Origin: Deltaproteobacteria bacterium RIFOXYD12_FULL_56_24 | Lineage (GTDB): Bacteria > Desulfobacterota > Desulfobulbia > Desulfobulbales > Desulfurivibrionaceae | Length of the DNA: 64,000 nt | NCBI GenBank assembly: GCA_001799285.1 | Contig: MGTD01000011.1 | Location: forward strand, 809 to 64,808 | Direction: 5' to 3' | In this document: positions 1-64,000 of the stretch, one piece after another | Numbering within the stretch: the stretch's first letter is position 1 | How the letters are laid out: every line of letters starts with the position of its first letter | Notes under the pieces: model-generated | What the model saw: only the letters and a program-made list of their open reading frames with translations | Told to the model about the DNA's origin: nothing | The model's database searches: none | Position numbers and translations under genes: made by a program

Positions 1-591
1 TACGACGGCTTCGCCGAGGAATATGAGAATAACAGAGGCCTTTTCGATATGACCGAGGTCTTTGCCTCCTTTTATCCCCGGCTGAACGTCGATAAGGGGA
101 TGGCGCTCGATCTCGGATGCGGCGCGGGCGAGCCGTTTGCCCGGTGGTTTGTGGATCGCGGCTGGCAGGTAACCGGGGTTGATTTTTCTACGCGAACGCT
201 CGCCCTGGCTTCCAGGTACGTACCTGAAATGGAAACTGTCCATGCGGATATGTGCCAGGTCGATTTCAACCCTGCCAGCTATGACGTAATCACTGCTATT
301 TACTGTCTGTTCCATGTCCCAAGGAATGAGCAGCCTGCACTGTTCAGAAAGATGTACCGCTGGCTCCGGCCCGGAGGCAAGGGCCTGTTCACTTATGCCA
401 CCAGGGAATATACCGGCAGCGATGAATTTGAAGGTTACAAGAAATTCATGGGCCAAGAGTTGTTTTACAGCCATTATCGCCCTGAAACCCTTTACTCGAT
501 TCTGAGGGAGGCGGGTTTCATCATCGAAGCCACCGATTATCGAGATATAGGTGGTGAGATATTTCTGTGGGTCACCGTAGCCAAGCCATGA
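1..591 (+). CDS. Class I SAM-dependent methyltransferase, 5'-truncated
   Basis: The reading frame is open from base 1 (it begins YDGFAEEYENN), so the true start lies left of the window; the first in-window ATG is at 49. The SAM-binding motif I is clear (ALDLGCGAGEP), followed by an acidic end of strand 2 (VTGVDFS) and a post-motif region YDVITAIYCLFHV. The tail reads RPGGKGLFTYATRE, typical of methyltransferase domain families 11 and 25. The substrate cannot be read from the sequence. A hairpin terminator follows it, so it is probably the last gene of its unit. Confidence 0.85.
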   Translation, partial: YDGFAEEYENNRGLFDMTEVFASFYPRLNVDKGMALDLGCGAGEPFARWFVDRGWQVTGVDFSTRTLALASRYVPEMETVHADMCQVDFNPASYDVITAIYCLFHVPRNEQPALFRKMYRWLRPGGKGLFTYATREYTGSDEFEGYKKFMGQELFYSHYRPETLYSILREAGFIIEATDYRDIGGEIFLWVTVAKP

Positions 592-618
592 TGCCGCCAT
601 CGGCCAGGGAGGAGAAAC

Positions 619-647
619 CCGCCGGGAGTTTTTCCCGCGGATTTTTT
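619..647 (+). terminator. Rho-independent terminator after the first methyltransferase
   Basis: Arms at 619-627 and 633-640 pair as CCGC(C)GGGA with TCCCGCGG, with one bulged C. They are followed by A and six T at 641-647. The position between the methyltransferase stop at 591 and the next gene fits a terminator. Confidence 0.6.
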
Positions 648-696
648 GAGCCATTGGAGAGACGGCCCCACCAATGAACAACGAAATCAACGAAAG

Positions 697-1518
697 ATGA
701 TGAACGAAATAAAAAATCCTCTGGAGATATACGCGGCCCTGGCGAAGACCAACTGCGGCCAGTGCGGGGTTCCTTCCTGTATGGCTTTTGCCGCCGCGGT
801 GCTTCAGGGGCAAAAGCAACTGGCCGGGTGTCCTTATCTGGAATCAGGGATTGCGGAACAGTTGGGCCAAAGGGTTGTCCGGCGCCGTTGCCTGGAAGAC
901 GACCACCGGCAGGCCATCCAGCTATTGCAGCGGCAAGTGGCCGAACTTGATTTTTCTTCTCTTGCGCCGCGGCTCGGGGCGCGGCTGGTGGACGGGAACC
1001 TGGCGATCAATTGCCTGGGTAAGGATTTTCTCCTCACCCCGGCAGGGGGATTGGTTTCCGAATGCCATCTCAACCACTGGATTCATGTTCCCTTGCTGTA
1101 CTATTGCCTCCTTTGCCAGGGCAAAGAGGTGCAGGGCGAGTGGGTGTCTTATGCCACCTTGCCCGGAGCCGCCGAATGGAGTCAGTATTTCAGCCATCGC
1201 TGCGAAGAACCCCTGCGCCAGTTGGCCGATGCCCATCGCGAGCTGGTTTTTGAACTGCTCCATCTGTTCGGGGCCACGCCCGTGGCCCTGTCCGGGGGCG
1301 CGGACCATTCCCTCTTGATCCTGCCCCTGCCCAAGGTGCCATTTCTCATCAACTACTGGGAGCCGGAAGAGGGCTTTGCCTCGAAATTGAATATTCTCCT
1401 CGACCGCTCGGCCGAGGAGAATATCAACGCCCAATCCATCAATCTGCTGGCCAGGGGCATCATCGAGATGTTCCGCCAGCTCATCCTTAGGCACAGCAAG
1501 GAAGGAAAACTCTTCTGA
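697..1518 (+). CDS. DUF3786 protein with N-terminal 4Fe-4S motif
   Basis: The N-terminus carries four cysteines at about residues 20, 23, 28 and 45 (TNCGQCGVPSC, then LAGCPYL). This is the spacing of the 4Fe-4S domain found in the corrinoid/Fe-S subunit of CO dehydrogenase/acetyl-CoA synthase. The rest, with HWIHVPLLYYCL and a run of hydrophobic strands, matches the DUF3786 type found mostly in anaerobes; its function is unknown. Start: tandem ATGs at 697 and 700 precede the conserved NEIKNPLEIY block. A TTG at 646 in the same frame lies in the preceding terminator and is unlikely. The stop overlaps the next start (TGATG). Confidence 0.8.
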   Translation: MMNEIKNPLEIYAALAKTNCGQCGVPSCMAFAAAVLQGQKQLAGCPYLESGIAEQLGQRVVRRRCLEDDHRQAIQLLQRQVAELDFSSLAPRLGARLVDGNLAINCLGKDFLLTPAGGLVSECHLNHWIHVPLLYYCLLCQGKEVQGEWVSYATLPGAAEWSQYFSHRCEEPLRQLADAHRELVFELLHLFGATPVALSGGADHSLLILPLPKVPFLINYWEPEEGFASKLNILLDRSAEENINAQSINLLARGIIEMFRQLILRHSKEGKLF

Positions 1519-2381
1519 TGATTCGTGCCCGTATTGCCCCCACCCCCAGCGGCTTTCTCCACCTTGGCAATGCGGTAAATTTTGTCCTTACCTGGCTGAT
1601 GGTGCGCAAGGCGGGAGGCACGTTGCGACTGCGCATTGATGATGCTGATTGCCTTCGCACGAAGCCAGAGTATCTGGATGATATCTTCCGGCAGCTTGAT
1701 TGGCTGGGGATAACCTGGGATGAAGGGCCGACAGGGGTGGATGAGTTCCGGCGCCGGTTTTCCCAGCAATTGAGGCGGGAGCGGTACCGGGAATTTCTGG
1801 GCGAACTTGCTCGCCTGGGCCATCTCTATCCCTGCGGCTGCTCACGGAGCAAGATCAAAAAACTCGCGCTGTCTGGGGTATATCCGGGGTTTTGCCGTAA
1901 AGGCGCTGCCGCGTCCGGAGCAAGGTGGGCAATTCGGGTGCTGGTTCCAGAGGGAAGCGTGCTGCGGGTGGGAGGAGAGATGGTGGTGCTCTGCAAGGCC
2001 ATGGGGGATTTTGTCCTCTGGCGGAAGGACGATCTGCCTGCCTATCAATTGGTCAGCCTGGTAGATGATCTGGATGACCGGATCAATCTCATTGTCCGCG
2101 GTCAGGATCTCGTGACCTCCACCGCAGCGCAGCTTTTTCTCGCTGGCTTGCAGGGGGCCAATTCTTTTGCGGAAACGGTCTTTTTTCATCATCCCCTGGT
2201 CCGGGGCGAAGATGGCCGGAAACTCTCCAAATCGGATGGGGCCTTGTCTCTGACCGCCTTGCGCGAGAGAGGTGCTTCGCCAATGGTGGTGTATCGGGCT
2301 GTGGTAAGACAGGTGGGAATTGAGCCGGATGGGATTGTTACCCTTGAGGATTTGCTTCTCAAGTTTAGGGAGACTTCCTGA
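1518..2381 (+). CDS. gluQ: Glutamyl-Q tRNA(Asp) synthetase-like protein
   Basis: This is a truncated class I glutamyl-tRNA synthetase-like protein of 287 residues with only the catalytic part and no anticodon-binding domain. The HIGH-type motif is SGFLHLGN near residue 13. A zinc site is visible as CGCSRS followed by YPGFC, and the KMSKS-type loop is KLSKSDG near residue 238. The GluQ family charges glutamate onto queuosine of tRNA-Asp, which is the most likely role. Sequence divergence leaves open a paralogue with another target. It is translationally coupled to the DUF3786 gene by a one-base overlap. Confidence 0.7.
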   Translation: MIRARIAPTPSGFLHLGNAVNFVLTWLMVRKAGGTLRLRIDDADCLRTKPEYLDDIFRQLDWLGITWDEGPTGVDEFRRRFSQQLRRERYREFLGELARLGHLYPCGCSRSKIKKLALSGVYPGFCRKGAAASGARWAIRVLVPEGSVLRVGGEMVVLCKAMGDFVLWRKDDLPAYQLVSLVDDLDDRINLIVRGQDLVTSTAAQLFLAGLQGANSFAETVFFHHPLVRGEDGRKLSKSDGALSLTALRERGASPMVVYRAVVRQVGIEPDGIVTLEDLLLKFRETS

Positions 2382-2618
2382 TAAAAGCAGTGTGTTCATT
2401 CCCCCCCCCCCATTTGTCCTGCCGCGCCTCGCAGACGGGGGCGGAAAAGACGCGGGAACTGTTTGAGGGCGAAGCCCGAGTTTTTCCGCGTCCCGCCCTC
2501 GGCGAGAAGTAAGGGAAGCCCGCAGGGCCAGGACTGGTTGGGGTGCCTTTTTCTTGTTTCTTCTTTTGGGCAAGCAAAAGAAGAAAAAGGAAACTACGGG
2601 AAGATCCTCACCTATCTT
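2382..2618. repeat. Convergent intergenic region: 11-C tract and CAAGCAAAAGAA hairpin
   Basis: This lies between the stops of gluQ (+) and aat (-). It has a run of 11 C at 2401-2411 and a perfect 12-bp inverted repeat, TTTCTTCTTTTG at 2557-2568 with CAAAAGAAGAAA at 2575-2586, loop GGCAAG. The hairpin has T/A-rich flanks on both sides and could end transcription from both directions. From memory, similar hairpins with a GGGCAAGCAAAAGAA core recur in intergenic DNA of many proteobacteria. Open frames here lack coding character. Confidence 0.5.
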
Positions 2619-3302
2619 TCAGAGATTGCCCCACGAGCCTAGCCGGCTCGGTCTGGTCACCGCCTCGGCCAGCCGGGCGGAAAATTCCGCCCCGGAAATC
2701 TCCCCGGCCCCAAGCCGTTGCAGGTGGCCGGTGCCGACCTGGCAATCGATCAGGCTGAAATCCCAGATTTTCAGCCGTTCAACCAGGCCGGCCAGGGCCA
2801 CCTTGGAGCTGTCCTGCACCAGGCTGAACATGGATTCGCCGAAAAAGGCCGCACCCAAGGCCACCCCATACAGGCCGCCGACCAGGGCGCCATTCTGCCG
2901 GCATTCCACCGAATGGGCATAGCCCTGCTCATGCAGCCGGCAGTATGCCTCGATCATCTTCTCGTCCAGCCAGGTGCCTTGGCCCTCCTTGCGGCAGGTT
3001 TGGGCGCAGGCTCGGATAACCCCGCAAAAATCCGTGTCAAAGGTGAGGCTGAAAACCTGTTGCCGGATGGTGCGGGCCAAGCGCCTTGCCAGATGGAATT
3101 CTTCAGGGATCAGAACCAGGCGCGGGTCCGGCGACCACCAGAGAATCGGCTCTCCCGGTGAGTACCAGGGGAAAATCCCCTGCCGGTAAGCCTGCAGCAG
3201 GCGCGGCACGGAAAGGTCGCCGCCCACCGCCAGCAGGCCGTCGTCCCTGGCCAGGGCCGGAGGCGGGAAAAGCAGGCTGTCGCTTAGTTGAAATACCGGC
3301 AT
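2619..3302 (-). CDS. aat: Leucyl/phenylalanyl-tRNA--protein transferase
   Basis: The enzyme adds Leu or Phe from charged tRNA to proteins with N-terminal Arg or Lys, marking them for ClpS/ClpAP (bacterial N-end rule); cytoplasmic. The 227-residue length fits the family. Diagnostic blocks are DDGLLAVGGDLS, AYRQGIFPWY, WWSPDPRLVL, YAHSVECR and GGLYGVALGAAFFGESMFS near the centre, then LIDCQVGTGHLQRLGA. The ATG at 3302 begins MPVFQLSDSLLFPP as in homologues. A longer frame from 3338 runs through the AGTGCTGAG-type repeats and is not convincing. No clear Shine-Dalgarno is seen. Confidence 0.93.
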   Translation of the reverse strand: MPVFQLSDSLLFPPPALARDDGLLAVGGDLSVPRLLQAYRQGIFPWYSPGEPILWWSPDPRLVLIPEEFHLARRLARTIRQQVFSLTFDTDFCGVIRACAQTCRKEGQGTWLDEKMIEAYCRLHEQGYAHSVECRQNGALVGGLYGVALGAAFFGESMFSLVQDSSKVALAGLVERLKIWDFSLIDCQVGTGHLQRLGAGEISGAEFSARLAEAVTRPSRLGSWGNL

Positions 3303-3366
3303 TTTTTTATAGTGCAAAGTGAAAAGTGCTGAGTGCAAAGTGAAGAGTGAAGAGTGCTGAGTGCAG
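3303..3366. repeat. Short AGTGCTGAG-type degenerate tandem repeat
   Basis: The stretch is built from near-repeats of AGTG: AGTGCAAAGTGAAAAGTGCTGAGTG, then AAGTGAAGAGTGAAGAGTGCTGAGTG. A related run (GAGTGCTGAGTACTGAGTG) is at 45949-45990 after the flagellin gene. It occupies the space between carbonic anhydrase and aat. Confidence 0.6.
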
Positions 3367-3391
3367 AAGAAACAAGGTCTTCCGGTGAGGC

Positions 3392-4021
3392 TCAGGCGAT
3401 CCGCTGAATTCTGGAGATCTCCTCGATGCTGGTGGTGCAGACATTGAGATCCCGGAGGATGCCGTCGCTCACCCGGTAGATCCAGCCGTGCACTGCCAGC
3501 GGTTGTCCTGATTTCCAGGCGTTCTGCACCATGGTCGTATGGCAGACGTTGGCCACCTGTTCAACCACGTTTAATTCGCAGAGCCGGTCGAGCCTTGCTT
3601 TTTCGTTGGGCTGGGCGTCGATCTCTTCCTGGTGAAAGCGGTACACATCCTTGATATGCCTGAGCCAGTTGTCGATCAGGCCGTGCTCGCTGTTTTCGAG
3701 AGCGGCGGTGATGCCGCCGCAATCGTAGTGGCCGCAGACAATGATGTGTTTGACCTTGAGCACCTCCACCGCGTACTGGATAACCGAGAGGCAGTTCAGG
3801 TCGGTATGGACCACGACATTGGCGATGTTGCGGTGGACGAAGATCTCGCCCGGCAGCATGTTGACGATTTCGTTGGCCGGCACCCGGCTGTCGGCGCAGC
3901 CTATCCAGAGGTACTCGGGGCTTTGCTGGCTGGCGAGTTTGGTGAAGAAATCCGGGTCGCCCTTTTTGATCTCGGCCGCCCAGTTCTTGTTGTTGTCGAA
4001 AAATTTTTTAAGAACCTGCAT
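3392..4021 (-). CDS. can: Beta-class carbonic anhydrase
   Basis: Interconverts CO2 and bicarbonate. Zinc ligands and the Asp-Arg dyad are visible: IGCADSRVPANEI near residues 41-48 (Cys, Asp, Arg) and CGHYDCGG near residues 98-105 (His and Cys). The 209-residue length is typical. The ATG at 4021 lies inside the 3' end of the HD-GYP gene (14-base overlap), so the two are almost certainly co-translated. As third gene of a response regulator / HD-GYP / carbonic anhydrase operon it may be expressed with c-di-GMP signalling; that link is inference. Confidence 0.95.
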   Translation of the reverse strand: MQVLKKFFDNNKNWAAEIKKGDPDFFTKLASQQSPEYLWIGCADSRVPANEIVNMLPGEIFVHRNIANVVVHTDLNCLSVIQYAVEVLKVKHIIVCGHYDCGGITAALENSEHGLIDNWLRHIKDVYRFHQEEIDAQPNEKARLDRLCELNVVEQVANVCHTTMVQNAWKSGQPLAVHGWIYRVSDGILRDLNVCTTSIEEISRIQRIA

Positions 4022-5453
4022 GGGCGGAGGCTATGGTGAAGTCGACCAGTTTGATGAGAAACTGGTTTAAATTCTGGAGATCATTGTGGCGGAGCCCCAG
4101 ATTGATTTCGTCCAGTACCTCATTTTGCCGGTCCGAACGCAGGGACGAGATGAAGGCGATGATCATCTCGCGGTCAAACAGGGTATCGATGCCTTCGCAC
4201 AGCGTCTGGAGAGCCTCTTCCACCGGCATGGCTTCCCGGTAAGGTCGCTTGGAGGTGAGAGCGTCGAAGACATCGGCAACTGCAATGATCCGCCCGAACT
4301 TGGAAATCTCGGCGCCGATCAGGCCACTGGGATAACCGGAGCCGTCCATTCTTTCGTGGTGCTGAATTGCGCCTTCGAGGATGTGGCGCGGCAGCTGGAT
4401 GGGCTGGAGGATCTTGTCGGTGAAGACCGGGTGCTTCTGGATCAGGGAGTACTCTTCGTGGGTCAGCTTGCCGGGTTTGCCGAGGATCAGCTCCGAGATG
4501 CCGATCTTGCCCAGGTCATGCATGTAACCGGCGATTTCCAGATCATTAAGCTGCTGGTTGTCGAGGCCAAGTTGTTCGCCGATAGTCATGGAGTACTTAG
4601 CCACCCGGAAGGAGTGGCCGTGGGTGTATTCGTCCTTGGCGTCGATGGCCGCGGCCAGGGCCTTGACCGTGTTCAGGTAGAGATCCTGGAGGCTGTCATA
4701 CAGGCGCAGGGTTTCAAAGGTCGGCGAGACGATGTTTTCGATGATGCCGACCAGCTTTTTTTCGGAGGCGGAAAAAGGCCGGTGGTTGAGGGCGCGGATA
4801 AAAACCATCTGGCCGCTTTGCCCGATCTTTTCCTTGATCGGCGAATAGAGCAGCGAGGCGCCATCTTCGCGGGTGCAGATGATGGTGGTGCCATTCGCCG
4901 TGTCTTGCAGGCAGAGGCTGTTGCCGAGCGAGTCAACTTCCGCTTCGGTCATCTGGCGGGTGACGCAAACCCTCTCGTCCCATCTCCCCTTGGTCTGGAT
5001 GAATCCCTGGTCTGCCTTGATCATCAGGGAGATCTCATCCAGGATGATCTGGTAGCACTTTGCCAGATCCTCGATCCCCAGGATCTTTTTGGCCACCTTG
5101 AACAGGAAGTTTATCTGGCTGGAGAGCTGCAGCATCTCCTCGGTGGTTTCCTTCAGTTCCGTTTCCCGCAGGAGCTGGCTGTTCAGGGAGGCCAGGCAAT
5201 AGAGAATGTGGGGTTCGGCCCGGTCAAGGAGCTGCTGGTTTGGCGCACCGCAAACAAGGGCGCCGATGTTTGCGGGGAAACGAAAGGGGAAGGCGCGGCT
5301 GACCGGGGCGTTAATTACCTCGTTCCGGCAGCCTGCCACGAGATTTCCTTCGCTGTCGATTACAGTGATTGCAAGCTTAAGCGTTTCGGTCAGATAGTCA
5401 ATTGACTGGTTCAGGAAAGCGGTATCGAACAGGTAGTCCTTAATAGAGGGCAT
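4008..5453 (-). CDS. HD-GYP domain phosphodiesterase with N-terminal sensory region
   Basis: HD-GYP proteins hydrolyse cyclic di-GMP. The C-terminal half (about residues 258-430) holds DEYTHGHSFRVAKYS, the HD pair in MHDLGKIGI near residue 312, HHERMDGSGYP near residue 370 (intact GYP) and ADVFDALTSKRPYR. All family metal and signature residues look present. The first 250 residues read as a sensor: a PocR-like or GAF-like region at about 1-100, a short helical linker, then a GAF-like domain at about 110-250. No transmembrane segment is seen, so it is probably cytosolic. It starts six bases after the response regulator stop, which suggests the regulator modulates it. Confidence 0.9.
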   Translation of the reverse strand: MPSIKDYLFDTAFLNQSIDYLTETLKLAITVIDSEGNLVAGCRNEVINAPVSRAFPFRFPANIGALVCGAPNQQLLDRAEPHILYCLASLNSQLLRETELKETTEEMLQLSSQINFLFKVAKKILGIEDLAKCYQIILDEISLMIKADQGFIQTKGRWDERVCVTRQMTEAEVDSLGNSLCLQDTANGTTIICTREDGASLLYSPIKEKIGQSGQMVFIRALNHRPFSASEKKLVGIIENIVSPTFETLRLYDSLQDLYLNTVKALAAAIDAKDEYTHGHSFRVAKYSMTIGEQLGLDNQQLNDLEIAGYMHDLGKIGISELILGKPGKLTHEEYSLIQKHPVFTDKILQPIQLPRHILEGAIQHHERMDGSGYPSGLIGAEISKFGRIIAVADVFDALTSKRPYREAMPVEEALQTLCEGIDTLFDREMIIAFISSLRSDRQNEVLDEINLGLRHNDLQNLNQFLIKLVDFTIASAHAGS

Positions 5454-5459
5454 AGCTGG

Positions 5460-5831
5460 TTACTCCGTTCCAAGAATGTCGCGGATGGCCTGGTCGAGTT
5501 CTTCCTTGCAGATCGGCTTGTTTAAAAAGCCTACGCCGCCCGCCTCCCTGGCTTGTTTGATGTTCTCCTCGCTTCCCAGGGTGGTAAAGAAGGCCACCGG
5601 AATGTGGGCGGTGCGCTGGTCGGCCTTGATCCGCCAGGTTGCCTCGAAACCGTCCATTACCGGCATTTCGATATCCATGATGATCATGTCCGGGTTGCTC
5701 CTGGTGGCCAGTTCGTAGCCCTCAAGGCCGTTTTCCGCGGTGATCGCCTGGTGCCCGAGTTGCTGGACAAGCTGGCTGACGATCCGTCGGATCATGGCGG
5801 AGTCATCGACGATGAGGATGGTTTTCGGCAT
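5460..5831 (-). CDS. Single-domain response regulator, CheY-like
   Basis: A 123-residue receiver domain with no output domain. The acidic pair is D9-D10 (IVDDSAM), the phospho-acceptor is D53 (IIMDIEMPVMDG), the switch Thr lies in FFTTLGS and the conserved Lys is K105 (FLNKP). It leads the operon with the HD-GYP protein, so phosphorylation probably tunes that partner. No histidine kinase is in the window. Confidence 0.93.
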   Translation of the reverse strand: MPKTILIVDDSAMIRRIVSQLVQQLGHQAITAENGLEGYELATRSNPDMIIMDIEMPVMDGFEATWRIKADQRTAHIPVAFFTTLGSEENIKQAREAGGVGFLNKPICKEELDQAIRDILGTE

Positions 5832-5954
5832 AGAGAATTGTCCTCAAGATGTAAGATAATCTTCTGACCCAAGGAAACGAATGGCGCAATATAACCTCAA
5901 ATCAGGGGAGCGGGTAAAAAAATTGGTTATTTTGCCAGGTATTCACAGACAAGC

Positions 5955-6090
5955 CAATTTTGATGAACTCGTAACAACCTGAAAAGTTTACAGGCCCACA
6001 ACACAAAATCAAACACTTACACATTAATACCCGTTGTAATCGTGGTTTTTTACGATTTCAACAATCTTGATGGAATCGTAACAACTAAAA
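5955..6090. repeat. Direct repeat TTGATG..TCGTAACAAC and small hairpin
   Basis: TTTTGATGAACTCGTAACAA near 5957 recurs as TCTTGATGGAATCGTAACAA near 6065, about 108 bases apart. Around the second copy, TACGATTTCAA and TTGATGGAATCGTA (about 6049-6080) form an imperfect inverted repeat. No gene is seen between the response regulator and hisD (5832-6330). Confidence 0.5.
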
Positions 6091-6095
6091 AACGT

Positions 6096-6277
6096 AACGC
6101 CAAGACGCAGAGGCGCAAAGGCAACATGCTGAAATAAAAGGATTAGGAGCCGTTAAAAAACAACCTGCACAGTCTAGATCATTTCGTTACGGCTCCTTAT
6201 GCCGTTCGGGGGATAACAATCGTTCAAGTTATTTTTTAACGACGGCTTAAAACTTTGCGACTCTGCGCCTCTGCGTT
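6096..6277. repeat. CGCAGAGGCGCAAAG inverted-repeat element with an internal insert
   Basis: A 25-base left arm (6096-6120) pairs with a right arm (6253-6277) at 21 of 25 positions. A partial relative at 28036-28096 has the same inner sequence (AAGGCAACATG.TGAAATAAAA.GATTA then AAACTTTGCGACT) but lacks about 103 bases present here at 6146-6248. Those 103 bases have their own inverted ends (GCCGTTAAAAAAC near 6150 and TTTTTTAACGACGGC near 6233) plus AGGAGCCGT/ACGGCTCCT pairs, as an inserted element would. A third relative is at 48703-48765. Confidence 0.65.
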
Positions 6278-6330
6278 AAAAAATGACCTGCGAGTCTATA
6301 AATCTTGGTCAATTGGCTGGGCGGCACGGC

Positions 6331-7641
6331 CTATTTTTCCCCGGTTCGGATGGCCACTGAATTGGCGTGGGCGGTGAGCCCTTCCAGCCTGGCGAGCAGC
6401 TGGATATGCTCGCTGTCCGCCTGGAGAGCCTCCCGGGAATAGGCGATCAGGCTGGATTTCTTGACAAAGGTTTCCACCCCGAGGGCTGAGGAGAAGCGGG
6501 CCGTGCCCATGGTCGGCAGCACATGGTTGGGGCCGGCCAGATAATCTCCTGCCGATTCCGGGGTGTGGCGGCCAAGAAAGATCGCCCCGGCATGGCGGAC
6601 CCGGGTCAGCCAGAGAAAGGGCTCCCGGACCATCAGCTCCAGGTGCTCGGCGGCAATCTGGTTGGCCAGGAGTAGGGCCTCATCCAGATCCTTGGCCACC
6701 AAGAGCACCCCACGCTCGCTTAAGGATTTTCGGGCAATCTCGGAGCGGGACAAGCCGGCCAGCTGCTGCTTAAGCTCGGCCACGATCCGGGCGGCCAGTT
6801 CCTCGCTGGTGGTGATGCACATGGCATAAGCCTGCGGGTCGTGCTCGGCCTGGGCCAGCATATCGGCGGCGATGTAGGCGGGTTCTCCGGTTTCATCGGC
6901 GATGATCAGCACCTCGCTGGGCCCGGCGATCATGTCGATCCGCACTCTCCCTGCAACCTGGCGCTTAGCTTCGGTCACATACTGGTTGCCGGGGCCGACG
7001 ATCACATCAACCGGGGCAATGGTTTTGGTGCCGTAAGCCAGGGCCGCGATGGCCCAGGCGCTGCCGGCCTTGTAAATCTCGGTGATGCCGATCTCCTGAG
7101 CCGCCACCAGCAGGGCGGGATTGACCTTGCCGTTTGCATCGGGCGGGGTCATCATCACCCGCCGCTCCACCCCGGCGATGGCTGCGGGGATGCCGTTCAT
7201 CAGTACCGAGGAAACCAGGGGTGTTTTGCCGCCCTGGCCGCCCGGCACATAGAGGCCGGCCGAATCCACCGGTTGCACGATTCGACCGGTGATGGCGCCG
7301 TCTTCCCTGGTCACCATCCAGGATTGTTCCTTTTCCCGCTCATGAAAGGTGTAGATGCGCTCTATGGCGATCTCCAGGGTGTCGAGGAGGTCTGGGGCCA
7401 CCGCAGCCATGGCCTCGTGCAGCTCTTCGTCGCTTACCCGGAGCTGGTCTGCAGTCATGGCCGGCGCGTCAAACTTGCGGATGTATTCGAGCAACGCCTC
7501 GTCGCCGCGCTGGCGGATGTCGGCGATGATGGAGGTCACGGTCTGTTGGCAGCCGCTGTCGGCCGGCTGGAAACGGTCGCGCAATCCGGCCAGGATCTCG
7601 GTGCCTCTGGCAGAGGTCGTGGTAACGGGGGTGATGATCAT
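6331..7641 (-). CDS. hisD: Histidinol dehydrogenase
   Basis: Catalyses the last two steps of histidine synthesis, L-histidinol to histidine with two NAD+, zinc-dependent, in the cytoplasm. The 436-residue length is standard. Landmarks are YVPGGQGGKTPLVSSVLMN, the family signature around GSAWAIAALAYGT and VDVIVGPGNQYV, the metal-binding AQAEHDPQA block, and HTPESAGDYLAGPNHVLPT. AGGAG lies ten bases before the ATG. It stands alone here with no other his biosynthesis gene nearby; the hisH/hisF-like genes at 34.6-37.3 kb belong to sugar amidation. Confidence 0.97.
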   Translation of the reverse strand: MIITPVTTTSARGTEILAGLRDRFQPADSGCQQTVTSIIADIRQRGDEALLEYIRKFDAPAMTADQLRVSDEELHEAMAAVAPDLLDTLEIAIERIYTFHEREKEQSWMVTREDGAITGRIVQPVDSAGLYVPGGQGGKTPLVSSVLMNGIPAAIAGVERRVMMTPPDANGKVNPALLVAAQEIGITEIYKAGSAWAIAALAYGTKTIAPVDVIVGPGNQYVTEAKRQVAGRVRIDMIAGPSEVLIIADETGEPAYIAADMLAQAEHDPQAYAMCITTSEELAARIVAELKQQLAGLSRSEIARKSLSERGVLLVAKDLDEALLLANQIAAEHLELMVREPFLWLTRVRHAGAIFLGRHTPESAGDYLAGPNHVLPTMGTARFSSALGVETFVKKSSLIAYSREALQADSEHIQLLARLEGLTAHANSVAIRTGEK

Positions 7642-7839
7642 CAGTTAACTCCTCAAAAAGTACCAGATGGCAGGGTGCGCAGATGGTGTCTTTGGGATAT
7701 AAATTACTTGCCGGTGACTGTCAAGAAGGCGAGTGGGGCGATGGGGCGGGAGGTCCGCGGATGTTTTAAATTTGGGCCCTGATTCTGGTGAGTAAGTCGA
7801 AACGTCGGGGCTTTCCGGCTCCGAGCGGATAGTTGAAAA

Positions 7840-7888
7840 CCCCTGCAACTTGTCATGCCGGCTGAGCAGGCATGACGAGTTGCAGGGG
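7840..7888. terminator. Strong bidirectional hairpin after the secreted-protein gene
   Basis: CCCCTGCAACTTGTCATGCC at 7840-7859 pairs with 7869-7888 at 19 of 20 positions, with a 9-base loop. It sits 20 bases beyond the stop of the secreted-protein gene, in the hisD upstream region. It lacks a strong T run, so it may act as a 3'-end stabiliser rather than a classical terminator. Confidence 0.55.
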
Positions 7889-7907
7889 GAAAACGGACAA
7901 AATCCGG

Positions 7908-8909
7908 TTAATAGTTGCGTCCCCGGCCGCGTTTCTCTTCCTGGCCTTTCTTTTTCTCCTCATTCTCATTCTCTTTATCTATAGCCTTCTGTTTCTGCTC
8001 CTGCAACTTTGGGCCTGGCTGCTGCGGAGGAGTATCTTTTGGCCTGTCCTGCCGGGGCGGCTCTGGCCACTGGGCCTCCTGCTGCTTCTGTTTACGCTGG
8101 TCAGCATCTGGCTGCTGTGGAGGCCTTTGGCCTGGGGCAGAGCGCTGCATATCTTCTTCACCCCGGGGCTGCGGTTGCGAGGGGGTGCTTCTCGTCCCGC
8201 CCTGGCGGGGCGTTGCCGGCCGCTGGCTTTCCTCTTGCCTTGGCGTTATCCTCCGAGGTTCTTCCTGTCTTTCCCGTTGAGCTGGTTCGGGCGCTCTTTG
8301 TTCCAAGCGCTGCTGAAAGCGCTCGCGGATTACCGGGTCTTTTGGCTGATAACGATATTGCTGGTTGTGCATCTCACGCTGTTTTTCCACCTGCTGGGGA
8401 TACCTTTTGCCGGAATATTGGCGTTGGTAGGCAGGTAGCGGCGCTCGCGCCGGTACGGAACTGCGCTGCCACCGGTTCCAGCCGCTGCGCTGCCGCTCCC
8501 AATCCGGGCCCCAGTGATGCCCCCAGCGGGGCGGCGCATTCAGGCGCCAGCCGCGAAAGTACCCCGGCGGAGAGCGGTAGTAACGCACGGGAATGCGCAG
8601 GACGAACAGCGGCACATCATATGGCTCCACGTACCCCCAGGGTCCGTTGTACCAGGAGCTCGCATACCAGTTGTCATCATAATAAACCCAGTACATGCCA
8701 TCGTAAAAAAAATAGTTGGCTTGCAGCTGTGGCGCGTAGTAAACCGGGTAGCCTGGCACCGGAACGAGTTGCGGGTACGTCGGCAGGTTGATCCCGATGC
8801 TTACATTGGGGGTCCAGATCCCGATCCCGATGCGCAACTCGGCCGCGGCAGAAGTCGCCGAACACAACAGCATTGCCATAACTATGAGCCCGTAGCGTAT
8901 TTTTCGCAT
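7908..8909 (-). CDS. Secreted W/Y-rich protein with Q/P-rich tail
   Basis: The start at 8909 is supported by AGGAGG eight bases upstream and begins MRKIRYGLIVMAMLLCSATSAAA, a clear signal peptide with likely cleavage after AAA. Residues about 25-150 are dense in aromatic residues and glycine (GYPVYYAPQL, YYDDNWY, WYNGPWGYVEP, PPRWGHHWGPDW), like the small YXWGXW/WGHHWGPDW proteins of proteobacterial envelopes. The remaining 170 residues are charged, Gln-, Pro- and Arg-rich low complexity, ending KKGQEEKRGRGRNY. No catalytic motif is visible; a periplasmic or surface role is inferred. Confidence 0.85.
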   Translation of the reverse strand: MRKIRYGLIVMAMLLCSATSAAAELRIGIGIWTPNVSIGINLPTYPQLVPVPGYPVYYAPQLQANYFFYDGMYWVYYDDNWYASSWYNGPWGYVEPYDVPLFVLRIPVRYYRSPPGYFRGWRLNAPPRWGHHWGPDWERQRSGWNRWQRSSVPARAPLPAYQRQYSGKRYPQQVEKQREMHNQQYRYQPKDPVIRERFQQRLEQRAPEPAQRERQEEPRRITPRQEESQRPATPRQGGTRSTPSQPQPRGEEDMQRSAPGQRPPQQPDADQRKQKQQEAQWPEPPRQDRPKDTPPQQPGPKLQEQKQKAIDKENENEEKKKGQEEKRGRGRNY

Positions 8910-9218
8910 TTTGTCCTCCTTTGAGGTAAGCATGGTCGTGAGTATTTCTTGTCAAACGAAAATGATGCCGGCTACAAGGCACTGCCTGTTTTTCAAGGCG
9001 CTGCCGGAACCGGCAATTCATTCTTAAGTTTATGGCTTATTATACTGAATTATTCAGAAGCAAGTAAAGTATCTCCCGGAATTGTCTGGGAGTGCCTTTT
9101 TGTCGTTCTGCAAACGGCCGGGGTTGGGCGGCAGCCTCAGGCCTTATTGCGTTTCCGGCTTTGCGGCGGCAAAAATGATATGGGTGGAGAAGAATTCTTT
9201 GTGTGATAGAATAATCTT
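8910..9218. other. Divergent intergenic region, no gene seen
   Basis: This separates the secreted-protein gene (-) from the PLD gene (+) and should hold both promoters. I see no convincing -35/-10 pair, only a weak CTCCC/GGGAG hairpin near 9072-9092. No coding frame is supported. Confidence 0.5.
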
Positions 9219-10610
9219 ATGAAAATTAGCCAATCATTCTTTTTCTTTTGTCTGGCCGGAGCCATCCTGAGCTTCAGCAGTGGCTGTGCGACCTTGCCGA
9301 ACGTCTCGGAAATGATTGAGGAGACGCCGGCCGCACAGCAACCGCAGCAAATCGTCTCGGCCAAGGGAGTGTTGTCTCCCCGGCAAAGCAAAGCCATTAT
9401 GGCGCGGCTGAAGGGTGCAGTCAACCCGACGGACATTCTGGAACGGCACACTGCCGTGGTGGAATCGGTCACCGACAGCCCGCTGACCAAGGGGAACAAA
9501 GTCACTCTGCTCGCCGATGGCCCGGCGACCTATGCCGCAATGTTCAGGGCAATCCGGAAGGCCAGGGACCATGTCAATCTTGAAACCTATATCATTGAAG
9601 ATGATGAAACAGGCCGCCAATTTGCCGAGCTGTTGCTGGAAAAACAGGCGGCCGGTGTCCAGGTAAACCTTATTTATGACAGCGTGGGCAGTATGGCTAC
9701 CCCCGCTGCTTTTTTTCAGCGCCTGAGCGAGGGCGGAATTCAGCTGGTTGAATTCAATTCGCCAAATCCCCTCAAGGCCGAGGGGATTTGGGGCCTGACC
9801 CACCGGGATCACCGCAAGATCTTGATAGTCGACGGCAAGCTCGCCATTCTCGGGGGCATCAACATCAGCGAGGTGTATTCCAGTATTTTTTCCAAGCGGC
9901 GACAAAGCGAAAAGGCGCCGATTCACTGGCGCGATACGGACGTACAAATTGAAGGCCCGGCCGTGGCGGAAATCCAGAAGCTCTTTCTTGACACCTGGCA
10001 GAAGCAGAAAGGGGCGGAACTTTCGGAGAAAAACCAGTTCCCGGAGCTGAAAGAAGAGGGGAAGGCCCTGGTGCGCGTGGTCGGCAGTACTCCGGGAGAA
10101 AGCAACAGAATCCCTTTTGTGATGTATGTGTCGGCCATCATTTTTGCCGAGCATTCGATTCACCTGACGAATTCCTATTTCATCCCGGACGAGCAGATCG
10201 TAAAAAGTCTTGCCGAGGCGGCTGGGCGCGGGGTTGACGTAAAGATCATTCTCCCTGGGATCAGCGATTCCCGGCTGGCCTTGTACGCCCAGAGATATTA
10301 TTATGACGAACTGTTGCAAGCGGGGGTTAAATTATATGAACACCGGACTTCCCTGCTGCACGCGAAAACCGCGGTGATCGACAAGATCTGGTCCACGGTC
10401 GGCTCTACCAACCTGGACTTCCTGAGCCTGTTAAACAATGACGAGGTGAATGCGGTTGTCCTGAATCCCGAGTTTGCCGGCGAGATGGAGAAGATGTTTG
10501 CCGGGGACCTGGAGGATGCCAAGCAGATTTACTGGGAGGAGTGGAAGGAAAGGCCGTTGTTGCCCCGGCTCCGGGAGTGGTTTGTAAATTTATTCATCCG
10601 GTGGTTGTAA
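9219..10610 (+). CDS. Phospholipase D-superfamily protein, cardiolipin synthase-like, exported
   Basis: Two HKD motifs define the fold: HRKILIVDGKLAILGG near residue 198 and HAKTAVIDKIWSTVGSTN near residue 381, each followed by the expected Gly/Asn. The N-terminus is a signal with a Cys (FSSGCATLP) that could be a lipobox, though the -3 residue is not ideal. The layout fits cardiolipin synthases of the ClsA/ClsC type, which transfer phosphatidyl groups at the membrane. With no long transmembrane hairpin it may instead be a periplasmic PLD lipoprotein. The following gene starts 32 bases later. Confidence 0.85.
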   Translation: MKISQSFFFFCLAGAILSFSSGCATLPNVSEMIEETPAAQQPQQIVSAKGVLSPRQSKAIMARLKGAVNPTDILERHTAVVESVTDSPLTKGNKVTLLADGPATYAAMFRAIRKARDHVNLETYIIEDDETGRQFAELLLEKQAAGVQVNLIYDSVGSMATPAAFFQRLSEGGIQLVEFNSPNPLKAEGIWGLTHRDHRKILIVDGKLAILGGINISEVYSSIFSKRRQSEKAPIHWRDTDVQIEGPAVAEIQKLFLDTWQKQKGAELSEKNQFPELKEEGKALVRVVGSTPGESNRIPFVMYVSAIIFAEHSIHLTNSYFIPDEQIVKSLAEAAGRGVDVKIILPGISDSRLALYAQRYYYDELLQAGVKLYEHRTSLLHAKTAVIDKIWSTVGSTNLDFLSLLNNDEVNAVVLNPEFAGEMEKMFAGDLEDAKQIYWEEWKERPLLPRLREWFVNLFIRWL

Positions 10611-10642
10611 TCTTTTGTCAGGGTTGGGTTCAATCCCGAAAA

Positions 10643-11587
10643 ATGGCTCAGGTGAATCAGGGGAAGACGATTAGAGGCCCGCAGAGAGCTTGCCTGTTCC
10701 TGCTCGCCGTCGCGTTTTTTCTCGCGGCCGGCTCTGCTGCCGCGGCCGAAAGGCCTGGGCATGGTGAAGAGCTTCTGCGCGAGACCTATCACCGGAACCT
10801 GGACCGCTTGGCGAGAAACAGTTTCGGCCTTCCTCTTCTTCTGGAGTCTTTTGAACGAGACGACCGAGTGCAGGTGGATGTCTACGGGATCTTCGATTAT
10901 CCCTTCGCCAGCGTGGTCAACGTACTCAAGGCCCCGGCAAACTGGTGCGACATCGTCTCCCTTCATCTTAATGTCAAGGCCTGTACCTACCAGGAACTGC
11001 CGGACCTCTGGCTGCTGACCTTTTACATCGGCCGCAAGGTTTATCAGCCTCCGGAAAAAACGCGGCAGGTTATTTACCAATACCGGAAAATTGAGCAGCG
11101 GCAGGGATATCTTGACATTGCCCTTAATGCCGAGGCCGGCCCTTTCGGCACCAATGACCACCGGATGAGGTTCGAGGCCCTGCCTCTTGACGGAGGAAGG
11201 ACTTTTGTCCACGTCAGTTATGCCTATCGCGACAGTGCCGCGCTGCGTCTCGCGGAAAAGGTCTATTTTGCAACCCTCGGGCGAAGCAAGGTTGGCTTCA
11301 CCAAGACCGGCACCGAGAGCAATGGCCAGCCCGTCTATATCGGTGGATCCCGCGGCTCGATTGAGCGCAACGCGGTCCGCTACTATTTCGCGATCCAGTC
11401 CTTTATGAATGCCTTGCGCTATCCCGAAGAAAGTCGTTTCCGCATGCGGATCAACGAATGGTACGAGCTTACGAACCGTTACCGGAGGCAGCTTTTCGAG
11501 CTGGAGAAGGAGGACTATCTCGCCTTCAAGAGCAAAGAATATAAGAATCAGGTGGTACTACAGCGGCGGCTCGGGACGGATTTTTAG
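10643..11587 (+). CDS. Exported conserved protein, possibly START/SRPBCC-like
   Basis: The start at 10643 gives a signal peptide (CLFLLAVAFFLAAGSAAAA). A longer frame from 10541 would overlap the PLD gene. The mature part contains VDVYGIFDYPFASVVNVLKAPANWCDIVSLHLNV, which looks like the opening of a START/polyketide-cyclase-type lipid-binding fold, then YYFAIQSFMNALRYPEE and a Tyr/Arg-rich end. Fold assignment is tentative. Its place directly after a PLD lipid enzyme suggests a shared envelope-lipid role, by context only. Confidence 0.75.
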   Translation: MAQVNQGKTIRGPQRACLFLLAVAFFLAAGSAAAAERPGHGEELLRETYHRNLDRLARNSFGLPLLLESFERDDRVQVDVYGIFDYPFASVVNVLKAPANWCDIVSLHLNVKACTYQELPDLWLLTFYIGRKVYQPPEKTRQVIYQYRKIEQRQGYLDIALNAEAGPFGTNDHRMRFEALPLDGGRTFVHVSYAYRDSAALRLAEKVYFATLGRSKVGFTKTGTESNGQPVYIGGSRGSIERNAVRYYFAIQSFMNALRYPEESRFRMRINEWYELTNRYRRQLFELEKEDYLAFKSKEYKNQVVLQRRLGTDF

Positions 11588-11603
11588 TGCCTTGCCTCCC
11601 CGG

Positions 11604-12491
11604 TCAGGGCAGCGGCGCAGCAGGTTGGGTCTGGTTTTTCCTGAAGACGCGCAGCTCCACATCGACATCCAGCGCTAAGCGGTCCAGGGCCGCCACCTTG
11701 GCTTTGGTCTCCAGATTGATGTTCCAGCAATAGGGGGTCATGGCCAGCAGATCCATGATCGTCTGGTTGCCGGTCAGTTCGAGCGGGTAGGTGATCCTCG
11801 CCACGGTGGCAGGAGCAAAAAGTTCTCCGGCCTTTTCGGTGATTGAGGGTGCTTCGTGCTCCCGGGTGACCGGATAGATGATTTCCCGCAGGCCGTTAAG
11901 GTGCTTCGGGCCGGGGCTTGCGAAGATTAGGCTGCCGCCCGTTTTGAGGATCCTGGCAAACTCCGGAATGTTTGCCGGGGAGAAAACACTGAGCACTATG
12001 TCCAGCGAACCAGGCAAAAAGGGCAGATCGTTGATGCTGGCCACGAACCAGGCCATGCTTCGGTCGCGCTGGGTGGCCTGCCGCACCGCAAATTTGGAAA
12101 CATCGACCCCGTGGTAAGCAATGGGGATATGGGCCGCGCCGCCTTGGGCCAGAGCCTCCTTGAGGCGCTGGAGATAAAAGCCTTCGCCGCAGCCGGCATC
12201 AAGAAGAGTGGTGCCGCTGCCGGGCGGCAAATCCGAGAGCTCCCTGGCGATGGTCACATTGATCCCGTCGGACACCTTGCGGTAATATCCCAGGTCCAGA
12301 AAACGTCTCCGGCTCCGGATCATGTCCGGGTCGTCCCCCGGCTCTTTGGAATGCTTGTTGTGGGCCAGCACCAGATTGACATAGCCCTGGCGTGCGGCAT
12401 CAAAGCTGTGCCCCGCGGCGCATTTGTAGCCGGTCGCGGTCGCCGGCAGCGGTTCCCGGCAAACGGGGCACCGGAGAATGGAAGTCATCAT
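11604..12491 (-). CDS. rlmA: 23S rRNA (guanine-N1)-methyltransferase, RlmA-like
   Basis: The N-terminal zinc site is formed by C8, C11, C24 and H28 (RCPVC ... YKCAAGHSFD), followed by the family's REGYVNLVL-like block (RQGYVNLVLAHNKHSKEPGD) and DMIRSRRRFLDLGYY. The SAM motif is LLDAGCGEGFYLQRL. RlmA methylates N1 of G745 of 23S rRNA, or G748 in the TlrB branch. The second ATG at 12488 could also be used. Convergent with the exported-protein gene. Confidence 0.92.
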   Translation of the reverse strand: MMTSILRCPVCREPLPATATGYKCAAGHSFDAARQGYVNLVLAHNKHSKEPGDDPDMIRSRRRFLDLGYYRKVSDGINVTIARELSDLPPGSGTTLLDAGCGEGFYLQRLKEALAQGGAAHIPIAYHGVDVSKFAVRQATQRDRSMAWFVASINDLPFLPGSLDIVLSVFSPANIPEFARILKTGGSLIFASPGPKHLNGLREIIYPVTREHEAPSITEKAGELFAPATVARITYPLELTGNQTIMDLLAMTPYCWNINLETKAKVAALDRLALDVDVELRVFRKNQTQPAAPLP

Positions 12492-12828
12492 GTGTGCATC
12501 CTTGCCTGGGGCTCTGACTAATCTGCGCTGGATGAGTCAGGTTGCGCTGTATTGGCCGGGGCGCCGGGAGAGCAATAACGGCCAAACGCTGTTCGCTTGC
12601 CGTCGGATTTAAGGGAGATCTTACTTGATTGAGGCAAATAAGTCTGTTTGATATTACCCCGGTAACCTGCCGATAATTGTATTATGATGAGCCTCTTGCA
12701 ACAGGATCTGATGATTGAAAATTGTTGCTCTCGAAAAAAAGGAAACGGCCATGGGTCAGTGAACAAAGGAATAATCCAGTCAATCGCGGTAGGTTGCGAT
12801 TTCAGCCAAATTAAACCGGGAGGTTTTT
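12492..12828. other. Divergent intergenic region upstream of the IscA-like gene
   Basis: This stretch separates rlmA (-) from the IscA-like gene (+). A purine-rich ribosome site (GGGAGG) precedes the ATG at 12829. I see no clear promoter consensus, structured RNA or repeat here. Confidence 0.5.
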
Positions 12829-13185
12829 ATGAATATCACCATTAAGGAAAAAGCAGAGGCGATGCTGAACAGCAAGCTGACGGCCGACCAGTTTCTGCGG
12901 GTCTTTGTTAAGGAAGGGGGCTGCGCCGGTCTGACCTACGGCGCGGAAATCGCCGGTGAGATGAAGGATGGCGAGAATGTGGTTCATGCTGCAGGAGCGA
13001 TCCGGATCGTGACGGATGAAGCGAGCGGGAAATTTCTCGACGGTCTGGTGGTCGACTACTCCGACGAGCTGATCAATGGCGGCTTGCAGTTCACCAATTC
13101 CAATACGAAAACCACCTGCGGCTGCGGCCAGAGCTTCAATCTTAAGGGTTTCCCGAAGATCGAAGGCGGCAAGTGCAAGACCTGA
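12829..13185 (+). CDS. Iron-sulfur cluster carrier, IscA/HesB family
   Basis: An A-type carrier passing Fe-S clusters to apoproteins. The three ligand cysteines are C32 (EGGCAGLTYG) and C97/C99 (TTCGCGQSF). The 118-residue length is typical. A short cysteine-bearing tail (GGKCKT) adds a fourth Cys not needed by the family. No isc or suf genes are adjacent; a cysteine desulfurase is at 50.1 kb. Confidence 0.92.
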   Translation: MNITIKEKAEAMLNSKLTADQFLRVFVKEGGCAGLTYGAEIAGEMKDGENVVHAAGAIRIVTDEASGKFLDGLVVDYSDELINGGLQFTNSNTKTTCGCGQSFNLKGFPKIEGGKCKT

Positions 13186-13274
13186 ACTAACTTGTTCGAT
13201 ACCAGCTTACCCGCAACGTCTGACTGGCGTGAAAATGGGGGGAGTGTGCATGCATGTTTCCCCGAAAGGCCATC

Positions 13275-14078
13275 TCACTTTTCCACGGGGCAAGGGCGAT
13301 TTACGCGCTCTGCCGGATTCTGGCGATAGTAGGCGACGAGGACACCGTAGAGGTCTGGGGCGTGCTTCTGGAGGGCGAGAGGCCGGTCGAAGAATGCTTC
13401 CGTGGCTACGGCGAAGAACTCGGCCTCGTTCGTCGCCCCGTAGGCATTGAGGAAGGTTTTGTGGCCCTTTTCGGCCAGGTGGCGCAGCCGCAAGAATTCG
13501 TGGGAGCACACGGTCACCCATTCGGTGAGCTGGTCGCGGTCGACGAGGGGCGGGGTGCCGTTGGCGGTTCCGCTGAGCATGTCGAGTTTGTGGGCAAACT
13601 CGTGGTAGACGACGTTATGACCCTGCTCGGGGTGGCGCGCGTCGTGAAGAACGGTATCCCACACAAGGATCACCGGGCCCTGCTGGTTGAAAGCCTGACC
13701 CAAAAGAGGAACTGAGGCCTCCACGGGGCCGTCCACGCGCTCGAAGAAACCGGGATGGCGCGCGGGGGGCACAACGGTGGAGGGGTAGACGAGAATCGAC
13801 TCCACGTTGCGATAGTAGTCGTGGGGTAGTCCCAGTTGCAGAAGACATGCCTGGGCCGCAATGGTGACACGAATCTCATCAGTGAGGTCGAGGCCGCCGC
13901 ACCCTTCCCAGTCTTTCTCTTCCAGAAATACCTGGATCATCGCGCGCAACTCAGCGCGCTCGGCGTCATCGAGCACGCAGTAGTGGGCCACGTTCGCACG
14001 CATAAAGGCTTCCCACGCAGGAGGGAACAGGCGGTTTCGCGCCTCGGCACGGCGATGATCGCGGAACCAGTGCAACAT
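13275..14078 (-). CDS. mtfA: MtfA-type zinc metallopeptidase (M90)
   Basis: MtfA is a cytosolic zinc aminopeptidase that in E. coli binds the Mlc repressor. The zinc motif is HEFAHKLD near residue 144, with a downstream acidic block EFFAVATEAFFDRP holding the third ligand, and a preceding ILVYPST. The ATG at 14078 is chosen because AGGAGG lies eight bases upstream; a 13-residue longer form from 14117 is less likely. Length of 267 fits. Confidence 0.92.
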   Translation of the reverse strand: MLHWFRDHRRAEARNRLFPPAWEAFMRANVAHYCVLDDAERAELRAMIQVFLEEKDWEGCGGLDLTDEIRVTIAAQACLLQLGLPHDYYRNVESILVYPSTVVPPARHPGFFERVDGPVEASVPLLGQAFNQQGPVILVWDTVLHDARHPEQGHNVVYHEFAHKLDMLSGTANGTPPLVDRDQLTEWVTVCSHEFLRLRHLAEKGHKTFLNAYGATNEAEFFAVATEAFFDRPLALQKHAPDLYGVLVAYYRQNPAERVNRPCPVEK

Positions 14079-14325
14079 GGGGCAACACCCTCCTTCAGGT
14101 GGTTGGACAGGGCTCATCTGGACCGAGAGTTCCCCCGGAATTTAGAAACCTTGCATCAGAAAATCGACTGCCGCGACAATCACCTCCCGTTCCGCCTGGA
14201 GACTCGCCATCGGGGTGCGCAGAATGTTTGTGGGGACGGTCGATCCTATAGCTTTAGGACTAATCGCAACACCTCATCAACTTGATCCATAATTGCATTT
14301 GGGTGCGCTACACGTCACAATCATC

Positions 14326-14625
14326 CTATGGCAGCTTGCGCAATCTTTCACTGCGCCAAACCCTGACGATCCTCACTTGCTCTCTATCCATCCGATAGAC
14401 AATCCGAAAAGGGGGCCGGATCAGCTCCAGGAGAAAATCATGCTCAAATTCCGGCACCATGCGGCCCATGCGGGGCTGGCTGGCCAGCAACTCAATGTCA
14501 GCGATAATTTCCGCGACTAACCGGCTGCCAACCTGCGGCATTGCCTGGTCGGCATAATAGTCGAGAATGTCTTCCAGATCTTGAACTGCGGACTCCGCGA
14601 AGGTTATGGGCATCGTCCCGGCCAT
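14326..14625 (-). CDS. parE: ParE/RelE-family toxin
   Basis: A 99-residue toxin of the RelE/ParE superfamily. It shows the ParE-type pattern: AVQDLEDILDYYADQ in helix 1, LASQPRMGRMVPE, then beta strands LIRPPFRIVYRMD and VRIVRVWRSER. ParE toxins inhibit gyrase and RelE toxins cut mRNA; the sequence favours the ParE side but does not prove it. It lies three bases behind the Phd-type antitoxin. A second ATG at 14613 is possible. Confidence 0.88.
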   Translation of the reverse strand: MAGTMPITFAESAVQDLEDILDYYADQAMPQVGSRLVAEIIADIELLASQPRMGRMVPEFEHDFLLELIRPPFRIVYRMDREQVRIVRVWRSERLRKLP

Positions 14626-14628
14626 TTT

Positions 14629-14898
14629 CTATGTCAGTCCCAGGCGGGTTTTTACCTCGGCAAGGGATGTCTCGTGGCCTTTATCCAGGGCCACCATGCC
14701 CTTGACCACGGCCCGCATGAAAGAACATTCCTCTTCGATCTTTTCATAATCCCGCAGATCCTGCACCACCGCAACCCCTCTCCCCCGGCTGGTCAACAAG
14801 ACCGGCCTATGCGCTTCGGAGACATGTCGGATGACTTTGCCGGGATTTGCTTTCAGGTCGCTTAACGGGATTACATCCTCTGAAAATCTGATATTCAC
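14629..14898 (-). CDS. Phd/YefM-family antitoxin
   Basis: An 89-residue antitoxin with the Phd/YefM N-terminal DNA-binding fold (IPLSDLKANPGKVIRHVSEAHRPVLLTSRGRGVAVVQDLRDYE split over residues 10-52) and a C-terminal tail likely to wrap the toxin. It precedes parE, the usual order for this family. AGGAGG lies just upstream of the ATG. Autorepression through the palindrome at 14919 is likely. Confidence 0.9.
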   Translation of the reverse strand: MNIRFSEDVIPLSDLKANPGKVIRHVSEAHRPVLLTSRGRGVAVVQDLRDYEKIEEECSFMRAVVKGMVALDKGHETSLAEVKTRLGLT

Positions 14899-14918
14899 AA
14901 TACGGTCCTCCTTGCAGG

Positions 14919-14930
14919 GCTGTTAACAGC
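14919..14930. promoter_or_regulatory. Perfect palindrome, candidate Phd operator
   Basis: GCTGTTAACAGC is a perfect 12-bp palindrome 21 bases upstream of the antitoxin start, where Phd-type antitoxins bind to repress their own operon. Not shown directly; position and symmetry only. Confidence 0.5.
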
Positions 14931-15260
14931 ACCTGCTATAGCACCCCTCAAGAGTGCCGTACAGCGGAAAATCAGGTGCTGATTTTGGGGAGATAATACT
15001 TGGGGAAATGAGGAACCGCCGGCTGACCTAATGGCCTTGCCGCCAGACCTGTGCAAGTTTTTTAGTTATGCACTGTCTTTAGCGCAAGCAGGCGATCAAC
15101 ATGACGCTGCCAAAGTTCTTAAAGGCTTCGGCGGTGCGGGGGTGGTGGAAGTGGTTGCAGACGAGGCAGGCGGCACGTGCCACGCCGAAAGTCATCTGTT
15201 TGTTGCGGCCGCATATGGCACCCCGCCGCCCGGATCGGCTCTCCAACTGGCGGGACCGTT
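14931..15260. other. Region without a supported gene
   Basis: Short frames exist on both strands (for example a 78-codon + frame at 15031-15267 and minus-strand text with VARAACLVCNHFHH), but none has a ribosome site or recognisable family. The minus-strand text could be a decayed gene fragment. I do not call it. Confidence 0.4.
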
Positions 15261-15731
15261 TCAGTAGTTCAATCCGAGAACCATCAGCCGGCGATCTTTG
15301 GGGCTGGGCTTTTGGAGGATGATCGACCCGGGCGTTATTTCAATCTGGTAAAGATCATTATCCTGCAACTCATTCGGGATGTGCGAACTGAGCACGGCGA
15401 CGACCTGTTTGGTCTCCTCCGCCAGTGAATAACGCTCTATGGTATGAGTAAAACTGTATTCAACATCAAATATGTGGATTGCTATCAGATCAACCTTTTT
15501 GACCTTGCCGGCGTGGTCGAAAACCTCGGCGTTATCGTTGTAGGCCGTTTCGCTAAGCCACAAACAAAGCTCAGGCTCCACGACCTGCAGTTCGTGGCGG
15601 CTTCTCAGCAGAAATTCCCACATCTTGAACATCTCTATTTCAATCAAACGAATACTGGTTCCACCGTTTGGATTACAAACCTTGCAATGGATCAGTTTCT
15701 GGCTCTTGCGGTTGATTGCTTCCACGATCAT
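15261..15731 (-). CDS. Hypothetical protein, 156 residues
   Basis: The frame is well formed and ends KDRRLMVLGLNY. It reads MIVEAINRKSQKLIHCKV, a likely beta strand, then ELQVVEPELCLWLSE and LIAIHIFDVEYSFTHTIER. No signal peptide, transmembrane segment or known motif is visible. It is flanked by accessory sequence (toxin-antitoxin genes on one side, a weak small frame on the other). No function is proposed. Confidence 0.6.
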   Translation of the reverse strand: MIVEAINRKSQKLIHCKVCNPNGGTSIRLIEIEMFKMWEFLLRSRHELQVVEPELCLWLSETAYNDNAEVFDHAGKVKKVDLIAIHIFDVEYSFTHTIERYSLAEETKQVVAVLSSHIPNELQDNDLYQIEITPGSIILQKPSPKDRRLMVLGLNY

Positions 15732-15784
15732 TTTTCCTTAGTGGTGTATGACTTGACTCTTCGCATTTTCCGTAGGGGAATTTG

Positions 15785-16042
15785 TCATCCAACCTGCCTG
15801 GCCCCGAATATCCCACATGGGCATAAAAATGGCAAGGGTGAAAAACGCCACCACCCCGTCCAACGCCAGGCCTGCTCGATCAGGGTGGCCAGATTCTTTA
15901 TCGTGTAGTCACTTTCCGTCTCAAAATAATTCGCCACCTCGTTCACGTGCATGGTTAAATTCGGTATATCGCAATTTGCGATATTTGAAACTGTTTTTTT
16001 GCGGTTCGATTGCCTGGTTGTCTTGGGGGGAATCAGGGTCAC
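15785..16042 (-). CDS. Possible small hypothetical protein
   Basis: An 85-codon frame 53 bases upstream of the 156-residue hypothetical gene on the same strand. The middle (MHVNEVANYFETESDYTIKN) has protein-like composition; the end is hydrophobic (WTGWWRFSPLPFLCPCG). A shorter start at the internal Met is possible. There is no family match by eye and it may not be real. Otherwise 15732-16078 holds nothing I recognise. Confidence 0.3.
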   Translation of the reverse strand: MTLIPPKTTRQSNRKKTVSNIANCDIPNLTMHVNEVANYFETESDYTIKNLATLIEQAWRWTGWWRFSPLPFLCPCGIFGARQVG

Positions 16043-16078
16043 TCTCCCAGTTTATTTGCTGAGGGCAAAACGCTCCTG

Positions 16079-17278
16079 TCACGCCGTCTTGACAAGGTTT
16101 TTATGATAGGCGATGCTGGGCGCACCGTCAACATAGATACCTTCCAGATAGGAGATTTTCCTGGGCAGCTGTTGCACCGTGCCCCTGGCAATGAGGAAGG
16201 TCGCTTGCCGCCCGACCGTCAGCCTGCCCAGCCTCTCCATCCCGAAAAAACCGGCGCCGTTTTCCGATCCGCAGCGGATGGTCTCCGCCAATGAATAGCC
16301 CCCCTTGAGAAACAATTTCATCTCTTCGGCCATCGCCTCGCCGTGGAGGATGCCGACACTTCCGGCCCCGGTTCCCACCGCTGTTTTCACCCCTAATTTT
16401 CCGGCCAAACGCAGTTGGGCGAGTTGTCCGGCGAGTGTCTTTTGCCAAAAAGCCTCTGCGCCCGGCACCGGCTTTCCCGGCGCCACATAGCGGGTGGAGA
16501 AACGGCACGCCACCTCGCCGCCGCCGCTTACGCTGTCCAAAGCATTCTTGGCCCGCACTATGCTGGGAATCCACAGCACCTTTCTTTCCGCCATTTTTCG
16601 GAGATTGGCCTCGCCCATGCCGTAGCCCTGTTCGATGGCCTCGCACCCCGCCGCAAGCGCCTCCGTTACCTGTTGTCGGCCATTGGCCACCACCACCGTC
16701 TTTCTGCCGCCTCGATGTTGAATGATGCGACCCAGCTCTTCGGGGGTAAGCCGGGGGGATGGGGCCTCCGCGTCTTCGATATTGGGGGAATAACTGATCT
16801 TGAGGAAATCGGGGCCCGCCGGGCTGTTGGCGCCGCAATCCAGGCTGCTCCGGCAGAGAGGGCCGGAGGTGCGGAGGGCAATGGTGCACCCCTGGGCCGT
16901 CCCCGCTCGATACCCTGCCACCAGGCCGCTGGGATCGTCGCCGTCAGCCACGCCCAGGACGCCGTGCGCATGGCAGTAGCGGAGATGCCGCTCCAGCATG
17001 GCGGTCTTTTCTGCCGGGCAAGCCGCCTCGGCGGCTAACCGCACCTCCCTGTCCACGGAAGGCGAGCGCGACAGGGAGATGCTGCAGTCCACCAGTGGGG
17101 GCAAAATGATACAGTGCGAAAAGTCAGCGATGGCCTCCCCGGCATGGCGGGGAAGGTCGGCGGCGGAGCCGATGGCGGTAATAATGGTGTCCGTAACTTG
17201 CAGAAAGACATTCCGGCGGATAGCTGCGCCGCTGCCGTCGATAAAGCTTCCCGCCACGATGAATCGTGTTTCGCCCAT
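16079..17278 (-). CDS. Amidohydrolase-like protein lacking the metal-binding histidines
   Basis: The overall plan is that of a cytosolic imidazolonepropionase/dihydroorotase-type amidohydrolase: an N-terminal beta sandwich (FIVAGSFIDGSG), barrel entry ILPPLVDCSISL, and a C-terminal return (GRLTVGRQATFLIARG). The usual D-x-H-x-H after the first strand is replaced by DCSIS. The later His positions read VVVANGRQQ, and the usual GTD near the end reads GTGAGS. So the zinc centre appears to be gone, which suggests a non-hydrolytic or degenerate protein. The frame is intact over 399 codons. Neighbours give no clue. Confidence 0.75.
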   Translation of the reverse strand: MGETRFIVAGSFIDGSGAAIRRNVFLQVTDTIITAIGSAADLPRHAGEAIADFSHCIILPPLVDCSISLSRSPSVDREVRLAAEAACPAEKTAMLERHLRYCHAHGVLGVADGDDPSGLVAGYRAGTAQGCTIALRTSGPLCRSSLDCGANSPAGPDFLKISYSPNIEDAEAPSPRLTPEELGRIIQHRGGRKTVVVANGRQQVTEALAAGCEAIEQGYGMGEANLRKMAERKVLWIPSIVRAKNALDSVSGGGEVACRFSTRYVAPGKPVPGAEAFWQKTLAGQLAQLRLAGKLGVKTAVGTGAGSVGILHGEAMAEEMKLFLKGGYSLAETIRCGSENGAGFFGMERLGRLTVGRQATFLIARGTVQQLPRKISYLEGIYVDGAPSIAYHKNLVKTA

Positions 17279-17401
17279 GAGGTTTGTTTCCTTGGGGATG
17301 CGGCCGGGGAAAATCAGGGCCGCTCCCGGTTTTCTTTTGCCGCCGCGAAGTTCGGTGGTTGACGGCGGCGCAATGTCCGATTATTCTGGAATAAACCATC
17401 A

Positions 17402-17476
17402 GGGCGATTAGCTCAGCGGGAGAGCACTGCCTTCACACGGCAGGGGTCACTGGTTCGATCCCAGTATCGCCCACCA
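17402..17476 (+). tRNA. tRNA-Val (anticodon CAC)
   Basis: Cloverleaf by eye: acceptor GGGCGAT (17402-17408) with ATCGCCC (17466-17472), D arm GCTC/GAGC, anticodon stem CTGCC/GGCAG with loop TTCACAC giving CAC, T arm ACTGG TTCGATC CCAGT, discriminator A and an encoded CCA at 17474-17476. It reads GUG codons. Confidence 0.97.
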
Positions 17477-17540
17477 TTACAGACAACCGGAGCATTCGCG
17501 CCCGGTTCCCCTCTTATCCTGATGCCCAAGTTACCTTGCC

Positions 17541-17792
17541 GTAAGCGATCACAGGGCACCACATGTTGTCGGCACTTCTGCCGACGATTGACAGTGGCGA
17601 TCGGTCCGGCTCATGTACAAAAGTACGCATCGCCGTCCCGCTTGCCGCAATCTGCACCACCCTGTGACCGCTTTTAGCTGAGTTGAGCAGCTTGTCGGAT
17701 TTTATGCCCTTTAGGGTGCAAAACGAAACTTATACCCGAAGGGTGATTCTGAGGTTATTTGACCTTTGCGAGTTTGCCCCATGATCGGTTAT
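17541..17792 (-). repeat. Structured palindromic element, copy 1 (long form)
   Basis: The core outer stem pairs AAGCGATCACAGGG (left, from 17543) with CCCTGTGACCGCTTT near 17670-17684. Inside are hairpin GTCGGC-acttct-GCCGAC and a larger hairpin GGCGAT..GTAC-aaaa-GTAC..ATCGCC. After the core follow AGCTG/CAGCT and ACCC/GGGT hairpins and an end GCCCCATGATCGGTTAT that mirrors the left end. Stem imperfections are G.U on the minus strand, so the element is oriented minus. It lies between tRNA-Val and the pseudouridine synthase gene, which point toward each other. Confidence 0.85.
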
Positions 17793-17833
17793 GCCTTGCC
17801 GGTCGTCCGCCGGATTGCTTATCACCATGGGCT

Positions 17834-18538
17834 CTATTTTCCGAGCAGCCTGGCAAATTCCTCCGGCATCCCGAGCTCAAAACTCATTTCCTTGCCGCTG
17901 TGGGGGTGGATGAAGGAGAGCGAGCAAGCATGGAGGGCGAGCCGTTTGCACACCAGGGGGCCGTTTCCGTATTTCCTGTCCCCGGCCACGGGATGGCCCT
18001 TTTCCGCAAAATGGACCCTGATCTGGTGCTTGCGGCCGGTGAGGAGATGAATATCCACCAGGCTTAAGCCTTTGCCCTCCTGTAACACCTTGTATTCAGT
18101 ATGGGATAGCTTGCCCTTGGCCGGGTCCAGAGTCGAGTAGACTTTTTGTGCGGCGTTCTCGGTCAGGTAGGAGGTGATCGTTCCCTCCCTGGGAGTCAGG
18201 CGGCCGTGGACCACAGCCAGGTAATGCTTGTTGGTCTCCTGCCAATGCTCCTGCAGGAATTGCTTGGCCTGCTCGCTTTTGGCAAAAAGCAGGAGGCCCG
18301 AAGTGTCCTTGTCCAGGCGGTGGACCACGTACACCCGGTGGCGCGATTTGGTATCGCCCTTGCGGACATAATCGTTGAGCAGGTAATGGGCGGTTCTTTC
18401 CTTTTCCCGGTCGGTGCCGATGGTCAGCAGCCCGGCCGGCTTGGCGACCACGAGAATATCCTGGTCCTCATGGAGGATGGGCAAGCCCCGTGGTTGCCGC
18501 TTTTTGGCGGGCCTGGGGGCTGGGTGCGGCTGGGTCAT
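17834..18538 (-). CDS. RluA-family pseudouridine synthase
   Basis: Isomerises uridine to pseudouridine in rRNA or tRNA. The catalytic motif HRLDKDTSGLLLFAKS is near residue 75, preceded by ILVVAKPAGLLT, and later GRKHQIRVHFAEKGHPVAGD. There is no S4 domain. The start at 18538 gives a basic 20-residue leader (QPHPAPRPAKKRQPRG); an in-frame extension to 18625 is less likely. Which RluA subgroup or target base cannot be told. Confidence 0.92.
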   Translation of the reverse strand: MTQPHPAPRPAKKRQPRGLPILHEDQDILVVAKPAGLLTIGTDREKERTAHYLLNDYVRKGDTKSRHRVYVVHRLDKDTSGLLLFAKSEQAKQFLQEHWQETNKHYLAVVHGRLTPREGTITSYLTENAAQKVYSTLDPAKGKLSHTEYKVLQEGKGLSLVDIHLLTGRKHQIRVHFAEKGHPVAGDRKYGNGPLVCKRLALHACSLSFIHPHSGKEMSFELGMPEEFARLLGK

Positions 18539-18673
18539 GGAGCGTCCTTTTTCTCTGGCAGGTTTAAGGTTTTCTTTTTTACTTACCGGCAACCGGCTTA
18601 AAACTCCCGGAAAATATACGCACAACCATGGAAAAACCGAACGGCTGAAAAAGGGCCCGGAGGATTTCCCGGC

Positions 18674-20647
18674 TTAGCGGGCTTTGGCGGGTGGACGAAA
18701 CCGCTTTACTGCCGCCTGCAGGTGGGGCAGTGCGGTATCGTTGTTGGCGTGGCCGTAGCGCAGTCCGATATAGAGCTCGCTGATTTCGGCGATCTCTGGG
18801 GCGAGGTCGGGCCGGGCCCCGGCGGCGCGCCTGGCAAAGGCAGCCGGACCTTCGTGAGGGGCGCGGGAGAGGCCGATGCGTGCAAGCCTCCGGCAGTATC
18901 GGGCATAGAGTCGCAGCACCGGCTCGGTTTGGCTGCGGCCTTGCAGCAGCAAGCGCAACAGGACCACGGCCAGCACCAGGGCGGTGGTGGTGAGCATCAC
19001 CGCCACCGCGCCCTGCCAGCCGAAGCGCAACAGGCCCAGACGGCCAAGCAATTCCTCTTGCCGCAGGCGGTTGTATCCCATCACCCACAGGTTCCAGCCG
19101 TTGTCCAATGCATCCCAGCCGTAGCGCAGGCGGGCCAGGTTGCGAGTCAGCCAGCTTTGCCCACTGTCGAGCAAGAGCGGGGTGGTGGAGCGGAAGCGTT
19201 GCTGGTCGGACTCCGCATCCATCCGCGCGGCGGGAATCACCGCAGTGGGGTCGATCCGTCGCCAGCCCTCTTGTTCCAGCCATACCTCGGCCCAGGCATG
19301 GGCGCGCGATTGGCGGACGATGAGGTAGTCGGCCAAGGGATTGTGTTCGCCGCCCTGATAGCCGGTAACCACCCGGGCCGGCACCCCGGCCCCGCGCATC
19401 AGGGTTACAAAGGCGGCGGCATAGTGTTCGCAGAAGCCGCGGCGGCTGTCGAAGATAAATTCGTCCATGGCCTCGCTGCCCAGCAGCGGCGGGAGGCGCG
19501 TGTACCAGAAAGGCTGCTCGCGGAAAAGGGACAGGCCGGTCTGCACGATTTGCGCTGGAGGCAGGGTGGACCACTGGCGGGCCAGGGCGCGGCTGCGCGG
19601 GTTGCGGCCTTCCGGCAGCTCCAGGCTTAGGCGCCGCTCTTCCTCCGCCAGGGGGCCGGTGCGGTACCTGGGGTGGGCGGCGAGTTCGAAACGCTGGCGG
19701 GTATTCACCTTGCGCCGCTGCAGCAGCTGAAAATCACCGGTGAGGTTAAAGCCGCGCGGTATCGTGGCGGGCAGCTCCAGAGCGAACAGCCAGCGCTCGT
19801 TGTTAGGTTCCAGGGTCAGGGCATAGCGAACCTCCGTGCCCAAGGCCTGGTGGCTGGCCGGCTTGCTGAACCAGGGCATCGCTGCGCCCCGGAGCTGGTC
19901 CCAGCGTCGGCCGTCAGTACTCCACAGCACAGGCCCTCGCCAGTAAAGCTGGTCAGCCGGCGGGATCTCTCCCTTGAATTGCACCCGGAAGGCGATTTCT
20001 TCGGATTCGGCCAGCCGGGCGATGCTGCCCGGGGTCATGTGGTCCTCCATGCCGGTGCGGCCGAGGTTGGGGTTCTTGGGCATGTGCCACAGCGGGCCGG
20101 GCAGGCGCGGAAAAAGGAGAAAGAGGAAAAACATGATGGGCAGCGCCTGCAGCAGCATAGTGGCGGCCAGTTGCAGGTAGAAGCGGGGGGATCCGGTTTG
20201 GGCGACCGGATGGCTTAGGACAATGAGCGCGGCGGTGAGCAGCAGCACGGTCAGTAGCAGATAGCCACCGAGAAAGATCGAGGGCTCGACCACCAGAAAG
20301 ACGCCGGCCACCAGAAACCAGCCCAGGAAGATCGCCAGCATGGCGTCGCGCAGGTTGCGTAGCTCCAAAAGCTTGAGGCAGAGCATCACGCTGAGCAGGG
20401 CGAGGCCGGCCTCGGGACCGAACAGGGTGCGGTAGCCGAGGAGCACCGCGCCGATGCCGGCCAGGGTGGTCAGCAGGTGCAGCCGGCGCCGGGGCAGCGG
20501 CCAGCCGCGCAGGTCGATGGCCAGGCGCCAACCGAGCAGGGTGAGGCAGTAAGCCGTAAACCAGGGCGGCAGCCGCAGCAGCGGGGGCAGCAGCACCGCG
20601 GTCAGGGAGCCGAGCAGCCAAAGCCGGCCGGGCCGGGGCGGGATCAT
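18674..20647 (-). CDS. tgpA: TgpA-type membrane transglutaminase
   Basis: The N-terminal 200 residues are hydrophobic with about five or six transmembrane segments. A transglutaminase-like periplasmic domain follows, with catalytic Cys in SRRGFCEHYAAAFVTLMR, His in SRAHAWAEVWL and Asp in WRRIDPTAVI. A further membrane segment (GAVAVMLTTTALVLAVVLL) and a cytosolic DUF4129-type tail end the protein. The family is essential in Pseudomonas and acts in the envelope. The start at 20647 overlaps the DUF58 stop by four bases (ATGA); a longer frame from 20842 only re-reads the DUF58 gene. Third gene of moxR / DUF58 / tgpA. Confidence 0.93.
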   Translation of the reverse strand: MIPPRPGRLWLLGSLTAVLLPPLLRLPPWFTAYCLTLLGWRLAIDLRGWPLPRRRLHLLTTLAGIGAVLLGYRTLFGPEAGLALLSVMLCLKLLELRNLRDAMLAIFLGWFLVAGVFLVVEPSIFLGGYLLLTVLLLTAALIVLSHPVAQTGSPRFYLQLAATMLLQALPIMFFLFLLFPRLPGPLWHMPKNPNLGRTGMEDHMTPGSIARLAESEEIAFRVQFKGEIPPADQLYWRGPVLWSTDGRRWDQLRGAAMPWFSKPASHQALGTEVRYALTLEPNNERWLFALELPATIPRGFNLTGDFQLLQRRKVNTRQRFELAAHPRYRTGPLAEEERRLSLELPEGRNPRSRALARQWSTLPPAQIVQTGLSLFREQPFWYTRLPPLLGSEAMDEFIFDSRRGFCEHYAAAFVTLMRGAGVPARVVTGYQGGEHNPLADYLIVRQSRAHAWAEVWLEQEGWRRIDPTAVIPAARMDAESDQQRFRSTTPLLLDSGQSWLTRNLARLRYGWDALDNGWNLWVMGYNRLRQEELLGRLGLLRFGWQGAVAVMLTTTALVLAVVLLRLLLQGRSQTEPVLRLYARYCRRLARIGLSRAPHEGPAAFARRAAGARPDLAPEIAEISELYIGLRYGHANNDTALPHLQAAVKRFRPPAKAR

Positions 20648-21600
20648 GGTTGCTCTCCGTGGAGGGCCAGGGCTTCCAAGCATTGGCGGCGCTGGGCCGG
20701 GCCGGAGCCGGGGGCGATGATCCGCTCCGGTAGCCGCAGGCCGTAAGCCAGGCCAGCCTCGTCCGCCTCCAGGACCCAGCGGCAGAGGCGCGACAGCCTC
20801 TCCTCCGCCGGCAGGCCGGGCAACAGATCCCAGGTCAGCCACAGTTCCTGCGCCGCTTCTCCGGCAAACTGCTTGATGTGCATGCCCTGCCCCCGTGCCA
20901 CCGCCTTCCAGTACACCTGCCGGATCGAATCTCCGGTCTGGTAGGGGCGCATGGCAGTGAAATCGTCATGTCCCAGGCCCTGCGCCCCGCCGCTGCCGAT
21001 GGTGCCGAATTGGCCCGGCGGCAGGGGGCTTGGCGGGGCGGGGGCCGGATAGACCAGGCAGCCCATGGCCAGCTCCAGCGGCGACCAGGCCCGGAACAGA
21101 CCCAGGGGGAAACGCGTCGCCAGCCGGAAACGGCCCAGGGCCAAGCGGCCCCGGCGCGGGGCCGGGCGGGAGAGGGTGGTCCAGTGCAGCCCCGGCTGGA
21201 GGTCGAGTACGGTTTCCGTGCCATCGGGCAGAACCAGGGCCAGGGCCGGGCGCGTCTGGCGTGCTTCGTTGCGCAGGCCGATGGCAAAACGGGCCTCTCC
21301 GCCGGCGAACACCTCCGGGCAGCGGCCGGTCTCCACCCGCAACCCTTGCAGGTTGTGCCAGGTATGGAGAATGGAAACCACGCCGAGCCCTGCAAGCAGG
21401 AAGACCAGGGCAAAGGTCAGGGCGTTGTCGTAGTTGATGGCGCCGAGGAGGATGGCGATCAGCACCGCCCCCAGCAGCAGCCCCTGCCGGGTGGGCAGGA
21501 TATAGACGCGGTGCCGGTCCAGCAGCACCGGTCCGGTCTCTGGTCCGGGGCCGCGGAGAAAGCGGGCGAGGCTGAAGCGTTGGCGCATGGTGAGGGGCAT
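20644..21600 (-). CDS. DUF58 domain membrane protein
   Basis: DUF58 proteins pair with MoxR AAA+ ATPases and a transglutaminase in a conserved cassette. Two adjacent transmembrane helices (GLLLGAVLIAILLGAINY and ALTFALVFLLAGLGVVS) lie near residues 40-85. The DUF58 signature is GHDDFTAMRPYQTGDSIRQVYWKAVARG split near residue 235. The start at 21600 (MPLTMRQ) is chosen since the upstream extension runs into palindromic element copy 2. Confidence 0.93.
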   Translation of the reverse strand: MPLTMRQRFSLARFLRGPGPETGPVLLDRHRVYILPTRQGLLLGAVLIAILLGAINYDNALTFALVFLLAGLGVVSILHTWHNLQGLRVETGRCPEVFAGGEARFAIGLRNEARQTRPALALVLPDGTETVLDLQPGLHWTTLSRPAPRRGRLALGRFRLATRFPLGLFRAWSPLELAMGCLVYPAPAPPSPLPPGQFGTIGSGGAQGLGHDDFTAMRPYQTGDSIRQVYWKAVARGQGMHIKQFAGEAAQELWLTWDLLPGLPAEERLSRLCRWVLEADEAGLAYGLRLPERIIAPGSGPAQRRQCLEALALHGEQP

Positions 21601-21650
21601 AGGCTGGCCTTTATAGTAACTGATAGCCTGGAACGGAAATATAACCCGGA

Positions 21651-21760
21651 AAAAAGCGGCCGCAGGGTGCCGCAGATGCGCGAAAGAGGCCTGTCCGCAA
21701 TACATTGGTATGCGGGCAGGCCGATGACAAAGCAGATGTGGTGCCCTGCGACCGCTTTTT
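21651..21760 (+). repeat. Structured palindromic element, copy 2 (short form)
   Basis: The arms are AAAAAGCGGCCGCAGGG (21651 on) and CCCTGCGACCGCTTTTT (to 21760). The stem continues with TGCCGCA against TGTGGTGCC through three G.U pairs on the plus strand. The inner hairpin is GGCCTG-t-CCGC..ATAC-attg-GTAT..GCGG-g-CAGGCC, followed by the family motif GATGACAAAGCAGATG. It lies between moxR and the DUF58 gene, so it must be transcribed as part of that operon, in antisense. The moxR stop codon overlaps its right end. Confidence 0.88.
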
Positions 21761-22673
21761 AAGGTACCGCAACCTCGGCGAACCAGGCCGCCAGCGATGC
21801 GCTGCCGCCCAGGGTGTCGCCCTGCGCCTGTTGCAGGCGATGGCCCACCACATGGGGCAGGACGATTTGAACGTCTTCGGGTAAAACGAAGTCGCGGCCT
21901 GCCAGCAGCGCCCAGGCACGGGCGGCGCCAAGCAGGGCCAGACCGGCGCGGGGGGAAAGACCGGTGAGAAAACGGGGTGAGCGTCGGGAATATTCGAGCA
22001 GCGCCTGGACATAGTCGAGAAGGGCCGGGCTGACCGTGACCGCGCGCGCCAGCTCCTGGGCCTGCACCAACTGTGCCGGGCTCAGCACCGGTTTAAGTTC
22101 CGCCAGCAGTTCGCGCCGGTCGCGCCCGGCCAGTAAGGCGCGTTCGGCCGCAGCCTCCGGGTAGCCCAGCTCGATGCGCAGCAGAAAGCGGTCCAGTTGC
22201 GACTCGGGCAGGGGGAAGGTGCCGATCTGATTGGCCGGATTTTGGGTGGCGATGACGAAAAATGGTTCCGGCAGGGGGCGAGTTTCGCCTTCGCTGGTGA
22301 CCTGCTGCTCCTCCATCGCCTCCAGCAGGGCGCTCTGGGTCTTGGGGGTGGCGCGGTTGATCTCGTCGGCCAGGACCAGATGGGCGAAGATCGGCCCGGG
22401 GTGGAAGCGGAACTCGCCGGTGCCGCGTTCGTACACCGCGACGCCGAGGATGTCCGCCGGCATCAGGTCCGAGGTGAACTGGATGCGGTTGAAGCGTAGC
22501 CCCAGGGTGGTGGCGAGGACATGGGCCAAGGTGGTTTTACCCACCCCCGGCAGATCCTCGATGAGCAAATGGCCGCGCGCCAGCAGACAGGAGAGGGCGA
22601 GGCGGATTGGATGCTCCTTGCCCAGGATAATGCTGCCGGCCTGGGCAATGACCTGATTCAGGAGAATATGCAT
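21759..22673 (-). CDS. moxR: MoxR-type AAA+ ATPase
   Basis: The Walker A block is EDLPGVGKTTLAHVLA near residues 39-54, Walker B is HLVLADEINRATPKTQSALLEAMEE near 105-130, sensor 1 is FFVIATQNPANQIGTFPLPESQLDRF split across 140-165 and arginine-finger-type sequence FLLRIELGYP follows. MoxR ATPases act as chaperones or activators for partner proteins, here the DUF58 and TgpA products downstream. The length is 304 residues. Confidence 0.95.
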   Translation of the reverse strand: MHILLNQVIAQAGSIILGKEHPIRLALSCLLARGHLLIEDLPGVGKTTLAHVLATTLGLRFNRIQFTSDLMPADILGVAVYERGTGEFRFHPGPIFAHLVLADEINRATPKTQSALLEAMEEQQVTSEGETRPLPEPFFVIATQNPANQIGTFPLPESQLDRFLLRIELGYPEAAAERALLAGRDRRELLAELKPVLSPAQLVQAQELARAVTVSPALLDYVQALLEYSRRSPRFLTGLSPRAGLALLGAARAWALLAGRDFVLPEDVQIVLPHVVGHRLQQAQGDTLGGSASLAAWFAEVAVP

Positions 22674-22790
22674 GCGTCACCTTTCTCCGGCTGGGTTTGC
22701 GGCCTGATCTGGGGTGGGGAATGGGATTGGCAGACAACAAGGAGTCCGCCTCGGATTTTTTCCGTGCTTAGTCTGCTTTTTGGGGCCACC

Positions 22791-23261
22791 TTATGGCTTT
22801 TCATGAAAAACCACCACCACCTCCCGGTCGCGGCTGGCGATCTGGCAAGCTACCTTGGCCGGCACCACCTCGTAGCCGGGGCCGAGCTTGACGATGGCCA
22901 GCTGGCCGCGGCTGAGCTGGTCGGTTGTCTCCTCGGAGACAAAGATCCTCTTGATCTTGTTCTGTTCGACAAAGTGGTACGGCTCACCTCGGCCATCCTG
23001 GGGCAGCCGGTTGGTTTCGATGAGCTGTTTGACCTGGGCTTTGAGCTCACGCAATCGGGTCTCCTCGGCGCGCTGGAGGTTGAGCTCCCGGTTGCGACTC
23101 TCCTTGGCCGCCTGCTCCTCCCGGGCCTGGTTGCTGACCGCGACGGGGTTGTTGCCGTGGTTTTGCTTGCGGCTGATCCGTTTTTCGTGTTCGGCTTTTT
23201 TGACCTGTTTCTTGCTGGCCAGACCGGCCTTGAGAAGCTGCTCCTGCAATGGGTTGCCCAT
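22791..23261 (-). CDS. DUF2058 (YaiL-type) nucleic-acid-associated protein
   Basis: A 156-residue basic protein. The N-terminal LQEQLLKAGLASKKQVKKAEHEKR block is the DUF2058 signature, followed by a long charged coiled coil (about residues 35-95) and a C-terminal domain with PYHFVEQNKIKRIFVSE and RGQLAIVKLGPGYEVVPAKVA. Described family members associate with polynucleotides; the exact function is unknown. It stands alone downstream of a + strand gene's divergent promoter region. Confidence 0.9.
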   Translation of the reverse strand: MGNPLQEQLLKAGLASKKQVKKAEHEKRISRKQNHGNNPVAVSNQAREEQAAKESRNRELNLQRAEETRLRELKAQVKQLIETNRLPQDGRGEPYHFVEQNKIKRIFVSEETTDQLSRGQLAIVKLGPGYEVVPAKVACQIASRDREVVVVFHEKP

Positions 23262-23485
23262 GCTTATTTCCTTGCGATATTGTTCGTAACTCGGTGCGAT
23301 GTCCGGTTTTTTGCACGTTGCTGGGCATTCTCCCTCGTCCGGCAGAGAATGAATTGGTATCCTTTATTTGACCATATTCGCCGGGGGATGCAAAGTGATA
23401 TGATAAAGGCCGGGGGAAAGGGTTTTTTGCTAAAAATCAACTAAGGCAGTGAAAAGCAAAAAAACATTGGCGGTGCAGTGAAAAT

Positions 23486-24745
23486 ATGAATACAAAAGCA
23501 ACCATGACGGATTCGCAAAAAGAAAAAAAGCGTACAGATTCACCAGAGATGCCGAACCAAGGCGGCCTTTTTTTCAGCCTGCTGGAAGATTGCCTGAGCC
23601 ACAACACCTTTGTCAAGCTCGTGCTGGGCAAGTACCATGGCCCGGAACCGGGACTGGACCGGGTCTTTGTTCGGCGACTGGCCCTTAAGGATGGGGAGAG
23701 CCTCTCTTTTCTTTATCGCTACCAGACCAGGGATGTTACCAAAAACCTACCGATTCCGGCGGGGATTGCGGCCATTCGCGATATGTTTGCCATCGCCTTC
23801 AACAATCTGCACTTGCAGACGGTGAGCGAGGATATCCAGCTCTCGCTCAACAAGAAGGGCAGATACAATCTGCAACGGGGCAAGGGTGCTCCGCGGGAGG
23901 CCGCCCCCCAAGAGCATGACCGCGCCAAGGAGCGCTTTCTCGAGCTGACCGCACCGTTTCTGAGGGAGCTGGGGGTCACCAACTCCCAGCAGCAGCTTAT
24001 CCCCTCCATGTCGCGCAAGTGGAAGCAGATCAATAAGTTCATTGAGGTGTTGGACCATGCCCTTGCCGCTTCGAAGCTGAAAGGGAAAGAGCGGTTGCAG
24101 GTGGTAGATTTCGGCTCGGGCAAGGGCTACCTGACCTTTGCCATGGAGGAATATCTGCGTGCCGGCCTGGGGCTTAGGCCCGAGGTGACCGGGGTGGAAT
24201 TGCGGGAGGATCTCGTCAATCTGTGCAGCAAGGCCGCGAAAAAGTTGCGGCTTGATACCCTGTCTTTCGTGCAGGGCGATATCCGGAGCTACACGCCAAA
24301 GGGAATCGACATCATGATCGCCCTGCACGCCTGCGATGTGGCCACGGATTACGCCATGCACCTGGGCATCCGCGCCGGGGCTTCGATCATCATGTGCGCC
24401 CCGTGCTGCCACAAGCAGCTCAGACCGCAGATGCACAGTCCGGCGGTGCTCAAGCCCATGCTCAAGCACGGCATCCATCTGGGCCAGGAGGCGGAGATGG
24501 TCACCGATTCCCTACGCGCCTTGCTCCTGGAAGCCTCCGGTTACGAGACCCAGGTTTTCGAGTTCATTTCCCTGGAACACACGAGCAAGAACAAGATGAT
24601 CCTGGGAGTGAAGGGGAGCGGTCCGGTGAACCAGGCGGAGATTCTGGCCCAGATCAGGGTGATTAAGGAGTTTTACGGTATCCGGGAGCATTGCCTTGAG
24701 ACGTTGTTGCTGGGGGACGGTTTGGGCCAGGGCGGCCGCCGATAA
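23486..24745 (+). CDS. Class I SAM methyltransferase, Methyltransf_32/RRNAD-like
   Basis: The SAM motif is VVDFGSGKGYLTFAMEEYL near residue 206, preceded by the typical SRKWKQINKFIEVLDHAL helix. IALHACDVATDYAM and MCAPCCHKQLRPQ, the His/Cys block of this group, follow. The N-terminal 150 residues are an extra domain with HNTFVKLVLGKYHG and DMFAIAFNNLHLQ. Eukaryotic relatives are METTL25/RRNAD1-like proteins of unclear substrate; bacterial substrates are not known. The gene ends three bases before element copy 3. Confidence 0.85.
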   Translation: MNTKATMTDSQKEKKRTDSPEMPNQGGLFFSLLEDCLSHNTFVKLVLGKYHGPEPGLDRVFVRRLALKDGESLSFLYRYQTRDVTKNLPIPAGIAAIRDMFAIAFNNLHLQTVSEDIQLSLNKKGRYNLQRGKGAPREAAPQEHDRAKERFLELTAPFLRELGVTNSQQQLIPSMSRKWKQINKFIEVLDHALAASKLKGKERLQVVDFGSGKGYLTFAMEEYLRAGLGLRPEVTGVELREDLVNLCSKAAKKLRLDTLSFVQGDIRSYTPKGIDIMIALHACDVATDYAMHLGIRAGASIIMCAPCCHKQLRPQMHSPAVLKPMLKHGIHLGQEAEMVTDSLRALLLEASGYETQVFEFISLEHTSKNKMILGVKGSGPVNQAEILAQIRVIKEFYGIREHCLETLLLGDGLGQGGRR

Positions 24746-24748
24746 CAA

Positions 24749-24884
24749 GTAAACGTTCACCGGGCACCTCATCTGCTTTGTCAGCGGCCTGCTCATGTGC
24801 GACTTGCACACTTCGCAGGCCGCTTTGTCGGACACTTCTGCCGACAATTGACACGCGCATCTGAGGCACCCGGTAAACGTTTAC
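24749..24884 (-). repeat. Structured palindromic element, copy 3
   Basis: The end stem GTAAACGTTCACCGGG pairs with CCCGGTAAACGTTTAC at 15 of 16 positions. Inside are two hairpins: AGCGGCCTGC with GCAGGCCGCT (inner GTGC/GCAC), and TTGTCGG with CCGACAA. Together they make a three-way-junction layout. Departures from Watson-Crick pairing are G.U on the minus strand. Here the CGTCGGC-type hairpin sits on the other side of the main hairpin compared with copies 1, 8 and 9. Confidence 0.88.
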
Positions 24885-24984
24885 AGTCCGGTGAAATTTG
24901 CACGTTCAACGATACTGGTGAACGATTACGATAACAAAGCAGCTGAGGCGCTGCCGGACCGTTACCAAGATCGGAGCAAAATAA

Positions 24985-25674
24985 ATGGCACAACCATGGC
25001 GAATAGTGGACAGCATTGAGACCGACGAAGGGCTGCTCGATCTGCGGCAGCGGGGCGGGAGGGATTTTCTGATCACCATCGATAGCCGGGTGCTGATGAA
25101 CTCTTCGGCCAACCGCTCCGAGATCGTGTTGTCGGAGCTGGCCTGCGCGGGCCTGAAGCAAGCCATAAAGCCCAGGGTGCTGGTGGGCGGCCTGGGCATG
25201 GCTTTCACCCTTAAGGCGGCCCTGGATCATCTTCCCCCGGAGGCCGAGGTGGTGGTGGCGGAGTTGAACCCGATCATGGTCACCTGGTGCCAGGGGCCCA
25301 TTGCTCAATTAACCAACTGGGCCGTTGACGATCCGCGGGTCACGGTGGTGATTGCCGATGTGGCCAAGGTTATCGGAGAGGCGGCGGCCAAGGGCAAGGA
25401 GCAGCGCTTTGATGCCATCATCCTTGATCTGTACGAAGGGCCCTATGAGGGGGATCAGGGGAGAGGTGACTATCTCTACGGCAAGAAGGCCCTGGCCTTG
25501 AGCCGAAGTGCCTTGAAGCCGGGCGGGGTGTTTGCCGTCTGGTCCGAGGACCCGGACACACCCTTTGAAAAACGGCTGCAGGCGGCCGGGTTCACGGTTA
25601 ACCGCCAACGCCCGGGGAGGGGCGGGCGACGGCATGTGGTGTATATCGCCAGGAAAACGGACAAGGACGGATAG
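24985..25674 (+). CDS. Spermidine synthase-like protein
   Basis: The Rossmann fold of polyamine aminopropyltransferases is recognisable: KPRVLVGGLGMAFTLKAALDHL, VVVAELNPIMVTW, DPRVTVVIADV and FDAIILDLYEGPYEGD. At 229 residues it lacks most of the N-terminal beta domain of true SpeE, and the canonical D-A-Y-D block is replaced. It may therefore be a SpeE-like methyltransferase-fold enzyme rather than a spermidine synthase. The start at 24985 follows copy 3 of the structured repeat by about 100 bases. Confidence 0.8.
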   Translation: MAQPWRIVDSIETDEGLLDLRQRGGRDFLITIDSRVLMNSSANRSEIVLSELACAGLKQAIKPRVLVGGLGMAFTLKAALDHLPPEAEVVVAELNPIMVTWCQGPIAQLTNWAVDDPRVTVVIADVAKVIGEAAAKGKEQRFDAIILDLYEGPYEGDQGRGDYLYGKKALALSRSALKPGGVFAVWSEDPDTPFEKRLQAAGFTVNRQRPGRGGRRHVVYIARKTDKDG

Positions 25675-25713
25675 ACGGGGCCGCCGCCCCCGGCGCCTGC
25701 AAGAAGGCCTGGC

Positions 25714-26532
25714 TTACTCGGTGCGTATTTTGCGGAAATCCCGGATAATCTTGCGGGAGAGGAGGTCGAAAAAAGCCGGGTGCAGACGGTAAATCCACCA
25801 GAGTAACTTGGCGTAAAAGGGAAAGACGATGATCGCCCGGTTGCGCTCCACGCCGCGCAGGATGGTGCGGGCCGCGTCTGCGGGGGTAAGGGATTTGATC
25901 CCTTTGGGCTGGATTAGCTTGGCCTTGTCCGCATGGATCACGGCGACTTTGTCGTGCAGGGGCGTTACCATGAGGCCGGGGCAGACCAGATTAACCTTGA
26001 CCCCGAGGTCGGCGCCCTCCGCGCGCAGGGAGTGGGAAAAGCCGACCACCGCCCATTTGCTGGCGCAGTAGGGGATCTCCTTGGGCACCGGGATCAGGCC
26101 GGCCAGCGAGCCGATGTTGACGATCTGCCCGTACCCCTGGCGGGCCATGACCGCATAGGCCGGGACCGCGCCGTAGATAACCCCCCAGAGGTTCACATCT
26201 AGAACATGGCGCCAGTGTTCAATGGTGAGGTCGCGGGTTTCTCCATGAATGGCGGCGCCGGCGTTGTTGAAGAGCAGGTCGAGCCGCCCGTATTTGTTGA
26301 CGATGTCGGTGACGATCCGCTGGGCGTTTTCGTAAAGGGAGACATCCAGGTAGCCGAAAATCGCCTTACCGCCGGCCTGGTTGATTCCCGCGGCCACCGC
26401 TTCGGCGCCTTCCTGGTCGATGTCCACGCAGACCACCGTGGCGCCCAGGCGGCCAAGTTCCTCGCACAGGGAGCGGCCAAGCCCCGAGGCGCCGCCGGTG
26501 ACGATGGCGATCTTGTTGTGAAAGTAGTTCAT
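25714..26532 (-). CDS. Short-chain dehydrogenase/reductase
   Basis: Classical SDR: cofactor motif GGASGLGRSL near residues 13-22, an acidic residue after strand 2 (VVCVDIDQ) favouring NAD(H), NNAGAAIHG near 90, and active-site YCASK near 156 with a Ser in NIGSLAG. The C-terminal part (FPFYAKLLWWIYRLHPAFFDLLS) is amphipathic and suggests membrane association, as in lipid-acting SDRs. The substrate is unknown. Confidence 0.9.
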   Translation of the reverse strand: MNYFHNKIAIVTGGASGLGRSLCEELGRLGATVVCVDIDQEGAEAVAAGINQAGGKAIFGYLDVSLYENAQRIVTDIVNKYGRLDLLFNNAGAAIHGETRDLTIEHWRHVLDVNLWGVIYGAVPAYAVMARQGYGQIVNIGSLAGLIPVPKEIPYCASKWAVVGFSHSLRAEGADLGVKVNLVCPGLMVTPLHDKVAVIHADKAKLIQPKGIKSLTPADAARTILRGVERNRAIIVFPFYAKLLWWIYRLHPAFFDLLSRKIIRDFRKIRTE

Positions 26533-26596
26533 GGGTTGCCTTATGATACCAATCTGGTCCGAATGGAAAAAATCAGGGGGATCTTCTTGTTTTTCT

Positions 26597-26896
26597 TTAA
26601 AACAATTTCTGTTGCCCTATAACCCCCGGCAGCCGTTGGGGAGACTTGATCCTCAGCACCTTGTTGACACTCATCCTGCCGGTCACCACCTGAATATCCC
26701 GCACCGAAACGCCGAACTCCTCCGCCAGAAAGCGCACCATATAGTCCGTTGCCTTTCCACCCCGCGGCACAGCCTTGACGCTGACGCAGAGTTGTTGCCC
26801 CTTTACCTTGCCGATGGCATCTTTCTTGGCATTGGGGGTGCCGAGGATGTTGAGGACCAGCACATCGCCCTCCCAAGTGTAAAACGATTTTTCCAC
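26597..26896 (-). CDS. DUF167 (YggU-type) protein
   Basis: A 99-residue DUF167 protein. The landmarks are LNILGTPNAKKDAIG, VSVKAVPRGGKATDYMVRFLAEEFGV and VTGRMSVNKVLRI. Function is unknown across the family. It starts well upstream of the SDR gene on the same strand; the gap of 64 bases permits co-transcription. Confidence 0.9.
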   Translation of the reverse strand: MEKSFYTWEGDVLVLNILGTPNAKKDAIGKVKGQQLCVSVKAVPRGGKATDYMVRFLAEEFGVSVRDIQVVTGRMSVNKVLRIKSPQRLPGVIGQQKLF

Positions 26897-27095
26897 TATT
26901 ACTCCTAAAATCTTCTGACGGTACTACCTCAGTGCTACTGGGAGCATCGTCTTTTTCTTGGCTGTCGAGGGTTGTGGGAAATGGGAAGAAAAAATGGATG
27001 CTGCGGTGTGAGGTTGTGGTGCAGCTTGGGGTCTTGAAATATCAAAAACTTGCATTTCAAGACCTCGCTATGAACCTCTTATGCTTTGGCTTTAA

Positions 27096-27437
27096 TCAAT
27101 TCGCGTGAGCTGTAATCTGTTCCGCCAGCAAATCAAGCACCCAGGCATTTATACTTTTTCCATGGGCTGCCGCTTGCACTGCGAGCTGTTCATGGAGTGC
27201 GGGCGGAACGCGCAAGTTGAATTTGCCTGAAAAATGTTTCCGTGGTTCAACGCCTTCCTCTTTGCACATATCAAGAAAAACTTTTAACGAAATCTCGCCC
27301 TCCTTGTAGAGGCCTTCCACATCCGTGGCATAAAAATCAGCGCCACCGTTTAAAGCGATAAATTCTCCACGAAACATCTTGATTTCGGCATCATACGATA
27401 TGACAGCATCATACCCGTTGATTGTCATTGTATTCAT
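27096..27437 (-). CDS. hicB: HicB-family antitoxin
   Basis: The N-terminal part is the degenerate RNase-H-like HicB fold (GYDAVISYDAEIKMFRGEFIALNGG), followed by EGISLKVFLD-like EGEISLKVFLDMC. The C-terminal part is a ribbon-helix-helix DNA-binding domain (FNLRVPPALHEQLAVQAAAHGKS). The ATG overlaps the hicA stop by four bases. HicB neutralises HicA and represses the operon. Confidence 0.92.
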   Translation of the reverse strand: MNTMTINGYDAVISYDAEIKMFRGEFIALNGGADFYATDVEGLYKEGEISLKVFLDMCKEEGVEPRKHFSGKFNLRVPPALHEQLAVQAAAHGKSINAWVLDLLAEQITAHAN

Positions 27438-27688
27438 GGTGTCACCCCATTTTCTTCAAGCCACTTTCGAATTGTCGACACGGCCCCTTTGTCAGTATCA
27501 GGCGAAGGATGAGGGCGATGAAAAACCCTTCTGTCGCCAAAAAGCCTGATACCAACACGTGAACCTTCTCTTTCGCTGATTTCCGCTCCGAGTTCAACAA
27601 GCATGGCCTCTATATCACGCCATTTTATGTTGCCGACAGTCGGACGCTGAAAAATCAGCTCAATAATTCTCTGAAATTTTCGTTTCAT
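27434..27688 (-). CDS. hicA: HicA-family mRNA interferase toxin
   Basis: An 84-residue toxin with a double-stranded-RNA-binding-like fold. IKWRDIEAMLVELGAEISEREGSRVGI matches the HicA core, and the catalytic His is in VFHRPHPSPDTDKGAV. Toxin-first gene order with a four-base overlap is the usual arrangement. Confidence 0.92.
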   Translation of the reverse strand: MKRKFQRIIELIFQRPTVGNIKWRDIEAMLVELGAEISEREGSRVGIRLFGDRRVFHRPHPSPDTDKGAVSTIRKWLEENGVTP

Positions 27689-27734
27689 AGCCCAACTATA
27701 GTACCATAAGTCAGTACCAATAAAAAGGCAAATT

Positions 27735-27959
27735 CTACCCAGGCCAAATAGGGGAAATGTGGTCTGCCCCCGTGCCCCTCCTTCCGTTTACAGGTTGCAG
27801 GCCAGAACCTTGTGACTTTTTAATCGACCTCAAATCAAGCCACTGAGCATATTTTGCAGTTTTGCGGATTTCGATCGTGGAATAAGTGCAGCCATGGGGA
27901 TACATGATGTCAAGAAAGAAAACATCAATGCAGAGGGGCAAGTGCAGGGCAATGGGCAA
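27735..27959 (-). pseudogene. Remnant of a RelE-type addiction-module toxin
   Basis: The minus strand at about 27829-27876 reads TIEIRKTAKYAQWLD, the standard N-terminus of phage-type RelE/HigB 'addiction module killer' proteins. It then switches to unrelated sequence (LRSIKKSQGSG) and stops. Only the first helix survives, so the gene is truncated. Two copies of GTCTGCCCCCGT flank the fragment (near 27760 and 27980), which may mark a rearrangement. Confidence 0.45.
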
Positions 27960-27995
27960 AAAAAGAGGCGAATTTTGTCTGCCCCCGTTTCCGCA
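27752..27995. repeat. Flanking direct repeats GTCTGCCCCCGT
   Basis: GGAAATGTGGTCTGCCCCCGTG near 27753 and GCGAATTTTGTCTGCCCCCGTTTC near 27972 share GTCTGCCCCCGT in the same orientation. They bracket the toxin remnant. REP-like or transposition origin is possible. Confidence 0.4.
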
Positions 27996-28035
27996 TTTGA
28001 GAGTCAGTCAACAAGCCAACAACGTCAACCCCCCT

Positions 28036-28096
28036 AAGGCAACATGTTGAAATAAAATGATTAAAACTTTGCGACTTTGCGCCTCTGTGTTAAAAT
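28036..28096. repeat. CGCAAAG-family repeat, deleted or insert-free copy
   Basis: It matches the inner and right parts of the element at 6096-6277 (AAGGCAACATGTTGAAATAAAATGATTA then AAACTTTGCGACTTTGCGCC) without the 103-base internal block and without the left arm. Confidence 0.6.
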
Positions 28097-28101
28097 CAGC
28101 A

Positions 28102-28416
28102 TCAAATCAGCACGTTGATGATTTTTCCGCTTGTCTGTGGCGGTGTCGGGCGGCTGGCCTGCTGGTGTTCAGTCTTGGCAGCGCGTACTTGTTCCGCAGC
28201 CCGCTGTTCTTGGGCCTGGGCGGCTTGCAGGTTTTTCTGGGCCTGTTGCTCATCGGTCTGGGCCGCCTGGGTTCGTTGTGCCGCCGCTTGGCGTTCTTGC
28301 TGTGCCTGCCGTAAATTCTGCAAAGCCCGCTGACTTTCCGCAGCGTTGATTCTGGAAAAACCAGTGTTGGCTGATGGTGGAACTGTCTGTATTGCAGAGA
28401 TAATTTCCGGCGCCAT
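28102..28416 (-). CDS. Small Gln/Ala-rich coiled-coil protein
   Basis: A 104-residue protein. The start at 28416 has a strong ribosome site (GGAGGGAGG, 4-5 bases upstream). Residues about 25-85 form an Ala/Gln/Glu-rich helix (LRQAQQERQAAAQRTQAAQ and similar), likely coiled coil, ending in the hydrophobic tag GKIINVLI. There is no signal peptide and no known family. It is divergent from the pseudaminic acid operon across about 420 bases; a motility-related role is only a contextual guess. Confidence 0.65.
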   Translation of the reverse strand: MAPEIISAIQTVPPSANTGFSRINAAESQRALQNLRQAQQERQAAAQRTQAAQTDEQQAQKNLQAAQAQEQRAAEQVRAAKTEHQQASRPTPPQTSGKIINVLI

Positions 28417-28687
28417 ATTGCCCTCCCTCCAGCACTGAGATGTTCACCTCGCAGAACCGCCCGTCTCTTTTTATCATTTCAGAAAAATATCTTTTTGTCC
28501 AGCTTGTTGCAAGATCGCTGCGTAAAATTTTTATGCGCGGGGCAGAGGTGGATGCCGGCAAACTCGTCAAAATGTTGACGATTTTTGCGGGCAACAATCA
28601 AGCTATTCCTCCAACAATTATATCGATTGTCGCCCGAACGCCCTTGCCATCAGGGGTTGGACATAGGCAATATTTTCCCTTTTTGCT

Positions 28688-28703
28688 TGGCACCTTTTTT
28701 GCT
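28688..28703 (+). promoter_or_regulatory. Sigma-54 promoter of the pseudaminic acid operon
   Basis: TGGCAC-CTTTT-TTGCT matches the -24/-12 consensus fully, with exactly ten bases between GG (28689-28690) and GC (28701-28702). It predicts a start near 28714 and a leader of about 120 bases before the MerR-PseB gene. Activation by a flagellar enhancer-binding protein of the FlrC/FleR type is expected but no such gene is in the window. Confidence 0.8.
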
Positions 28704-28776
28704 TAGACAAAAACATGAAGTTTGCTAACGATTTTAGTTTAGCTTTTTTGTTTGCCTGTCGATATGATCAACACAA

Positions 28777-28813
28777 GGGAAACAATGCCAGTTGGTCATT
28801 GAATCTGTTTCCC
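28777..28813 (+). promoter_or_regulatory. Leader hairpin / possible operator before merR-pseB
   Basis: GGGAAACA at 28777-28784 and TGTTTCCC at 28806-28813 form a perfect 8-bp inverted repeat, with inner CAATG/CATTG pairing. It lies between the sigma-54 start and the ribosome site, so it can act as an RNA hairpin or as a binding site for the MerR-like domain encoded just downstream. Confidence 0.45.
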
Positions 28814-28833
28814 CCAAATAAAAGAGGTGTGGC

Positions 28834-30117
28834 ATGAAATACAGAATCAAGGAGATCGGTCTGGAGTTGGGAGTTCCTGTTTCCACTATCCGATATTGGC
28901 AAAAGGAATTTGCGGATTTTATAACTCCGGAAAAAACAGATGGCGGTCAAAGGCGCTACTCACAGCAGGATGTGGAAAAGTTTTTGCAGATCAAGGAGTA
29001 TGTGTATAAGCAGAAGCGAAGCATTGATTCCGTAAGGGAAATTCTCAAGAGTGATAATTCGTCTTGTCCGGATATCGAATGGTCGGACAAGACGATCCTG
29101 GTTACCGGTGGCACCGGCTCATTCGGCAAGCATTTTTGTCATTATATGCTGGATCGGCTCAATCCCAAGGCCATCCGCATTTACAGCCGCGACGAACTCA
29201 AACAACATGAGATGCGCATTGAGTTCAAGGATGACCAGCGGTTGCGTTTTCTGATTGGCGATGTCCGTGACGGTGAGCGGTTGCTGCGCGCCATGCGCGG
29301 GGTTGATATGGTCGTCCATGCCGCCGCGCTCAAACAGGTGCCGGCCTGCGAGTATAACCCCTTCGAGGCGGTGAAGACCAATGTGCATGGGGCGCAGAAT
29401 GTGATCAACGCGGCCATCGATGCCGGGGTAAAAAAGGTAATCGCCCTGTCCACGGATAAGGCGGTCAATCCGGTCAATCTGTACGGCGCCACTAAACTCT
29501 GTTCAGACAAGCTTTTTGTTCAGGGCAATGCCTATGCGGGCACTCAGGGAACCCGCTTTGCCTGTGTGCGTTACGGCAATGTTATCGGCAGCCGGGGGAG
29601 TGTTATCCCTCTTTTCCTGCAGCAAAAAGAAAGTGGCACGATCACCATTACCGATGAGCGGATGACCCGTTTCTGGATCACCCTTGATCATGCGGTGGAG
29701 CTGGTTTTGCAGGGGTTCCGCTACATGGAGGGAGGCGAAATTTTTGTGCCGAATATACCCAGTATGCGGATTATGGATCTGGCCGCGGCCATTGCCCCGG
29801 AATGTGAGGTCAAGCACATCGGTATCCGGGAGGGCGAAAAACTGCACGAGGCCCTCACCGGTGAGGACGAAGGCCGCAATACTTACAAGTATAAGGGGAT
29901 GTATGTGATCATGCCCAGTCATTCGTGGTGGCAACGGAAAAATTATGTCGAGGCGGTAAAAATGCCAGAGGGATTTGTCTACACCAGTGATGCCAATGAA
30001 GAATGGCTTACGGTGGATGAGCTGCGCCGCATCGTGTTTGGTGAGACGGCGATAGAAAAAAAGGATGAACCGATTTTGACCGCAGGTCACGAGTCTCCGA
30101 TATGGGCGGTGGCATGA
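28834..30117 (+). CDS. pseB: MerR-type HTH fused to UDP-GlcNAc 4,6-dehydratase (PseB)
   Basis: Residues 1-70 are a MerR-like winged helix (YRIKEIGLELGVPVSTIRYWQKEF, then GGQRRYSQQDVEKFLQIKEYVY). From about residue 85 the protein is a PseB dehydratase/5-epimerase: ILVTGGTGSFGKHF, VVHAAALKQVP, YGATKLCSDKLF with Y-x3-K, and RYGNVIGSRGSVIP. PseB turns UDP-GlcNAc into the 4-keto-6-deoxy-L-arabino intermediate, the first step of pseudaminic acid synthesis. No in-frame ATG, GTG or TTG lies between the domains, so the fusion is real unless the sequence has an error. Usual PseB is about 335 residues; here it is 427. First gene after the sigma-54 promoter. Confidence 0.92.
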   Translation: MKYRIKEIGLELGVPVSTIRYWQKEFADFITPEKTDGGQRRYSQQDVEKFLQIKEYVYKQKRSIDSVREILKSDNSSCPDIEWSDKTILVTGGTGSFGKHFCHYMLDRLNPKAIRIYSRDELKQHEMRIEFKDDQRLRFLIGDVRDGERLLRAMRGVDMVVHAAALKQVPACEYNPFEAVKTNVHGAQNVINAAIDAGVKKVIALSTDKAVNPVNLYGATKLCSDKLFVQGNAYAGTQGTRFACVRYGNVIGSRGSVIPLFLQQKESGTITITDERMTRFWITLDHAVELVLQGFRYMEGGEIFVPNIPSMRIMDLAAAIAPECEVKHIGIREGEKLHEALTGEDEGRNTYKYKGMYVIMPSHSWWQRKNYVEAVKMPEGFVYTSDANEEWLTVDELRRIVFGETAIEKKDEPILTAGHESPIWAVA

Positions 30118-30133
30118 GAGCGGGATTTTTAGG

Positions 30134-31324
30134 ATGCCGTTTAAACAAAGGCTGGACAAGATGAGCCCCCCTCCGTCATCTGCGGCCTCGCCGGACTTTC
30201 TGCCTTACGGCAGGCAGCTGATCGAGGAGGACGACATCGCAGCGGTCGTGGCGGCCCTTCGTTCCGACTGGCTGACTACCGGCCCCAGGGTGGGTGAGTT
30301 CGAGGCGGCGGTTTGCGCCTTTACCGGTGTACAGTATGGGGTGGCGGTATCGAGCGGCACCGCAGCCCTGCATGCGGCCATGTATGCCTTGGGAATCGGG
30401 CCTGGAGACGAAGTGATCGTGCCGGCCATGACCTTTGCCGCTACGGCCAATTGTGTGGTCTATCAGGGCGGCACCCCGGTCTTTGCCGACGTGGAGCCGG
30501 ATACACTGCTTATCGACCCAATGGACGTAGCGCGCAGGATCACTGCCAAGACCAGGGCTATTATCGCCGTTGATTATGCCGGGCAACCCTGCGATTATTA
30601 TGCACTACGCGATCTTGCCCAGAGCCACGGTCTTGCCCTGGTGGCGGATGCGTGTCACAGCCTGGGTGGATCGTATAAGGGTAAGAGAGTGGGGACCCTG
30701 GCCGATCTCACCGTGTTCAGTTTCCACCCGGTCAAGCATATCACCACCGGTGAAGGCGGCATGGTGGTCACCGATAATCCTGAACTGGCCGCGCGGATGC
30801 GCCGCTTCCGTAACCATGGGATCGACACCGATCACCGCCAGCGCGAGGCATCCGGCACCTGGGCCTACCAGATGGTGGGACTGGGCTACAACTACCGGCT
30901 TACTGACCTGCAGGCCGCCCTGGGAACAAATCAGTTGGCCAAGTTGCCAGGCTGGCTGGAAAAACGGCGGGTCCTGGCCGCCATCTACGATGCGGCTCTG
31001 GCCAAGGTTGCGGCGGTGCGCTCAATTGTAGTGCGACCGAATAATGAACATGCCTATCACCTCTATGTTGTTCGTCTTGTCGACCGTGATATGCGTGGTC
31101 GGATCTTTGCCGGTTTGCGCCAACATAGCATCGGAGCCAATGTTCATTACCTGCCGGTGCATCTGCATCCCTACTACCGTGAGGTCTTCCATACGGTACC
31201 GGGTCTCTGCCCCAATGCCGAGGCTGCTTACGATTGTATTCTTACTCTGCCCCTGCATCAAGGCATGGATGAGGCGGATGTGGACAGGGTGGTGCATGTT
31301 CTCAAACAGGAGTTGGTCGCATGA
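30134..31324 (+). CDS. pseC: UDP-4-amino-4,6-dideoxy-N-acetyl-altrosamine transaminase (PseC)
   Basis: A PLP-dependent DegT/DnrJ/EryC1 aminotransferase performing the second step of pseudaminic acid synthesis. Landmarks are VSSGTAALHAAMYALGIGPGDEV split near residue 72, VDYAGQPCDY, VADACHSLGGSYKG, and the PLP lysine in FSFHPVKHITTGEGG. GLGYNYRLTDLQAALG follows. The start may be 30134 or the ATG at 30161; the conserved part begins at DFLPYGRQLIEEDD. It overlaps the next gene by four bases. Confidence 0.95.
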   Translation: MPFKQRLDKMSPPPSSAASPDFLPYGRQLIEEDDIAAVVAALRSDWLTTGPRVGEFEAAVCAFTGVQYGVAVSSGTAALHAAMYALGIGPGDEVIVPAMTFAATANCVVYQGGTPVFADVEPDTLLIDPMDVARRITAKTRAIIAVDYAGQPCDYYALRDLAQSHGLALVADACHSLGGSYKGKRVGTLADLTVFSFHPVKHITTGEGGMVVTDNPELAARMRRFRNHGIDTDHRQREASGTWAYQMVGLGYNYRLTDLQAALGTNQLAKLPGWLEKRRVLAAIYDAALAKVAAVRSIVVRPNNEHAYHLYVVRLVDRDMRGRIFAGLRQHSIGANVHYLPVHLHPYYREVFHTVPGLCPNAEAAYDCILTLPLHQGMDEADVDRVVHVLKQELVA

Positions 31325-32838
31325 TCGGGAGGCTGGTGATTCGGGCCGATGCGGACGGCGTCATCGGTACCGGCCATGTCATGCGTTGCCTGGCTCTGGC
31401 TCAGGAATGGCGGCAACAGGGTGGCGAGGTGGTTGTTCTGGGCAGGATCGATTCTGAGTATCTGCGGCGGCGGATCATTGCCGAGGGCTGTTTTTTACAC
31501 GCTTTGACCGCCACTCATCCCGACCCGGCCGATCTGACGGAGGTCGGAAGCTGGCTGGATGAGCAGGTGAAGAAAGTGGCTTGGCTGGTGTTGGATGGCT
31601 ATCATTTCGATACCAACTATCACGATGCCATCCGAGCCAAAGATTTGCCATTGCTGGTGATTGACGATTATGCCCATCTGCCGGAATACCATGCCGATAT
31701 CCTGCTCAATCCCAATGCCTGTGCCGGGGAATTAACTTATACAGCTCACCCGGACACCCTGCGACTTCTGGGCTCGCGTTACACCCCTCTGCGGCGTGAG
31801 TTTCATCAGGCTGTCCAACAGCAGCGAAAAGTAATTGCTGAGGGCCGACGAATTCTGGTCACTATGGGCGGGGCCGATCTGGACAATGTCAGTGGTCAAG
31901 TAGTTGATGCCTTGTTGGCCATGCAGTGTAGCGAGCTGGAAATAAAAATCGTGGTCGGGCCGCTCAATCCACACCGGGCTGAGTTGGGCGTCCAGATGTC
32001 CGGAGCGTCTTTTGCGGTGGAACTGCTTGAGCCGGTTGTGGAAATGGCTCCGATCATGCAATGGGCCGACCTGACGATCAGTGCCGCAGGCAGCACCTGC
32101 TGGGAGCTGGCCGCTCTGGGTGTGCCGATGCTGGTGACCGTGTTGGCTGACAATCAGGAACGGGTAGCTGCCTCGTTGGCGGCCAAGGGCGCTGCGGTGA
32201 ATGTTGGTTGGTTTCATTCTTGGCGGCCGGAGCATCTGGCGACAGTGATTGCTGAGCTGCTGGCGGATCAGGAGAGACGGCGGCATATGGGGGAATGCGG
32301 GCACGGTTTGGTGGATGGCCGGGGGTGTGAGCGACTGGTGCAGGCCATGTGCTCGTTTTACTTTGCTCTGCGCCCGGCTGTAGCGGAGGATTGCACCCTC
32401 GTTTACCAATGGGCGAATGACCCGGAAACCCGTGCTGTTTCTTTTTGCAGCGAGCCCATTGTCTGGGAGGAACATTGCCAGTGGTTTGCCGAACGCTTGG
32501 TAGACCCTAACCATGTTTTTTTGATTGCCGTTGATGGTGAGGGCCAACCATTGGGGCAAGTGCGGTTTGCCGTGGTTGATCAGGAAGCGGTGATTTCCGT
32601 GGGTTTGGCTCAAAATTGTCGCGGGGCTGGGGTAGGGCCACGTCTCATTAGACAGGCTTCGAGCCAGGTTAAAGCCGCGCAAGGTTTAACAAGGATATTG
32701 GCGAATATCAAGCCGGGGAACCGAAGTTCGATTCAGGCTTTTGTAAAGGCGGGCTTCCAGCAGGCAGCGGGTGTGCGCAGTCATGTCGATCAGTCCGTGG
32801 TAATCATGGAATACACTGGAGAGAATGGCATAGTATGA
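31321..32838 (+). CDS. pseG: PseG-PseH fusion: UDP-sugar hydrolase plus N-acetyltransferase
   Basis: Residues 1-340 are PseG, which removes UDP: IRADADGVIGTGHVMRCLALAQ with the catalytic His, LLVIDDYAH, ILVTMGGADLDN and ISAAGSTCWELAALGVPML. Residues about 350-505 are a GNAT acetyltransferase like PseH, which acetylates the 4-amino group: LRPAVAEDCTLVYQWANDPETR, VFLIAVDGEGQPLGQVRF and GLAQNCRGAGVGPRLIRQA. Pathway steps 3 and 4 are thus on one chain, in the reverse order of catalysis. Four-base overlaps join it to both neighbours. Confidence 0.93.
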   Translation: MIGRLVIRADADGVIGTGHVMRCLALAQEWRQQGGEVVVLGRIDSEYLRRRIIAEGCFLHALTATHPDPADLTEVGSWLDEQVKKVAWLVLDGYHFDTNYHDAIRAKDLPLLVIDDYAHLPEYHADILLNPNACAGELTYTAHPDTLRLLGSRYTPLRREFHQAVQQQRKVIAEGRRILVTMGGADLDNVSGQVVDALLAMQCSELEIKIVVGPLNPHRAELGVQMSGASFAVELLEPVVEMAPIMQWADLTISAAGSTCWELAALGVPMLVTVLADNQERVAASLAAKGAAVNVGWFHSWRPEHLATVIAELLADQERRRHMGECGHGLVDGRGCERLVQAMCSFYFALRPAVAEDCTLVYQWANDPETRAVSFCSEPIVWEEHCQWFAERLVDPNHVFLIAVDGEGQPLGQVRFAVVDQEAVISVGLAQNCRGAGVGPRLIRQASSQVKAAQGLTRILANIKPGNRSSIQAFVKAGFQQAAGVRSHVDQSVVIMEYTGENGIV

Positions 32839-33896
32839 GCGTTTTCCTCAACATCAATAATCGCAAAATCGGCATAGACTACCCAGTCTACATAATCGCC
32901 GAAATGAGCGCCAATCATAACCAGGACTTCGACCAAGCCGTACGGATCATCGAGGCGGCCAAAGAGGCGGGCGCCGATGCGATTAAACTCCAGACCTATA
33001 CCGCCGATACTCTGACCATCAACAGCGATAAAGAGTGGTTTCGAATCAAGGGCACGGCCTGGCAGGGCCGCAATCTCTACGACTTGTATCAGGAGGCTTA
33101 CACCCCTTGGGAATGGCAGCCGCGTCTGCTGGAAGCGGCAAAGCAAATGGGGCTTGCCTGTTTTTCCACCCCTTTTGATGCCAGCGCCATAGATTTTCTC
33201 GAATCGATCAAGGTTCCGGCCCACAAGGTCGCTTCCTTTGAGCTGGTTGATCTGCCTCTCCTCAAAAAAATCGGGGCTACCGGCAAACCGGTGATCATGT
33301 CCACAGGTATGGCCACCCTGGCTGAAATCGACGAAGCGGTGCGAACCCTGCGGGAAGCAGGGTGTCCCGGTCTGGCCCTGCTCAAATGTACCAGCGCTTA
33401 CCCTGCTTCTCCGGAGGCGATGAATCTGCGGACTATACCTCATCTGGCTGAGGCTTTCGGTGTGGTGGCCGGGCTTTCCGATCACACCCTGGGAATCGCG
33501 GTGCCAGTGGCGGCGGTGGCCTTGGGGGCGAAGATCATTGAGAAACATCTCACCCTCTCCCGCGCCGAGGCTGGGCCGGATAGCGGTTTTTCCCTGGAAC
33601 CGACCGAGTTCAAGGCGATGGTGGCGGCGGTGCGCGAGGTAGAGCAGGCTCTGGGAGCGGTGTGTTACACCCTGAGCAAAGAGGAAGAGGCCAGCCGGGT
33701 ATTCCGGCGTTCACTCTTTGTGGTCAGAAATGTCCAGGCCGGTGAGCCGTTCACCAGCGATAATGTCCGCTCCATCCGTCCAGGCCACGGCCTGCCGCCG
33801 CGTTGTTTTGACTTGGTTCTGGGTCGGCGGGCCACCCGTGATATTGCACGTGGCACCCCTTTTAAATGGGAGTTTGTTGGGGAGGTTGGGGGATGA
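32835..33896 (+). CDS. pseI: Pseudaminic acid synthase (PseI)
   Basis: Condenses the 2,4-diacetamido-trideoxy altrose with phosphoenolpyruvate. It is a NeuB-family barrel (AEMSANHNQDFDQAVRII, GADAIKLQTYTADTLT, STPFDASAIDFLE, GLSDHTLG) with a C-terminal SAF/antifreeze-like domain (RRSLFVVRNVQAGEPFTSDNVRSIRPG split near residue 290-320). The 353-residue length is typical. Starts inside the PseG-PseH stop. Confidence 0.96.
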   Translation: MSVFLNINNRKIGIDYPVYIIAEMSANHNQDFDQAVRIIEAAKEAGADAIKLQTYTADTLTINSDKEWFRIKGTAWQGRNLYDLYQEAYTPWEWQPRLLEAAKQMGLACFSTPFDASAIDFLESIKVPAHKVASFELVDLPLLKKIGATGKPVIMSTGMATLAEIDEAVRTLREAGCPGLALLKCTSAYPASPEAMNLRTIPHLAEAFGVVAGLSDHTLGIAVPVAAVALGAKIIEKHLTLSRAEAGPDSGFSLEPTEFKAMVAAVREVEQALGAVCYTLSKEEEASRVFRRSLFVVRNVQAGEPFTSDNVRSIRPGHGLPPRCFDLVLGRRATRDIARGTPFKWEFVGEVGG

Positions 33897-34621
33897 AGGT
33901 GGCGATTATACCGGCCCGGGGCGGCAGCAAGCGGATTCCGGGCAAGAACATCAAGCTGTTTGCAGGCAAACCGGTTATCGCCTGGTCCATTGAGGCGGCC
34001 CGGCAGTCGGAGTTGTTCGATCGGATCATCGTCTCCACCGACTCTGAAGAGATTGCGGCAGTGGCCCGCGAGTATGGCGCAGAAACCCCTTTCATGCGGC
34101 CGGCTCAATTGGCTGATGACTTTACCCCTACCGCCGATGTTATCCTCCATGTCCTTGACTGGCTTGGCGAGCATGGGGCGATGGCCGACCATGCCTGTTG
34201 CCTTTATGCCACAGCCCCTTTTGTCCAGCCGGGTTTTCTCTGGCAAGGCTTCGATATTTTGCGGCAAAGTGGGGCTGCCTCAGTGTTTACGGTAACCAGC
34301 TATCCGGCTTCGATTTACCGGGCGTTGAAAATTGAGGAAGACGGCCATCTGGCTATGGTCTGGCCGAAATATGAGCTGACTCGTTCCCAGGATCTGCCGG
34401 GAAGTTATCATGATGCCGGACAGTTCTATTGGCTTGATGCTCGGCGGTTTTCTGCCGGGAAGAAAATTTACAGTTATGATGCCCGGCCAGTAATTTTGCC
34501 CCGCTACTTGGTGCAGGATATCGATACCCCGGAGGATTGGCTGATGGCGGAAGCGATGTATGCGGCTTTGCTGGCACAGGGTAGACTGAACGCAGGCGAA
34601 CGTAAGCAGGAGATACGATGA
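33893..34621 (+). CDS. pseF: Pseudaminic acid cytidylyltransferase (PseF)
   Basis: Activates pseudaminic acid to the CMP-sugar. The nucleotide-binding motif is IPARGGSKRIPGKNIKLF at residues 5-22, then IIVSTDSEEIAAVA, LYATAPFVQPGFL and QDLPGSYHDAGQFYWL. The start at 33893 (ATGA overlap with pseI) begins MKVAIIPARGG, as in homologues. Confidence 0.95.
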   Translation: MKVAIIPARGGSKRIPGKNIKLFAGKPVIAWSIEAARQSELFDRIIVSTDSEEIAAVAREYGAETPFMRPAQLADDFTPTADVILHVLDWLGEHGAMADHACCLYATAPFVQPGFLWQGFDILRQSGAASVFTVTSYPASIYRALKIEEDGHLAMVWPKYELTRSQDLPGSYHDAGQFYWLDARRFSAGKKIYSYDARPVILPRYLVQDIDTPEDWLMAEAMYAALLAQGRLNAGERKQEIR

Positions 34622-35253
34622 TCGTTATTGTCGATAGCAAAATAGCCAACCTGGGTTCGGTGATCGCCGCCTTCAGGCGTCTTGGTGAAACCGTGTCGGT
34701 TTCCGACGATCCGGATACGGTTGTGGCCGCCGATGCTCTGGTCTTGCCGGGCGTTGGGGCCTTCGGCGACGGCATGGAGAGCTTGCGGCGCCGTGGCCTT
34801 GATCTGGCGATCCATTCAGCGGTGCAAGCCGGTAAGCCGATCCTCGGTATCTGTCTCGGCATGCAGCTGCTGGCTGAAGAAAGCGAGGAGTTCGGTGTTC
34901 ATGAGGGGTTGGGTTTGATTCCCGGGCGGATCGTCAAGCTCGTATCAAAACCTGGGGAACGGGTTCCCAATATCGGTTGGTGTGATGTCCGACCCACAAG
35001 GCCATCGGTTCTTTTTCGCCAAACGAGCTCCGGGACGGCTTTTTATTTTGTCCATAGCTATCATTTCCTTTGTGCCGACCAGAACGATGCGGTCGCCGCC
35101 ATCGATTTTGGCCATGCACCGGTAACCGTTGCGGTGGAACGGAAAAACATCTTCGGGGTCCAGTTTCATCCCGAGAAAAGCCAGGATGCCGGGTTGGGAG
35201 TTCTTGAGTCGTTTGTAACCCATATCAAAAAGGGGGCGGATCATGTTGCCTGA
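34618..35253 (+). CDS. HisH-type glutamine amidotransferase for sugar amidation
   Basis: A triad glutaminase like HisH: nucleophile Cys in ILGICLGMQLLAEESEE near residue 79, His and Glu in FGVQFHPEKSQ near 180. With no other his genes beside it and a fused HisF/amidotransferase next, it most likely supplies ammonia for an acetamidino group on the sugar. This follows the HisH2/HisF2/WbpG system of Pseudomonas O antigen and the Ptm/Pse systems of Campylobacter. Overlaps pseF by four bases and the next gene by 11. Confidence 0.9.
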   Translation: MIVIVDSKIANLGSVIAAFRRLGETVSVSDDPDTVVAADALVLPGVGAFGDGMESLRRRGLDLAIHSAVQAGKPILGICLGMQLLAEESEEFGVHEGLGLIPGRIVKLVSKPGERVPNIGWCDVRPTRPSVLFRQTSSGTAFYFVHSYHFLCADQNDAVAAIDFGHAPVTVAVERKNIFGVQFHPEKSQDAGLGVLESFVTHIKKGADHVA

Positions 35254-37345
35254 TAGCGATGCCCCGGTTTTGGGGGCTGTTCGGCCCAGACTTATTCCCT
35301 GTCTGTTGTTGAAGCATGGCTTGATCATGCGGAGCCAGCTTTTTAAGGTTCATCAGGCCATCGGCAATCCCATGAGCACGGTGGAGCGATACTCCCAATG
35401 GAATGTCGATGAGCTGGTTGTCCTCGACATCAGCCGGGACGAGGATTTTCACGATCTGCGCCGGGATGATCTTCAGCAGAACTATCAAGGAAAATCGGCT
35501 CTCGATGTCCTGCGGGCCATTGCCGAGGTCTGTTTTATGCCGCTGACCTTCGGCGGTCGTATCCGTTCGCTTGACGACATCGCGGAGCGGCTTACAGCCG
35601 GAGCCGATAAGGTCACTCTGAACACTGTCGCCATCCAGGACCCGGATTTTATTGCCCAGGCCGCCCGGCGTTTCGGCAGCCAGTGTATCGTGGTTTCCAT
35701 AGACGTGCGTCGTCAGACAAACGGCTATGAGGTATGGGGCGATGGAGGGCGGATGCCGACCGGCCGGAAACCCGAGGACTGGGCGCAGGAGGTGGAGCGT
35801 CTGGGAGCCGGCGAAATTTTGTTGAACTCGATAGACCGTGATGGTTCCGGTCTTGGCTATGATGTCGAGTTGATCCGCCTGGTCGCCGAGGCGGTCACTA
35901 TTCCGGTGGTAGCGCTTGGTGGGGTCGGCCGTTACGAGCATTTCCCAAGCGCCATTAGTCAGGGGCACGCTTCGGCCATGTCTGCCGCCAATATTTTTCA
36001 TTTTTTTGAACTGAGCTATTCACACGCCAAGCAGGCTTGTTTGGATGTCGGTCTGCCTGTCCGGCCGGTCGGGCTTGGCTCCCGTTTTTTGCTCCGTGAA
36101 CAATTGTATGACCGGAAAAAAGAGGATGCTCGTATCCAGGCCCGCTTGGAACGGGCCAAAGCGGCGGATTATTCGAAAAGTCATGCGGTGGGACGGGCAG
36201 AAAAACAGACAGTGCGATGGTGCAGCAAATGTGTGTATCCGGGCATCAGTGCAGCACCCATGGAGTTTGACGGGCAGGGGGTTTGCTCCGGCTGCCGGAT
36301 GGCGGAGATGAAAGAACAGATCCACTCATCCGAATGGACCCGCCGCGGAGAATTGCTCCGTGAGATCGTTGACCGCTATCGTTGCCGGGACGGTAGCCGC
36401 TATGATTGCGTGATTGCAGTCAGTGGCGGCAAGGACAGTTATTTCCAAACCCATGTCATCAAAAATGAGCTGAAACTGAACCCGCTGCTGGTCACTTACA
36501 ATGGCAACAACTGGACCGAGGTCGGTTGGCGCAACATGCTGCACATGAAAGAGGCCTTTGACGTCGATCACCTGTTGATTTCGCCATCGGTTACCGTATT
36601 GAAAAAACTGAATCGGCTGGCCTTTACCGTCATGGGCGACATGAATTGGCACGCCCACATCGGGATCATGACCGCCCCGATGCGGGTGGCGGTCCAGTAT
36701 GGGATCCCTTTGGTTTTTTATGGTGAACATGGCTACCTTGACCTCTGTGGTCAGTTTTCCATGGATGATTTTCCTGAGGTTGCCTATCGCAACCGTCTTG
36801 AGCATTACGGGCGGGGGTACGAATGGACCTATTTTGTCGATCGGGAAGGGCTCACTGCCCGGAACCTCATCCCCTGGCAATACCCGACCGATCAACAGAT
36901 TTTTGATGTGGGTCTGCGCGGCGTTTTTTTGGGGAATTATCTGCCTTGGGAGGCAAATGAACATATCAAGCTGGTGGTCGATCGCTACGGCTTTGAGACA
37001 AGCAGTGAGCCCTTTGACCGCACCTATCGCACCATGTCCAACCTGGACGACATGCACGAAAACGGTGTGCATGACTACCTGAAGTATATCAAGTTCGGCT
37101 ACGGTCGCTGCACCGATCACGCCTGCAAGGATATCCGGGCCGGCCTGCTGAACCGGGATCAGGCAGTCGAGTTGGTCAACCGCTACGATCCGGTGAAGCC
37201 TCGGGATTTGAGGCGCTGGTTGGAATATGTCGGCATGAGCGAAGAGGCTTTCGACCGGATTGCCGATACCTTTCGTGATCCACGGGTGTGGACCATGGCA
37301 AACGGGCGCTGGCAACGGCAGGAACTGCAAAAAAGGATAGAGTAA
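35243..37345 (+). CDS. HisF-like domain fused to N-acetyl sugar amidotransferase (PseA/WbpG type)
   Basis: Residues 1-265 are a HisF-like barrel ([50 protein letters not shown]). The catalytic Asp of true HisF after IPCL is replaced by Leu, as in HisF2 ammonia channels. Residues about 320-700 are an ATP-PPase amidotransferase: a zinc-type Cys set ([10 protein letters not shown] ... [10 protein letters not shown]), the PP-loop [18 protein letters not shown] near residue 390 and [13 protein letters not shown]. WbpG/PseA-type enzymes convert an N-acetyl group to acetamidino. Homologues are normally two proteins; here they form one 700-residue chain. The predicted end product is an acetamidino pseudaminic acid. 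Confidence 0.9.
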
Positions 37346-38421
37346 TGGCTACTGTGACAGAGGGTGGAAATACGGCGGGGCGATTGAGCGAAAACGAAAT
37401 CAGGCCGGCGGAATTGCTTGCCGGGCAGGAGGCCGCTTTTGCCCGCGATGTGGCCCGCTTGCAGCATCGGTTTGCCGAGTTTGTGACGGTCTCCTGCCCG
37501 GCCTGTGGTGCTGCCGGGAGCGAGCAGGCTTTCGAGAAATACGGTTTTTCCTTCAAATCCTGCAATGGCTGTAAGACCCTCTATATGTCGCCTCGCCCGT
37601 CGGAAGAGGTGATGGCCGACTATTACCGCAATTCCGAAAACTATGCCTATTGGGCCGAGCATATTTTCCCAGCCTCGGAGTCCGCCCGCCGGGAGAAGAT
37701 CCACAAACCCTGGCTGGCCAGGGTGTTGGCTTATTGTGATCGCTTTCAGGTTGGGCGAGGTACCTTGCTCGAAATCGGCCCCGGTTTTGGCACCTTTTCT
37801 TCGCTGGCTATTGAGCAGCGGGCCTTTGCGCGGGTGATGGCGGTTGAGCCCACACCCGAACTGGCCGAGGCTTGCCGTCGGCGCGGGGTGGTGGTGTTTG
37901 AAAAAAGGGTGGAAGACCTTGCGGAAGGGGAGATCGCCGAGGCGGATGTGGTGGCCGCCTTTGAAGTGATCGAGCATCTTTTCGAGCCATCGCGACTGCT
38001 TACCGGTATCTCCCGGGTGCTGCGACCAGGAGGATTGCTGGTCCTCTCCTGCCCCAATGGTCAAGGGTTTGATGTCGCTGTCCTGGGGCCGGGCTCCAAG
38101 GCGGTGGATACGGAACATGTCAACCTGTTCAACCCGACTTCGCTCAGCCTTTTGGTGCGCACCTGCGGGTTTGAAGTTTTGGAAGTGAGCACCCCCGGAA
38201 GACTCGATGCCGAGTTTGTCCACGATGTCATCGTCCGGGGTGAATACGATGTGACCGGGCAACCGTTTTTGCGGCGGGTTCTGCTCGATGAGTGGGAGCG
38301 GCTGGGGAGTGATTTTCAGCAATTTCTGGCGGATCATCAGCTGTCTTCCCACCTGTGGCTGGTGGCCAGGAAGCCCGCTGAAGGTAACCGATCACGGGGC
38401 AAATTCACAAAGGTCAAATAA
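37345..38421 (+). CDS. SAM methyltransferase with N-terminal zinc-ribbon
   Basis: Four cysteines (SCPACGA near residue 50 and KSCNGCKTLYMSPRP near 70) form a zinc ribbon typical of sugar- and lipopolysaccharide-locus methyltransferases. The SAM fold follows: LLEIGPGFGTFSSLA, MAVEPTPELAEACRR, VVAAFEVIEHLFEP and LRPGGLLVLSCPN. The target is probably a glycan hydroxyl or amidino group. The ATG overlaps the preceding stop (TAATG). The last dozen codons (GNRSRGKFTKVK) are encoded by structured element copy 4, so the original C-terminus was probably replaced. Confidence 0.88.
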   Translation: MATVTEGGNTAGRLSENEIRPAELLAGQEAAFARDVARLQHRFAEFVTVSCPACGAAGSEQAFEKYGFSFKSCNGCKTLYMSPRPSEEVMADYYRNSENYAYWAEHIFPASESARREKIHKPWLARVLAYCDRFQVGRGTLLEIGPGFGTFSSLAIEQRAFARVMAVEPTPELAEACRRRGVVVFEKRVEDLAEGEIAEADVVAAFEVIEHLFEPSRLLTGISRVLRPGGLLVLSCPNGQGFDVAVLGPGSKAVDTEHVNLFNPTSLSLLVRTCGFEVLEVSTPGRLDAEFVHDVIVRGEYDVTGQPFLRRVLLDEWERLGSDFQQFLADHQLSSHLWLVARKPAEGNRSRGKFTKVK

Positions 38422-38537
38422 CCACGAAACAAGCGACCACAGGGTGCCGCAGGTTGCGGCAAGCGGGACGGCGATGCGTACTTTTGTACATGAGCCGGGC
38501 CGATCGCTGCAAGATGTGGTGCCCTGTGATCGCTTAC
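38384..38537 (+). repeat. Structured palindromic element, copy 4
   Basis: It starts GTAACCGATCACGGGG and ends CCCTGTGATCGCTTAC, which are complementary except for a few positions. A second left arm, AAGCGACCACAGGG, begins at 38431. The inner hairpin is GGCGAT..GTAC-tttt-GTAC..ATCGC. The ACCC/GGGT module present in copies 1, 5 and 8 is missing here. The first 38 bases are coding (end of the methyltransferase). Confidence 0.88.
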
Positions 38538-38577
38538 CGCTGAAGCCCTGCCGGGGAAATAAAGAAAGGAGATGACA

Positions 38578-39210
38578 GTGGAGCAGAAGAAGACGACCAG
38601 GCAGTTGGGGGAATGGGGCGCACAATTCGGCAACGACTACGTGGATCGCAACGACTTTGCCGAATGGAAGCTCGCTCCCGGGGTTGAGGGCTTCCGCCGG
38701 ATGATCGGCGGCCTGGAGCTGGATTCGATTATCGAGGTGGGGAGCAATATAGGCCTCAATCTGGTTTTTCTCGATGCCCTCTTTGGCGGCAAGGTGCGAC
38801 TGCATGCGGTAGAGCCGAACAAGAAGGCCTATGACCGGCTGTTGACTCACAAGATCAATTTGGCCAAGGCCTGGAATTGCAACGGTTTTCAGCTCCCTAT
38901 GGCCGATGCCTCGGTGGATCTGGCTTTCACCAATGGGGTGCTGATCCATATTGCCCCGGACGATCTGGGCCCGATCACCGATGAAATCGTTCGGGTTTCG
39001 AAGCGGTACGTCCTCTGCAGCGAATACTTTTCCCATACTCCAGAGGGAAAACCCTACCATGGGCAGGACGGTCTGCTCTTCAAGCGGGATTTTGGGTCAT
39101 TTTACCTTGATCGCCACCCGCAACTAAAGGTGGTTGATTACGGTTTTTTGTGGCAGCGGGAATTAGAGATATTCGACGATCTCAACTGGTGGCTGTTTGA
39201 AAAAGTGTAA
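38578..39210 (+). CDS. Pseudaminic acid biosynthesis-associated methyltransferase
   Basis: It matches the methylase type that accompanies pse clusters: QLGEWGAQFGNDYVDRN at the N-terminus, SIIEVGSNIGLNLVFLDALF as SAM motif, LHAVEPNKKAYDRL, then LAFTNGVLIHIAPDDL and LCSEYFSHTPEGKPYHGQ. The GTG at 38578 is preferred over the ATG at 38572: AAAGGAG abuts the ATG but is six bases from the GTG. It may act on the sugar or on the flagellin. Confidence 0.9.
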   Translation: MEQKKTTRQLGEWGAQFGNDYVDRNDFAEWKLAPGVEGFRRMIGGLELDSIIEVGSNIGLNLVFLDALFGGKVRLHAVEPNKKAYDRLLTHKINLAKAWNCNGFQLPMADASVDLAFTNGVLIHIAPDDLGPITDEIVRVSKRYVLCSEYFSHTPEGKPYHGQDGLLFKRDFGSFYLDRHPQLKVVDYGFLWQRELEIFDDLNWWLFEKV

Positions 39211-39228
39211 CTACCCAGAGGGAACATC

Positions 39229-42069
39229 ATGAACCTGGACCACGACTATTTTGAGGAAAACCTTGCTCTGCTCAAGGAGCATCACCCCCAAGTCTGGCAG
39301 ATGGTGCTGGATTATGCCGGCGAACCCTTCGGCGAACTTCAGCCTGCCGAAGATGGCAAGCCGAACCTTTTGGTCCGTCGAGATGATGGCGAGGCAATCT
39401 TACTCCATGACCCCAGCGCCCCTCTTACCGAGTTGGCCGGCTATTATAATCTGGTGCCGGAAAACGCCACCGGCGTAGCGGTGTTCATCGGTATGGGCCT
39501 GGGCTATACCCCGCCTGAGATGCTGTCAACCCGCAAGCAACTACGCCACCTGGCGATAGTGGAGCCGGAAACCGGGCTTTTCATTCAAGCCCTCCATGCC
39601 ACGGACCTATCCCGGCTCTTCACCGACCGCCGGGTAAGCATCGCCATTGGCTCGGAGATCAATGTCCCCTTCCTCCTTGCCCCCATGTCCCGTGCCTTGC
39701 AATTGGAAAGCCTGCATATCCTCCGGCATTCTCCTTGTTTTCAGATTGCGCCGGAAGCCTACACGGCCATGCACGATGAGATATTCAAGCACGGCAACGC
39801 CTATAATACCGGCGGCAACACCATTAGCGCGTATGGCGGAAAATTCATCGACAACCGGCTCCGGCATCTGAGCGCCATCCACCACCAGCAATTGCTCGAA
39901 CATCTTAAGGATGCCTTTGCCGGAGTGCCGGCGATCATCGTGGCAGGTGGACCCTCTCTGAACAAAAACATTCATCTGCTGCAAAAGGCAAAGGGAAGGG
40001 CGGTGATCATTGCTGCGGATACTGTGTTGCCCGCTCTGCTGGCCCACGGGGTGACCCCTGATTTTACTTCCTGTATAGATATGCAGGATATCACTCTCGA
40101 AAAAATTATCGATGTCGCCGCCAAGGCCACCGAAACCTCTCTGGTCTGCTCCTCCTGGTTGACGCCGATGGTGGCGAAGAATTTTCCCGCCCGCCAAGTC
40201 TACTGGACTTTCATGGCCAAACACATGGAAAAGTGGCTCAATAATCTCCTGGAGGGCAAGGTTCTCACCACCGGCGCCGGCACCGTTGCCCAGATGAACT
40301 TTATTGCCGCCTACCTGCTGGGCTGCTCACCCATTGTCTTTGTCGGGCAGGATTTGGCCTTTTCCGAGCAGGAGAGCCATGCCCTGCACACCTCGCTGAC
40401 CGGCAGGGATGAATTGAAAGCGATTGAGGCCCGGGGGGAAATCCTCTGGGTCGATGGCTATGGCGGCGGCAAGGTCGCGACCTATCGGGCCTATCTTGGA
40501 TTCAAGCACCATTTCGAGCAGGCCATGGCGGCGGCTAAGGATCGACAATTTATCAACGCCACCGAGGGCGGGGTCCGTCTGGAAGGGGCGGAAGAGCTGT
40601 CGTTGCGGGAGGTGATTGCCCGCCATTGCCAACAGGAAATCGATGTCGCCGCAGTTATCAAGGAAGCGGAAGGGAGTGGCCGGATGCCAGGTCGGCGGCG
40701 AATGATCGATGAATTGGCCCGAATGAACAAAGCCATTGCCGGGATCGAAAAGGATATGGCCAACTTGGATGATCTGGCCGCAAAGCTCACCGGGCAAATC
40801 ACCAAGTTGCAGGGGGAGGGCGGCCTCTGCCGAAAATTCGAAACCCTGCCCGTGACCCTGCAACGGCAATTCATCGAACTGGATGCCATAAACGCCAGGC
40901 TGGATAAGGCCAAGGTCTGGTCCTTGCTGGAGGAGGCGACCATGGAAGGGTTGCGCTTGAGCGAGCGCTTGAACCATGAGGTCAGAGAGGCGGCCGATCA
41001 ACCCGACCGGTACCTCGAATGGCTGAGCCGGTCCATCAACCGCTTTGTCCTGATCAGTCGTTTCCGGCATCAGGTCTTGGCTCCTTTCAGTTTGCGGGTA
41101 AAAGAGCTGCATCACCGCCTCCATCGGGAGGATTTCCTACTCAAGAAACTCGCCAAACCAAAGGGCGATATTGGGGAGCCCCTGTTGGAGTTGCTGCGGC
41201 TCTATTTTGAAAACGGCGATCATGTCCTGCTTGAAAAAACCATTGCGGCTTATTGTCCGGATCATGCCGATTCGCCGGAGTTTTCCTTTTACCTTGGGGT
41301 AATCGCGGCCCATCGCTGCCAGTTTGAGGCAATGGAACGCAGTTTCGCCAGGGCCGAGGAGCTTGATTCCACCTGGGCGGAGCGGATCGGTGCCTGCAGG
41401 CTTACGCTTGCCGAGCGCTATCTCGGGTTTTACCGGGAATGGCGGCAAAACGACCGGATGGTCGCCCTGCGGATGTTGCTCAAGGCGCTTCGCTATACCC
41501 ATGAGCACTCGGACCTGGCTTCGGCGGTCAACGCCGAGATCGACCGGGTGTTGTCCCGCCTGGAGACTGCGGCCGATTTGGCCGAATCACTGGAGTACTT
41601 CAGCCGGGAATTGACCGACAATGCCGACCTGTCCGCCCTTGTTGCCCCGGAGAAAAGGGCGGCCATTTTTCTGGCGCAGGGGCAGATGCTTTTCGGCCAA
41701 GACGATTACCCCGATGCTTTGGCCTGTTTCGAACGGGCCGCCGGGCTTTGCCCGAACGAGGCCACAACCTGGGTCGCGATTTTCGAGGCCGCCTTTAATG
41801 GTCAAGATTTTGACCAGGCGCTGGCAGCCCTGAATCGGGCGGTGGAACTGGATCACTCCCTGGCCTGCCACTGGGAGGAGCTGGGCGACCTGCTTCTCGC
41901 CGCAGGCCAGCCGACCGATGCTCTGGCCGCCTACGAAAAATGCTATACCCTGCTGCCGAGCTGGTCGCACCTGCTCAAGAAAATCGGCGACTGCTATCTG
42001 GCCCTAGATCAACCGGAGGCAGCTTACGAGGCCTATCGACAACTCAAGGAACGATTGGCTGCAGGCTGA
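39229..42069 (+). CDS. Motility accessory factor (Maf, DUF115) glycosyltransferase with C-terminal TPRs
   Basis: Maf proteins transfer nonulosonic acids onto flagellin Ser/Thr. The DUF115/MAF_flag10 core is at about residues 180-410: YNTGGNTISAYGG, AIIVAGGPSLNKNIHLLQ near 242, IIAADTVLPALLAHGVTPDFT, VFVGQDLAFSEQESHA and GGKVATYRAYLGFK. A helical middle follows, then tetratricopeptide-like repeats from about 780 to 945 (AIFLAQGQMLFGQDDYPDAL, HWEELGDLLLAAGQPTDAL, LLKKIGDCYLALDQPEAAY). At 946 residues it is longer than most Maf proteins, and the TPRs are a possible docking surface for flagellin. GAGGGAAC precedes the ATG. A strong terminator follows, then the flagellin gene. Confidence 0.9.
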   Translation: MNLDHDYFEENLALLKEHHPQVWQMVLDYAGEPFGELQPAEDGKPNLLVRRDDGEAILLHDPSAPLTELAGYYNLVPENATGVAVFIGMGLGYTPPEMLSTRKQLRHLAIVEPETGLFIQALHATDLSRLFTDRRVSIAIGSEINVPFLLAPMSRALQLESLHILRHSPCFQIAPEAYTAMHDEIFKHGNAYNTGGNTISAYGGKFIDNRLRHLSAIHHQQLLEHLKDAFAGVPAIIVAGGPSLNKNIHLLQKAKGRAVIIAADTVLPALLAHGVTPDFTSCIDMQDITLEKIIDVAAKATETSLVCSSWLTPMVAKNFPARQVYWTFMAKHMEKWLNNLLEGKVLTTGAGTVAQMNFIAAYLLGCSPIVFVGQDLAFSEQESHALHTSLTGRDELKAIEARGEILWVDGYGGGKVATYRAYLGFKHHFEQAMAAAKDRQFINATEGGVRLEGAEELSLREVIARHCQQEIDVAAVIKEAEGSGRMPGRRRMIDELARMNKAIAGIEKDMANLDDLAAKLTGQITKLQGEGGLCRKFETLPVTLQRQFIELDAINARLDKAKVWSLLEEATMEGLRLSERLNHEVREAADQPDRYLEWLSRSINRFVLISRFRHQVLAPFSLRVKELHHRLHREDFLLKKLAKPKGDIGEPLLELLRLYFENGDHVLLEKTIAAYCPDHADSPEFSFYLGVIAAHRCQFEAMERSFARAEELDSTWAERIGACRLTLAERYLGFYREWRQNDRMVALRMLLKALRYTHEHSDLASAVNAEIDRVLSRLETAADLAESLEYFSRELTDNADLSALVAPEKRAAIFLAQGQMLFGQDDYPDALACFERAAGLCPNEATTWVAIFEAAFNGQDFDQALAALNRAVELDHSLACHWEELGDLLLAAGQPTDALAAYEKCYTLLPSWSHLLKKIGDCYLALDQPEAAYEAYRQLKERLAAG

Positions 42070-42096
42070 TCTGGTTAACATAAGTGTGGCTACTTG

Positions 42097-42150
42097 GCCG
42101 ATTGGTTCCGGATTAAATTCGTCCGGAACCAATCGGCTTTTCTTTTTTTA
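42097..42150 (+). terminator. Rho-independent terminator of the pse/maf operon
   Basis: A perfect 16-bp stem, GCCGATTGGTTCCGGA (42097-42112) with TCCGGAACCAATCGGC (42122-42137), followed by TTTTCTTTTTTT. It lies 27 bases after the maf stop and separates the sigma-54 operon from the flagellin gene. Confidence 0.92.
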
Positions 42151-42189
42151 TGGCGCCAGCTCCGGGCTTCATAAAAAAACCTGATTAGC

Positions 42190-42322
42190 GCTAATTTTCC
42201 GCAATAAGCCCGTCATCCCCGAATGTTTTTATCGGGGATCCATGATTTCGGTCAGTTAGAACTGGATTCCCGATTAGAAGCGCTTCGGGAATGACAATTT
42301 TAGTGTCCAGCGGAAGATTAGC
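42190..42322. repeat. Nested inverted-repeat element upstream of the flagellin promoter
   Basis: The outer arms are GCTAATTTTCCGC (42190-42202) and GCGGAAGATTAGC (42310-42322), complementary at 12 of 13. The inner element at 42212-42295 has ends GTCATCCCCGAA and TTCGGGAATGAC and internal CCCCGAT/ATCGGGG pairs. The inner part resembles the 'GTCATTCCCG...CGGGAATCCAG' repeats common in proteobacterial intergenic DNA. Confidence 0.7.
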
Positions 42323-42342
42323 ACTTTCAAGTAAAAAAACAC

Positions 42343-42369
42343 TCAAGCCCGGCCCAGGGTGGCCGATAC
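42343..42369 (+). promoter_or_regulatory. Sigma-28 (FliA) promoter of the flagellin gene
   Basis: TCAA (42343-42346), a 15-base gap, then GCCGATAC (42362-42369), against consensus TAAA-N15-GCCGATAA: one mismatch in each half. The start should be near 42376, giving a leader of about 185 bases. Late-class flagellin control by FliA is the norm. Confidence 0.8.
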
Positions 42370-42421
42370 GCTCTATGACATCACAGAACTATTTCTTTTT
42401 ACTTCTTCTTAAGGGAGGTGA

Positions 42422-42466
42422 ATGCCGACAGTAAAGACCAGAAGGGCAGGGCAGCGCAAAGCGTAA
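42422..42466 (+). CDS. Possible 14-codon basic leader peptide
   Basis: AAGGGAGGTGA directly precedes an ATG that opens MPTVKTRRAGQRKA and a TAA stop. The Shine-Dalgarno match is near perfect but only three bases separate GGAGG from the ATG, which is short. With five Lys/Arg in fourteen residues it could be a translated leader that tunes the flagellin message, or a decoy ribosome site. Confidence 0.35.
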   Translation: MPTVKTRRAGQRKA

Positions 42467-42484
42467 TCCAGGCAAATTTTTTTA

Positions 42485-42530
42485 GGGGGAAACGGATTTC
42501 CCTCTGCAAATCGTCGGCACTAAGGCCGAC
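42485..42530 (+). promoter_or_regulatory. Flagellin leader hairpins, candidate CsrA site
   Basis: Hairpin 1 (42485-42504) has an 8-bp stem around loop CGGA, placing the GGA in the loop as in strong CsrA sites. Hairpin 2 is GTCGGC-actaag-GCCGAC (42513-42530). A second GGA is at the ribosome site (GGACGGAGGAAG, 42546-42557). Paired GGA sites, one at the ribosome site, fit CsrA/FliW-type control of flagellin translation; inferred. Confidence 0.5.
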
Positions 42531-42562
42531 AAACTACCAAATCATGGACGGAGGAAGTAATC

Positions 42563-45500
42563 ATGTCATTAAGAATCAACACCAACATCGCAGCATTGAC
42601 CGCTCATAGCAACATGATCAAGAATGACAACGGCTTGAGCGCTTCATTGGAGAAATTGTCTTCTGGCCTGCGGATTAACAAAGCCGCAGATGACGCTGCC
42701 GGCATGGCCATTGCCGACGCCCTGAAGTCTCAGTTCCTGGGTCTTGGCCAGGCGGTCAGAAACGCCAGTGATGGTATTTCCATGGTGCAGACCGCGGATG
42801 GCGCCTTGGACGAATCCATTAAGATCGTTAACACCATCAAGACCAAGTCAATCCAGGCGGCCCAGGACGGGCAGACCACGGACTCGAGAAAGGCCATCCA
42901 GGCGGATATTACCAAGCTCCTGGAAGAGCTTGATGCTATTGCTAAGACCACGGCTTTTAACGGCCAGAAACTGCTGTCCGGCAATTTTACCAATAAGAAA
43001 TTCCAGGTTGGCGCTTACTCGCAGGAAACGGTAAGTATCTCCATCGCCTCTGCAGAGTCGACCAAGGTTGGTCATGTCAACACTTCTCAGTTGACTTTTG
43101 CCAATGTCGGGACTGCCGAACTTTCCATCTACGATCAGCAGGGTACCGCTTATAATCTGAGTGCCATCGCGATCTCTAACGACAACACTCGTGAACACAG
43201 CTTGGGCGCGGTGGCTGATGCTATTAACAAGCTTTCTGACGTGCTTGGTGTCTCCGCCTCTGCCGTTGTTCGTTCGACCACCAGCACTGCTGTGGCTGCT
43301 GGTTCGACCGGCAGCGACTTTGCTATTAACGGTCAAATCATCGGTACTGTGGATGTGCTGGCCAGTGATTCCACTGGCGCCTTGGCCAAGGCGATCAACG
43401 CTAAGACCACCGATCATGGCGTTTTTGCCAGTGTGGATTATTCTGGCAAGATGACCTTGACCTCTAACGATGGCAGGGCTATCGTGGTCACCGGCGATGA
43501 TGGCGATGCTTTCGGTTCTGTCTCTATGGATACCTTGGGCTATATCACCCTGACCCAGTCTGGCTCGTCTCAGGCGAGGATCGAAAACTCCGGCACCGCG
43601 GCGATGGGCTACGCCGTCTCCACCGTGGCTGGTAATATCCAGCAGGATGCGGATACCGCCACCGCTGAAACCACAGCGGCCTCTCTCCTCAAAACCGATT
43701 CTATTCTCACATCGGGCACGGTCCTTGGCGCCGGCACCGCGATCACCAACGATGTCGCCACTACAGGAGTATCGGCCACCACCGGCGCTTTCACCGTTGC
43801 TTCCGGTTCCGAGTTGACCGCCGCCACTGTGCTGAATTCCGGCACCACTATGGCCCAGGCCATGACCGTTGAAGGGTTTACCGTCTCCGGCAGCACCTCG
43901 ATCGCCGGTACTTCTATCCTGACTGATCTCACGGTATTGGCATCGGGCACCACGCTTACCGCAAGCATCAACATTGATACTACAACGGCTCTCGCCGCCA
44001 CTACGCAAGTTTCCGTCGCCGCGCTTTCCTCCCTGGCCTCGGGCACGGTTCTTGGCTCAGGCACGGTGCTTACCAACGATGTCACCATTGCCGCCACCGG
44101 TGCATTGAACGGTAGCGTAACCCTGGCCGCGCTTTCCGACCTGGCTTCGGGGTCGGTGCTGGCTGCCGGTACGGTCCTCACCAACGACATCACCATCGAC
44201 GGCAAGACCGCGGTTGGCGATATCATCGCCTTCACCGGCTCCACCTTGATCACCGGCACGGAGCTACAGTCCGGCACCGCGATCAGCAATGATATCGCAA
44301 TTGCTGGATTCACCGTAGCCGGTGTGGTGGGTGGGACTGTGGCAGCCGGCACACAGCTTGCGAGTGGCACGGTTCTGCAGGGTGGTACCATTATCTCCGA
44401 TGCGGATAGGACGGCCATGGCTGGAATGACCGGCTATGTTGCAGGCAATTTCATTGATAATGGCAATAGCACATGGACAGTCTCTGGCGCTGCCAGTATG
44501 ACCATCTCCGGTGTCAATGCTACTGGCGGTGGTGGTGTGCAAACGTTTACGTTGACTTCTAGCGCTCTCCTCAGCGCTGAGACCACGGTTAGTGGTGGTA
44601 CAGTCATTGGTGACGGTTCTCAATTCAACGGAGACGACCTGACCCTTTCCTCCGGCTCGGTACTGACCGCCAACATGACCCTGAAGGCCGGATCGATTCT
44701 CTCGGGGAACACCATCCTCAAAACCGGCTCCTCCGCGGTGGGTGATGATCTGACCCTGGCCGGGGACCATATGAACCTTGCAAATGAGATGACTCTGCTG
44801 GCTACCTCGCAAATCGCCAGTGGTTCGACCGTGAATGCGGATTCCACCACCGTTTCGGATAGCCTGACCCTGCTGGGTGACCATGTCCTGACGGTGGCGA
44901 TGACCCTGGGTGAAGGTTCAAACCTGCTGGAAGGTTCGGTCCTGCAAACCGGTTCCTCCACCTCGGGTGTAGTTTTGACCCTGAATGGTGACCAGGCCTT
45001 AGGCGCCACCATGACCCTCGCTGTCGGGTCGACGGTATCCGGCGGCAGTACGCTGGCTACCGGCTCGGTGGCCGCTGCCAATGACCTCACCCTCGATGTC
45101 GACCAGACCTTGACCGCAGATCTGAGCCTCGGCGTCGGCTCGCTGGTGAACAGCGGCAGCACCCTGGCGGCCGGCTCGGTGGCGGCAGCCGATGATGTTA
45201 CCCTCAGCGGCAGCAACACCCTCACCGCCGACATGACCCTGGCGATCGGTTCGACCCTGGCCAGTGGTTCAACTTTGGAAGACGGTTCTACCTTCGGGGC
45301 GACCATCACCCTGGCGGCTAGCGTAACCGTGGACGGCGCCGGGATGAACCTGGCGGCCGGTTCGATGGTCGCCGATGGCAGCACCATTGCCTCTGGTACC
45401 GTGCTGGCTAACGATATCATCGCCTCCTTTGGTGGTGTTACCTCACAGTATACCGCCGGCACCACCTTGACAGATGATGTTGTCTTGGTCGGCGACCATA

Positions 45501-45943
45501 CCCTGGCCAGTGACCAGGATGTGGCGGCCGATTCCATATTGCTGTTAACCTCCGAACTGGCAGCCAATGACGCCGACGGCTCCACCGGTTCCGGCGCCTT
45601 TGCAACCCAGGGCAGCGCCACCATGTCCCGGCTGTCTGAGATCAGTGTTCTTACCCAGGAAGGGGCGCAGACAGCAATCGCGGTTGCTGAATCGGCGTTG
45701 AAGGATCTGGATAAGGTGCGGTCTGATCTCGGTTCCGTACAGAACCAGCTGACCTCCACCATTGCCAACCTGAGTGCCACCAAGGTTAACATCGCTTCTG
45801 CTGAATCCAGCATCCGTGACGTTGACTTTGCTGAGGAAGCTGCAAACTTCTCCAAGATGCAGATCCTCACTCAGGCCAGCTCTTTTGCCATGGCTCAGGC
45901 CAACGCCAGCAGCCAGACTGTTTTGAGTCTGCTGCAGGGGTAA
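42563..45943 (+). CDS. fliC: Giant flagellin with repeat-rich central domain
   Basis: The conserved D0/D1 ends are present: MSLRINTNIAALTAHSNM, KLSSGLRINKAADDAAGMAIA and NASDGISMVQTADGALDE over residues 1-180, and SALKDLDKVRSDLGSVQNQL, ASSFAMAQANASSQTVLSLLQ over about 1045-1126. Between them lie roughly 860 residues of Gly/Ser/Thr/Ala-rich sequence, compared with about 200-300 in a normal flagellin. From about residue 693 to 914 there are six near-tandem units of 36-38 residues, patterned LTLxGDxxLxxxMTLxxGS then xLxxGSxLxTGS. An earlier set (about 365-620) uses SGTVLxxGTxLTND. The pattern suggests stacked beta turns or a solenoid on the filament surface, and is rich in Ser/Thr for glycosylation. 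GGAGGAAG lies six bases before the ATG. Confidence 0.95.
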   Translation: MSLRINTNIAALTAHSNMIKNDNGLSASLEKLSSGLRINKAADDAAGMAIADALKSQFLGLGQAVRNASDGISMVQTADGALDESIKIVNTIKTKSIQAAQDGQTTDSRKAIQADITKLLEELDAIAKTTAFNGQKLLSGNFTNKKFQVGAYSQETVSISIASAESTKVGHVNTSQLTFANVGTAELSIYDQQGTAYNLSAIAISNDNTREHSLGAVADAINKLSDVLGVSASAVVRSTTSTAVAAGSTGSDFAINGQIIGTVDVLASDSTGALAKAINAKTTDHGVFASVDYSGKMTLTSNDGRAIVVTGDDGDAFGSVSMDTLGYITLTQSGSSQARIENSGTAAMGYAVSTVAGNIQQDADTATAETTAASLLKTDSILTSGTVLGAGTAITNDVATTGVSATTGAFTVASGSELTAATVLNSGTTMAQAMTVEGFTVSGSTSIAGTSILTDLTVLASGTTLTASINIDTTTALAATTQVSVAALSSLASGTVLGSGTVLTNDVTIAATGALNGSVTLAALSDLASGSVLAAGTVLTNDITIDGKTAVGDIIAFTGSTLITGTELQSGTAISNDIAIAGFTVAGVVGGTVAAGTQLASGTVLQGGTIISDADRTAMAGMTGYVAGNFIDNGNSTWTVSGAASMTISGVNATGGGGVQTFTLTSSALLSAETTVSGGTVIGDGSQFNGDDLTLSSGSVLTANMTLKAGSILSGNTILKTGSSAVGDDLTLAGDHMNLANEMTLLATSQIASGSTVNADSTTVSDSLTLLGDHVLTVAMTLGEGSNLLEGSVLQTGSSTSGVVLTLNGDQALGATMTLAVGSTVSGGSTLATGSVAAANDLTLDVDQTLTADLSLGVGSLVNSGSTLAAGSVAAADDVTLSGSNTLTADMTLAIGSTLASGSTLEDGSTFGATITLAASVTVDGAGMNLAAGSMVADGSTIASGTVLANDIIASFGGVTSQYTAGTTLTDDVVLVGDHTLASDQDVAADSILLLTSELAANDADGSTGSGAFATQGSATMSRLSEISVLTQEGAQTAIAVAESALKDLDKVRSDLGSVQNQLTSTIANLSATKVNIASAESSIRDVDFAEEAANFSKMQILTQASSFAMAQANASSQTVLSLLQG

Positions 45944-45948
45944 GGTAG

Positions 45949-45990
45949 GGATGAGTGCTGAGTACTGAGTGCTTAGTGCTGAGAGCTTAG
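45949..45990. repeat. AGTGCTGAG-type degenerate tandem repeat after the flagellin gene
   Basis: GAGTGCTGAGTACTGAGTG followed by CTTAGTGCTGAGAGCTTAGG: short near-repeats of the kind also found at 3303-3366. Confidence 0.55.
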
Positions 45991-46020
45991 GAAAGGCAAA
46001 TAGCAAGTAAAACTCAACCG

Positions 46021-46057
46021 GGGGCGGTGGCTGGTAACAGCTGCCGCCCCTTTTTTA
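46021..46057 (+). terminator. Rho-independent terminator of the flagellin gene
   Basis: GGGGCGGTGGCTG (46021-46033), loop GTAA, CAGCTGCCGCCCC (46038-46050): 13 pairs including two G.U, followed by TTTTTTA. Placed 77 bases after the stop. Confidence 0.92.
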
Positions 46058-46070
46058 TTTGTTGAAAATG

Positions 46071-46087
46071 TGTAGCGTTACGTTACA
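46071..46087. promoter_or_regulatory. Candidate HigA operator
   Basis: TGTAGCG-TTA-CGTTACA is an inverted repeat with 6 of 7 pairs, three bases upstream of the first higB ATG. HigA antitoxins repress from such sites. Confidence 0.45.
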
Positions 46088-46095
46088 GTATGTCC

Positions 46096-46365
46096 ATGAT
46101 CAAGCATTTTAAACATCGTGGTCTCGCCTTGTTTTTCAAAACTGGATCTAAGACTGGAATACAGCCGCATCATGCTGCAAAGTTAAGTCGCCAGTTGAAG
46201 CAACTGGATCGCGCCAAAGTTCCCATGGACATGAATTTGCCGGGATGGAGATTGCATCAACTCTCAAACGGACATTGGTCAGTTTGGGTAAATGGTAATT
46301 GGCGACTCACCTTTGTTTTTGATGACGAAGGAGTAACTTTGGTGGATTATCAGGATTATCATTGA
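46096..46365 (+). CDS. higB: HigB/RelE-type toxin
   Basis: An 89-91 residue HigB host-inhibition toxin: [21 protein letters not shown] opens the fold, followed by [39 protein letters not shown] across the centre and [10 protein letters not shown] at the end. Such toxins cut mRNA on the ribosome. Start at 46096 (MIKHF) or 46090 (MSMIKHF). Toxin-first order is characteristic of higBA. Confidence 0.92.
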
Positions 46366-46376
46366 AGGAGAATATC

Positions 46377-46679
46377 ATGGGACGAATGTTCAATCCCCCG
46401 CATCCGGGCGAAACATTGAAGGAAGATGTCTTGCCTGCTCTCGATCTCACCGTTACCGAGGCCGCGCGTCAACTCGGGGTGACCAGGACGGCGCTTTCTC
46501 GTGTACTCAACGGACATGCGGGGATCTCCCCGGAAATGGCCAGGCGGATTGAGGCCTGGTTGGGACAGGATCGAGGAGGTCGGGCAGAGTTGTGGCTCGG
46601 GATGCAGTTGGATTATGATTTGTGGCAGGCAGAACAAAAGCCGGCGCCTAAAGTAGAAAGGGCTCCTGCCGCGGTTTGA
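46377..46679 (+). CDS. higA: HigA-type antitoxin
   Basis: An XRE-family HTH antitoxin: [22 protein letters not shown], then [37 protein letters not shown] over residues about 25-62. AAGGAG lies six bases before the ATG at 46377, 11 bases after the higB stop. It should neutralise HigB and repress the promoter. Confidence 0.93.
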
Positions 46680-46690
46680 CGGTTTTGGGC

Positions 46691-46939
46691 ATGAAACTTT
46701 TTCAGGATGAAAACTCGACGCACGAGCAGGTTTTCGGGCACTCGACAGATGCTGAATGCACGGCCCAGGAAGCGGCGGAGTATCTGGAAGTTTCAATTGC
46801 CACCTTACGGCGTTATGTGCAAGGGGGAAAACTTCGTCCGTGCAAGGTGGTGGGACGAAACCAGTTCTTTGCTGCCTATGAATTGAGAGCGCTTAAGCGA
46901 GCCTTGCGGAACGTGAAAAGAGGAGTGCTGAGCCCGTAG
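46691..46939 (+). CDS. Small HTH_17/excisionase-like DNA-binding protein
   Basis: An 82-residue protein with TAQEAAEYLEVSIATLRRYVQGGKLRPCKVVGRNQFF, the MerR-like excisionase helix-turn-helix. The ATG at 46691 is 11 bases after higA. A third gene behind higBA could add regulation, or be a leftover of a mobile element. Confidence 0.75.
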   Translation: MKLFQDENSTHEQVFGHSTDAECTAQEAAEYLEVSIATLRRYVQGGKLRPCKVVGRNQFFAAYELRALKRALRNVKRGVLSP

Positions 46940-47047
46940 GATGCGGTGAGCCTTGTGGGAGTTCCGGGGACATCATCCCGAACTATCGCGGTAAAAGCGA
47001 GGGGTCTACTCAACGGAGGTGTACCCCCTTGCTGGTCAATCTTTTGT

Positions 47048-47815
47048 TCAGTCCATTCCTGGACTGTTTGCCCCCATGATTTTGACCATTCTGGCCCTGC
47101 TTAATATTCGGGGAGTGAGTATTGCCAGAAACTTGTAGAGCGGCCCGCTGATCACCGTCGGTTGCGTCCGCTTTTTCAGGGCACGGATCGCTTCTTTGAC
47201 TACAACTTCAGGAGGATAAGACGGGCGATTAGTCTCTTTCGTTCTGGTTTTTCCTAAAGCAACCTGGTGAAAATCCGTATCGGTGACTCCTGGCAACAGA
47301 GCCATGACATAGATCTCTTTATCCTTGCATTCATACCAGAGCGCCTCGGTAAAGTTGGTGACGAAGGCCTTGGTGCCGCTGTAAACAGCCCCGCCAGGAA
47401 ACGGGAGGAGAGAAAGCACCGACGAAACATTGATCAGCGCAGCGCCTGCGGATGCAGTATTCAGGAAGACATGAGAAAGCTGAACCAAGGCGTTGATGTT
47501 AAGCTGAATTAGATTGTGGATTTTCTCGATGGGGATATTTTCGAACTTCTCGTATATCCCATATCCGGCGTTATTTATTAACAGCGAATATCTTGTGTCG
47601 TGTATCTCCTGTGAAACGGCAGCCAGATCATCTTTGTCAGTCAGATCCGCTCTGATAAGGCGGTGGCTGCCGCCGAGATCATCGACGAGCCGTCGGAGTT
47701 TCTCCTCATTTCTCGCAACGCAGGTAACCGTGTATCCTTCCTTGGCGAGCTCCTTCGCAAAAACTAAACCAATTCCACTGCTTGCCCCTGTTATAAGTGC
47801 ATTTGAGTTTTGCAT
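47048..47815 (-). CDS. Short-chain dehydrogenase (DltE/YqjQ-like)
   Basis: SDR fold with ALITGASSGIGLVFAKELAK at the start, an Arg after strand 2 (VTCVARNEEKLRRL) favouring NADPH, LLINNAGYGIYE, NVSSVLSLLPFPGGAVYSGTKAFV with Y-x3-K, and ALLPGVTDTDFH. The start at 47815 begins MQNSNALITG; a 23-codon extension to 47884 is arginine-rich and unlikely. Substrate unknown. Confidence 0.9.
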   Translation of the reverse strand: MQNSNALITGASSGIGLVFAKELAKEGYTVTCVARNEEKLRRLVDDLGGSHRLIRADLTDKDDLAAVSQEIHDTRYSLLINNAGYGIYEKFENIPIEKIHNLIQLNINALVQLSHVFLNTASAGAALINVSSVLSLLPFPGGAVYSGTKAFVTNFTEALWYECKDKEIYVMALLPGVTDTDFHQVALGKTRTKETNRPSYPPEVVVKEAIRALKKRTQPTVISGPLYKFLAILTPRILSRARMVKIMGANSPGMD

Positions 47816-48150
47816 GAAAGGCCTCCTGCGTTTCAGGGGCTTCCGCCTTTGCGAGGCACCAGTGTGCCCCCAAACGGCCCCCATATCTCATGGATTTTAA
47901 GGTATCATGGCGGATGTTGCCGGACAACGGAAAAAGGGCATGGCGCCGGGTCAGGCTGAAAGCTTCGGTAAAAGCCGGCAAAAGAGCACGTAAGTCGGAT
48001 TACCACGGTGGCGAGGTGCTATTTTTCTTGCCGCTTGCATGAAGAGAAGCTGTTTTTTGCCCGGCATCCATGGTAGAATGCAATGGAAAGCTCTCCAATC
48101 GGTCGCTCCCCTGCGGGCGGCAATCTAATTACTTGTGATGGAGGAACTGC

Positions 48151-48684
48151 ATGGAACTACAAGTTGAAGGACGGAACCTGGAAATTCGGAAGGCTTGGCA
48201 GGAAAAGATTGATGAAGAAAAGGGGCGCCTTGATCGTCACCACCCTGGACTTGTTCATCATCTGCGCATCTCCATTGAGGAGACCGCCGGGCATAAGGCG
48301 GGCGGCCACGAGGTTCGCATGGTGGCTTCCATTCCCAATGACACCGTGGTTGTGAAAAGAAAGGGGGAGACGGTGCGACCCCTGCTGGTGGAGGCGTTCG
48401 ACACCCTTGGCCTCCAGTTGAAAGAGGTGCAGCGCAAGCGGCGGCAAAACGGCAAGGAGCCGGAGGCTGCGGCGGCTGGCCCGGCCATGGGCACCATCAA
48501 GAGCCTGTTCCCCTATGAGTCTTACGGCTTTCTTATGACCATGGGCGGTCAGGAGGTGTATTTTCACGAGAACGCCCTCAAGGATGCGACCATGGCCCAA
48601 CTGGCCGAAGGCGACGAGGTTCGTTTCGGAGAGGGCGAAGGGGATAAGGGGCCGACCGCGGCCTGGGTAAAGCTGGTTAAATAG
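48151..48684 (+). CDS. HPF/RaiA-like ribosome protein fused to a cold-shock-type domain
   Basis: Residues 1-95 match the hibernation factor fold (MELQVEGRNLEIRKAWQEKIDE, HHLRISIEE, VRMVASIPNDTVVVKRKGE, LLVEAFDTLGLQL). Residues 115-177 are a small OB-fold of cold-shock type: MGTIKSLFPYESYGFLMTMGGQEVYFHENAL with RNP-like aromatics, then LAEGDEVRFGEGEGDKGPTAAWVKLV split over the end. It probably binds stalled ribosomes or RNA in stress. Ribosome site GGAGG is present. Confidence 0.88.
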   Translation: MELQVEGRNLEIRKAWQEKIDEEKGRLDRHHPGLVHHLRISIEETAGHKAGGHEVRMVASIPNDTVVVKRKGETVRPLLVEAFDTLGLQLKEVQRKRRQNGKEPEAAAAGPAMGTIKSLFPYESYGFLMTMGGQEVYFHENALKDATMAQLAEGDEVRFGEGEGDKGPTAAWVKLVK

Positions 48685-48702
48685 AAGAGCAGCGTAAAAA
48701 CA

Positions 48703-48765
48703 AACGCAAAGTCGCAGAGGCGCAAAGAAATCGAAGAAAAGAACTCTTTTTTGCGTCTTTGCGTT
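48703..48765. repeat. CGCAAAG-family inverted repeat
   Basis: Left arm AACGCAAAGTCGCAGAGGCGCAAAG is at 48703-48727 and right arm TTGCGTCTTTGCGTT at 48751-48765. The arms pair with AT-rich sequence in the loop. Related to 6096-6277 and 28036-28096. It abuts structured element copy 5. Confidence 0.65.
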
Positions 48766-48774
48766 AGTTACTTC

Positions 48775-48982
48775 GTAACCGATCACGGGGTAAACCCACA
48801 AAGGTCAAATAACCACGGAATCACCCTTCGGGTATAAGTTTCGTTTTGCGCAGACAAGCTGCTCAACTCAGCTAAAAGCGGTCACAGGGTGCCGCAGGTT
48901 GCGACAAGCGGGTTGGCGATGCGTACTTTTGTACGTGAGCCGGACCGATCGCCGCAAGATGTGGTGCCCTGTGATCGCTTAC
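48775..48982 (+). repeat. Structured palindromic element, copy 5 (long form)
   Basis: Ends GTAACCGATCACGGGG and CCCTGTGATCGCTTAC. A left extension holds ACCC-ttc-GGGT and AGCTG/CAGCT hairpins, then a second left arm AAGCGGTCACAGGGTGCCGCAG that pairs with the right end. All four early stem imperfections are G.U on the plus strand. The inner hairpin is GGCGAT..GTAC-tttt-GTAC..GATCGCC. It lies in the leader region of nadA. Confidence 0.88.
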
Positions 48983-49013
48983 GATACTTCAGCAGGGAGT
49001 GAAAGATAGACAG

Positions 49014-50105
49014 ATGACCGTGTTGCAGCAGGTTGAGCTTGGCTCGGAATACCTGCAGGAAAAAGAAGAAGTAATCTGCCAAAGGATTGCCGCCCGCAAG
49101 AAAGAGCTGGGCGGCAATCTTTTGATTTTAGGGCATCACTACCAGCAGGAGGCGACCTTTCAGTTCGCCGACCTGACCGGGGATTCCCTCAAGCTGGCCC
49201 GCAATGCCGCCGAGGCCAAGGACCGCAAGTACATCGTTTTCTGCGGCGTGCATTTCATGGCCGAATCCGCCGACATCCTGACCGCGCCGGACCAGGTGGT
49301 GATCCTCCCCGATCTTAGGGCCGGCTGCCCCATGGCCGACATGGCCACCAGCGAAGAGGTGGTCTGGGCCTGGGAGGAGCTGGCCAAGGTGATTACCGGG
49401 CGGGTTGTCCCCGTGACCTATGTGAATTCCTCGGCCCTGCTCAAGGGTTTTGTCGGCAGGTACGGCGGCTCGGTCTGCACCTCGTCGAACGCCGAGCGGG
49501 TGCTGACCTGGGCCTTGTCCCAGGGCGACAAAGTTTTCTTTTTCCCAGACGAGCATCTGGGCCGCAATTCCGCCAGCACCCTTGGTATCCCGGACGACGA
49601 AGTGGTCCTCTGGCGGCGCGGTAAACCGTTGGGCGGCAATACCCCGGCTCAGCTGGAGAAGGCCAAGGTAATTCTCTGGGACGGCTACTGCACGGTGCAC
49701 ATGCAGTTCACCGCCGCCCATGTCGCCGCCTGGCGGGAGCGCGACCCCAAGGTGCGGATCATCGTCCACCCCGAGTGCCGGCACGAGGTGGTTAGCCGGG
49801 CCGATCAGTACGGCTCCACCGAGGCGATCATCACTGCGGTACGCGATTCCTTGCCGGGCAGCAAGTGGGCCATCGGTACCGAAATCAATCTGGTGAACCG
49901 GCTTAAACGGCTGTATCCTGACCGGGAGATCCATTCGCTCTCACCTTTTCAGTGCCTCTGCTCCACCATGTACCGGATCAAGCCCGCCTATCTGTTGTGG
50001 GTGCTGGACAACCTGGCCCAGGGGAGGGTGGTCAACCGGATCACCGTGGAGCCCGAGGTGGCGGCCGAGGCCAAACTTTCTCTCGATCGCATGCTGCGGA
50101 TCTGA
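49014..50105 (+). CDS. nadA: Quinolinate synthase
   Basis: Makes quinolinate from iminoaspartate and dihydroxyacetone phosphate with a 4Fe-4S cluster, in NAD synthesis. Landmarks are NLLILGHHYQQEATFQFAD, VFCGVHFMAESADIL, LPDLRAGCPMADMA, TYVNSSALLKG, VHPECRHEVV and FQCLCSTMYRI; three conserved cysteines bind the cluster. The ATG at 49014 or the in-frame GTG at 48999 could be the start. Four bases separate it from the cysteine desulfurase gene. Confidence 0.96.
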   Translation: MTVLQQVELGSEYLQEKEEVICQRIAARKKELGGNLLILGHHYQQEATFQFADLTGDSLKLARNAAEAKDRKYIVFCGVHFMAESADILTAPDQVVILPDLRAGCPMADMATSEEVVWAWEELAKVITGRVVPVTYVNSSALLKGFVGRYGGSVCTSSNAERVLTWALSQGDKVFFFPDEHLGRNSASTLGIPDDEVVLWRRGKPLGGNTPAQLEKAKVILWDGYCTVHMQFTAAHVAAWRERDPKVRIIVHPECRHEVVSRADQYGSTEAIITAVRDSLPGSKWAIGTEINLVNRLKRLYPDREIHSLSPFQCLCSTMYRIKPAYLLWVLDNLAQGRVVNRITVEPEVAAEAKLSLDRMLRI

Positions 50106-50109
50106 CCCT

Positions 50110-51258
50110 ATGCAAGAAATCTACTTTGACAACAATGCCTCCACCCCTTTGGCCCCAACGGTGCGGGAGGCCATGTCCCCCTATCTGGCCGAATGGTTCG
50201 GCAATCCGGGCAGTTCCCACCATTTCGGCGAGGCTGCCCGGCGAGGTCTGGAGCTGGCCAGGGAGCAGGTGGCCGGGCTGCTTGGCTGCCATCCGGCTCG
50301 ACTGGTCTTAAACAGCGGCGGCACCGAAGGCAACAACACCGCCATCTTCAGCGCGGTCTGGGCCAATCCCGCGAAAAAGCACATTATCTCGTCGCAGGTC
50401 GAGCACGGCTCGGTGCTGGCGCCACTCGAGTTTCTTGCCGGTCAGGGCTATGAAGTGGAGCTGCTGGGGGTGGACGAAAACGGCGGTCTTGATCTGGAGG
50501 CGCTCAAAAGGGCGATCCGGCCGGACACCGCTCTGGTCTCCCTGATGGGAGCGAACAACGAAACCGGGGTGATCTGGCCGGTTGGCCAGATTGGTGGTAT
50601 CTGCCGGGAGCGGGGGGTGTTGTTTCACTGCGACGCCATCCAGCTGGCCGGCAAGGCACCCATCGCGGCGGAAGCGCTGGAGGTGGATTATCTCACCATC
50701 GCCGGCCATAAACTGCATGGTCCCAAAGGGGCCGGGGCGCTCTATGTCCGTCGCACCGCGCCGTTTACCCCGCTGATCATGGGCTCCGGCCAGGAAAACG
50801 GTCGGCGGGCCGGCACCGAAAACGTCCCCGGCCTCGTCGGCCTCGGGCAGGCCTGCGCGCTGGCCATGGGGGTGGACGAGGCGGCGCATCAGCGGCTGGC
50901 CGCCCTGCGGGATTGTTTGGAGGCCGGGATTATCGCCGTGATCCCCGAGGTGCGAATCAATGGCGCAGCTTCGCCCAGGCTGGTCAACACCACCAACGTC
51001 AGTTTTCGGCATGCGGCCTCGGCCGGACTTATCCAGGATCTCGACGCGGGCGGTATCGCCGTTTCCGCCCATGCCGCCTGTGAGAGCGGCGACCTGGATC
51101 CCTCGCATGTGTTGCGGGCCATGCGGGTGGAGGAATCCTTCCTGCACGGAACCCTGCGCATCAGTCTGAGCCGTTACAATACCGAGGCAGAGGTCGCGTC
51201 CTTGTTGGCCTTTTTGCCGGAAGCAGTAGCCAAATCCAGACAGGGCTTCGCCATGTAA
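50110..51258 (+). CDS. nifS: Cysteine desulfurase, NifS/IscS family
   Basis: Takes sulfur from cysteine for Fe-S assembly. EIYFDNNASTPLAPTVREAM opens the fold, then NPGSSHHFGEAARRG, LNSGGTEGNNTAIFS, PLP lysine in TIAGHKLHGPKGAGALYV, GQENGRRAGTENV and the catalytic Cys in HAACESGDLDPSHVL. Adjacent to nadA, it probably matures the NadA cluster. The stop TAA is made by the first bases of structured element copy 6. Confidence 0.95.
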   Translation: MQEIYFDNNASTPLAPTVREAMSPYLAEWFGNPGSSHHFGEAARRGLELAREQVAGLLGCHPARLVLNSGGTEGNNTAIFSAVWANPAKKHIISSQVEHGSVLAPLEFLAGQGYEVELLGVDENGGLDLEALKRAIRPDTALVSLMGANNETGVIWPVGQIGGICRERGVLFHCDAIQLAGKAPIAAEALEVDYLTIAGHKLHGPKGAGALYVRRTAPFTPLIMGSGQENGRRAGTENVPGLVGLGQACALAMGVDEAAHQRLAALRDCLEAGIIAVIPEVRINGAASPRLVNTTNVSFRHAASAGLIQDLDAGGIAVSAHAACESGDLDPSHVLRAMRVEESFLHGTLRISLSRYNTEAEVASLLAFLPEAVAKSRQGFAM

Positions 51259-51360
51259 ACGTTCAGCAGCACAGCATCTGCTTTGTCATCGGCCTGCTCA
51301 TGTGCAAAAGCACACTTCGCAGACCTCTTTCGCGCATCTGCGGCACGGCTGAACGTTTAT
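51255..51360 (-). repeat. Structured palindromic element, copy 6 (shortest form)
   Basis: Ends GTAAACGTTCAG and CTGAACGTTTAT (12 pairs, one G.U). The inner hairpin is GGCCTGC..ATGTGC-aaaa-GCACAC..GCAGACC, and CAGCATCTGCTTTGTCATC follows the family consensus in reverse. Its first four bases contain the nifS stop codon. Confidence 0.88.
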
Positions 51361-51439
51361 ATTTTAGAGAGTGAGCCACGTTTTTTTGTTTTTGACGAAC
51401 GATTACGTTGCTTCCCAGAAAAAAGAAAAGGAGCGGAGT

Positions 51440-53284
51440 ATGTGCGGAATAGTCGGTTATGTGGGGCAGCGCCATGTCCTGCCCATTCTTCTCGAAGGGT
51501 TGAAGCGTTTGGAGTACCGGGGCTATGATTCCGCCGGGGTGGTGTATGTATACGGCGGCAAGCTCCAGAAGTACCGGGCCGCGGGCAAGCTCGGTCGGCT
51601 CGAGGAGTTGCTGGAGACGGTGCGGGACCGCGACAGCCACATCGGTCTGGGTCATACCCGCTGGGCCACGCACGGAGCGCCTTCCGAGCTCAATGCCCAC
51701 CCGCACTGCGATTGCAGCGGCGACCTGGTGGTGGTGCATAACGGCATCATCGAGAATTATCATGCTCTCCGGGAAGAGCTGAAGGGGAGGGGGCATGTCT
51801 TCCGGTCGGAAACCGACACCGAGGTGTTGGCCCATCTCATCGAGGAGCAGCTCGCCTCCGGCGATCTGGTCAAGGCGGTTCGCCAGGCCTTAAAAAAGGT
51901 CGAAGGCTCCTATGCCATCGGGGTTTTGTGGGCCGGCCAGCCGGACCGGCTGGTGGCGGTGCGGAATCAAAGCCCCCTGGTCCTGGGGCTTGTCGAGGGG
52001 GGAGGCTGTCTTATGGCCTCGGATATTCCCGCCCTGCTTCCCTACACCAATCAGGTGGTTTTTCTTGAGGACGGCGAGCTTGCCGTCCTCAAGCAGGGGG
52101 AGTGGCAGGTACTGAGCCTGGCCAATGGCCGGAAAGTGGTCAAGGAGACCAAGACCATCGAGTGGAACGCAGCCATGGCCGAGAAGGGTGGCTATCGGCA
52201 TTTCATGCTTAAGGAGATCTTCGAACAGCCCCAGGCCATTCTCAATACCTTCCGGGGGCGGCTCGCCCCGGAAACCGGCAGGGTGCAGCTGCCGGAGATA
52301 GGCCTGAGCCCTGCGGAGCTGAAAAAAATCAGCCGTATCTCCCTGGTGGCCTGCGGCACCTCCTGGCATGCGGCCCTGGTGGCCAAATACTGGCTGGAAA
52401 AATGGGTGGGTATCCCGGTGGAGGTGGACATCGCCTCGGAGTTCCGCTACCGCCGGCTGCTGCTGGATGAAACCGTGATGGTGGTACCCATCTCCCAGTC
52501 CGGGGAAACCGCCGACACCCTGGCGGGGTTGCGGCTGGCCAAGAAGATGGGGGCCAAGGTCATCGCCATCTGCAATGTGCTGGGCAGCACCATCACCCGG
52601 GAGGCGCACGGCACGATCTATACCCACGCCGGGCCGGAGATCGGAGTGGCCTCGACCAAGGCCTTCACCTGCCAGCTTACCGCCCTGCTGCTGTTCACCC
52701 TTTTCTTAGGCGATATCCGCAAGACTATTGCCCCCAAGGATCGCAAGGATATCGGCCAGGCCCTCCTCGAGCTGCCCGGCCTCATGGAGCAGGAGATGCC
52801 CCGTTTGCAGGAGGAAACGGCCCGCATTGCCGAGGCCTTTGCCCACAGCCGGGATTTTCTCTATCTGGGCAGGGGGAGCAATTTTCCCATCGCCCTGGAG
52901 GGGGCTTTGAAGCTCAAAGAGATATCGTACATCCACGCCGAAGGTTATGCGGCCGGCGAACTCAAGCATGGACCCATCGCCCTCATCGACCGGGATATGC
53001 CGGTACTGGCCCTGGCCCCCCGGGACAGCGTTTATCAAAAGCTTATTTCCAACGTGGAAGAGGTCAAGGCCCGGAACGGCAGGATCATCCTCGTTGCCAA
53101 TGCGGGCGACAAAAATTGTAAGCGTATCGCCGAGCAGGTGATTACGGTGCCGGTCTGTCACGAGGAGTTGAACCCGATCCTCTTTGTCCTGCCCCTGCAG
53201 CTGCTGGCCTATGAGATTGCCGTTCTCCGCGGCTGCGATGTGGATCAGCCCCGCAACCTGGCCAAGAGCGTTACGGTGGAATAA
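51440..53284 (+). CDS. glmS: Glutamine--fructose-6-phosphate aminotransferase
   Basis: Makes glucosamine-6-phosphate, the entry to UDP-GlcNAc and so also to the PseB substrate. The start at 51440 gives MCGIVGYVGQRH with the N-terminal nucleophile Cys exposed after Met removal; a frame from 51371 would bury it. GAGCGG precedes the ATG. The glutaminase domain includes LGHTRWATHG and HPHCDCSGDLVVVHNGIIENY split over 70-100. Two SIS domains follow (VACGTSWHAAL, VPISQSGETADTL, YLGRGSNFPIALEGALKLKE), ending QPRNLAKSVTVE. The length is 614 residues. Confidence 0.97.
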   Translation: MCGIVGYVGQRHVLPILLEGLKRLEYRGYDSAGVVYVYGGKLQKYRAAGKLGRLEELLETVRDRDSHIGLGHTRWATHGAPSELNAHPHCDCSGDLVVVHNGIIENYHALREELKGRGHVFRSETDTEVLAHLIEEQLASGDLVKAVRQALKKVEGSYAIGVLWAGQPDRLVAVRNQSPLVLGLVEGGGCLMASDIPALLPYTNQVVFLEDGELAVLKQGEWQVLSLANGRKVVKETKTIEWNAAMAEKGGYRHFMLKEIFEQPQAILNTFRGRLAPETGRVQLPEIGLSPAELKKISRISLVACGTSWHAALVAKYWLEKWVGIPVEVDIASEFRYRRLLLDETVMVVPISQSGETADTLAGLRLAKKMGAKVIAICNVLGSTITREAHGTIYTHAGPEIGVASTKAFTCQLTALLLFTLFLGDIRKTIAPKDRKDIGQALLELPGLMEQEMPRLQEETARIAEAFAHSRDFLYLGRGSNFPIALEGALKLKEISYIHAEGYAAGELKHGPIALIDRDMPVLALAPRDSVYQKLISNVEEVKARNGRIILVANAGDKNCKRIAEQVITVPVCHEELNPILFVLPLQLLAYEIAVLRGCDVDQPRNLAKSVTVE

Positions 53285-53309
53285 TAGCTTGTCGGTAAAT
53301 AACTTTTCA

Positions 53310-53467
53310 GTAACTGATCACAAGGTAGGCGACCAAGTGCAGCGCCGTATCCCCAACTGTAAGCGATTGCAGGGTGCGGCAGATGCGCGACAGAGGCCTG
53401 AGAGCTATACATATGGTATGCGAACAGGCCGATAACAAAGCAGATGTCGTGCCCTGTGATCGCTTAC
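53310..53467 (+). repeat. Structured palindromic element, copy 7
   Basis: The core is 53359-53467: GTAAGCGATTGCAGGGTGCGGCA pairs with TGTCGTGCCCTGTGATCGCTTAC over 23 positions, and all five departures are G.U on the plus strand. The inner hairpin is GGCCTG..ATAC-atatg-GTAT..CAGGCC. A decayed left extension starting GTAACTGATCACAAGG at 53310 mirrors the right end, as in copies 4 and 5. The downstream bioH-like frame runs into its right half. Confidence 0.88.
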
Positions 53468-54123
53468 ACTTTTCAGGGCTCGCACCGCTGCCGTACCCCG
53501 CGATCATTTTTCTACCCGGCTGGGGCTTTTCCGGCCAGGTACTCGATTTGGCAGAAAAGCGCTACCCCTGGGCAAGCCCGGCGGCGTTGCTGGATCCGGT
53601 CACCGCTCAGGCGGAGATTCTGGCTTTTCTGGCCGAACGCCAGCTTGCTGCCGTCCAGCTGGTCGGCTGGTCCATGGGCGCTTACCTGGCTTATGATTTT
53701 ACCTGTGCCTTTCCCGAAAAGGTGACGGGTCTGACCCTGCTCGGTATGCGGGGTTCCTGGCCGTCTGCGGAGATCGAGGCCATCCGTCGGGGCCTTGCAA
53801 CCGACCCCGTGGCGTTTATGCGGGATTTTTACCGGAAAAGCCTGCTGGGCTATAAAGAAGAAGCCCGGCGGTTTGTGGCCGACCAGCAGGAGGCGCTGCT
53901 GGCATCTCTGGACTTGCGGATTCTTGGCCGGGGTCTCGATTATCTGGGCCAATGGCGTTTGTCGGAACGCGGGGTGCAATGCCCGGTTTTCTGTTGGCAT
54001 GGGCGGCGGGATATCATCGCGCCGGTGGCGGAGCAGGCCGTGATCCCCGGAGTCCGGGGCATCATCATCGAGCATGGCGGGCATGCCCTTTTTTTCGATC
54101 GGGAGTTTGCCGCAGGTGACTGA
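53449..54123 (+). CDS. bioH: Alpha/beta hydrolase, BioH-like pimeloyl-ACP methyl ester esterase
   Basis: The hydrolase core reads AIIFLPGWGFSGQVLDLAEK, the nucleophile Ser in VQLVGWSMGAYLAYDF, the acid in FCWHGRRDIIAP and the His in IIEHGGHALFFDRE. Position before bioC and bioD makes it the esterase that removes the BioC methyl group. The start is uncertain: GTG at 53449 gives 224 residues; in-frame ATGs at 53413 and 53374 lie deeper in structured element copy 7. None has a clear ribosome site. Either way the first codons come from the repeat. Confidence 0.85.
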   Translation: MPCDRLHFSGLAPLPYPAIIFLPGWGFSGQVLDLAEKRYPWASPAALLDPVTAQAEILAFLAERQLAAVQLVGWSMGAYLAYDFTCAFPEKVTGLTLLGMRGSWPSAEIEAIRRGLATDPVAFMRDFYRKSLLGYKEEARRFVADQQEALLASLDLRILGRGLDYLGQWRLSERGVQCPVFCWHGRRDIIAPVAEQAVIPGVRGIIIEHGGHALFFDREFAAGD

Positions 54124-54895
54124 ACTCGGCAAGCAAAGAATCCGGCATCGTTTTTCCCGCGCCGCCGAAACCTATGACGCCCATGCCGAGGTGCAGAAGG
54201 ATCTGGCGCTCCGCCTGCTTCGGGAGCTTCCCGAGAGCGGCAACGTGGCACGCATTCTGGAGATCGGCTGCGGCACCGGGCACTTCACCGCGCTTCTTGC
54301 CGGACGATACCCCGAGGCCCAAATCATTGCCCTTGATTTCGCCGAAGGCATGGCGCACCTGGCCGGAAAACGGCTGGCCGACAAGGAGCATGTCTCCATC
54401 CTCTGTGAAGAAGGGGAGCGGTTCCTGGCCGCCTGCCCCACCACCTTTGATTTGATCTGCGCCAATTCCACCCTGCAATGGTTTGATGACCTGGGTGCGG
54501 CCCTGAGGCAGATCGGCCGCCTGCTTTCCGGCCAGGGATGTTTTGCCGGGGTTTTGTTCGGCCCCCGGACCTTCACCGAGCTGGCCCATGGATTGAGCGG
54601 GATCTTTGGCCAGGAGGTGCGCCTGCCGCCCCATGAATTTCCCGCCGAAGAGAAGCTGGCGGACCTGCTGGGGGAGAGCTTTTCCCGTTTTGTCGTGCAG
54701 GAAGAAAGCAGGGTCAAAAAATACGAGTCACTTCTTGCCTTGCTGGATCATATCCGCAAAACCGGCACCGCCGGGGGCCGGCTGCCGGCCGCCTTGACCA
54801 GGGGAAGGCTGCGGCAGCTTGACGCCTGGTTTCAGGCAACCCACGGCGGGTATCCCGCCACCTATCAGGCCTTTGTCGTCAGGGGGGAGAAATGA
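54116..54895 (+). CDS. bioC: Malonyl-[ACP] O-methyltransferase (BioC)
   Basis: Methylates malonyl-ACP to start pimelate synthesis. GKQRIRHRFSRAAETYDAHAEVQ is the BioC-type N-terminus, then ILEIGCGTGHFTALLAGRYP, IIALDFAEGMAHLA, DLICANSTLQWFDD and LLSGQGCFAGVLFGPRTFTEL. The GTG at 54116 (eight-base overlap with bioH) is preferred, since the frame before it re-reads the bioH end. Confidence 0.92.
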   Translation: MTELGKQRIRHRFSRAAETYDAHAEVQKDLALRLLRELPESGNVARILEIGCGTGHFTALLAGRYPEAQIIALDFAEGMAHLAGKRLADKEHVSILCEEGERFLAACPTTFDLICANSTLQWFDDLGAALRQIGRLLSGQGCFAGVLFGPRTFTELAHGLSGIFGQEVRLPPHEFPAEEKLADLLGESFSRFVVQEESRVKKYESLLALLDHIRKTGTAGGRLPAALTRGRLRQLDAWFQATHGGYPATYQAFVVRGEK

Positions 54896-55581
54896 GCGGG
54901 ATATTTGTCGCCGGCACGGACACCAATGTGGGCAAGACCCATGTCTGCGGATTGCTGCTGGATTTTCTCCTTAAAGAGGAAATCCAGGCCGGCTATCAGA
55001 AATGGGTGGCGACCGGGCCGGAATTTCCGCCGGCTGATTTGGCGGCCTGCCTGCGCATGGCGCAACTGCCTCTGGTCCCTGAGCTGGTCGGCACTCAGGT
55101 GGTTTATCATTTCCCCCTGCCCGCCTCTCCCCATTTCGCCGCCGAACGGGCGGGGACGGTTATCGACCCGGCACTGATCCGTGCCCGGTATCAGGAGAGG
55201 CTGGCCAGCCATGAGCTGCTTATTGTCGAGGGGGTTGGCGGCTTGCTGGTGCCGCTGAACCGGGCGCTGCTGCTGGTGGATCTGCTGGGGCAGCTCAAGA
55301 TTCCCACCCTGCTGGTGGCGACGAGCGGCCTTGGCACCATCAATCATACCCTGCTAAGTCTGGAGGCCCTGCGGTACCGGGATATCGAGGTTCTGGGGGT
55401 GGTGTTTTCCGATGCCGAGCCGGAGGAAGATGAGGCGTTGGTTGAGGATAATATGCGGACCATCGCCAACTTGGGACAGGTGCGGGTTTTCGGCCGTCTA
55501 CGGCGCTGCCTTGATCCTGCCGGGGCTCGTTCTGATTTTGCCCCGATCGGTCTGGCGATTGCCAAGGCCCTGGGGCGGTGA
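54892..55581 (+). CDS. bioD: Dethiobiotin synthetase
   Basis: ATP-dependent ureido ring closure in biotin synthesis. The P-loop is GIFVAGTDTNVGKTHVCGLLL at residues 3-23, the substrate Lys is in GYQKWVATGPE, then VEGVGGLLVPLNRALLLVDLL and LVATSGLGTINHTLL. Overlaps bioC by four bases. bioA, bioB and bioF are not in the window. Confidence 0.94.
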   Translation: MSGIFVAGTDTNVGKTHVCGLLLDFLLKEEIQAGYQKWVATGPEFPPADLAACLRMAQLPLVPELVGTQVVYHFPLPASPHFAAERAGTVIDPALIRARYQERLASHELLIVEGVGGLLVPLNRALLLVDLLGQLKIPTLLVATSGLGTINHTLLSLEALRYRDIEVLGVVFSDAEPEEDEALVEDNMRTIANLGQVRVFGRLRRCLDPAGARSDFAPIGLAIAKALGR

Positions 55582-55606
55582 TTGCCGGATAGCAGTGCTT
55601 ATTTTC

Positions 55607-55840
55607 GTAAGCGATCACAGGGCACCACATGTTGTCGGCACTTCTGCCGACGATTGACAGCGGCGATCGGTCCGGCTCACGTACAAAAGTACGCGTCGCC
55701 AGCCCGCTTGCCGCAACCTGCGGCACCCTGTGGCCGCTTTTAGCTGAGTTGAGCAGCTTGTCTGCTCAAAACGAAACTTATACCCGAAGGGTGATTCCGT
55801 GGTTATTTGACCTTTGTGGGCTTATCCCGTGGTTGGTTAC
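55607..55840 (-). repeat. Structured palindromic element, copy 8 (long form)
   Basis: Nearly identical in plan to copy 1: left GTAAGCGATCACAGGGCACC, hairpin GTCGGC-acttct-GCCGAC, hairpin GGCGATCGG..GTAC-aaaa-GTAC..GTCGCC, right core arm GGTGCCGCAGG-type in reverse, then AGCTG/CAGCT and ACCC-gaa-GGGT hairpins and the end CCCGTGGTTGGTTAC. Oriented minus. It fills the gap between bioD (+) and the DUF2892 gene (-), whose stop codon is the next base. Confidence 0.9.
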
Positions 55841-56059
55841 TTATTTCCGGCAGCAACCCTGGCCGGGACGGTTTTCCGGTACTCCAAGTTTCTTGAGGAT
55901 GGTGGCCAGCGGGCAGAATTTGCTGAAGCCGTACTGGAGAAGGTTGGCTCCGACAAAGGCGGTGAAGAAATACCAGTAGGGATGCAGCCAGGTTCCCAGA
56001 GCCAGGCTGAGCAGGATGAAAGCGCCGGCAAGTACATGAACCCAGTCCGTGACGATCAT
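55841..56059 (-). CDS. DUF2892 (YgaP-type) inner-membrane protein
   Basis: A 72-residue protein with two transmembrane stretches (WVHVLAGAFILLSLALGTWL and YWYFFTAFVGANLLQYGFS) and the FCPLATILKKLGV motif of DUF2892, the membrane part of rhodanese YgaP. Here there is no rhodanese domain. It follows an ArsR gene by 30 bases and is probably under its control. Confidence 0.9.
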   Translation of the reverse strand: MIVTDWVHVLAGAFILLSLALGTWLHPYWYFFTAFVGANLLQYGFSKFCPLATILKKLGVPENRPGQGCCRK

Positions 56060-56089
56060 GGTGAAATTTCCTTGGTGAGGTGGCGGGGA

Positions 56090-56377
56090 TCAGGCATCTT
56101 CGCAGAAAAGTTCCCGCATGGTTTTGATCAGCTCGGTCACCCGCCCTTCCGAAATTCGGTTGTAGATGAAATTCGCATCCTTGCGGTAGGTGATGATTCC
56201 CTGGTTGCGGAGGATGGAGAGATGCTGGGAAACATTGGCATTGGTGGTATGGACCTCCTTGTGGAGATCGCCCACGGTCATTTCCGTGTCCTGCAACAGG
56301 CAGAGGATCTTCAGGCGGATGGGATGTGACATGGTCTTCAGGAGTCTGGCGATATCATCAATATGGTTGTCCTGCAT
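56090..56377 (-). CDS. ArsR-family transcriptional regulator
   Basis: A 95-residue winged helix: LLKTMSHPIRLKILCLLQ, MTVGDLHKEVHTTNANVSQHLSILRNQGII (recognition helix) and ITYRKDANFIYNRISEGRV. It has only two cysteines, C26 in helix 2 and C92 near the end, not a CxC metal site. Two spaced Cys beside a DUF2892 gene recall sulfide- or persulfide-sensing BigR/SqrR repressors; inferred. Confidence 0.92.
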   Translation of the reverse strand: MQDNHIDDIARLLKTMSHPIRLKILCLLQDTEMTVGDLHKEVHTTNANVSQHLSILRNQGIITYRKDANFIYNRISEGRVTELIKTMRELFCEDA

Positions 56378-56470
56378 GAAGTCGTTTCCTTGCCTGAGAT
56401 TAAGCTGTGAATTTAGGCGGGATCTTCCGGTCTGTAAACAGAAAAATTAGCCCTTTTTGTTTTCTTTCCG

Positions 56471-57448
56471 TCAATGGACCAGGCGGGATACTCCGACCAT
56501 CTCGGTGCGGCTGTGCAATTGGGTCTGATATCGGCGCAGGGCCTCCACCGTGGCCGGATAAGGGTGGCCGACGCCCACGGCCTGGCCATGCTCCCCGGCC
56601 AGCTGAATTAAAAGGTCAAGCTGGGTCATGATTTTATCAGGGCTCTGGTCGTTATCGAGAAAAACGGTGCGGCGTTCGGTTTTTATTCCCATTGTCCGGG
56701 CAAGATCGTAGGCCATGCTCCGGGTGGCGGTCACGCTGTCCAGGAAAAAGAGGTTGCGCTCCCGCACCAGGGAAAGCAGGGTCCGCATGGCCTGGGGATC
56801 GGCGGTAAAGCGGGAGCCCATGTGATTGCTGACCCCGATGGCCTTGGGGACCTCCCGCAGGTCTTCCTGGAAGAGGGCGGTCATGGTTTCCGGGTCCATG
56901 GCCGTGGTCAGGGCGCCGGGGCCGGGATTCCATTTCGGGTCCACGGGTTCAAGGGGAAGGTGCAGGAGGATGTCGCGTCCCCTGGCTTGGGCCTCTTTTT
57001 GCAGCTCTTCGGAAAAAGGGGTGAAGGGCAGGAAAGCGAAGGAGAGGGGAAGGTCGAGGGCGATTAGGGCCTTGCCGGTATTTTGCCTATAGCCCATATC
57101 GTCGATGACGATGGCGACAAGGGGCCTGTCCGAAAGAGAAGTTCCCCCCGGCTTTTTGGGGTGGCTTGCGATAGGTGGCGCCTGATGGGGCAGGGCGGGC
57201 TCCTCATAGAGCGGAACCTGCCGGTTTGGCAGGGGTTTGCCCTCCTGCGGCAAGGGCTTTTTCTTGGCCTGTCCGCTCAGCTGGGGTATCGGGGGTTTCG
57301 GGGACATGCCGGGATAGAGCAGCATGAAATAAACGCCGGCGGCCAAGGTCGCGGCTACAAAAAGAAAAAGGGAGAAGAGGCCAAGCCGGGATCCCCACTT
57401 TTTTATCGTGCGTTTTGGGGCTGGTTTTTTAGAGGAAGCCTTGGGCAT
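56471..57448 (-). CDS. yibQ: Divergent polysaccharide deacetylase (YibQ/DUF610)
   Basis: A basic N-terminus and one transmembrane anchor (LGLFSLFLFVAATLAAGVYF), a proline-rich linker (about residues 50-110), then the deacetylase-like barrel: LVAIVIDDMGYRQNTGKALI, LSFAFLPFTPFS, ILLHLPLEP, GVSNHMGSRFTAD with the His, and VGVGHPYPATVEAL. A periplasmic role in envelope or cell-wall handling is typical. Two bases separate it from the ispB stop. Confidence 0.93.
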   Translation of the reverse strand: MPKASSKKPAPKRTIKKWGSRLGLFSLFLFVAATLAAGVYFMLLYPGMSPKPPIPQLSGQAKKKPLPQEGKPLPNRQVPLYEEPALPHQAPPIASHPKKPGGTSLSDRPLVAIVIDDMGYRQNTGKALIALDLPLSFAFLPFTPFSEELQKEAQARGRDILLHLPLEPVDPKWNPGPGALTTAMDPETMTALFQEDLREVPKAIGVSNHMGSRFTADPQAMRTLLSLVRERNLFFLDSVTATRSMAYDLARTMGIKTERRTVFLDNDQSPDKIMTQLDLLIQLAGEHGQAVGVGHPYPATVEALRRYQTQLHSRTEMVGVSRLVH

Positions 57449-57450
57449 GC

Positions 57451-58428
57451 CTATTTATCTCGGCTCAGAACATAATGAGCCAGCCCGGTCAGGGGTTGCT
57501 TTGCCGGGGCTTCGGCGAAGATGGCCAGACCGGCCAGGGCTTCGCCGAGTAGCGCTTCGGCCTGCGCCCTGGCTAGGGAAAATCCCTCATACCGCGTGAT
57601 AAGGCCATGGACCAGGGCCAGCTCTCGGCTGCGCTCCTGCTGCGTTGCCTTGAGCAGCCCGGTAAGCACCTCTTGGTCCCTGGCGTCAGCCAGGGCCAGG
57701 GTCTTGATCAGGGGCAGGGTCATCTTGCCCTCCTGGAAATCGTTGCCCACCGCCTTGCCGGTTTTCGCCGGGTCTCCCAGATAATCCAGCAGGTCGTCAA
57801 CGATCTGAAAGGCTAAGCCCAGGTTGGTTCCGTAGGTGCGCAGGGCGAGCCGCTGCTCGGCGGTCCCCTGGTTGTGGGCAATTCCCGCCTCGCAGGCCGC
57901 GGCAATGAGGGCAGCGGTTTTGCCCCGCAGAACCTGAAAATAATTTTCCTCGGAGGTGAGGATCTCGTGCGCATTGCGCAACTGCAAGAATTCCGACTCG
58001 ACCATCGCTGCGGTGGCGCGGCCGATCAGGGCCATGGCCGCCGGGCCGCCCACCTCGCTGGCCAGAGCCATGGCATGGGCATGGAGATAATCCCCGGCCA
58101 GGATGACCGGCTCCATCCCCCAGATGGTGTTGGCGGTTTCCGCACCGCGCCGCAGGATGGCATGGTCGATAACATCGTCGTGCAGCAGGCTGGCCGCGTG
58201 GAGATACTCAAAGGCGATAGCCAGCCGCGCGGTGTCGGCGGGCGGAGTCCCGATCAGGCCTGCGGCCAGCAGGGTCAGCAGGGGGCGGATGCGTTTGCCG
58301 CCCTGGAAGATGGCGTGGTGGATGATCTCCGCCAGCAGCGGACTTTCGATGATCGCCAGATCCTCTTTCATCACCACGTCAATCACGGCCCCTTTTTCTT
58401 TAAGGGCCGCAAGCAGCTCAACGTTGTT
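57451..58428 (-). CDS. ispB: All-trans polyprenyl diphosphate synthase
   Basis: Makes the long isoprenoid tail of quinones. The first Asp-rich motif is LLHDDVIDHAILRRG near residue 83, the second is FQIVDDLLDYLGDPAKTGK near 215, with GGKRIRPLLTLL near 45. The 325-residue start at 58428 is set by GGAGGAAA seven bases upstream; the frame extends to 58458 without need. Confidence 0.95.
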   Translation of the reverse strand, partial: NNVELLAALKEKGAVIDVVMKEDLAIIESPLLAEIIHHAIFQGGKRIRPLLTLLAAGLIGTPPADTARLAIAFEYLHAASLLHDDVIDHAILRRGAETANTIWGMEPVILAGDYLHAHAMALASEVGGPAAMALIGRATAAMVESEFLQLRNAHEILTSEENYFQVLRGKTAALIAAACEAGIAHNQGTAEQRLALRTYGTNLGLAFQIVDDLLDYLGDPAKTGKAVGNDFQEGKMTLPLIKTLALADARDQEVLTGLLKATQQERSRELALVHGLITRYEGFSLARAQAEALLGEALAGLAIFAEAPAKQPLTGLAHYVLSRDK

Positions 58429-58488
58429 CATGGCGTTTCCTCCGTAATCATTTCCCATGGAAGCAAAATTTTTGGTAGCCTTGGGATG

Positions 58489-58617
58489 GTAGCCGTTTAG
58501 CAGTGCCGCAGATGCGCGGAAGAGGTCGGTGAAGTGTGCTGTTGCACATGAGCCGGCCGATGACTGTCAATCATCGGCGGCAGCGCCGATAACGCAGATG
58601 TACTGCTGGATGGCTAC
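58489..58617 (+). repeat. Structured palindromic element, copy 9
   Basis: Ends GTAGCCGTTTAGCAGT and ACTGCTGGATGGCTAC: 16 pairs, all three departures G.U on the plus strand. The inner hairpins are GGTCGG..GTGTGC-tgtt-GCACAT..CCGGCC and ATCGGC-ggcagc-GCCGAT, giving a three-way-junction plan. The dinG stop codon (TAG, minus strand) lies in its right end. It sits between dinG and ispB. Confidence 0.88.
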
Positions 58618-60608
58618 GTTTCCTCCGTAAAAAAATTCCGCACAGCGCTAATCTCGCGGCAGATCTGGCTTGGGGGCAGGCTTTTCAGGAAGAGTTTGCC
58701 GTACTGCTTGCTGAAGAGGCGGACATCGCAGATCGCCAGAACCCCACGGTCGGTGGCGCTGCGCATCAACCGGCCTACGCCCTGACGCAGGGTCAGGATG
58801 GCGCGGGGGATCTGGAAATCGTAAAAGGGGTTGCCGCCTTCGCTTTTGATCCGTTCCATGCGGGCCATAATAACAGGGTCCGAGGGGACTTCAAACGGAA
58901 GTTTGTCGATGATCACGCAACTCAGCGATTCGCCCACCACATCCACCCCCTCCCAGAAGCTGGCCACCGCCAGGAGGACGGAATGGGTCTGCTCCCGGAA
59001 CTGCTCCAGCAGCCTGGCCTTGGGAGCCTCCCCTTGCAGCAGCAGCGGAAAGGGCAGCCGGCCCAGAAGAAACTCGTGGGCGGCGCGCATGGCGCTGAGG
59101 CTGGTGAAAAGCAGCAGGGTCCGGCCATTGGCGGCCATGATCAGCTCCTGCATCAGCTGCTGGCAGGCGCCCGGAAACTCGCGGGCCGCCGGCTCGGGAA
59201 ATCCCTTGCCCGGCACGAAGAGCAGGGTGCGCTTTTCGTAAGCAAAGGGGGTGGCCAGGGTAAGGGTCGGGGTGTCTTCGGGCAGGCCAAGGCGGCGGGA
59301 AAAATAGGTGAAGTTGTTGTCGGTGGTCAGGGTGGCTGAGGTGAAGATCACGTTTCGGCTCTGGTCGTAAAGAAAGTCCTGCAGTTCGTCGGCAATGTCG
59401 ATGGGCGAGGCGGAGAGGGCCACGGTTTTTTCCCTTCGTTCATACCAGTAAACCGAGGAGGAGTCCCGCGCCTCGGTGATGGTGGTGAAGGCGGCCAGCA
59501 GCTCTTCCACCCGCCGCTGCATGCCCAGCCATGATTCCCCGCCCGTGGCCGCCTTGGCCAGTTGATTGGACAATCCCTTGATCTGGTCGGCCATGCGCTG
59601 CCGCTCTTCTTCCCAGCCCGGGAACCGCTCGATGAACTGGAGCAGGGAAAAACGGCCCCGCTCCCGGGGGAAGAGCTCGGCAAAAAGATCGATCTGCTTG
59701 GCCAGCGCCCTGGCGGTCTGTACCACCCCTTCCCTGGCGCGGCCCACCAGATCGGCCTGGGCCGCGGTCTCCAGATCTTTCACCAGATCGATCACCTGAT
59801 AATGGCTGAAGGAGGTGCCGAAGTAGCGGGTCGCCACCCCTTCCAGATGATGGGCCTCGTCGAAAATCACCGATTCGTAGCGGGGCAGAACCTCGGCATG
59901 CCCGAAACGGCGCAGGGCCAGGTCGGAAAAGAAGAGGTGATGGTTGACCACCAGCAGCTGGGCCTGGCCCGCTTTTTTGCGCAGTGTAGTTATAAAGCAG
60001 GCGGAGCCATCCGGGCAGTTGGAGCCCAGACACTGACTGGCCGAGGCGGTGATTGCCTGCCAGAGCGGGGCATTGTCCGCCAGCCAGGCCAGTTCGCTCC
60101 GGTCGCCGGTCTCGGTTTCCTCAAGCCAGTCGGCGACCCTTTGGCTGTCGCGGTCGTCGGCCAGGAGATGGCGCTGGGGTGAGGCAAGGAACTGCTGCCA
60201 GCGGTAGAGGCAGAGGTAGTTCTGTCTGCCTTTGATGCAGAGGGCGTTGAGCCTCGGGGCCAGGTGTTTCTTGATGAAGGGGATTTCCTTGGTGAGAATC
60301 TGGTCTTGCAGGTTCAAGGTATTGGTGGAAACCACCACCTTTTGGCCGCTGAGGATGGCCGGAACCAGATAGGCCATGGTCTTGCCGGTGCCGGTGCCCG
60401 CCTCAACCGCCAGCATTCCTGCCTGGCCGGCCCGCTCCTCTTCCGTCGGCTCCAGGGTGGCGGCGATGGCTTCGGCCATGCGCAGCTGGCCGGGTCGGGA
60501 TTCGTAGCCGGGCAGTTTCCGGGCCAGGATACCGCCTTGGGCAAAGATGTCGGCCATGGCCTCAGGCAGAGAAGTGGACATAGGGCTCTGCTTAGCTTGT
60601 GGATTCAA
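58614..60608 (-). CDS. dinG: DinG-family ATP-dependent DNA helicase
   Basis: An XPD-like superfamily 2 helicase. Walker A is VEAGTGTGKTMAYLVPA near residue 70, then VVVSTNTLNLQDQIL, an Fe-S cysteine set (NALCIKGRQNYLCLYRW, CLGSNCPDGSACF), VIFDEAHHLEGVATRY, ALSASPIDIADELQDF-type motif region, VIFTSATLTTDNNF, and the C-terminal motifs LLLFTSLSAM, VLLAVASFWEGVDV and ILTLRQGVGRLMRSATDRG. It probably unwinds D-loops, R-loops or forked DNA. Start 60608 or the ATG at 60581. Confidence 0.93.
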   Translation of the reverse strand: MNPQAKQSPMSTSLPEAMADIFAQGGILARKLPGYESRPGQLRMAEAIAATLEPTEEERAGQAGMLAVEAGTGTGKTMAYLVPAILSGQKVVVSTNTLNLQDQILTKEIPFIKKHLAPRLNALCIKGRQNYLCLYRWQQFLASPQRHLLADDRDSQRVADWLEETETGDRSELAWLADNAPLWQAITASASQCLGSNCPDGSACFITTLRKKAGQAQLLVVNHHLFFSDLALRRFGHAEVLPRYESVIFDEAHHLEGVATRYFGTSFSHYQVIDLVKDLETAAQADLVGRAREGVVQTARALAKQIDLFAELFPRERGRFSLLQFIERFPGWEEERQRMADQIKGLSNQLAKAATGGESWLGMQRRVEELLAAFTTITEARDSSSVYWYERREKTVALSASPIDIADELQDFLYDQSRNVIFTSATLTTDNNFTYFSRRLGLPEDTPTLTLATPFAYEKRTLLFVPGKGFPEPAAREFPGACQQLMQELIMAANGRTLLLFTSLSAMRAAHEFLLGRLPFPLLLQGEAPKARLLEQFREQTHSVLLAVASFWEGVDVVGESLSCVIIDKLPFEVPSDPVIMARMERIKSEGGNPFYDFQIPRAILTLRQGVGRLMRSATDRGVLAICDVRLFSKQYGKLFLKSLPPSQICREISAVRNFFTEET

Positions 60609-60624
60609 GGAAATTTCTCTCCTG

Positions 60625-60654
60625 TTGACAAGGGGAAAAGCATTCTGCTAGCCT
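60625..60654 (+). promoter_or_regulatory. Possible sigma-70-type promoter for uspA
   Basis: TTGACA at 60625-60630 is a perfect -35 box; with an 18-base spacer the -10 is TAGCCT (60649-60654), a weak 3 of 6 match. It lies 89 bases upstream of the uspA ATG. Confidence 0.35.
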
Positions 60655-60742
60655 GATCAAGACGAGAGGATGATGCATCCAAGCTCGGCTCAGGTCGCAC
60701 TCGTGGCTCTGAAGTTTGACATCTATACCATAAGGAGAGGAA

Positions 60743-61189
60743 ATGAACGAAATTAAAAAGATTCTGGTTCCCGTGGATTTTTCAGAGAATTCGCAGAAGA
60801 TTCTTCGCACGGCCGCCGATGTCGCCGGTAGATTCAAGGCGGAACTGGCGGTTGTTTTTGTGGTGCAGAGCTTTGATGATTATTCCGGTTTTTTCGTGCC
60901 CCATATCCCCATCATTCAGCTTGAGGAAGAGATGGTCAAAAGCGCCGAGGGAAAAATGAAGAGTTTCACCGCGGAAACCCTCACCGGCTCGGTTCCTTAT
61001 ACCACGGCGGTCTTGGTCGGTGACGTGGTCGAGGAGGTCAATCGTTTTGCCAGCGAGCAGACGGCCGATATGATCATCATGGGCACCCATGGCTACAAGG
61101 GGTTGGACAAAATCCTCTTCGGCAGTGTGGCGGAGAAGATCGTCAAGACCGCCCCCTGCCCGGTGTTGACTATTAACCCCTACCGGTAA
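60743..61189 (+). CDS. Universal stress protein (UspA family)
   Basis: A 148-residue Usp: EIKKILVPVDFSENSQKIL at the start and the ATP-binding pattern MGTHGYKGLDKILFGSVAEKIV (G-2x-G-9x-G-S) at the end, followed by CPVLTINP. It is therefore probably an ATP-binding Usp. GAGGAA precedes the ATG. Convergent with the next gene, nine bases apart. Confidence 0.95.
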   Translation: MNEIKKILVPVDFSENSQKILRTAADVAGRFKAELAVVFVVQSFDDYSGFFVPHIPIIQLEEEMVKSAEGKMKSFTAETLTGSVPYTTAVLVGDVVEEVNRFASEQTADMIIMGTHGYKGLDKILFGSVAEKIVKTAPCPVLTINPYR

Positions 61190-61197
61190 GCGGGAAA

Positions 61198-62268
61198 TCA
61201 GCCCAGAGCCGCGAGCAGCCCGGTGACGGCCGGGGCATTCTCCCGTTCGGCGCTGGGGGCTCCGGTCAGGCCGACAAAAAGGTCTCGGAGAGCGGCCCCT
61301 TCGTAGGCGTAAAAGTGCAGGGCTTTTTCGCTCCTCCCGTCTTTCAGAAAAGGCAGGGCTGCCCGGTTCAGATCGTTTCCTGCCTCAAGCAGTTCTGCCA
61401 GCCGCTCGGCAGAGATGGTACCGCCTGCGGCAATCCCCAGCAGCAGTCGGCTGAAATGCTCACGATAAGCCCTGGTGGCCGCCCGGAATTCTGCAACCAG
61501 GGTATCATCTTCCCCGTTCTGGGCCGGCAGAGAGAGACTGACCAGTTTTCTGGGAGGCCTGCCGGTGAGAGTCTCGTAAGCCTCGGCGAGCAAGTTGGTA
61601 AGTTCTTCGCGGGTCGAGACCAACAGGGGAAATTCCGCGGCGCGCGGATCCCTGGTGTAGAGGCGGCCCCAGGCCTTGGCCAGCAGAGGCCGGTTTATCG
61701 TTGTTGGTCCTCCGCCCGGCGGTCTGGCTGCGGCAACCTCCCGCAGGGCTCGGGCCCCTTCCTCGTCCCCCTCGTCTTCTTCTGCCCCTTCGCCCCGGAG
61801 GGCGGCAAAAAGTTCGGCCTCTTTGCCTGAGATGGCCAGGAATCCCTGGGCGATTTCCCGTTCTTCTTCCCGGAACATCTCCGCCAGCTTCAGGATGAGC
61901 ATGGCCTGCCAGAGTATTTCGTCCTCCGTTTTTTGCGGCGGCGAGGCTTTCTTGCCGGAACGCAGGCGAGAGGCCAGCGACCCGGCCGAGGCCTCGTCCC
62001 GGTCGACATACTCCACGGAAAGAGAGGCCAGAAGCCCGCTATGGAATTCCGCCTCGTGCCCCTTAAGTTCCTGGGCAAGGGAATGGAAGCGGGCCTGTTC
62101 TTCTGCGGAAAGGGACACCGGCGTGTATCCTGTTCCCACTCCCTGCTGCCCGGTCTTGTCCGGCAAGGTATAAAAAAAGATCGCATCGCAGAGGAGGCGG
62201 AAAGGCTGCAAATCAGCGGGATGGGGGTTGGTTTCCGGAGAAAAAAGAGCGGTGAGCGATTGTTTCAT
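61198..62268 (-). CDS. Conserved hypothetical protein, 356 residues
   Basis: A well-formed soluble protein without signal peptide. It has LLCDAIFFYTLPDKTG near the start, an acidic stretch (AALRGEGAEEDEGDEEGARAL near 160-180), a Pro/Gly linker (ARPPGGGPTTINRPLLAKAWGRLY split) and a helical C-terminal half (ATRAYREHFSRLLLGIA). I do not recognise the family. Coding quality is good throughout. Confidence 0.8.
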   Translation of the reverse strand: MKQSLTALFSPETNPHPADLQPFRLLCDAIFFYTLPDKTGQQGVGTGYTPVSLSAEEQARFHSLAQELKGHEAEFHSGLLASLSVEYVDRDEASAGSLASRLRSGKKASPPQKTEDEILWQAMLILKLAEMFREEEREIAQGFLAISGKEAELFAALRGEGAEEDEGDEEGARALREVAAARPPGGGPTTINRPLLAKAWGRLYTRDPRAAEFPLLVSTREELTNLLAEAYETLTGRPPRKLVSLSLPAQNGEDDTLVAEFRAATRAYREHFSRLLLGIAAGGTISAERLAELLEAGNDLNRAALPFLKDGRSEKALHFYAYEGAALRDLFVGLTGAPSAERENAPAVTGLLAALG

Positions 62269-62351
62269 TTGTATTTCCTGTTACAATGGGCCGAAATCCT
62301 CCCCGGGCAGAGCCAGGGGATCATCCGGGAAAAAATATAAACAGGTTGCGC

Positions 62352-62648
62352 ATGTCAAGAATACGGGAGCAGATTTCCCTGGCTATCCTGGTTGTCGTCT
62401 ATCTGCTGGCCAGTGTCCGGTACTTTCCCGGACGGGCCATGCAGTCAATAGTGGAAACCATGATCCATATGCTGTCCGTGGCCCCGATCAACCTGGGCGC
62501 CACCCTGGTGATTGTCGCGGTCCTGCAGCGTCTGGTCAAGGAACGGCTGCCGTTTGCCAGATCGCTGCGTCTCTTTCTGGTGCTGGCCATTTGCCTGGAA
62601 TTCATCTTGGGGCTTGCCCATTTTTTCGAGATGAACGGGGCGGTTTAA
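62352..62648 (+). CDS. Small membrane protein, 98 residues
   Basis: Three hydrophobic stretches: ISLAILVVVYLLASVRYFPG, INLGATLVIVAVLQRLV and SLRLFLVLAICLEFILGLAHFF. No signature known. The start at 62352 (MSRIREQ) gives the usual positive-inside N-terminus. Its stop overlaps the stop of the opposite gene by four bases. Confidence 0.75.
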   Translation: MSRIREQISLAILVVVYLLASVRYFPGRAMQSIVETMIHMLSVAPINLGATLVIVAVLQRLVKERLPFARSLRLFLVLAICLEFILGLAHFFEMNGAV

Positions 62649-63451
62649 CGAATAAGCGAATTGTCGGGGTGCCAGCCGGAAGGGGCAGTGGTGTTGGGCA
62701 GGACAATGGATTTTTTGCCGAGCACCGTGCCGGGGCTGGTCACCGCATTGCAGCCGGTCTGGACCCGGTCTCCCAGAATTGCCCCGAATTTGCGCAGGCC
62801 GGAACTGATGGGGCCGGCCGGGGTTTTCACCAGAACTTCTCCGCCGGTGAAGCGCAGGTTAGCCAGTTTGGTGCCTGCTCCCAGATTCACCTCGTTGCCC
62901 AGGATGCTGTCGCCAAGATAGGCGAAATGTCCGGCCTTGGCATCGTCGAGGAAGATGGCATGCTTGACCTCGGTGACATGGCCGACTACGCAACGTGCCC
63001 CCACCAGGCAGTGGCCGCGAAGATAGGCGCCCTGCCGGACCTCGCTCTGGTCGCCGATGAGCACCGGCCCCTTGATAAAGGCCCCGGATTCAACCAGCAC
63101 CCCCTTGCCGATACTGAGCGGCCCCCCGGCCAGCACCACCCCGGCCATGAGTACACTGGCCCCATCGAGAAGGGTGCCCTCGCGAAAAATCCTGAGTTTG
63201 CCCTTGGTGGCATCGCCGAATTCGATGCTGATATCTCCGGCCACGGTCAGCATCCCCTCGTGGAGGATCAGTGTGGAAGGCAGCGGGCCGGGATTTCTCG
63301 GCCAGGCGATCCGCGGCCAGGGATAATCCGCCAGATAGGTCTTCAGCCGGGTCAGCGCCTGCCAGGGGTATTCGTCCGCCGCAAAAAGAGAGGCGTGGGC
63401 ATAGCGACTCAGATCAAAAAAAGAAGCGTTGGTAAGGTTCATCGGGATCAA
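62645..63451 (-). CDS. Left-handed beta-helix acyltransferase-like protein (GlmU-type C-terminal fold)
   Basis: After about 90 residues without a clear motif (SLFAADEYPWQALTRLKTYL), hexapeptide repeats begin: LIGDQSEVRQGAYLRGHCLVGARCVVGHVTEVKHAIF and FAYLGDSILGNEVNLGAGTKLANLRF, which recall the acetyltransferase half of GlmU, and FGAILGDRVQTGCNAVTSPGTVLG. No nucleotidyltransferase motif is present. It may acylate a sugar nucleotide or be a GlmU-like protein. Starts at 63451 or 63442. Confidence 0.82.
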   Translation of the reverse strand: MIPMNLTNASFFDLSRYAHASLFAADEYPWQALTRLKTYLADYPWPRIAWPRNPGPLPSTLILHEGMLTVAGDISIEFGDATKGKLRIFREGTLLDGASVLMAGVVLAGGPLSIGKGVLVESGAFIKGPVLIGDQSEVRQGAYLRGHCLVGARCVVGHVTEVKHAIFLDDAKAGHFAYLGDSILGNEVNLGAGTKLANLRFTGGEVLVKTPAGPISSGLRKFGAILGDRVQTGCNAVTSPGTVLGKKSIVLPNTTAPSGWHPDNSLIR

Positions 63452-63468
63452 TTGCCGGTTGTTTTTTT

Positions 63469-63628
63469 GTAACTATCCAGCAGCACCGCATCTGCGTTGT
63501 TGCACCCAGAGGGTATAAGTTTCGTTTGGGCAGGCAAGCTGCCCAACTCAGCTATATCAGCCTGCTTATGGGCGCCAGCACACTTCGCAGGCTTCTGCCT
63601 AGCAGCTACGGCACTGCTGGATAGTTAC
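63469..63628 (-). repeat. Structured palindromic element, copy 10 (internal module form)
   Basis: Ends GTAACTATCCAGCAG and CTGCTGGATAGTTAC are perfectly complementary over 15 bases. Further in, CACCGCA and TACGGCA pair with G.U on the minus strand. The ACCC..GGGT/AGCTG module that flanks the core in copies 1, 5 and 8 is here inside it (GTTGCACCCAGAGGGTATAAG, GGCAAGCTGCCCAACTCAGC). The main hairpin is AGCCTGC..GCAGGCT. Confidence 0.88.
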
Positions 63629-63937
63629 GGGTTGGGTTGTTTTTGTTCGTTTCCGGCCTTGAGCTGGATAGTTATGTTTTTTGTTGGCTGTCATGGCATG
63701 ATTATTTTCATGGCCTCTTTCGTTTCCGTGCGGGGCAATCCTGCCGGTTACAGGGGTACTATGGTGCAAAACCGCGATTTCTTCAAGCATATTTCCGGCC
63801 TGGTCGAGCCCTGCTGATATCGGCTTGACTTCACGGAGAGGGGTGCTTATGTTGGCACACTCAAACCATTATTTTTCCCGGCGCCTTTTTTCCGGCAAGG
63901 GTGCTTTGCCGATAACATACTAACCTGGAGGCATGTT

Positions 63938-64000
63938 GTGGATATTAATGATTCCATGACCTCAGAGCTGAACGATTTTCATGATTCCGAAGGGCAGGAG
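63938..64000 (+). CDS. Start of an unidentified gene, cut by the window end
   Basis: CTGGAGG precedes a GTG that opens MDINDSMTSELNDFHDSEGQE, running to the last base. The sequence is too short to name. An exact GCCGATAA (sigma-28-type -10) is at 63908-63915, but no -35 is seen at the right distance. Confidence 0.5.
   Translation, partial: MDINDSMTSELNDFHDSEGQE

Follow-up and report, generated by a model that had tools for sequence, protein, structure and literature searches.

Miniature transposons (MITEs) at the 3′ ends of genes are already known from the QMITEs of Coxiella burnetii and from enterobacterial repeats. In the relevant passages of one report, all insertions of QMITE1 and QMITE2 into functional C. 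burnetii genes are placed at 3′ ends, with overlaps of 1–50 bp and for a reason that is called unknown there, and in enhC the stop codon stands directly before the element in one strain and a C-terminal extension is found in another (PMC5896051). The passages that deal with ERIC/RU-1, RU-2 and other enterobacterial MITEs describe their fusion to the 3′ ends of genes, which receive a new C-terminus and a new stop codon (PMC2759123, PMC2229807). Chunjie, a MITE of Geobacter uraniireducens of ~178–235 bp, is mentioned as having entered an operon that was left undisturbed (cited in PMC10969869). For the IS66 family, the section on element ends gives termini that start with GTAAGCG, together with 8-bp repeats (PMC11946415).

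The repeats in the window, the whole 64-kb stretch of DNA that was analysed, are non-autonomous MITEs of the IS66 type (Table 1). A first-pass annotation had noted that their GTAA or GTAG ends repeatedly supply stop codons to neighbouring genes, and had named five gene ends, those of nifS, dinG, moxR, a DUF2892 gene and the gene starting at 23486. All five stop positions are as described there. The span given for the copy at the nifS stop, 51255–51360, breaks off after 106 bp, whereas the element is 152 bp long (51255–51406). The annotation had also overlooked the 8-bp duplication on either side of clean copies.

Table 1. MITE copies and the nifS stop codon in the 64-kb window, with target duplications where recognised.
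Feature	Position	Strand	Remarks
MITE, source of the finding	51255..51406	+	GTAAACGTTC..GAACGATTAC; 152 bp; no recognisable target duplication (3/8)
TAA stop of NifS-like aminotransferase gene 50110-51258	51256..51258	+	bases 2-4 of the element's GTAA
MITE	17541..17792	+	duplication 7/8 (ACCTTGCC/GCCTTGCC)
Degenerate MITE copy	21654..21762	-	left edge approximate; end TTAAAAAGCGG overlaps the MoxR-type gene stop
MITE	24749..24929	+	perfect 8-bp duplication GATAACAA at 24741-24748 and 24930-24937
MITE	38384..38537	+	perfect duplication CGCTGAAG; inside the 3′ end of a methyltransferase gene
MITE	48775..48982	+	duplication 7/8 (GTTACTTC/GATACTTC)
MITE	53310..53467	+	perfect duplication ACTTTTCA; 25 bp past the gene stop at 53284
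MITE	55607..55840	+	duplication TTATTTTC/TTATTTCC; right copy contains the DUF2892 gene stop
MITE	58444..58617	-	where the dinG-like gene and the downstream gene formerly overlapped at ATGA
MITE	63469..63675	+	duplication 7/8; ends GTAACTATCCAGC..GCTGGATAGTTAT

In the genome, one core pattern of the repeat family gave 204 matches compared to 21 for a reversed control, and an end pattern of a second subfamily gave 223 compared to 0. The family comprises hundreds of copies, mostly 150–260 bp long, which terminate as 5′-GTAA…TTAC-3′ with an 8-bp target duplication outside both ends. Exact GTAA was present at 497 of 589 GTAA-like ends, which had been preselected for at least three of four matches to GTAA. 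Within 713 kb around copies, 162 family-supported elements were delimited by inverted repeat and duplication. The duplication was 8/8 in 95 of them, 7/8 in 51 and 6/8 in 16, and 8/8 duplications were found in none of the 39 candidates without family support. An 8-bp duplication accompanies the insertion of these MITEs. The GTAA/GTAG ends had prompted an account of the repeats as mainly REP/REPIN (RAYT-type) sequences, which was ruled out by the 8-bp target duplications. When an RNA family was looked for, an Rfam scan of the 64-kb window matched one tRNA only; a tRNA gene lies at 17402–17473, 67 bp upstream of the element at 17541–17792.

Outer and inner arm sequences vary from one subfamily to another, and within each copy the arms stay complementary, as in GTAAACGTTCAGC..GCTGAACGTTTAT compared to GTAAGCGATTGCAGGG..CCCTGTGATCGCTTAC (the copies at 21654–21762, 24749–24929, 51255–51406 and 53310–53467 were compared). 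Given these complementary arms, the several end types look as if they had coevolved. Another short repeat, unrelated to the MITEs and rich in CGCAAAG/CGCAGAGGCG (families D13 and D15), occurs in the window at 6089–6120, 6247–6281, 28061–28095 and 48696–48727, one copy of which adjoins the element at 48775. The open reading frame at 42563–45943 (1126 aa) has degenerate internal repeats with units of ~84 bp and 54 bp (families D2 and D3), and the spacing of the units is mostly 105–108 bp.

A search for the IS66 transposase (PF03050) gave no match in the source genome, which is a draft, or in any of 15 genomes of the genus, drafts of which may lack repeated IS elements; the transposase was present in 39 of 116 genomes of the order. 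L390, a 1729-bp IS66 element with an 8/8 duplication, encodes a 475-aa protein matched by the IS66 model and carries GTAACTATCCAGC at both ends, and these 13-bp ends are common to L390 and the commonest MITE subfamily. L392, a 1608-bp element that also has an 8/8 duplication, has closely similar ends (GTAACTACTCAGC) and a product that matches PF03050. For the GTAAGCGATCACAGGG MITE subfamily, no autonomous IS66 partner was found among the 30 loci examined. The MITEs are abundant in the source genome and present in its genus relatives, yet none of the 15 genomes has the transposase. The parent IS66 element may be extinct in the genus or missing from the draft assemblies.

Compared with orthologues that lack the element, the nifS product is not shortened, whereas the dinG product is shorter by one residue. 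The source genome is of the Desulfobulbaceae/Desulfurivibrio kind; for the NifS gene, the nearest named records belonged to Desulfobulbaceae bacterium UBA2273 (90% identity) and to further MAGs of deltaproteobacteria. In all 11 genus genomes with an orthologue, NifS ends at the same residue (GFAL; GFAM here), and an element is present at the nifS stop in five of them, at two different positions, and absent from six. The gene ends as CTG/CTA TAG TAAACG in G007 and G012 and as ATG TAA ACG in the source genome. The TAG of G007 and G012 is composed of TA and the first base of GTAA, so that the element's TAA stands directly behind it. In the source genome, nifS has probably lost three bases, which would have handed termination to the element's TAA and left the protein length unchanged. 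The 3′ end of nifS was struck repeatedly (L225, L234, L230, L233, L158 and L145, downstream of nifS). The element lies between TA and G in G000, G007 and G012 and two bases past the stop in G002 and G004. L158, from a distant Desulfobulbaceae genome, has a different GTAAAGG element two bases past the nifS stop, and in L145 the element lies ~60 bp further downstream.

The dinG-like helicase gene (minus strand) ends with a TAG at 58616–58614, which is formed by bases 2–4 of the element end GTAG. In 11 of 14 genomes dinG has no element, and its TGA overlaps the start codon ATG of the gene that follows. In the other three (G000, G004 and G008), which have an element, dinG ends one residue earlier, in the TAG or TAA of the element end. 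In the window, GGAGGAAAC, including the ribosome-binding GGAGG, flanks the element 58444..58617 on both sides. Thus, dinG is a true case of stop supply, in which the element split a gene pair overlapping at ATGA and provides a TAG one residue early. By their alignment, the elements of G000, G004 and G008 suggest one old insertion. In trees G000 did not cluster with G004 and G008, so loss of the element, or repeated insertion at dinG, may also account for this distribution.

The TAA of the gene at 23486–24745 (24743–24745), three bases ahead of the element start at 24749, lies within the perfect duplication GATAACAA and is therefore older than the insertion. Likewise, the DUF2892 gene at 55841–56059 (minus strand; Pfam YgaP-like_TM, PF11127) has a TAA at 55843–55841 that directly abuts the element 55607..55840, and since this TAA lies within the duplication TTATTTTC/TTATTTCC it predates the insertion. 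The proposal that the elements supply stops was thus borne out at dinG; it did not hold for these two genes, whose stops lie in the duplication, or for NifS, whose length is unchanged. At the MoxR-type AAA ATPase gene (21759–22673, minus strand) the TAA at 21761–21759 overlaps the degenerate element end TTAAAAAGCGG and occupies the place of the element's TAA; no close moxR orthologues were found in the genus. A sixth case had been missed by the first reading. Here, the gene ending at 38421 extends 12 codons into the element at 38384, which entered the methyltransferase gene 17 bp before the ancestral stop and added 12 element-coded residues (GNRSRGKFTKVK). The nearest methyltransferase orthologue (L403) ends four residues past the shared VARK.

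Distances between insertions and stop codons were analysed in the 713 kb around copies, drawn from the 3.04-Mb draft genome of 67 contigs. Genes were called on the draft genome with a home-made codon-pair caller (745 genes), using score cut-offs of 10, 15, 20 or 25 depending on the analysis. Empty sites were rebuilt by deleting the element and one copy of the duplication, with d as the distance from stop to element, so that a whole stop codon within the 8-bp target corresponds to d 0–5. Three of the 162 elements (6/8 duplication, matches at under 10 of the 14 end bases) were dropped, giving 159. A further 19 insertions lay >40 bp inside genes, several of them near start codons, and were excluded to give 140 non-disruptive insertions. 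The stop codon was wholly in the target in 27 of these 140, compared to 3.6 (uniform) or 4.3 (site-weighted) expected. When site motif and AT content were included in a regression based on 119 of the 159 insertions, with positions near old copies left out, the stop effect stayed (coefficient 2.2, p=1e-15).

For the gap analyses, gaps with old copies were removed (108 of 405 gaps in the count over all gap lengths). In clean gaps of 41–200 bp, 12 of 1044 positions were hit at d 0–5 compared to 4 of 3480 at d 6–25, which gives an OR of 10.1 for the stop site over the next 20 bases (p=1.5e-5). These counts and the 27 of 140 showed that insertions are biased to gene ends, as had been proposed, and that their distances differ from those of random intergenic positions. 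Only one insertion at d 0–5 was found in clean gaps >200 bp, and gaps of 0–40 bp showed no fall-off away from the stop (14.9, 9.8 and 16.7 per kb). A weaker second zone of raised insertion rate was located 16–45 bp upstream of start codons. An earlier within-interval test on 93 elements, each taken as uniform in its own gap, had given 19 compared to 12.8 expected. That first set was later superseded by the 159 elements, and the smaller excess is due to the many short gaps and to old copies within some of the long ones.

A stop triplet as the sequence target was also considered. Away from real gene ends, the frequency of stop triplets in the target was 0.36 for 80 insertions and 0.36 for 80118 positions; thus, the triplet itself is not the target. 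The stops that lay in the target were TAA in 12, TGA in 10 and TAG in 5 cases, and the corresponding numbers for all genes were 236, 253 and 104. In 11 insertions, which form a peak, the stop stands two bases ahead of the element; this peak was not counted as a separate effect, as the AT-rich target centre explains part of it.

The first-pass annotation had further held that the element ends the frame at gene ends. After 98 of the 589 GTAA-like ends were dropped as internal GTAA motifs, 317 outer ends with a duplication and 174 without one were available. The 165 gene ends that were scored comprise 122 whose stop lies ahead of the element, 6 that take in one to three of its bases, 24 that end in its terminal TAA and 13 that continue beyond it. 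Frames that enter the element therefore close in GTAA in 24 of 37 cases, where one third is expected (p=9e-5), and in this respect the claim stood. It did not extend to the 122 genes whose own stop precedes the element, often within the target duplication, or to insertions into genes with a duplication, only 10 of 20 of which were in frame (p=0.09). Without a duplication the share was 14 of 17 (p=5e-5), so that the excess lies mostly in copies for which the empty site usually cannot be rebuilt. On rebuilt sites, 12 of 22 insertions 1–34 bp before the ancestral stop were in frame (p=0.03); leaving out one weak gene and the forced cases at d=-1 reduced this to 8 of 18 (p=0.22). In-frame insertions on rebuilt sites cost 0–10 residues. 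The gene at C44:12384 (7/8 duplication), which we take to be MraY-like, has 359 residues in the rebuilt empty site and 359 in the occupied one. Automatic picks of the right end were unreliable at duplications of 3/8 or less, and the 7/8 and 8/8 cases and the nifS element length were used.

The probable explanation for these results is that IS66-type MITEs insert and are retained at gene boundaries, where the stop is kept or the frame is closed by GTAA. An IS66-family transposase, for which no gene was found in the genus, would move the MITEs in trans. Surviving insertions sit at gene boundaries, above all where the 8-bp target holds a stop codon, and on rebuilt empty sites the gene-side copy of such a target keeps the stop. 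After insertion just upstream of the stop, the frame continues into the element. Since either end of the element presents GTAA when read inward, one of the three possible frames is closed immediately, and entry in one of the other two usually ends after 8 to about 55 further codons. Copies that close the frame at once or leave the host stop intact would be retained preferentially, as suggested by the excess of in-frame closures, most of which comes from copies for which no duplication was detected. Retention is also favoured because the stop lies in the target more often among older copies without a close sister (8 of 21) than among the others (18 of 138, p=0.008). To judge from nifS, small deletions may later let the element's TAA take over from the host stop with no change in protein length. 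Genes that carry MITEs at their ends would stay almost unharmed.

Some targeting beside retention is indicated by the sharpness of the six-base hot spot, which was also present in copies whose duplication is perfect (OR 4.5, p=0.006). Taken further, a transposase complex might prefer the last bases of a gene directly, through DNA structure or through transcription or translation at the stop, with selection playing a minor part. Such a preference, which we consider possible but doubtful, would fit the ten-fold rate at the six stop positions compared to the next 20 bases, the hot spot in perfect-duplication copies and the stops in the target of 11 of 78 copies with a near-identical sister. However, stop triplets elsewhere were not preferred, the older copies are more concentrated at stops and not equally so, and a stop-specific mechanism does not predict the second zone before start codons. 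Retention by selection and targeting are not cleanly separated by the present evidence. We find it unlikely that the elements are kept by positive selection for a useful hairpin behind the stop, which might serve the end of the transcript, mRNA stability or the separation of overlapping genes. Five of five element pieces do fold into strong hairpins (z -3.7 to -9.8), and the nifS stop carries an element, at either of two positions, in 5 of 11 genomes of the same genus. But hairpins are expected of MITEs because of their inverted repeats, and 6 of 11 nifS and 11 of 14 dinG orthologues do without the element.

In a gene-dense genome, short gaps would place any tolerated insertion near a stop. 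The common insertions in short gaps, the missing gradient in gaps of 0–40 bp and the modest result of the first within-interval test agree with such an artefact, but it would not produce a ten-fold excess over the next 20 bases in clean gaps of 41–200 bp or an excess that remains with site composition accounted for, and we regard it as very unlikely. It is harder still to believe that the terminal GTAA is itself a target motif, comparable to the tetranucleotides of IS200/IS605-type or REP elements, by which stops ending in GTAA were chosen. The prevalence of exact GTAA at element ends would accord with this, as would the 14 of 24 GTAA-terminated genes without a detectable duplication. At either end of the element, however, GTAA is enclosed by the 8-bp duplications, which rejects the idea for the copies that have them, and the autonomous IS66 elements of the order have the same GTAA inside their duplications. 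Insertion with retention at gene boundaries is therefore the account that we prefer. In a bolder version, IS66-type ends would be built-in stop caps, and insertion at the final bases of translated genes would be a matter of targeting as well as of tolerance. The elements would then hold a near-neutral niche at stops, separate overlapping operon genes without breaking them and take over termination stepwise; this we offer as speculation, with the odds against it.

In the open-licence literature searched, we found no description of stop codons occupied by IS66-type MITEs, of stops within the target duplication or of a frame test. The results offer a measurable reason for hundreds of MITE copies in gene-dense genomes, in which the stop codon is the landing site and the first four bases of the element can replace it. 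Where orthologues in such genomes differ by a few residues at the C-terminus, the difference may be read as an insertion scar. The MITEs resemble the IS66 family in their GTAA ends and 8-bp duplications, and the GTAACTATCCAGC subfamily has the 13-bp ends of L390. They differ in that they have no transposase gene, are mostly 150–260 bp long and have no autonomous copy found in the genus. Chunjie is a MITE of similar size, likened to those here by its cited description, in which one insertion is described. ERIC/RU-1 and RU-2 are presented, in the passages concerned, as in-frame fusions that add a peptide, whereas here the frame is closed by GTAA or the host stop survives, so that usually no peptide is added. 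The preference for 3′ ends is shared with QMITE1 and QMITE2, which belong to another family; the text of that report does not mention IS66, and its relevant passages, unlike the present analysis, contain no distance or frame test and no stop in the target duplication (PMC5896051). The stop codon as landing site bears on the 3′-end preference of the Coxiella MITEs, which those passages leave unexplained.

Follow-up and report, generated by a model that had tools for sequence, protein, structure and literature searches.

The hairpin at 53359..53467 (plus strand) in a 64,000-nucleotide stretch of Deltaproteobacteria bacterium RIFOXYD12_FULL_56_24 (hereafter the window) raises the question of whether stem imperfections that are G.U on one strand testify to selection as RNA or are traits inherited within a repeat family. 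The initial annotation had favoured the former, on the argument that random decay of a DNA palindrome would give no strand bias. Taken as a whole, the analysis presented here probably identifies a non-autonomous MITE of IS66 type (ISBst12 group), with the hairpin as its right half, and the G.U-type imperfections of the hairpin appear to be mostly inherited family traits, not proof of per-copy selection as RNA.

Architecture and dispersal of the element

Copy 7 (53310-53467) comprises a left terminal repeat (GTAACTGATCAC...) with spacer at 53310..53358 (+), the distance from left end to hairpin in the family normally being 44-48 bp, and the hairpin half, which matches the covariance model with 106.3 bits. 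It is framed by the target-site duplication (TSD) ACTTTTCA, whose left copy (53302..53309) is repeated perfectly, in 8/8 positions, by the right copy (53468..53475). The outer arms represent two copies of the element end, an internal one and the right one (GTAAGCGATYRCAGG...ATCGCTTAC), and the 23-position outer stem holds 18 Watson-Crick pairs, five G.T (G.U) and no A.C on the plus strand; this recount agrees exactly with the earlier observation that all five departures are G.U on that strand.

The family as a whole is built from a left terminal repeat beginning GTAA, a spacer of ~46 bp, the hairpin (~110 bp) as right half and a right end terminating in TTAC, amounting to dispersed elements of ~150-230 bp without a long ORF. 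Each element carries three related end copies (left end, internal inverted copy and right end), of which the internal and right copies pair to form the hairpin. With the left end placed ~46 bp (44-48) before the hairpin and the right end at the last hairpin base, an 8-bp TSD with at most one mismatch was found for 122/263 copies versus 4/263 in a shifted control, and many older copies are without a recognisable left end or TSD. Polarity of the element, which the initial annotation had derived from the strand bias, is borne out on other grounds: its ends are not alike, the orientation is set by internal loops that are conserved, and the interior is readable in one direction, with covariance-model scores on the forward and reverse strands of, e.g., 116.7 vs 34.3 bits.

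At least 150 copies occur in the source genome (G000, 3.04 Mb), and many more are spread across the order Desulfobulbales, the matches including Desulfobulbaceae and Desulfurivibrio MAGs; viral contigs, when scanned for the exact pattern, gave no match. A single-contig genome of the same family (G019) contains at least 150 scored matches whose interior deviates somewhat (CAGGTTGCGGCAAGCGGG type). Empty sites were seen in congeners for several window copies; post-insertion change at shared orthologous sites was also sought, and the insertions examined were lineage-specific. Short, non-coding and dispersed, bounded by terminal inverted repeats and TSDs, and found as occupied versus empty sites, the repeat has the features of a MITE. 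attC sites, suggested by the appearance of the hairpins, were dropped as a candidate because the elements are dispersed and TSD-flanked.

Other copies in the window illustrate the range of preservation. Full elements lie at 24749..24929 (minus strand; left end GTAATCGTTCACC, perfect TSD TTGTTATC, inner hairpin module), at 38384..38537 (plus; left end GTAACCGATCACGG, perfect TSD CGCTGAAG) and at 63469..63675 (minus; GTAACTATCC subfamily, 8-bp duplication with one mismatch, empty site in seven congeners). The CAGGG subfamily is represented by a hairpin at 48874..48982 (plus), recognised by its covariance-model match and with no TSD found, and by one at 55607..55741 (minus), whose ends were set by eye and which has an inner module and an empty site in congeners. 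A hairpin copy at 51255..51360 (minus), supported by the covariance model and by congener comparison, likewise has an empty site in congeners, as does the copy at 58489..58620 (plus; GTAGCC...GGCTAC), which contains an inner module and is flanked by GTTTCCTCC repeats. The hairpin copy at 21653..21758 (plus), identified by sequence, covariance model and arm count, has a degraded left end and terminator-like stem ends AAAAAGCGG/CCGCTTTTT; such AAAAA...TTTTT ends, present at 21651-21760 and in L028, look like bidirectional intrinsic terminators. Extra hairpin modules inside the main hairpin (e.g., TGTCAATCGTCGGCAGAAGTGTCCGACAA and a GCTGAGTTGGGCAGCTTGCC... module) are common to several subfamilies and are located in the copies at 24749-24929, 55607-55741, 58489-58620 and 63469-63675 as well as in L012, L013 and L024.

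Two further forms depart from the standard layout. A 51-bp miniature (L177:1849-1899) is reduced to the outer stem, closed by a short loop, with a left end before it, and a hairpin-only copy of 106 bp (L029:189-294) stands between the two halves of an 8-bp duplication, GTTTACTT, which suggests that the internal end is able to serve as a transposon end too.

Relation to IS66-type transposases

The GTAA ends and 8-bp duplications make IS66 the candidate mobiliser. Two IS66 elements were found in the same order, a 1,729-bp single-ORF element (L327) with ends GTAACTATCCAGCT and TSD GAATATTT, and a second (L329) with ends GTAACTACTCAGCC and TSD TAATACAG, and the proteins of both match IS66 transposase models in Pfam and NCBIfam. 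In the ISBst12 group, ISDge4 has the terminal inverted repeat GTAACTGCTCAGCA and a direct repeat of 8 bp (PMC12898284), and the same 14-mer forms the ends of the MITE copies L032, L251, L303 and L306. In both its ends and its 8-bp TSD, the repeat thus resembles L327, L329 and ISDge4. ISBst12-group elements differ from it in encoding a transposase of ~450-500 aa, whereas the MITE is non-coding and its hairpin half is absent from the L327 ends; no adjoining hairpin of the MITE kind was found there, so that the IS66 relation does not explain the origin of that half.

Neither the source genome nor 17 genomes of the genus yielded an IS66 transposase with the Pfam profile PF03050, and a search of the genus genomes with the L327 protein, run without a positive control, likewise returned none. 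IS elements present in several copies could go unseen in fragmented assemblies, and a cognate transposase in the same genome, though not found, is not required of a MITE. Since the transposase is missing from the genus genomes searched, the identity of the mobiliser stays indirect: judged from the end sequences and TSDs, an ISBst12-group transposase, now absent from these genomes, probably moved the MITEs.

Origin of the paired outer arms

The earlier observation that the outer 12-16 bases vary between copies while both arms are altered together is confirmed. These bases are two subfamily-specific copies of the element end (e.g., GTAACTATCC, GTAAGCGTTCAGC, GTAAGCGGTCAC and GTAACCGTTCAGC). The left end lies outside the hairpin, yet for many copies its type is the same as that of the hairpin ends or similar to it, so that part of the outer-arm covariation reflects the identity of end repeats.

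End identity does not account for all matched changes. In a strict neighbour test, private both-arm changes were complementary in 13 cases vs 1 non-complementary, with a transition:transversion ratio of 6:7, near that of single-arm changes (37:29). Passage through G.U intermediates predicts transitions, and the transversions observed therefore suggest arm-to-arm homogenisation. Both arms have changed in L132 and L122, young copies with perfect TSDs; in L132 they have gone from A-T to G-C, and A is retained in the left end of this copy. In the pooled set under stricter neighbours only two or three both-arm events are left, so that these numbers are small. Template switching between arms can produce multi-base compensatory changes with no need for G.U intermediates (PMC8794818), a form of hairpin maintenance shown for RNA genes and proposed here for a MITE. 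Overall, 22/39 pairs vary on both sides, a signal that a fold, end identity or arm homogenisation could each give; the inner helix, which is not a terminal repeat, covaries as well, and plain terminal-repeat identity does not explain this. On these sequence comparisons, transposon-end identity and arm homogenisation would largely explain the outer-arm covariation.

Strand bias of stem imperfections

G.T and A.C states were compared by neighbour consensus, by disjoint pairs of related copies and by state frequency. The general excess of G.U on the predicted strand, expected from the initial annotation, did not hold up. The outer arms of nine window copies contain 8 G.T, 8 A.C and 3 other mismatches. 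Among 164 copies of the source genome, outer positions 1-14 contain 126 G.T and 83 A.C. Two inherited positions supply 83/126 of the G.T, and two others 47/83 of the A.C, leaving 43 and 36 once these are removed. A tandem U.G/G.U core beside the arm is present in 147/164 and 156/164 of these copies; being fixed in nearly every copy, it stands for few evolutionary events, and it makes up part of the excess originally perceived.

The outcome depends on the recency of the changes. With about 260 copies pooled and stem states taken as rare (at most 3 copies) or common (at least 4), distinct rare states comprise 24 G.T and 24 A.C, compared with 28:12 for common states (Fisher p = 0.08). Some states are shared by descent between classes of copies, so that independent events are few. 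Within the source genome the counts are 17:25 for rare and 21:7 for common states (Fisher p = 0.007), and private changes there number 20 G.T and 17 A.C. Disjoint pairs of related copies gave 154 G.T and 51 A.C, and neighbour consensus, once extended to further species and to looser neighbours, 46 and 23, which ties the no-bias result to recent changes. As we read them, the 154:51 and 46:23 excesses mainly reflect toggling between the same common states; they are nevertheless evidence against a flat null at the level of lineages. Equal numbers of G.U and A.C, named beforehand as the outcome that would speak against a strand bias, were thus found in the outer arms of the window and among rare states, and not in the raw copy-weighted counts.

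Since rare states stand at 24:24, decay of resident copies looks unbiased, and the strand-bias argument fails for them. The states that spread do lean modestly to G.T; this lineage-level lean could go back to a few lucky ancestral states, or to selection acting on a folded plus strand (ssDNA or RNA) while the element propagates.

Gene context and alternative explanations

About 95% of the copies with enough flanking sequence are intergenic, 5/107 lying inside a gene. In gaps between co-directional genes, the plus strand is antisense in 49 cases and sense in 17 (p = 1e-4; home-made gene calls), so that read-through transcripts would mainly carry the strand with A.C pairs; this bias opposes selection on read-through plus-strand RNA, not on a transcript begun inside the element. 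Full-length copies adjoin gene 3' ends with the right end in 42/81 and with the left end in 22/69 (Fisher p = 0.02), and ~30 of them provide, by the TAA within GTAA, the stop codon at which a neighbouring gene ends. In the window, the TAA in the right end of the copy at 51255-51360 does so for the cysteine desulfurase ORF 50110-51258.

Against this background, the idea of a functional RNA (regulatory, 3'-end or small RNA) folding as the plus-strand hairpin, in which G.U pairs are tolerated since pairing is selected in each copy, can draw on tandem G.U and G.A pairs and internal loops conserved in one orientation, on the 22/39 pairs with both-side changes and the covarying inner helix, and on the common states and related-copy contrasts that lean to G.T. 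We nonetheless regard it as improbable, given that the rare states are balanced, that the plus strand is mainly antisense to flanking genes, that both-arm changes are not mainly transitions, and that pairs of related copies differ per site in stems about as much as in loops, or more. In Rfam, the window gave a tRNA and nothing else at gathering score, and L009 gave no match up to E = 10; neither a described RNA family nor an excess of G.U over A.C among independent recent changes was found, and selection as RNA in resident copies, as originally put forward, is not supported. Equally doubtful is the idea that many copies had their outer stem exapted as an intrinsic terminator and that the arms are kept complementary in this way: the AAAAA...TTTTT stems at 21651-21760 and in L028 and the many copies directly at gene stops speak for it, but the majority of copies have TTAC and no T tract at the end, and the surrounding genes in many cases do not converge.

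Recognition of the folded plus strand, as ssDNA or RNA, during propagation would place selection on the transposing lineage instead of on residents, and deserves somewhat more credence, though it too is unlikely. It would accommodate the contrast between common and rare states in the source genome and the finding that, in several families, most copies have kept both the core wobble and the internal loops; on the other hand, independent common states are few and some are shared by descent between classes of copies, the core wobble has been replaced in some copies (L343 and the second copy in L353), and IS66 is a DDE element whose representative L327 is without such a hairpin. Its more specific form, in which an IS66-type transposase recognises the folded plus strand in mobilisation and selection for the fold is confined to the lineage that propagates, is less likely still.

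Under the preferred reading of an IS66-type MITE, an ISBst12-group transposase would move the non-coding element by its GTAA/TTAC ends and make the 8-bp TSD; the concerted outer stem would be the end subfamily to which a copy belongs, with further matched changes arising by arm-to-arm copying through template switching at the quasi-palindrome. The G.U pairs would mostly be ancestral subfamily states passed on by copying, and extrusion of the plus strand may play a part in propagation.

Comparison with other repeats and biological implications

Bacterial MITEs such as ERIC/RU and MITEPsy1 (PMC2759123, PMC3189936) are likewise short, non-coding and repeated, with end repeats. ERIC/RU elements are intergenic, and the Desulfobulbales MITE is like them in general description. 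MITEPsy1 shares the target duplication, but has a 4-bp TSD and few copies, in contrast to the 8-bp TSD and at least 150 copies described here. REP/BIME sequences (PMC3733652) share the dispersed palindromes and high copy number; REPs are 20-40 bp long, unlike the ~110 bp hairpin with its 8-bp TSDs and terminal inverted repeats. The REP/RAYT class, with its 20-40 bp palindrome and GTAG or CGTC tag, was accordingly rejected, the ends here being GTAA.

The repeat reported here is a new IS66-type MITE that carries a polar hairpin and occurs in high copy number across the order Desulfobulbales. For repeats in general, it cautions that RNA-like covariation and G.U bias can stem from end-repeat identity, homogenisation and inheritance, and the comparison of rare with common stem states offers a simple test that tells how resident copies decay apart from how the active lineage evolves. 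If the folded plus strand is indeed recognised in mobilisation, hairpin-assisted MITE spread would be at hand for a DDE transposase. For the Desulfobulbales themselves, insertion beside a gene often means that an element end provides the stop codon of that gene.
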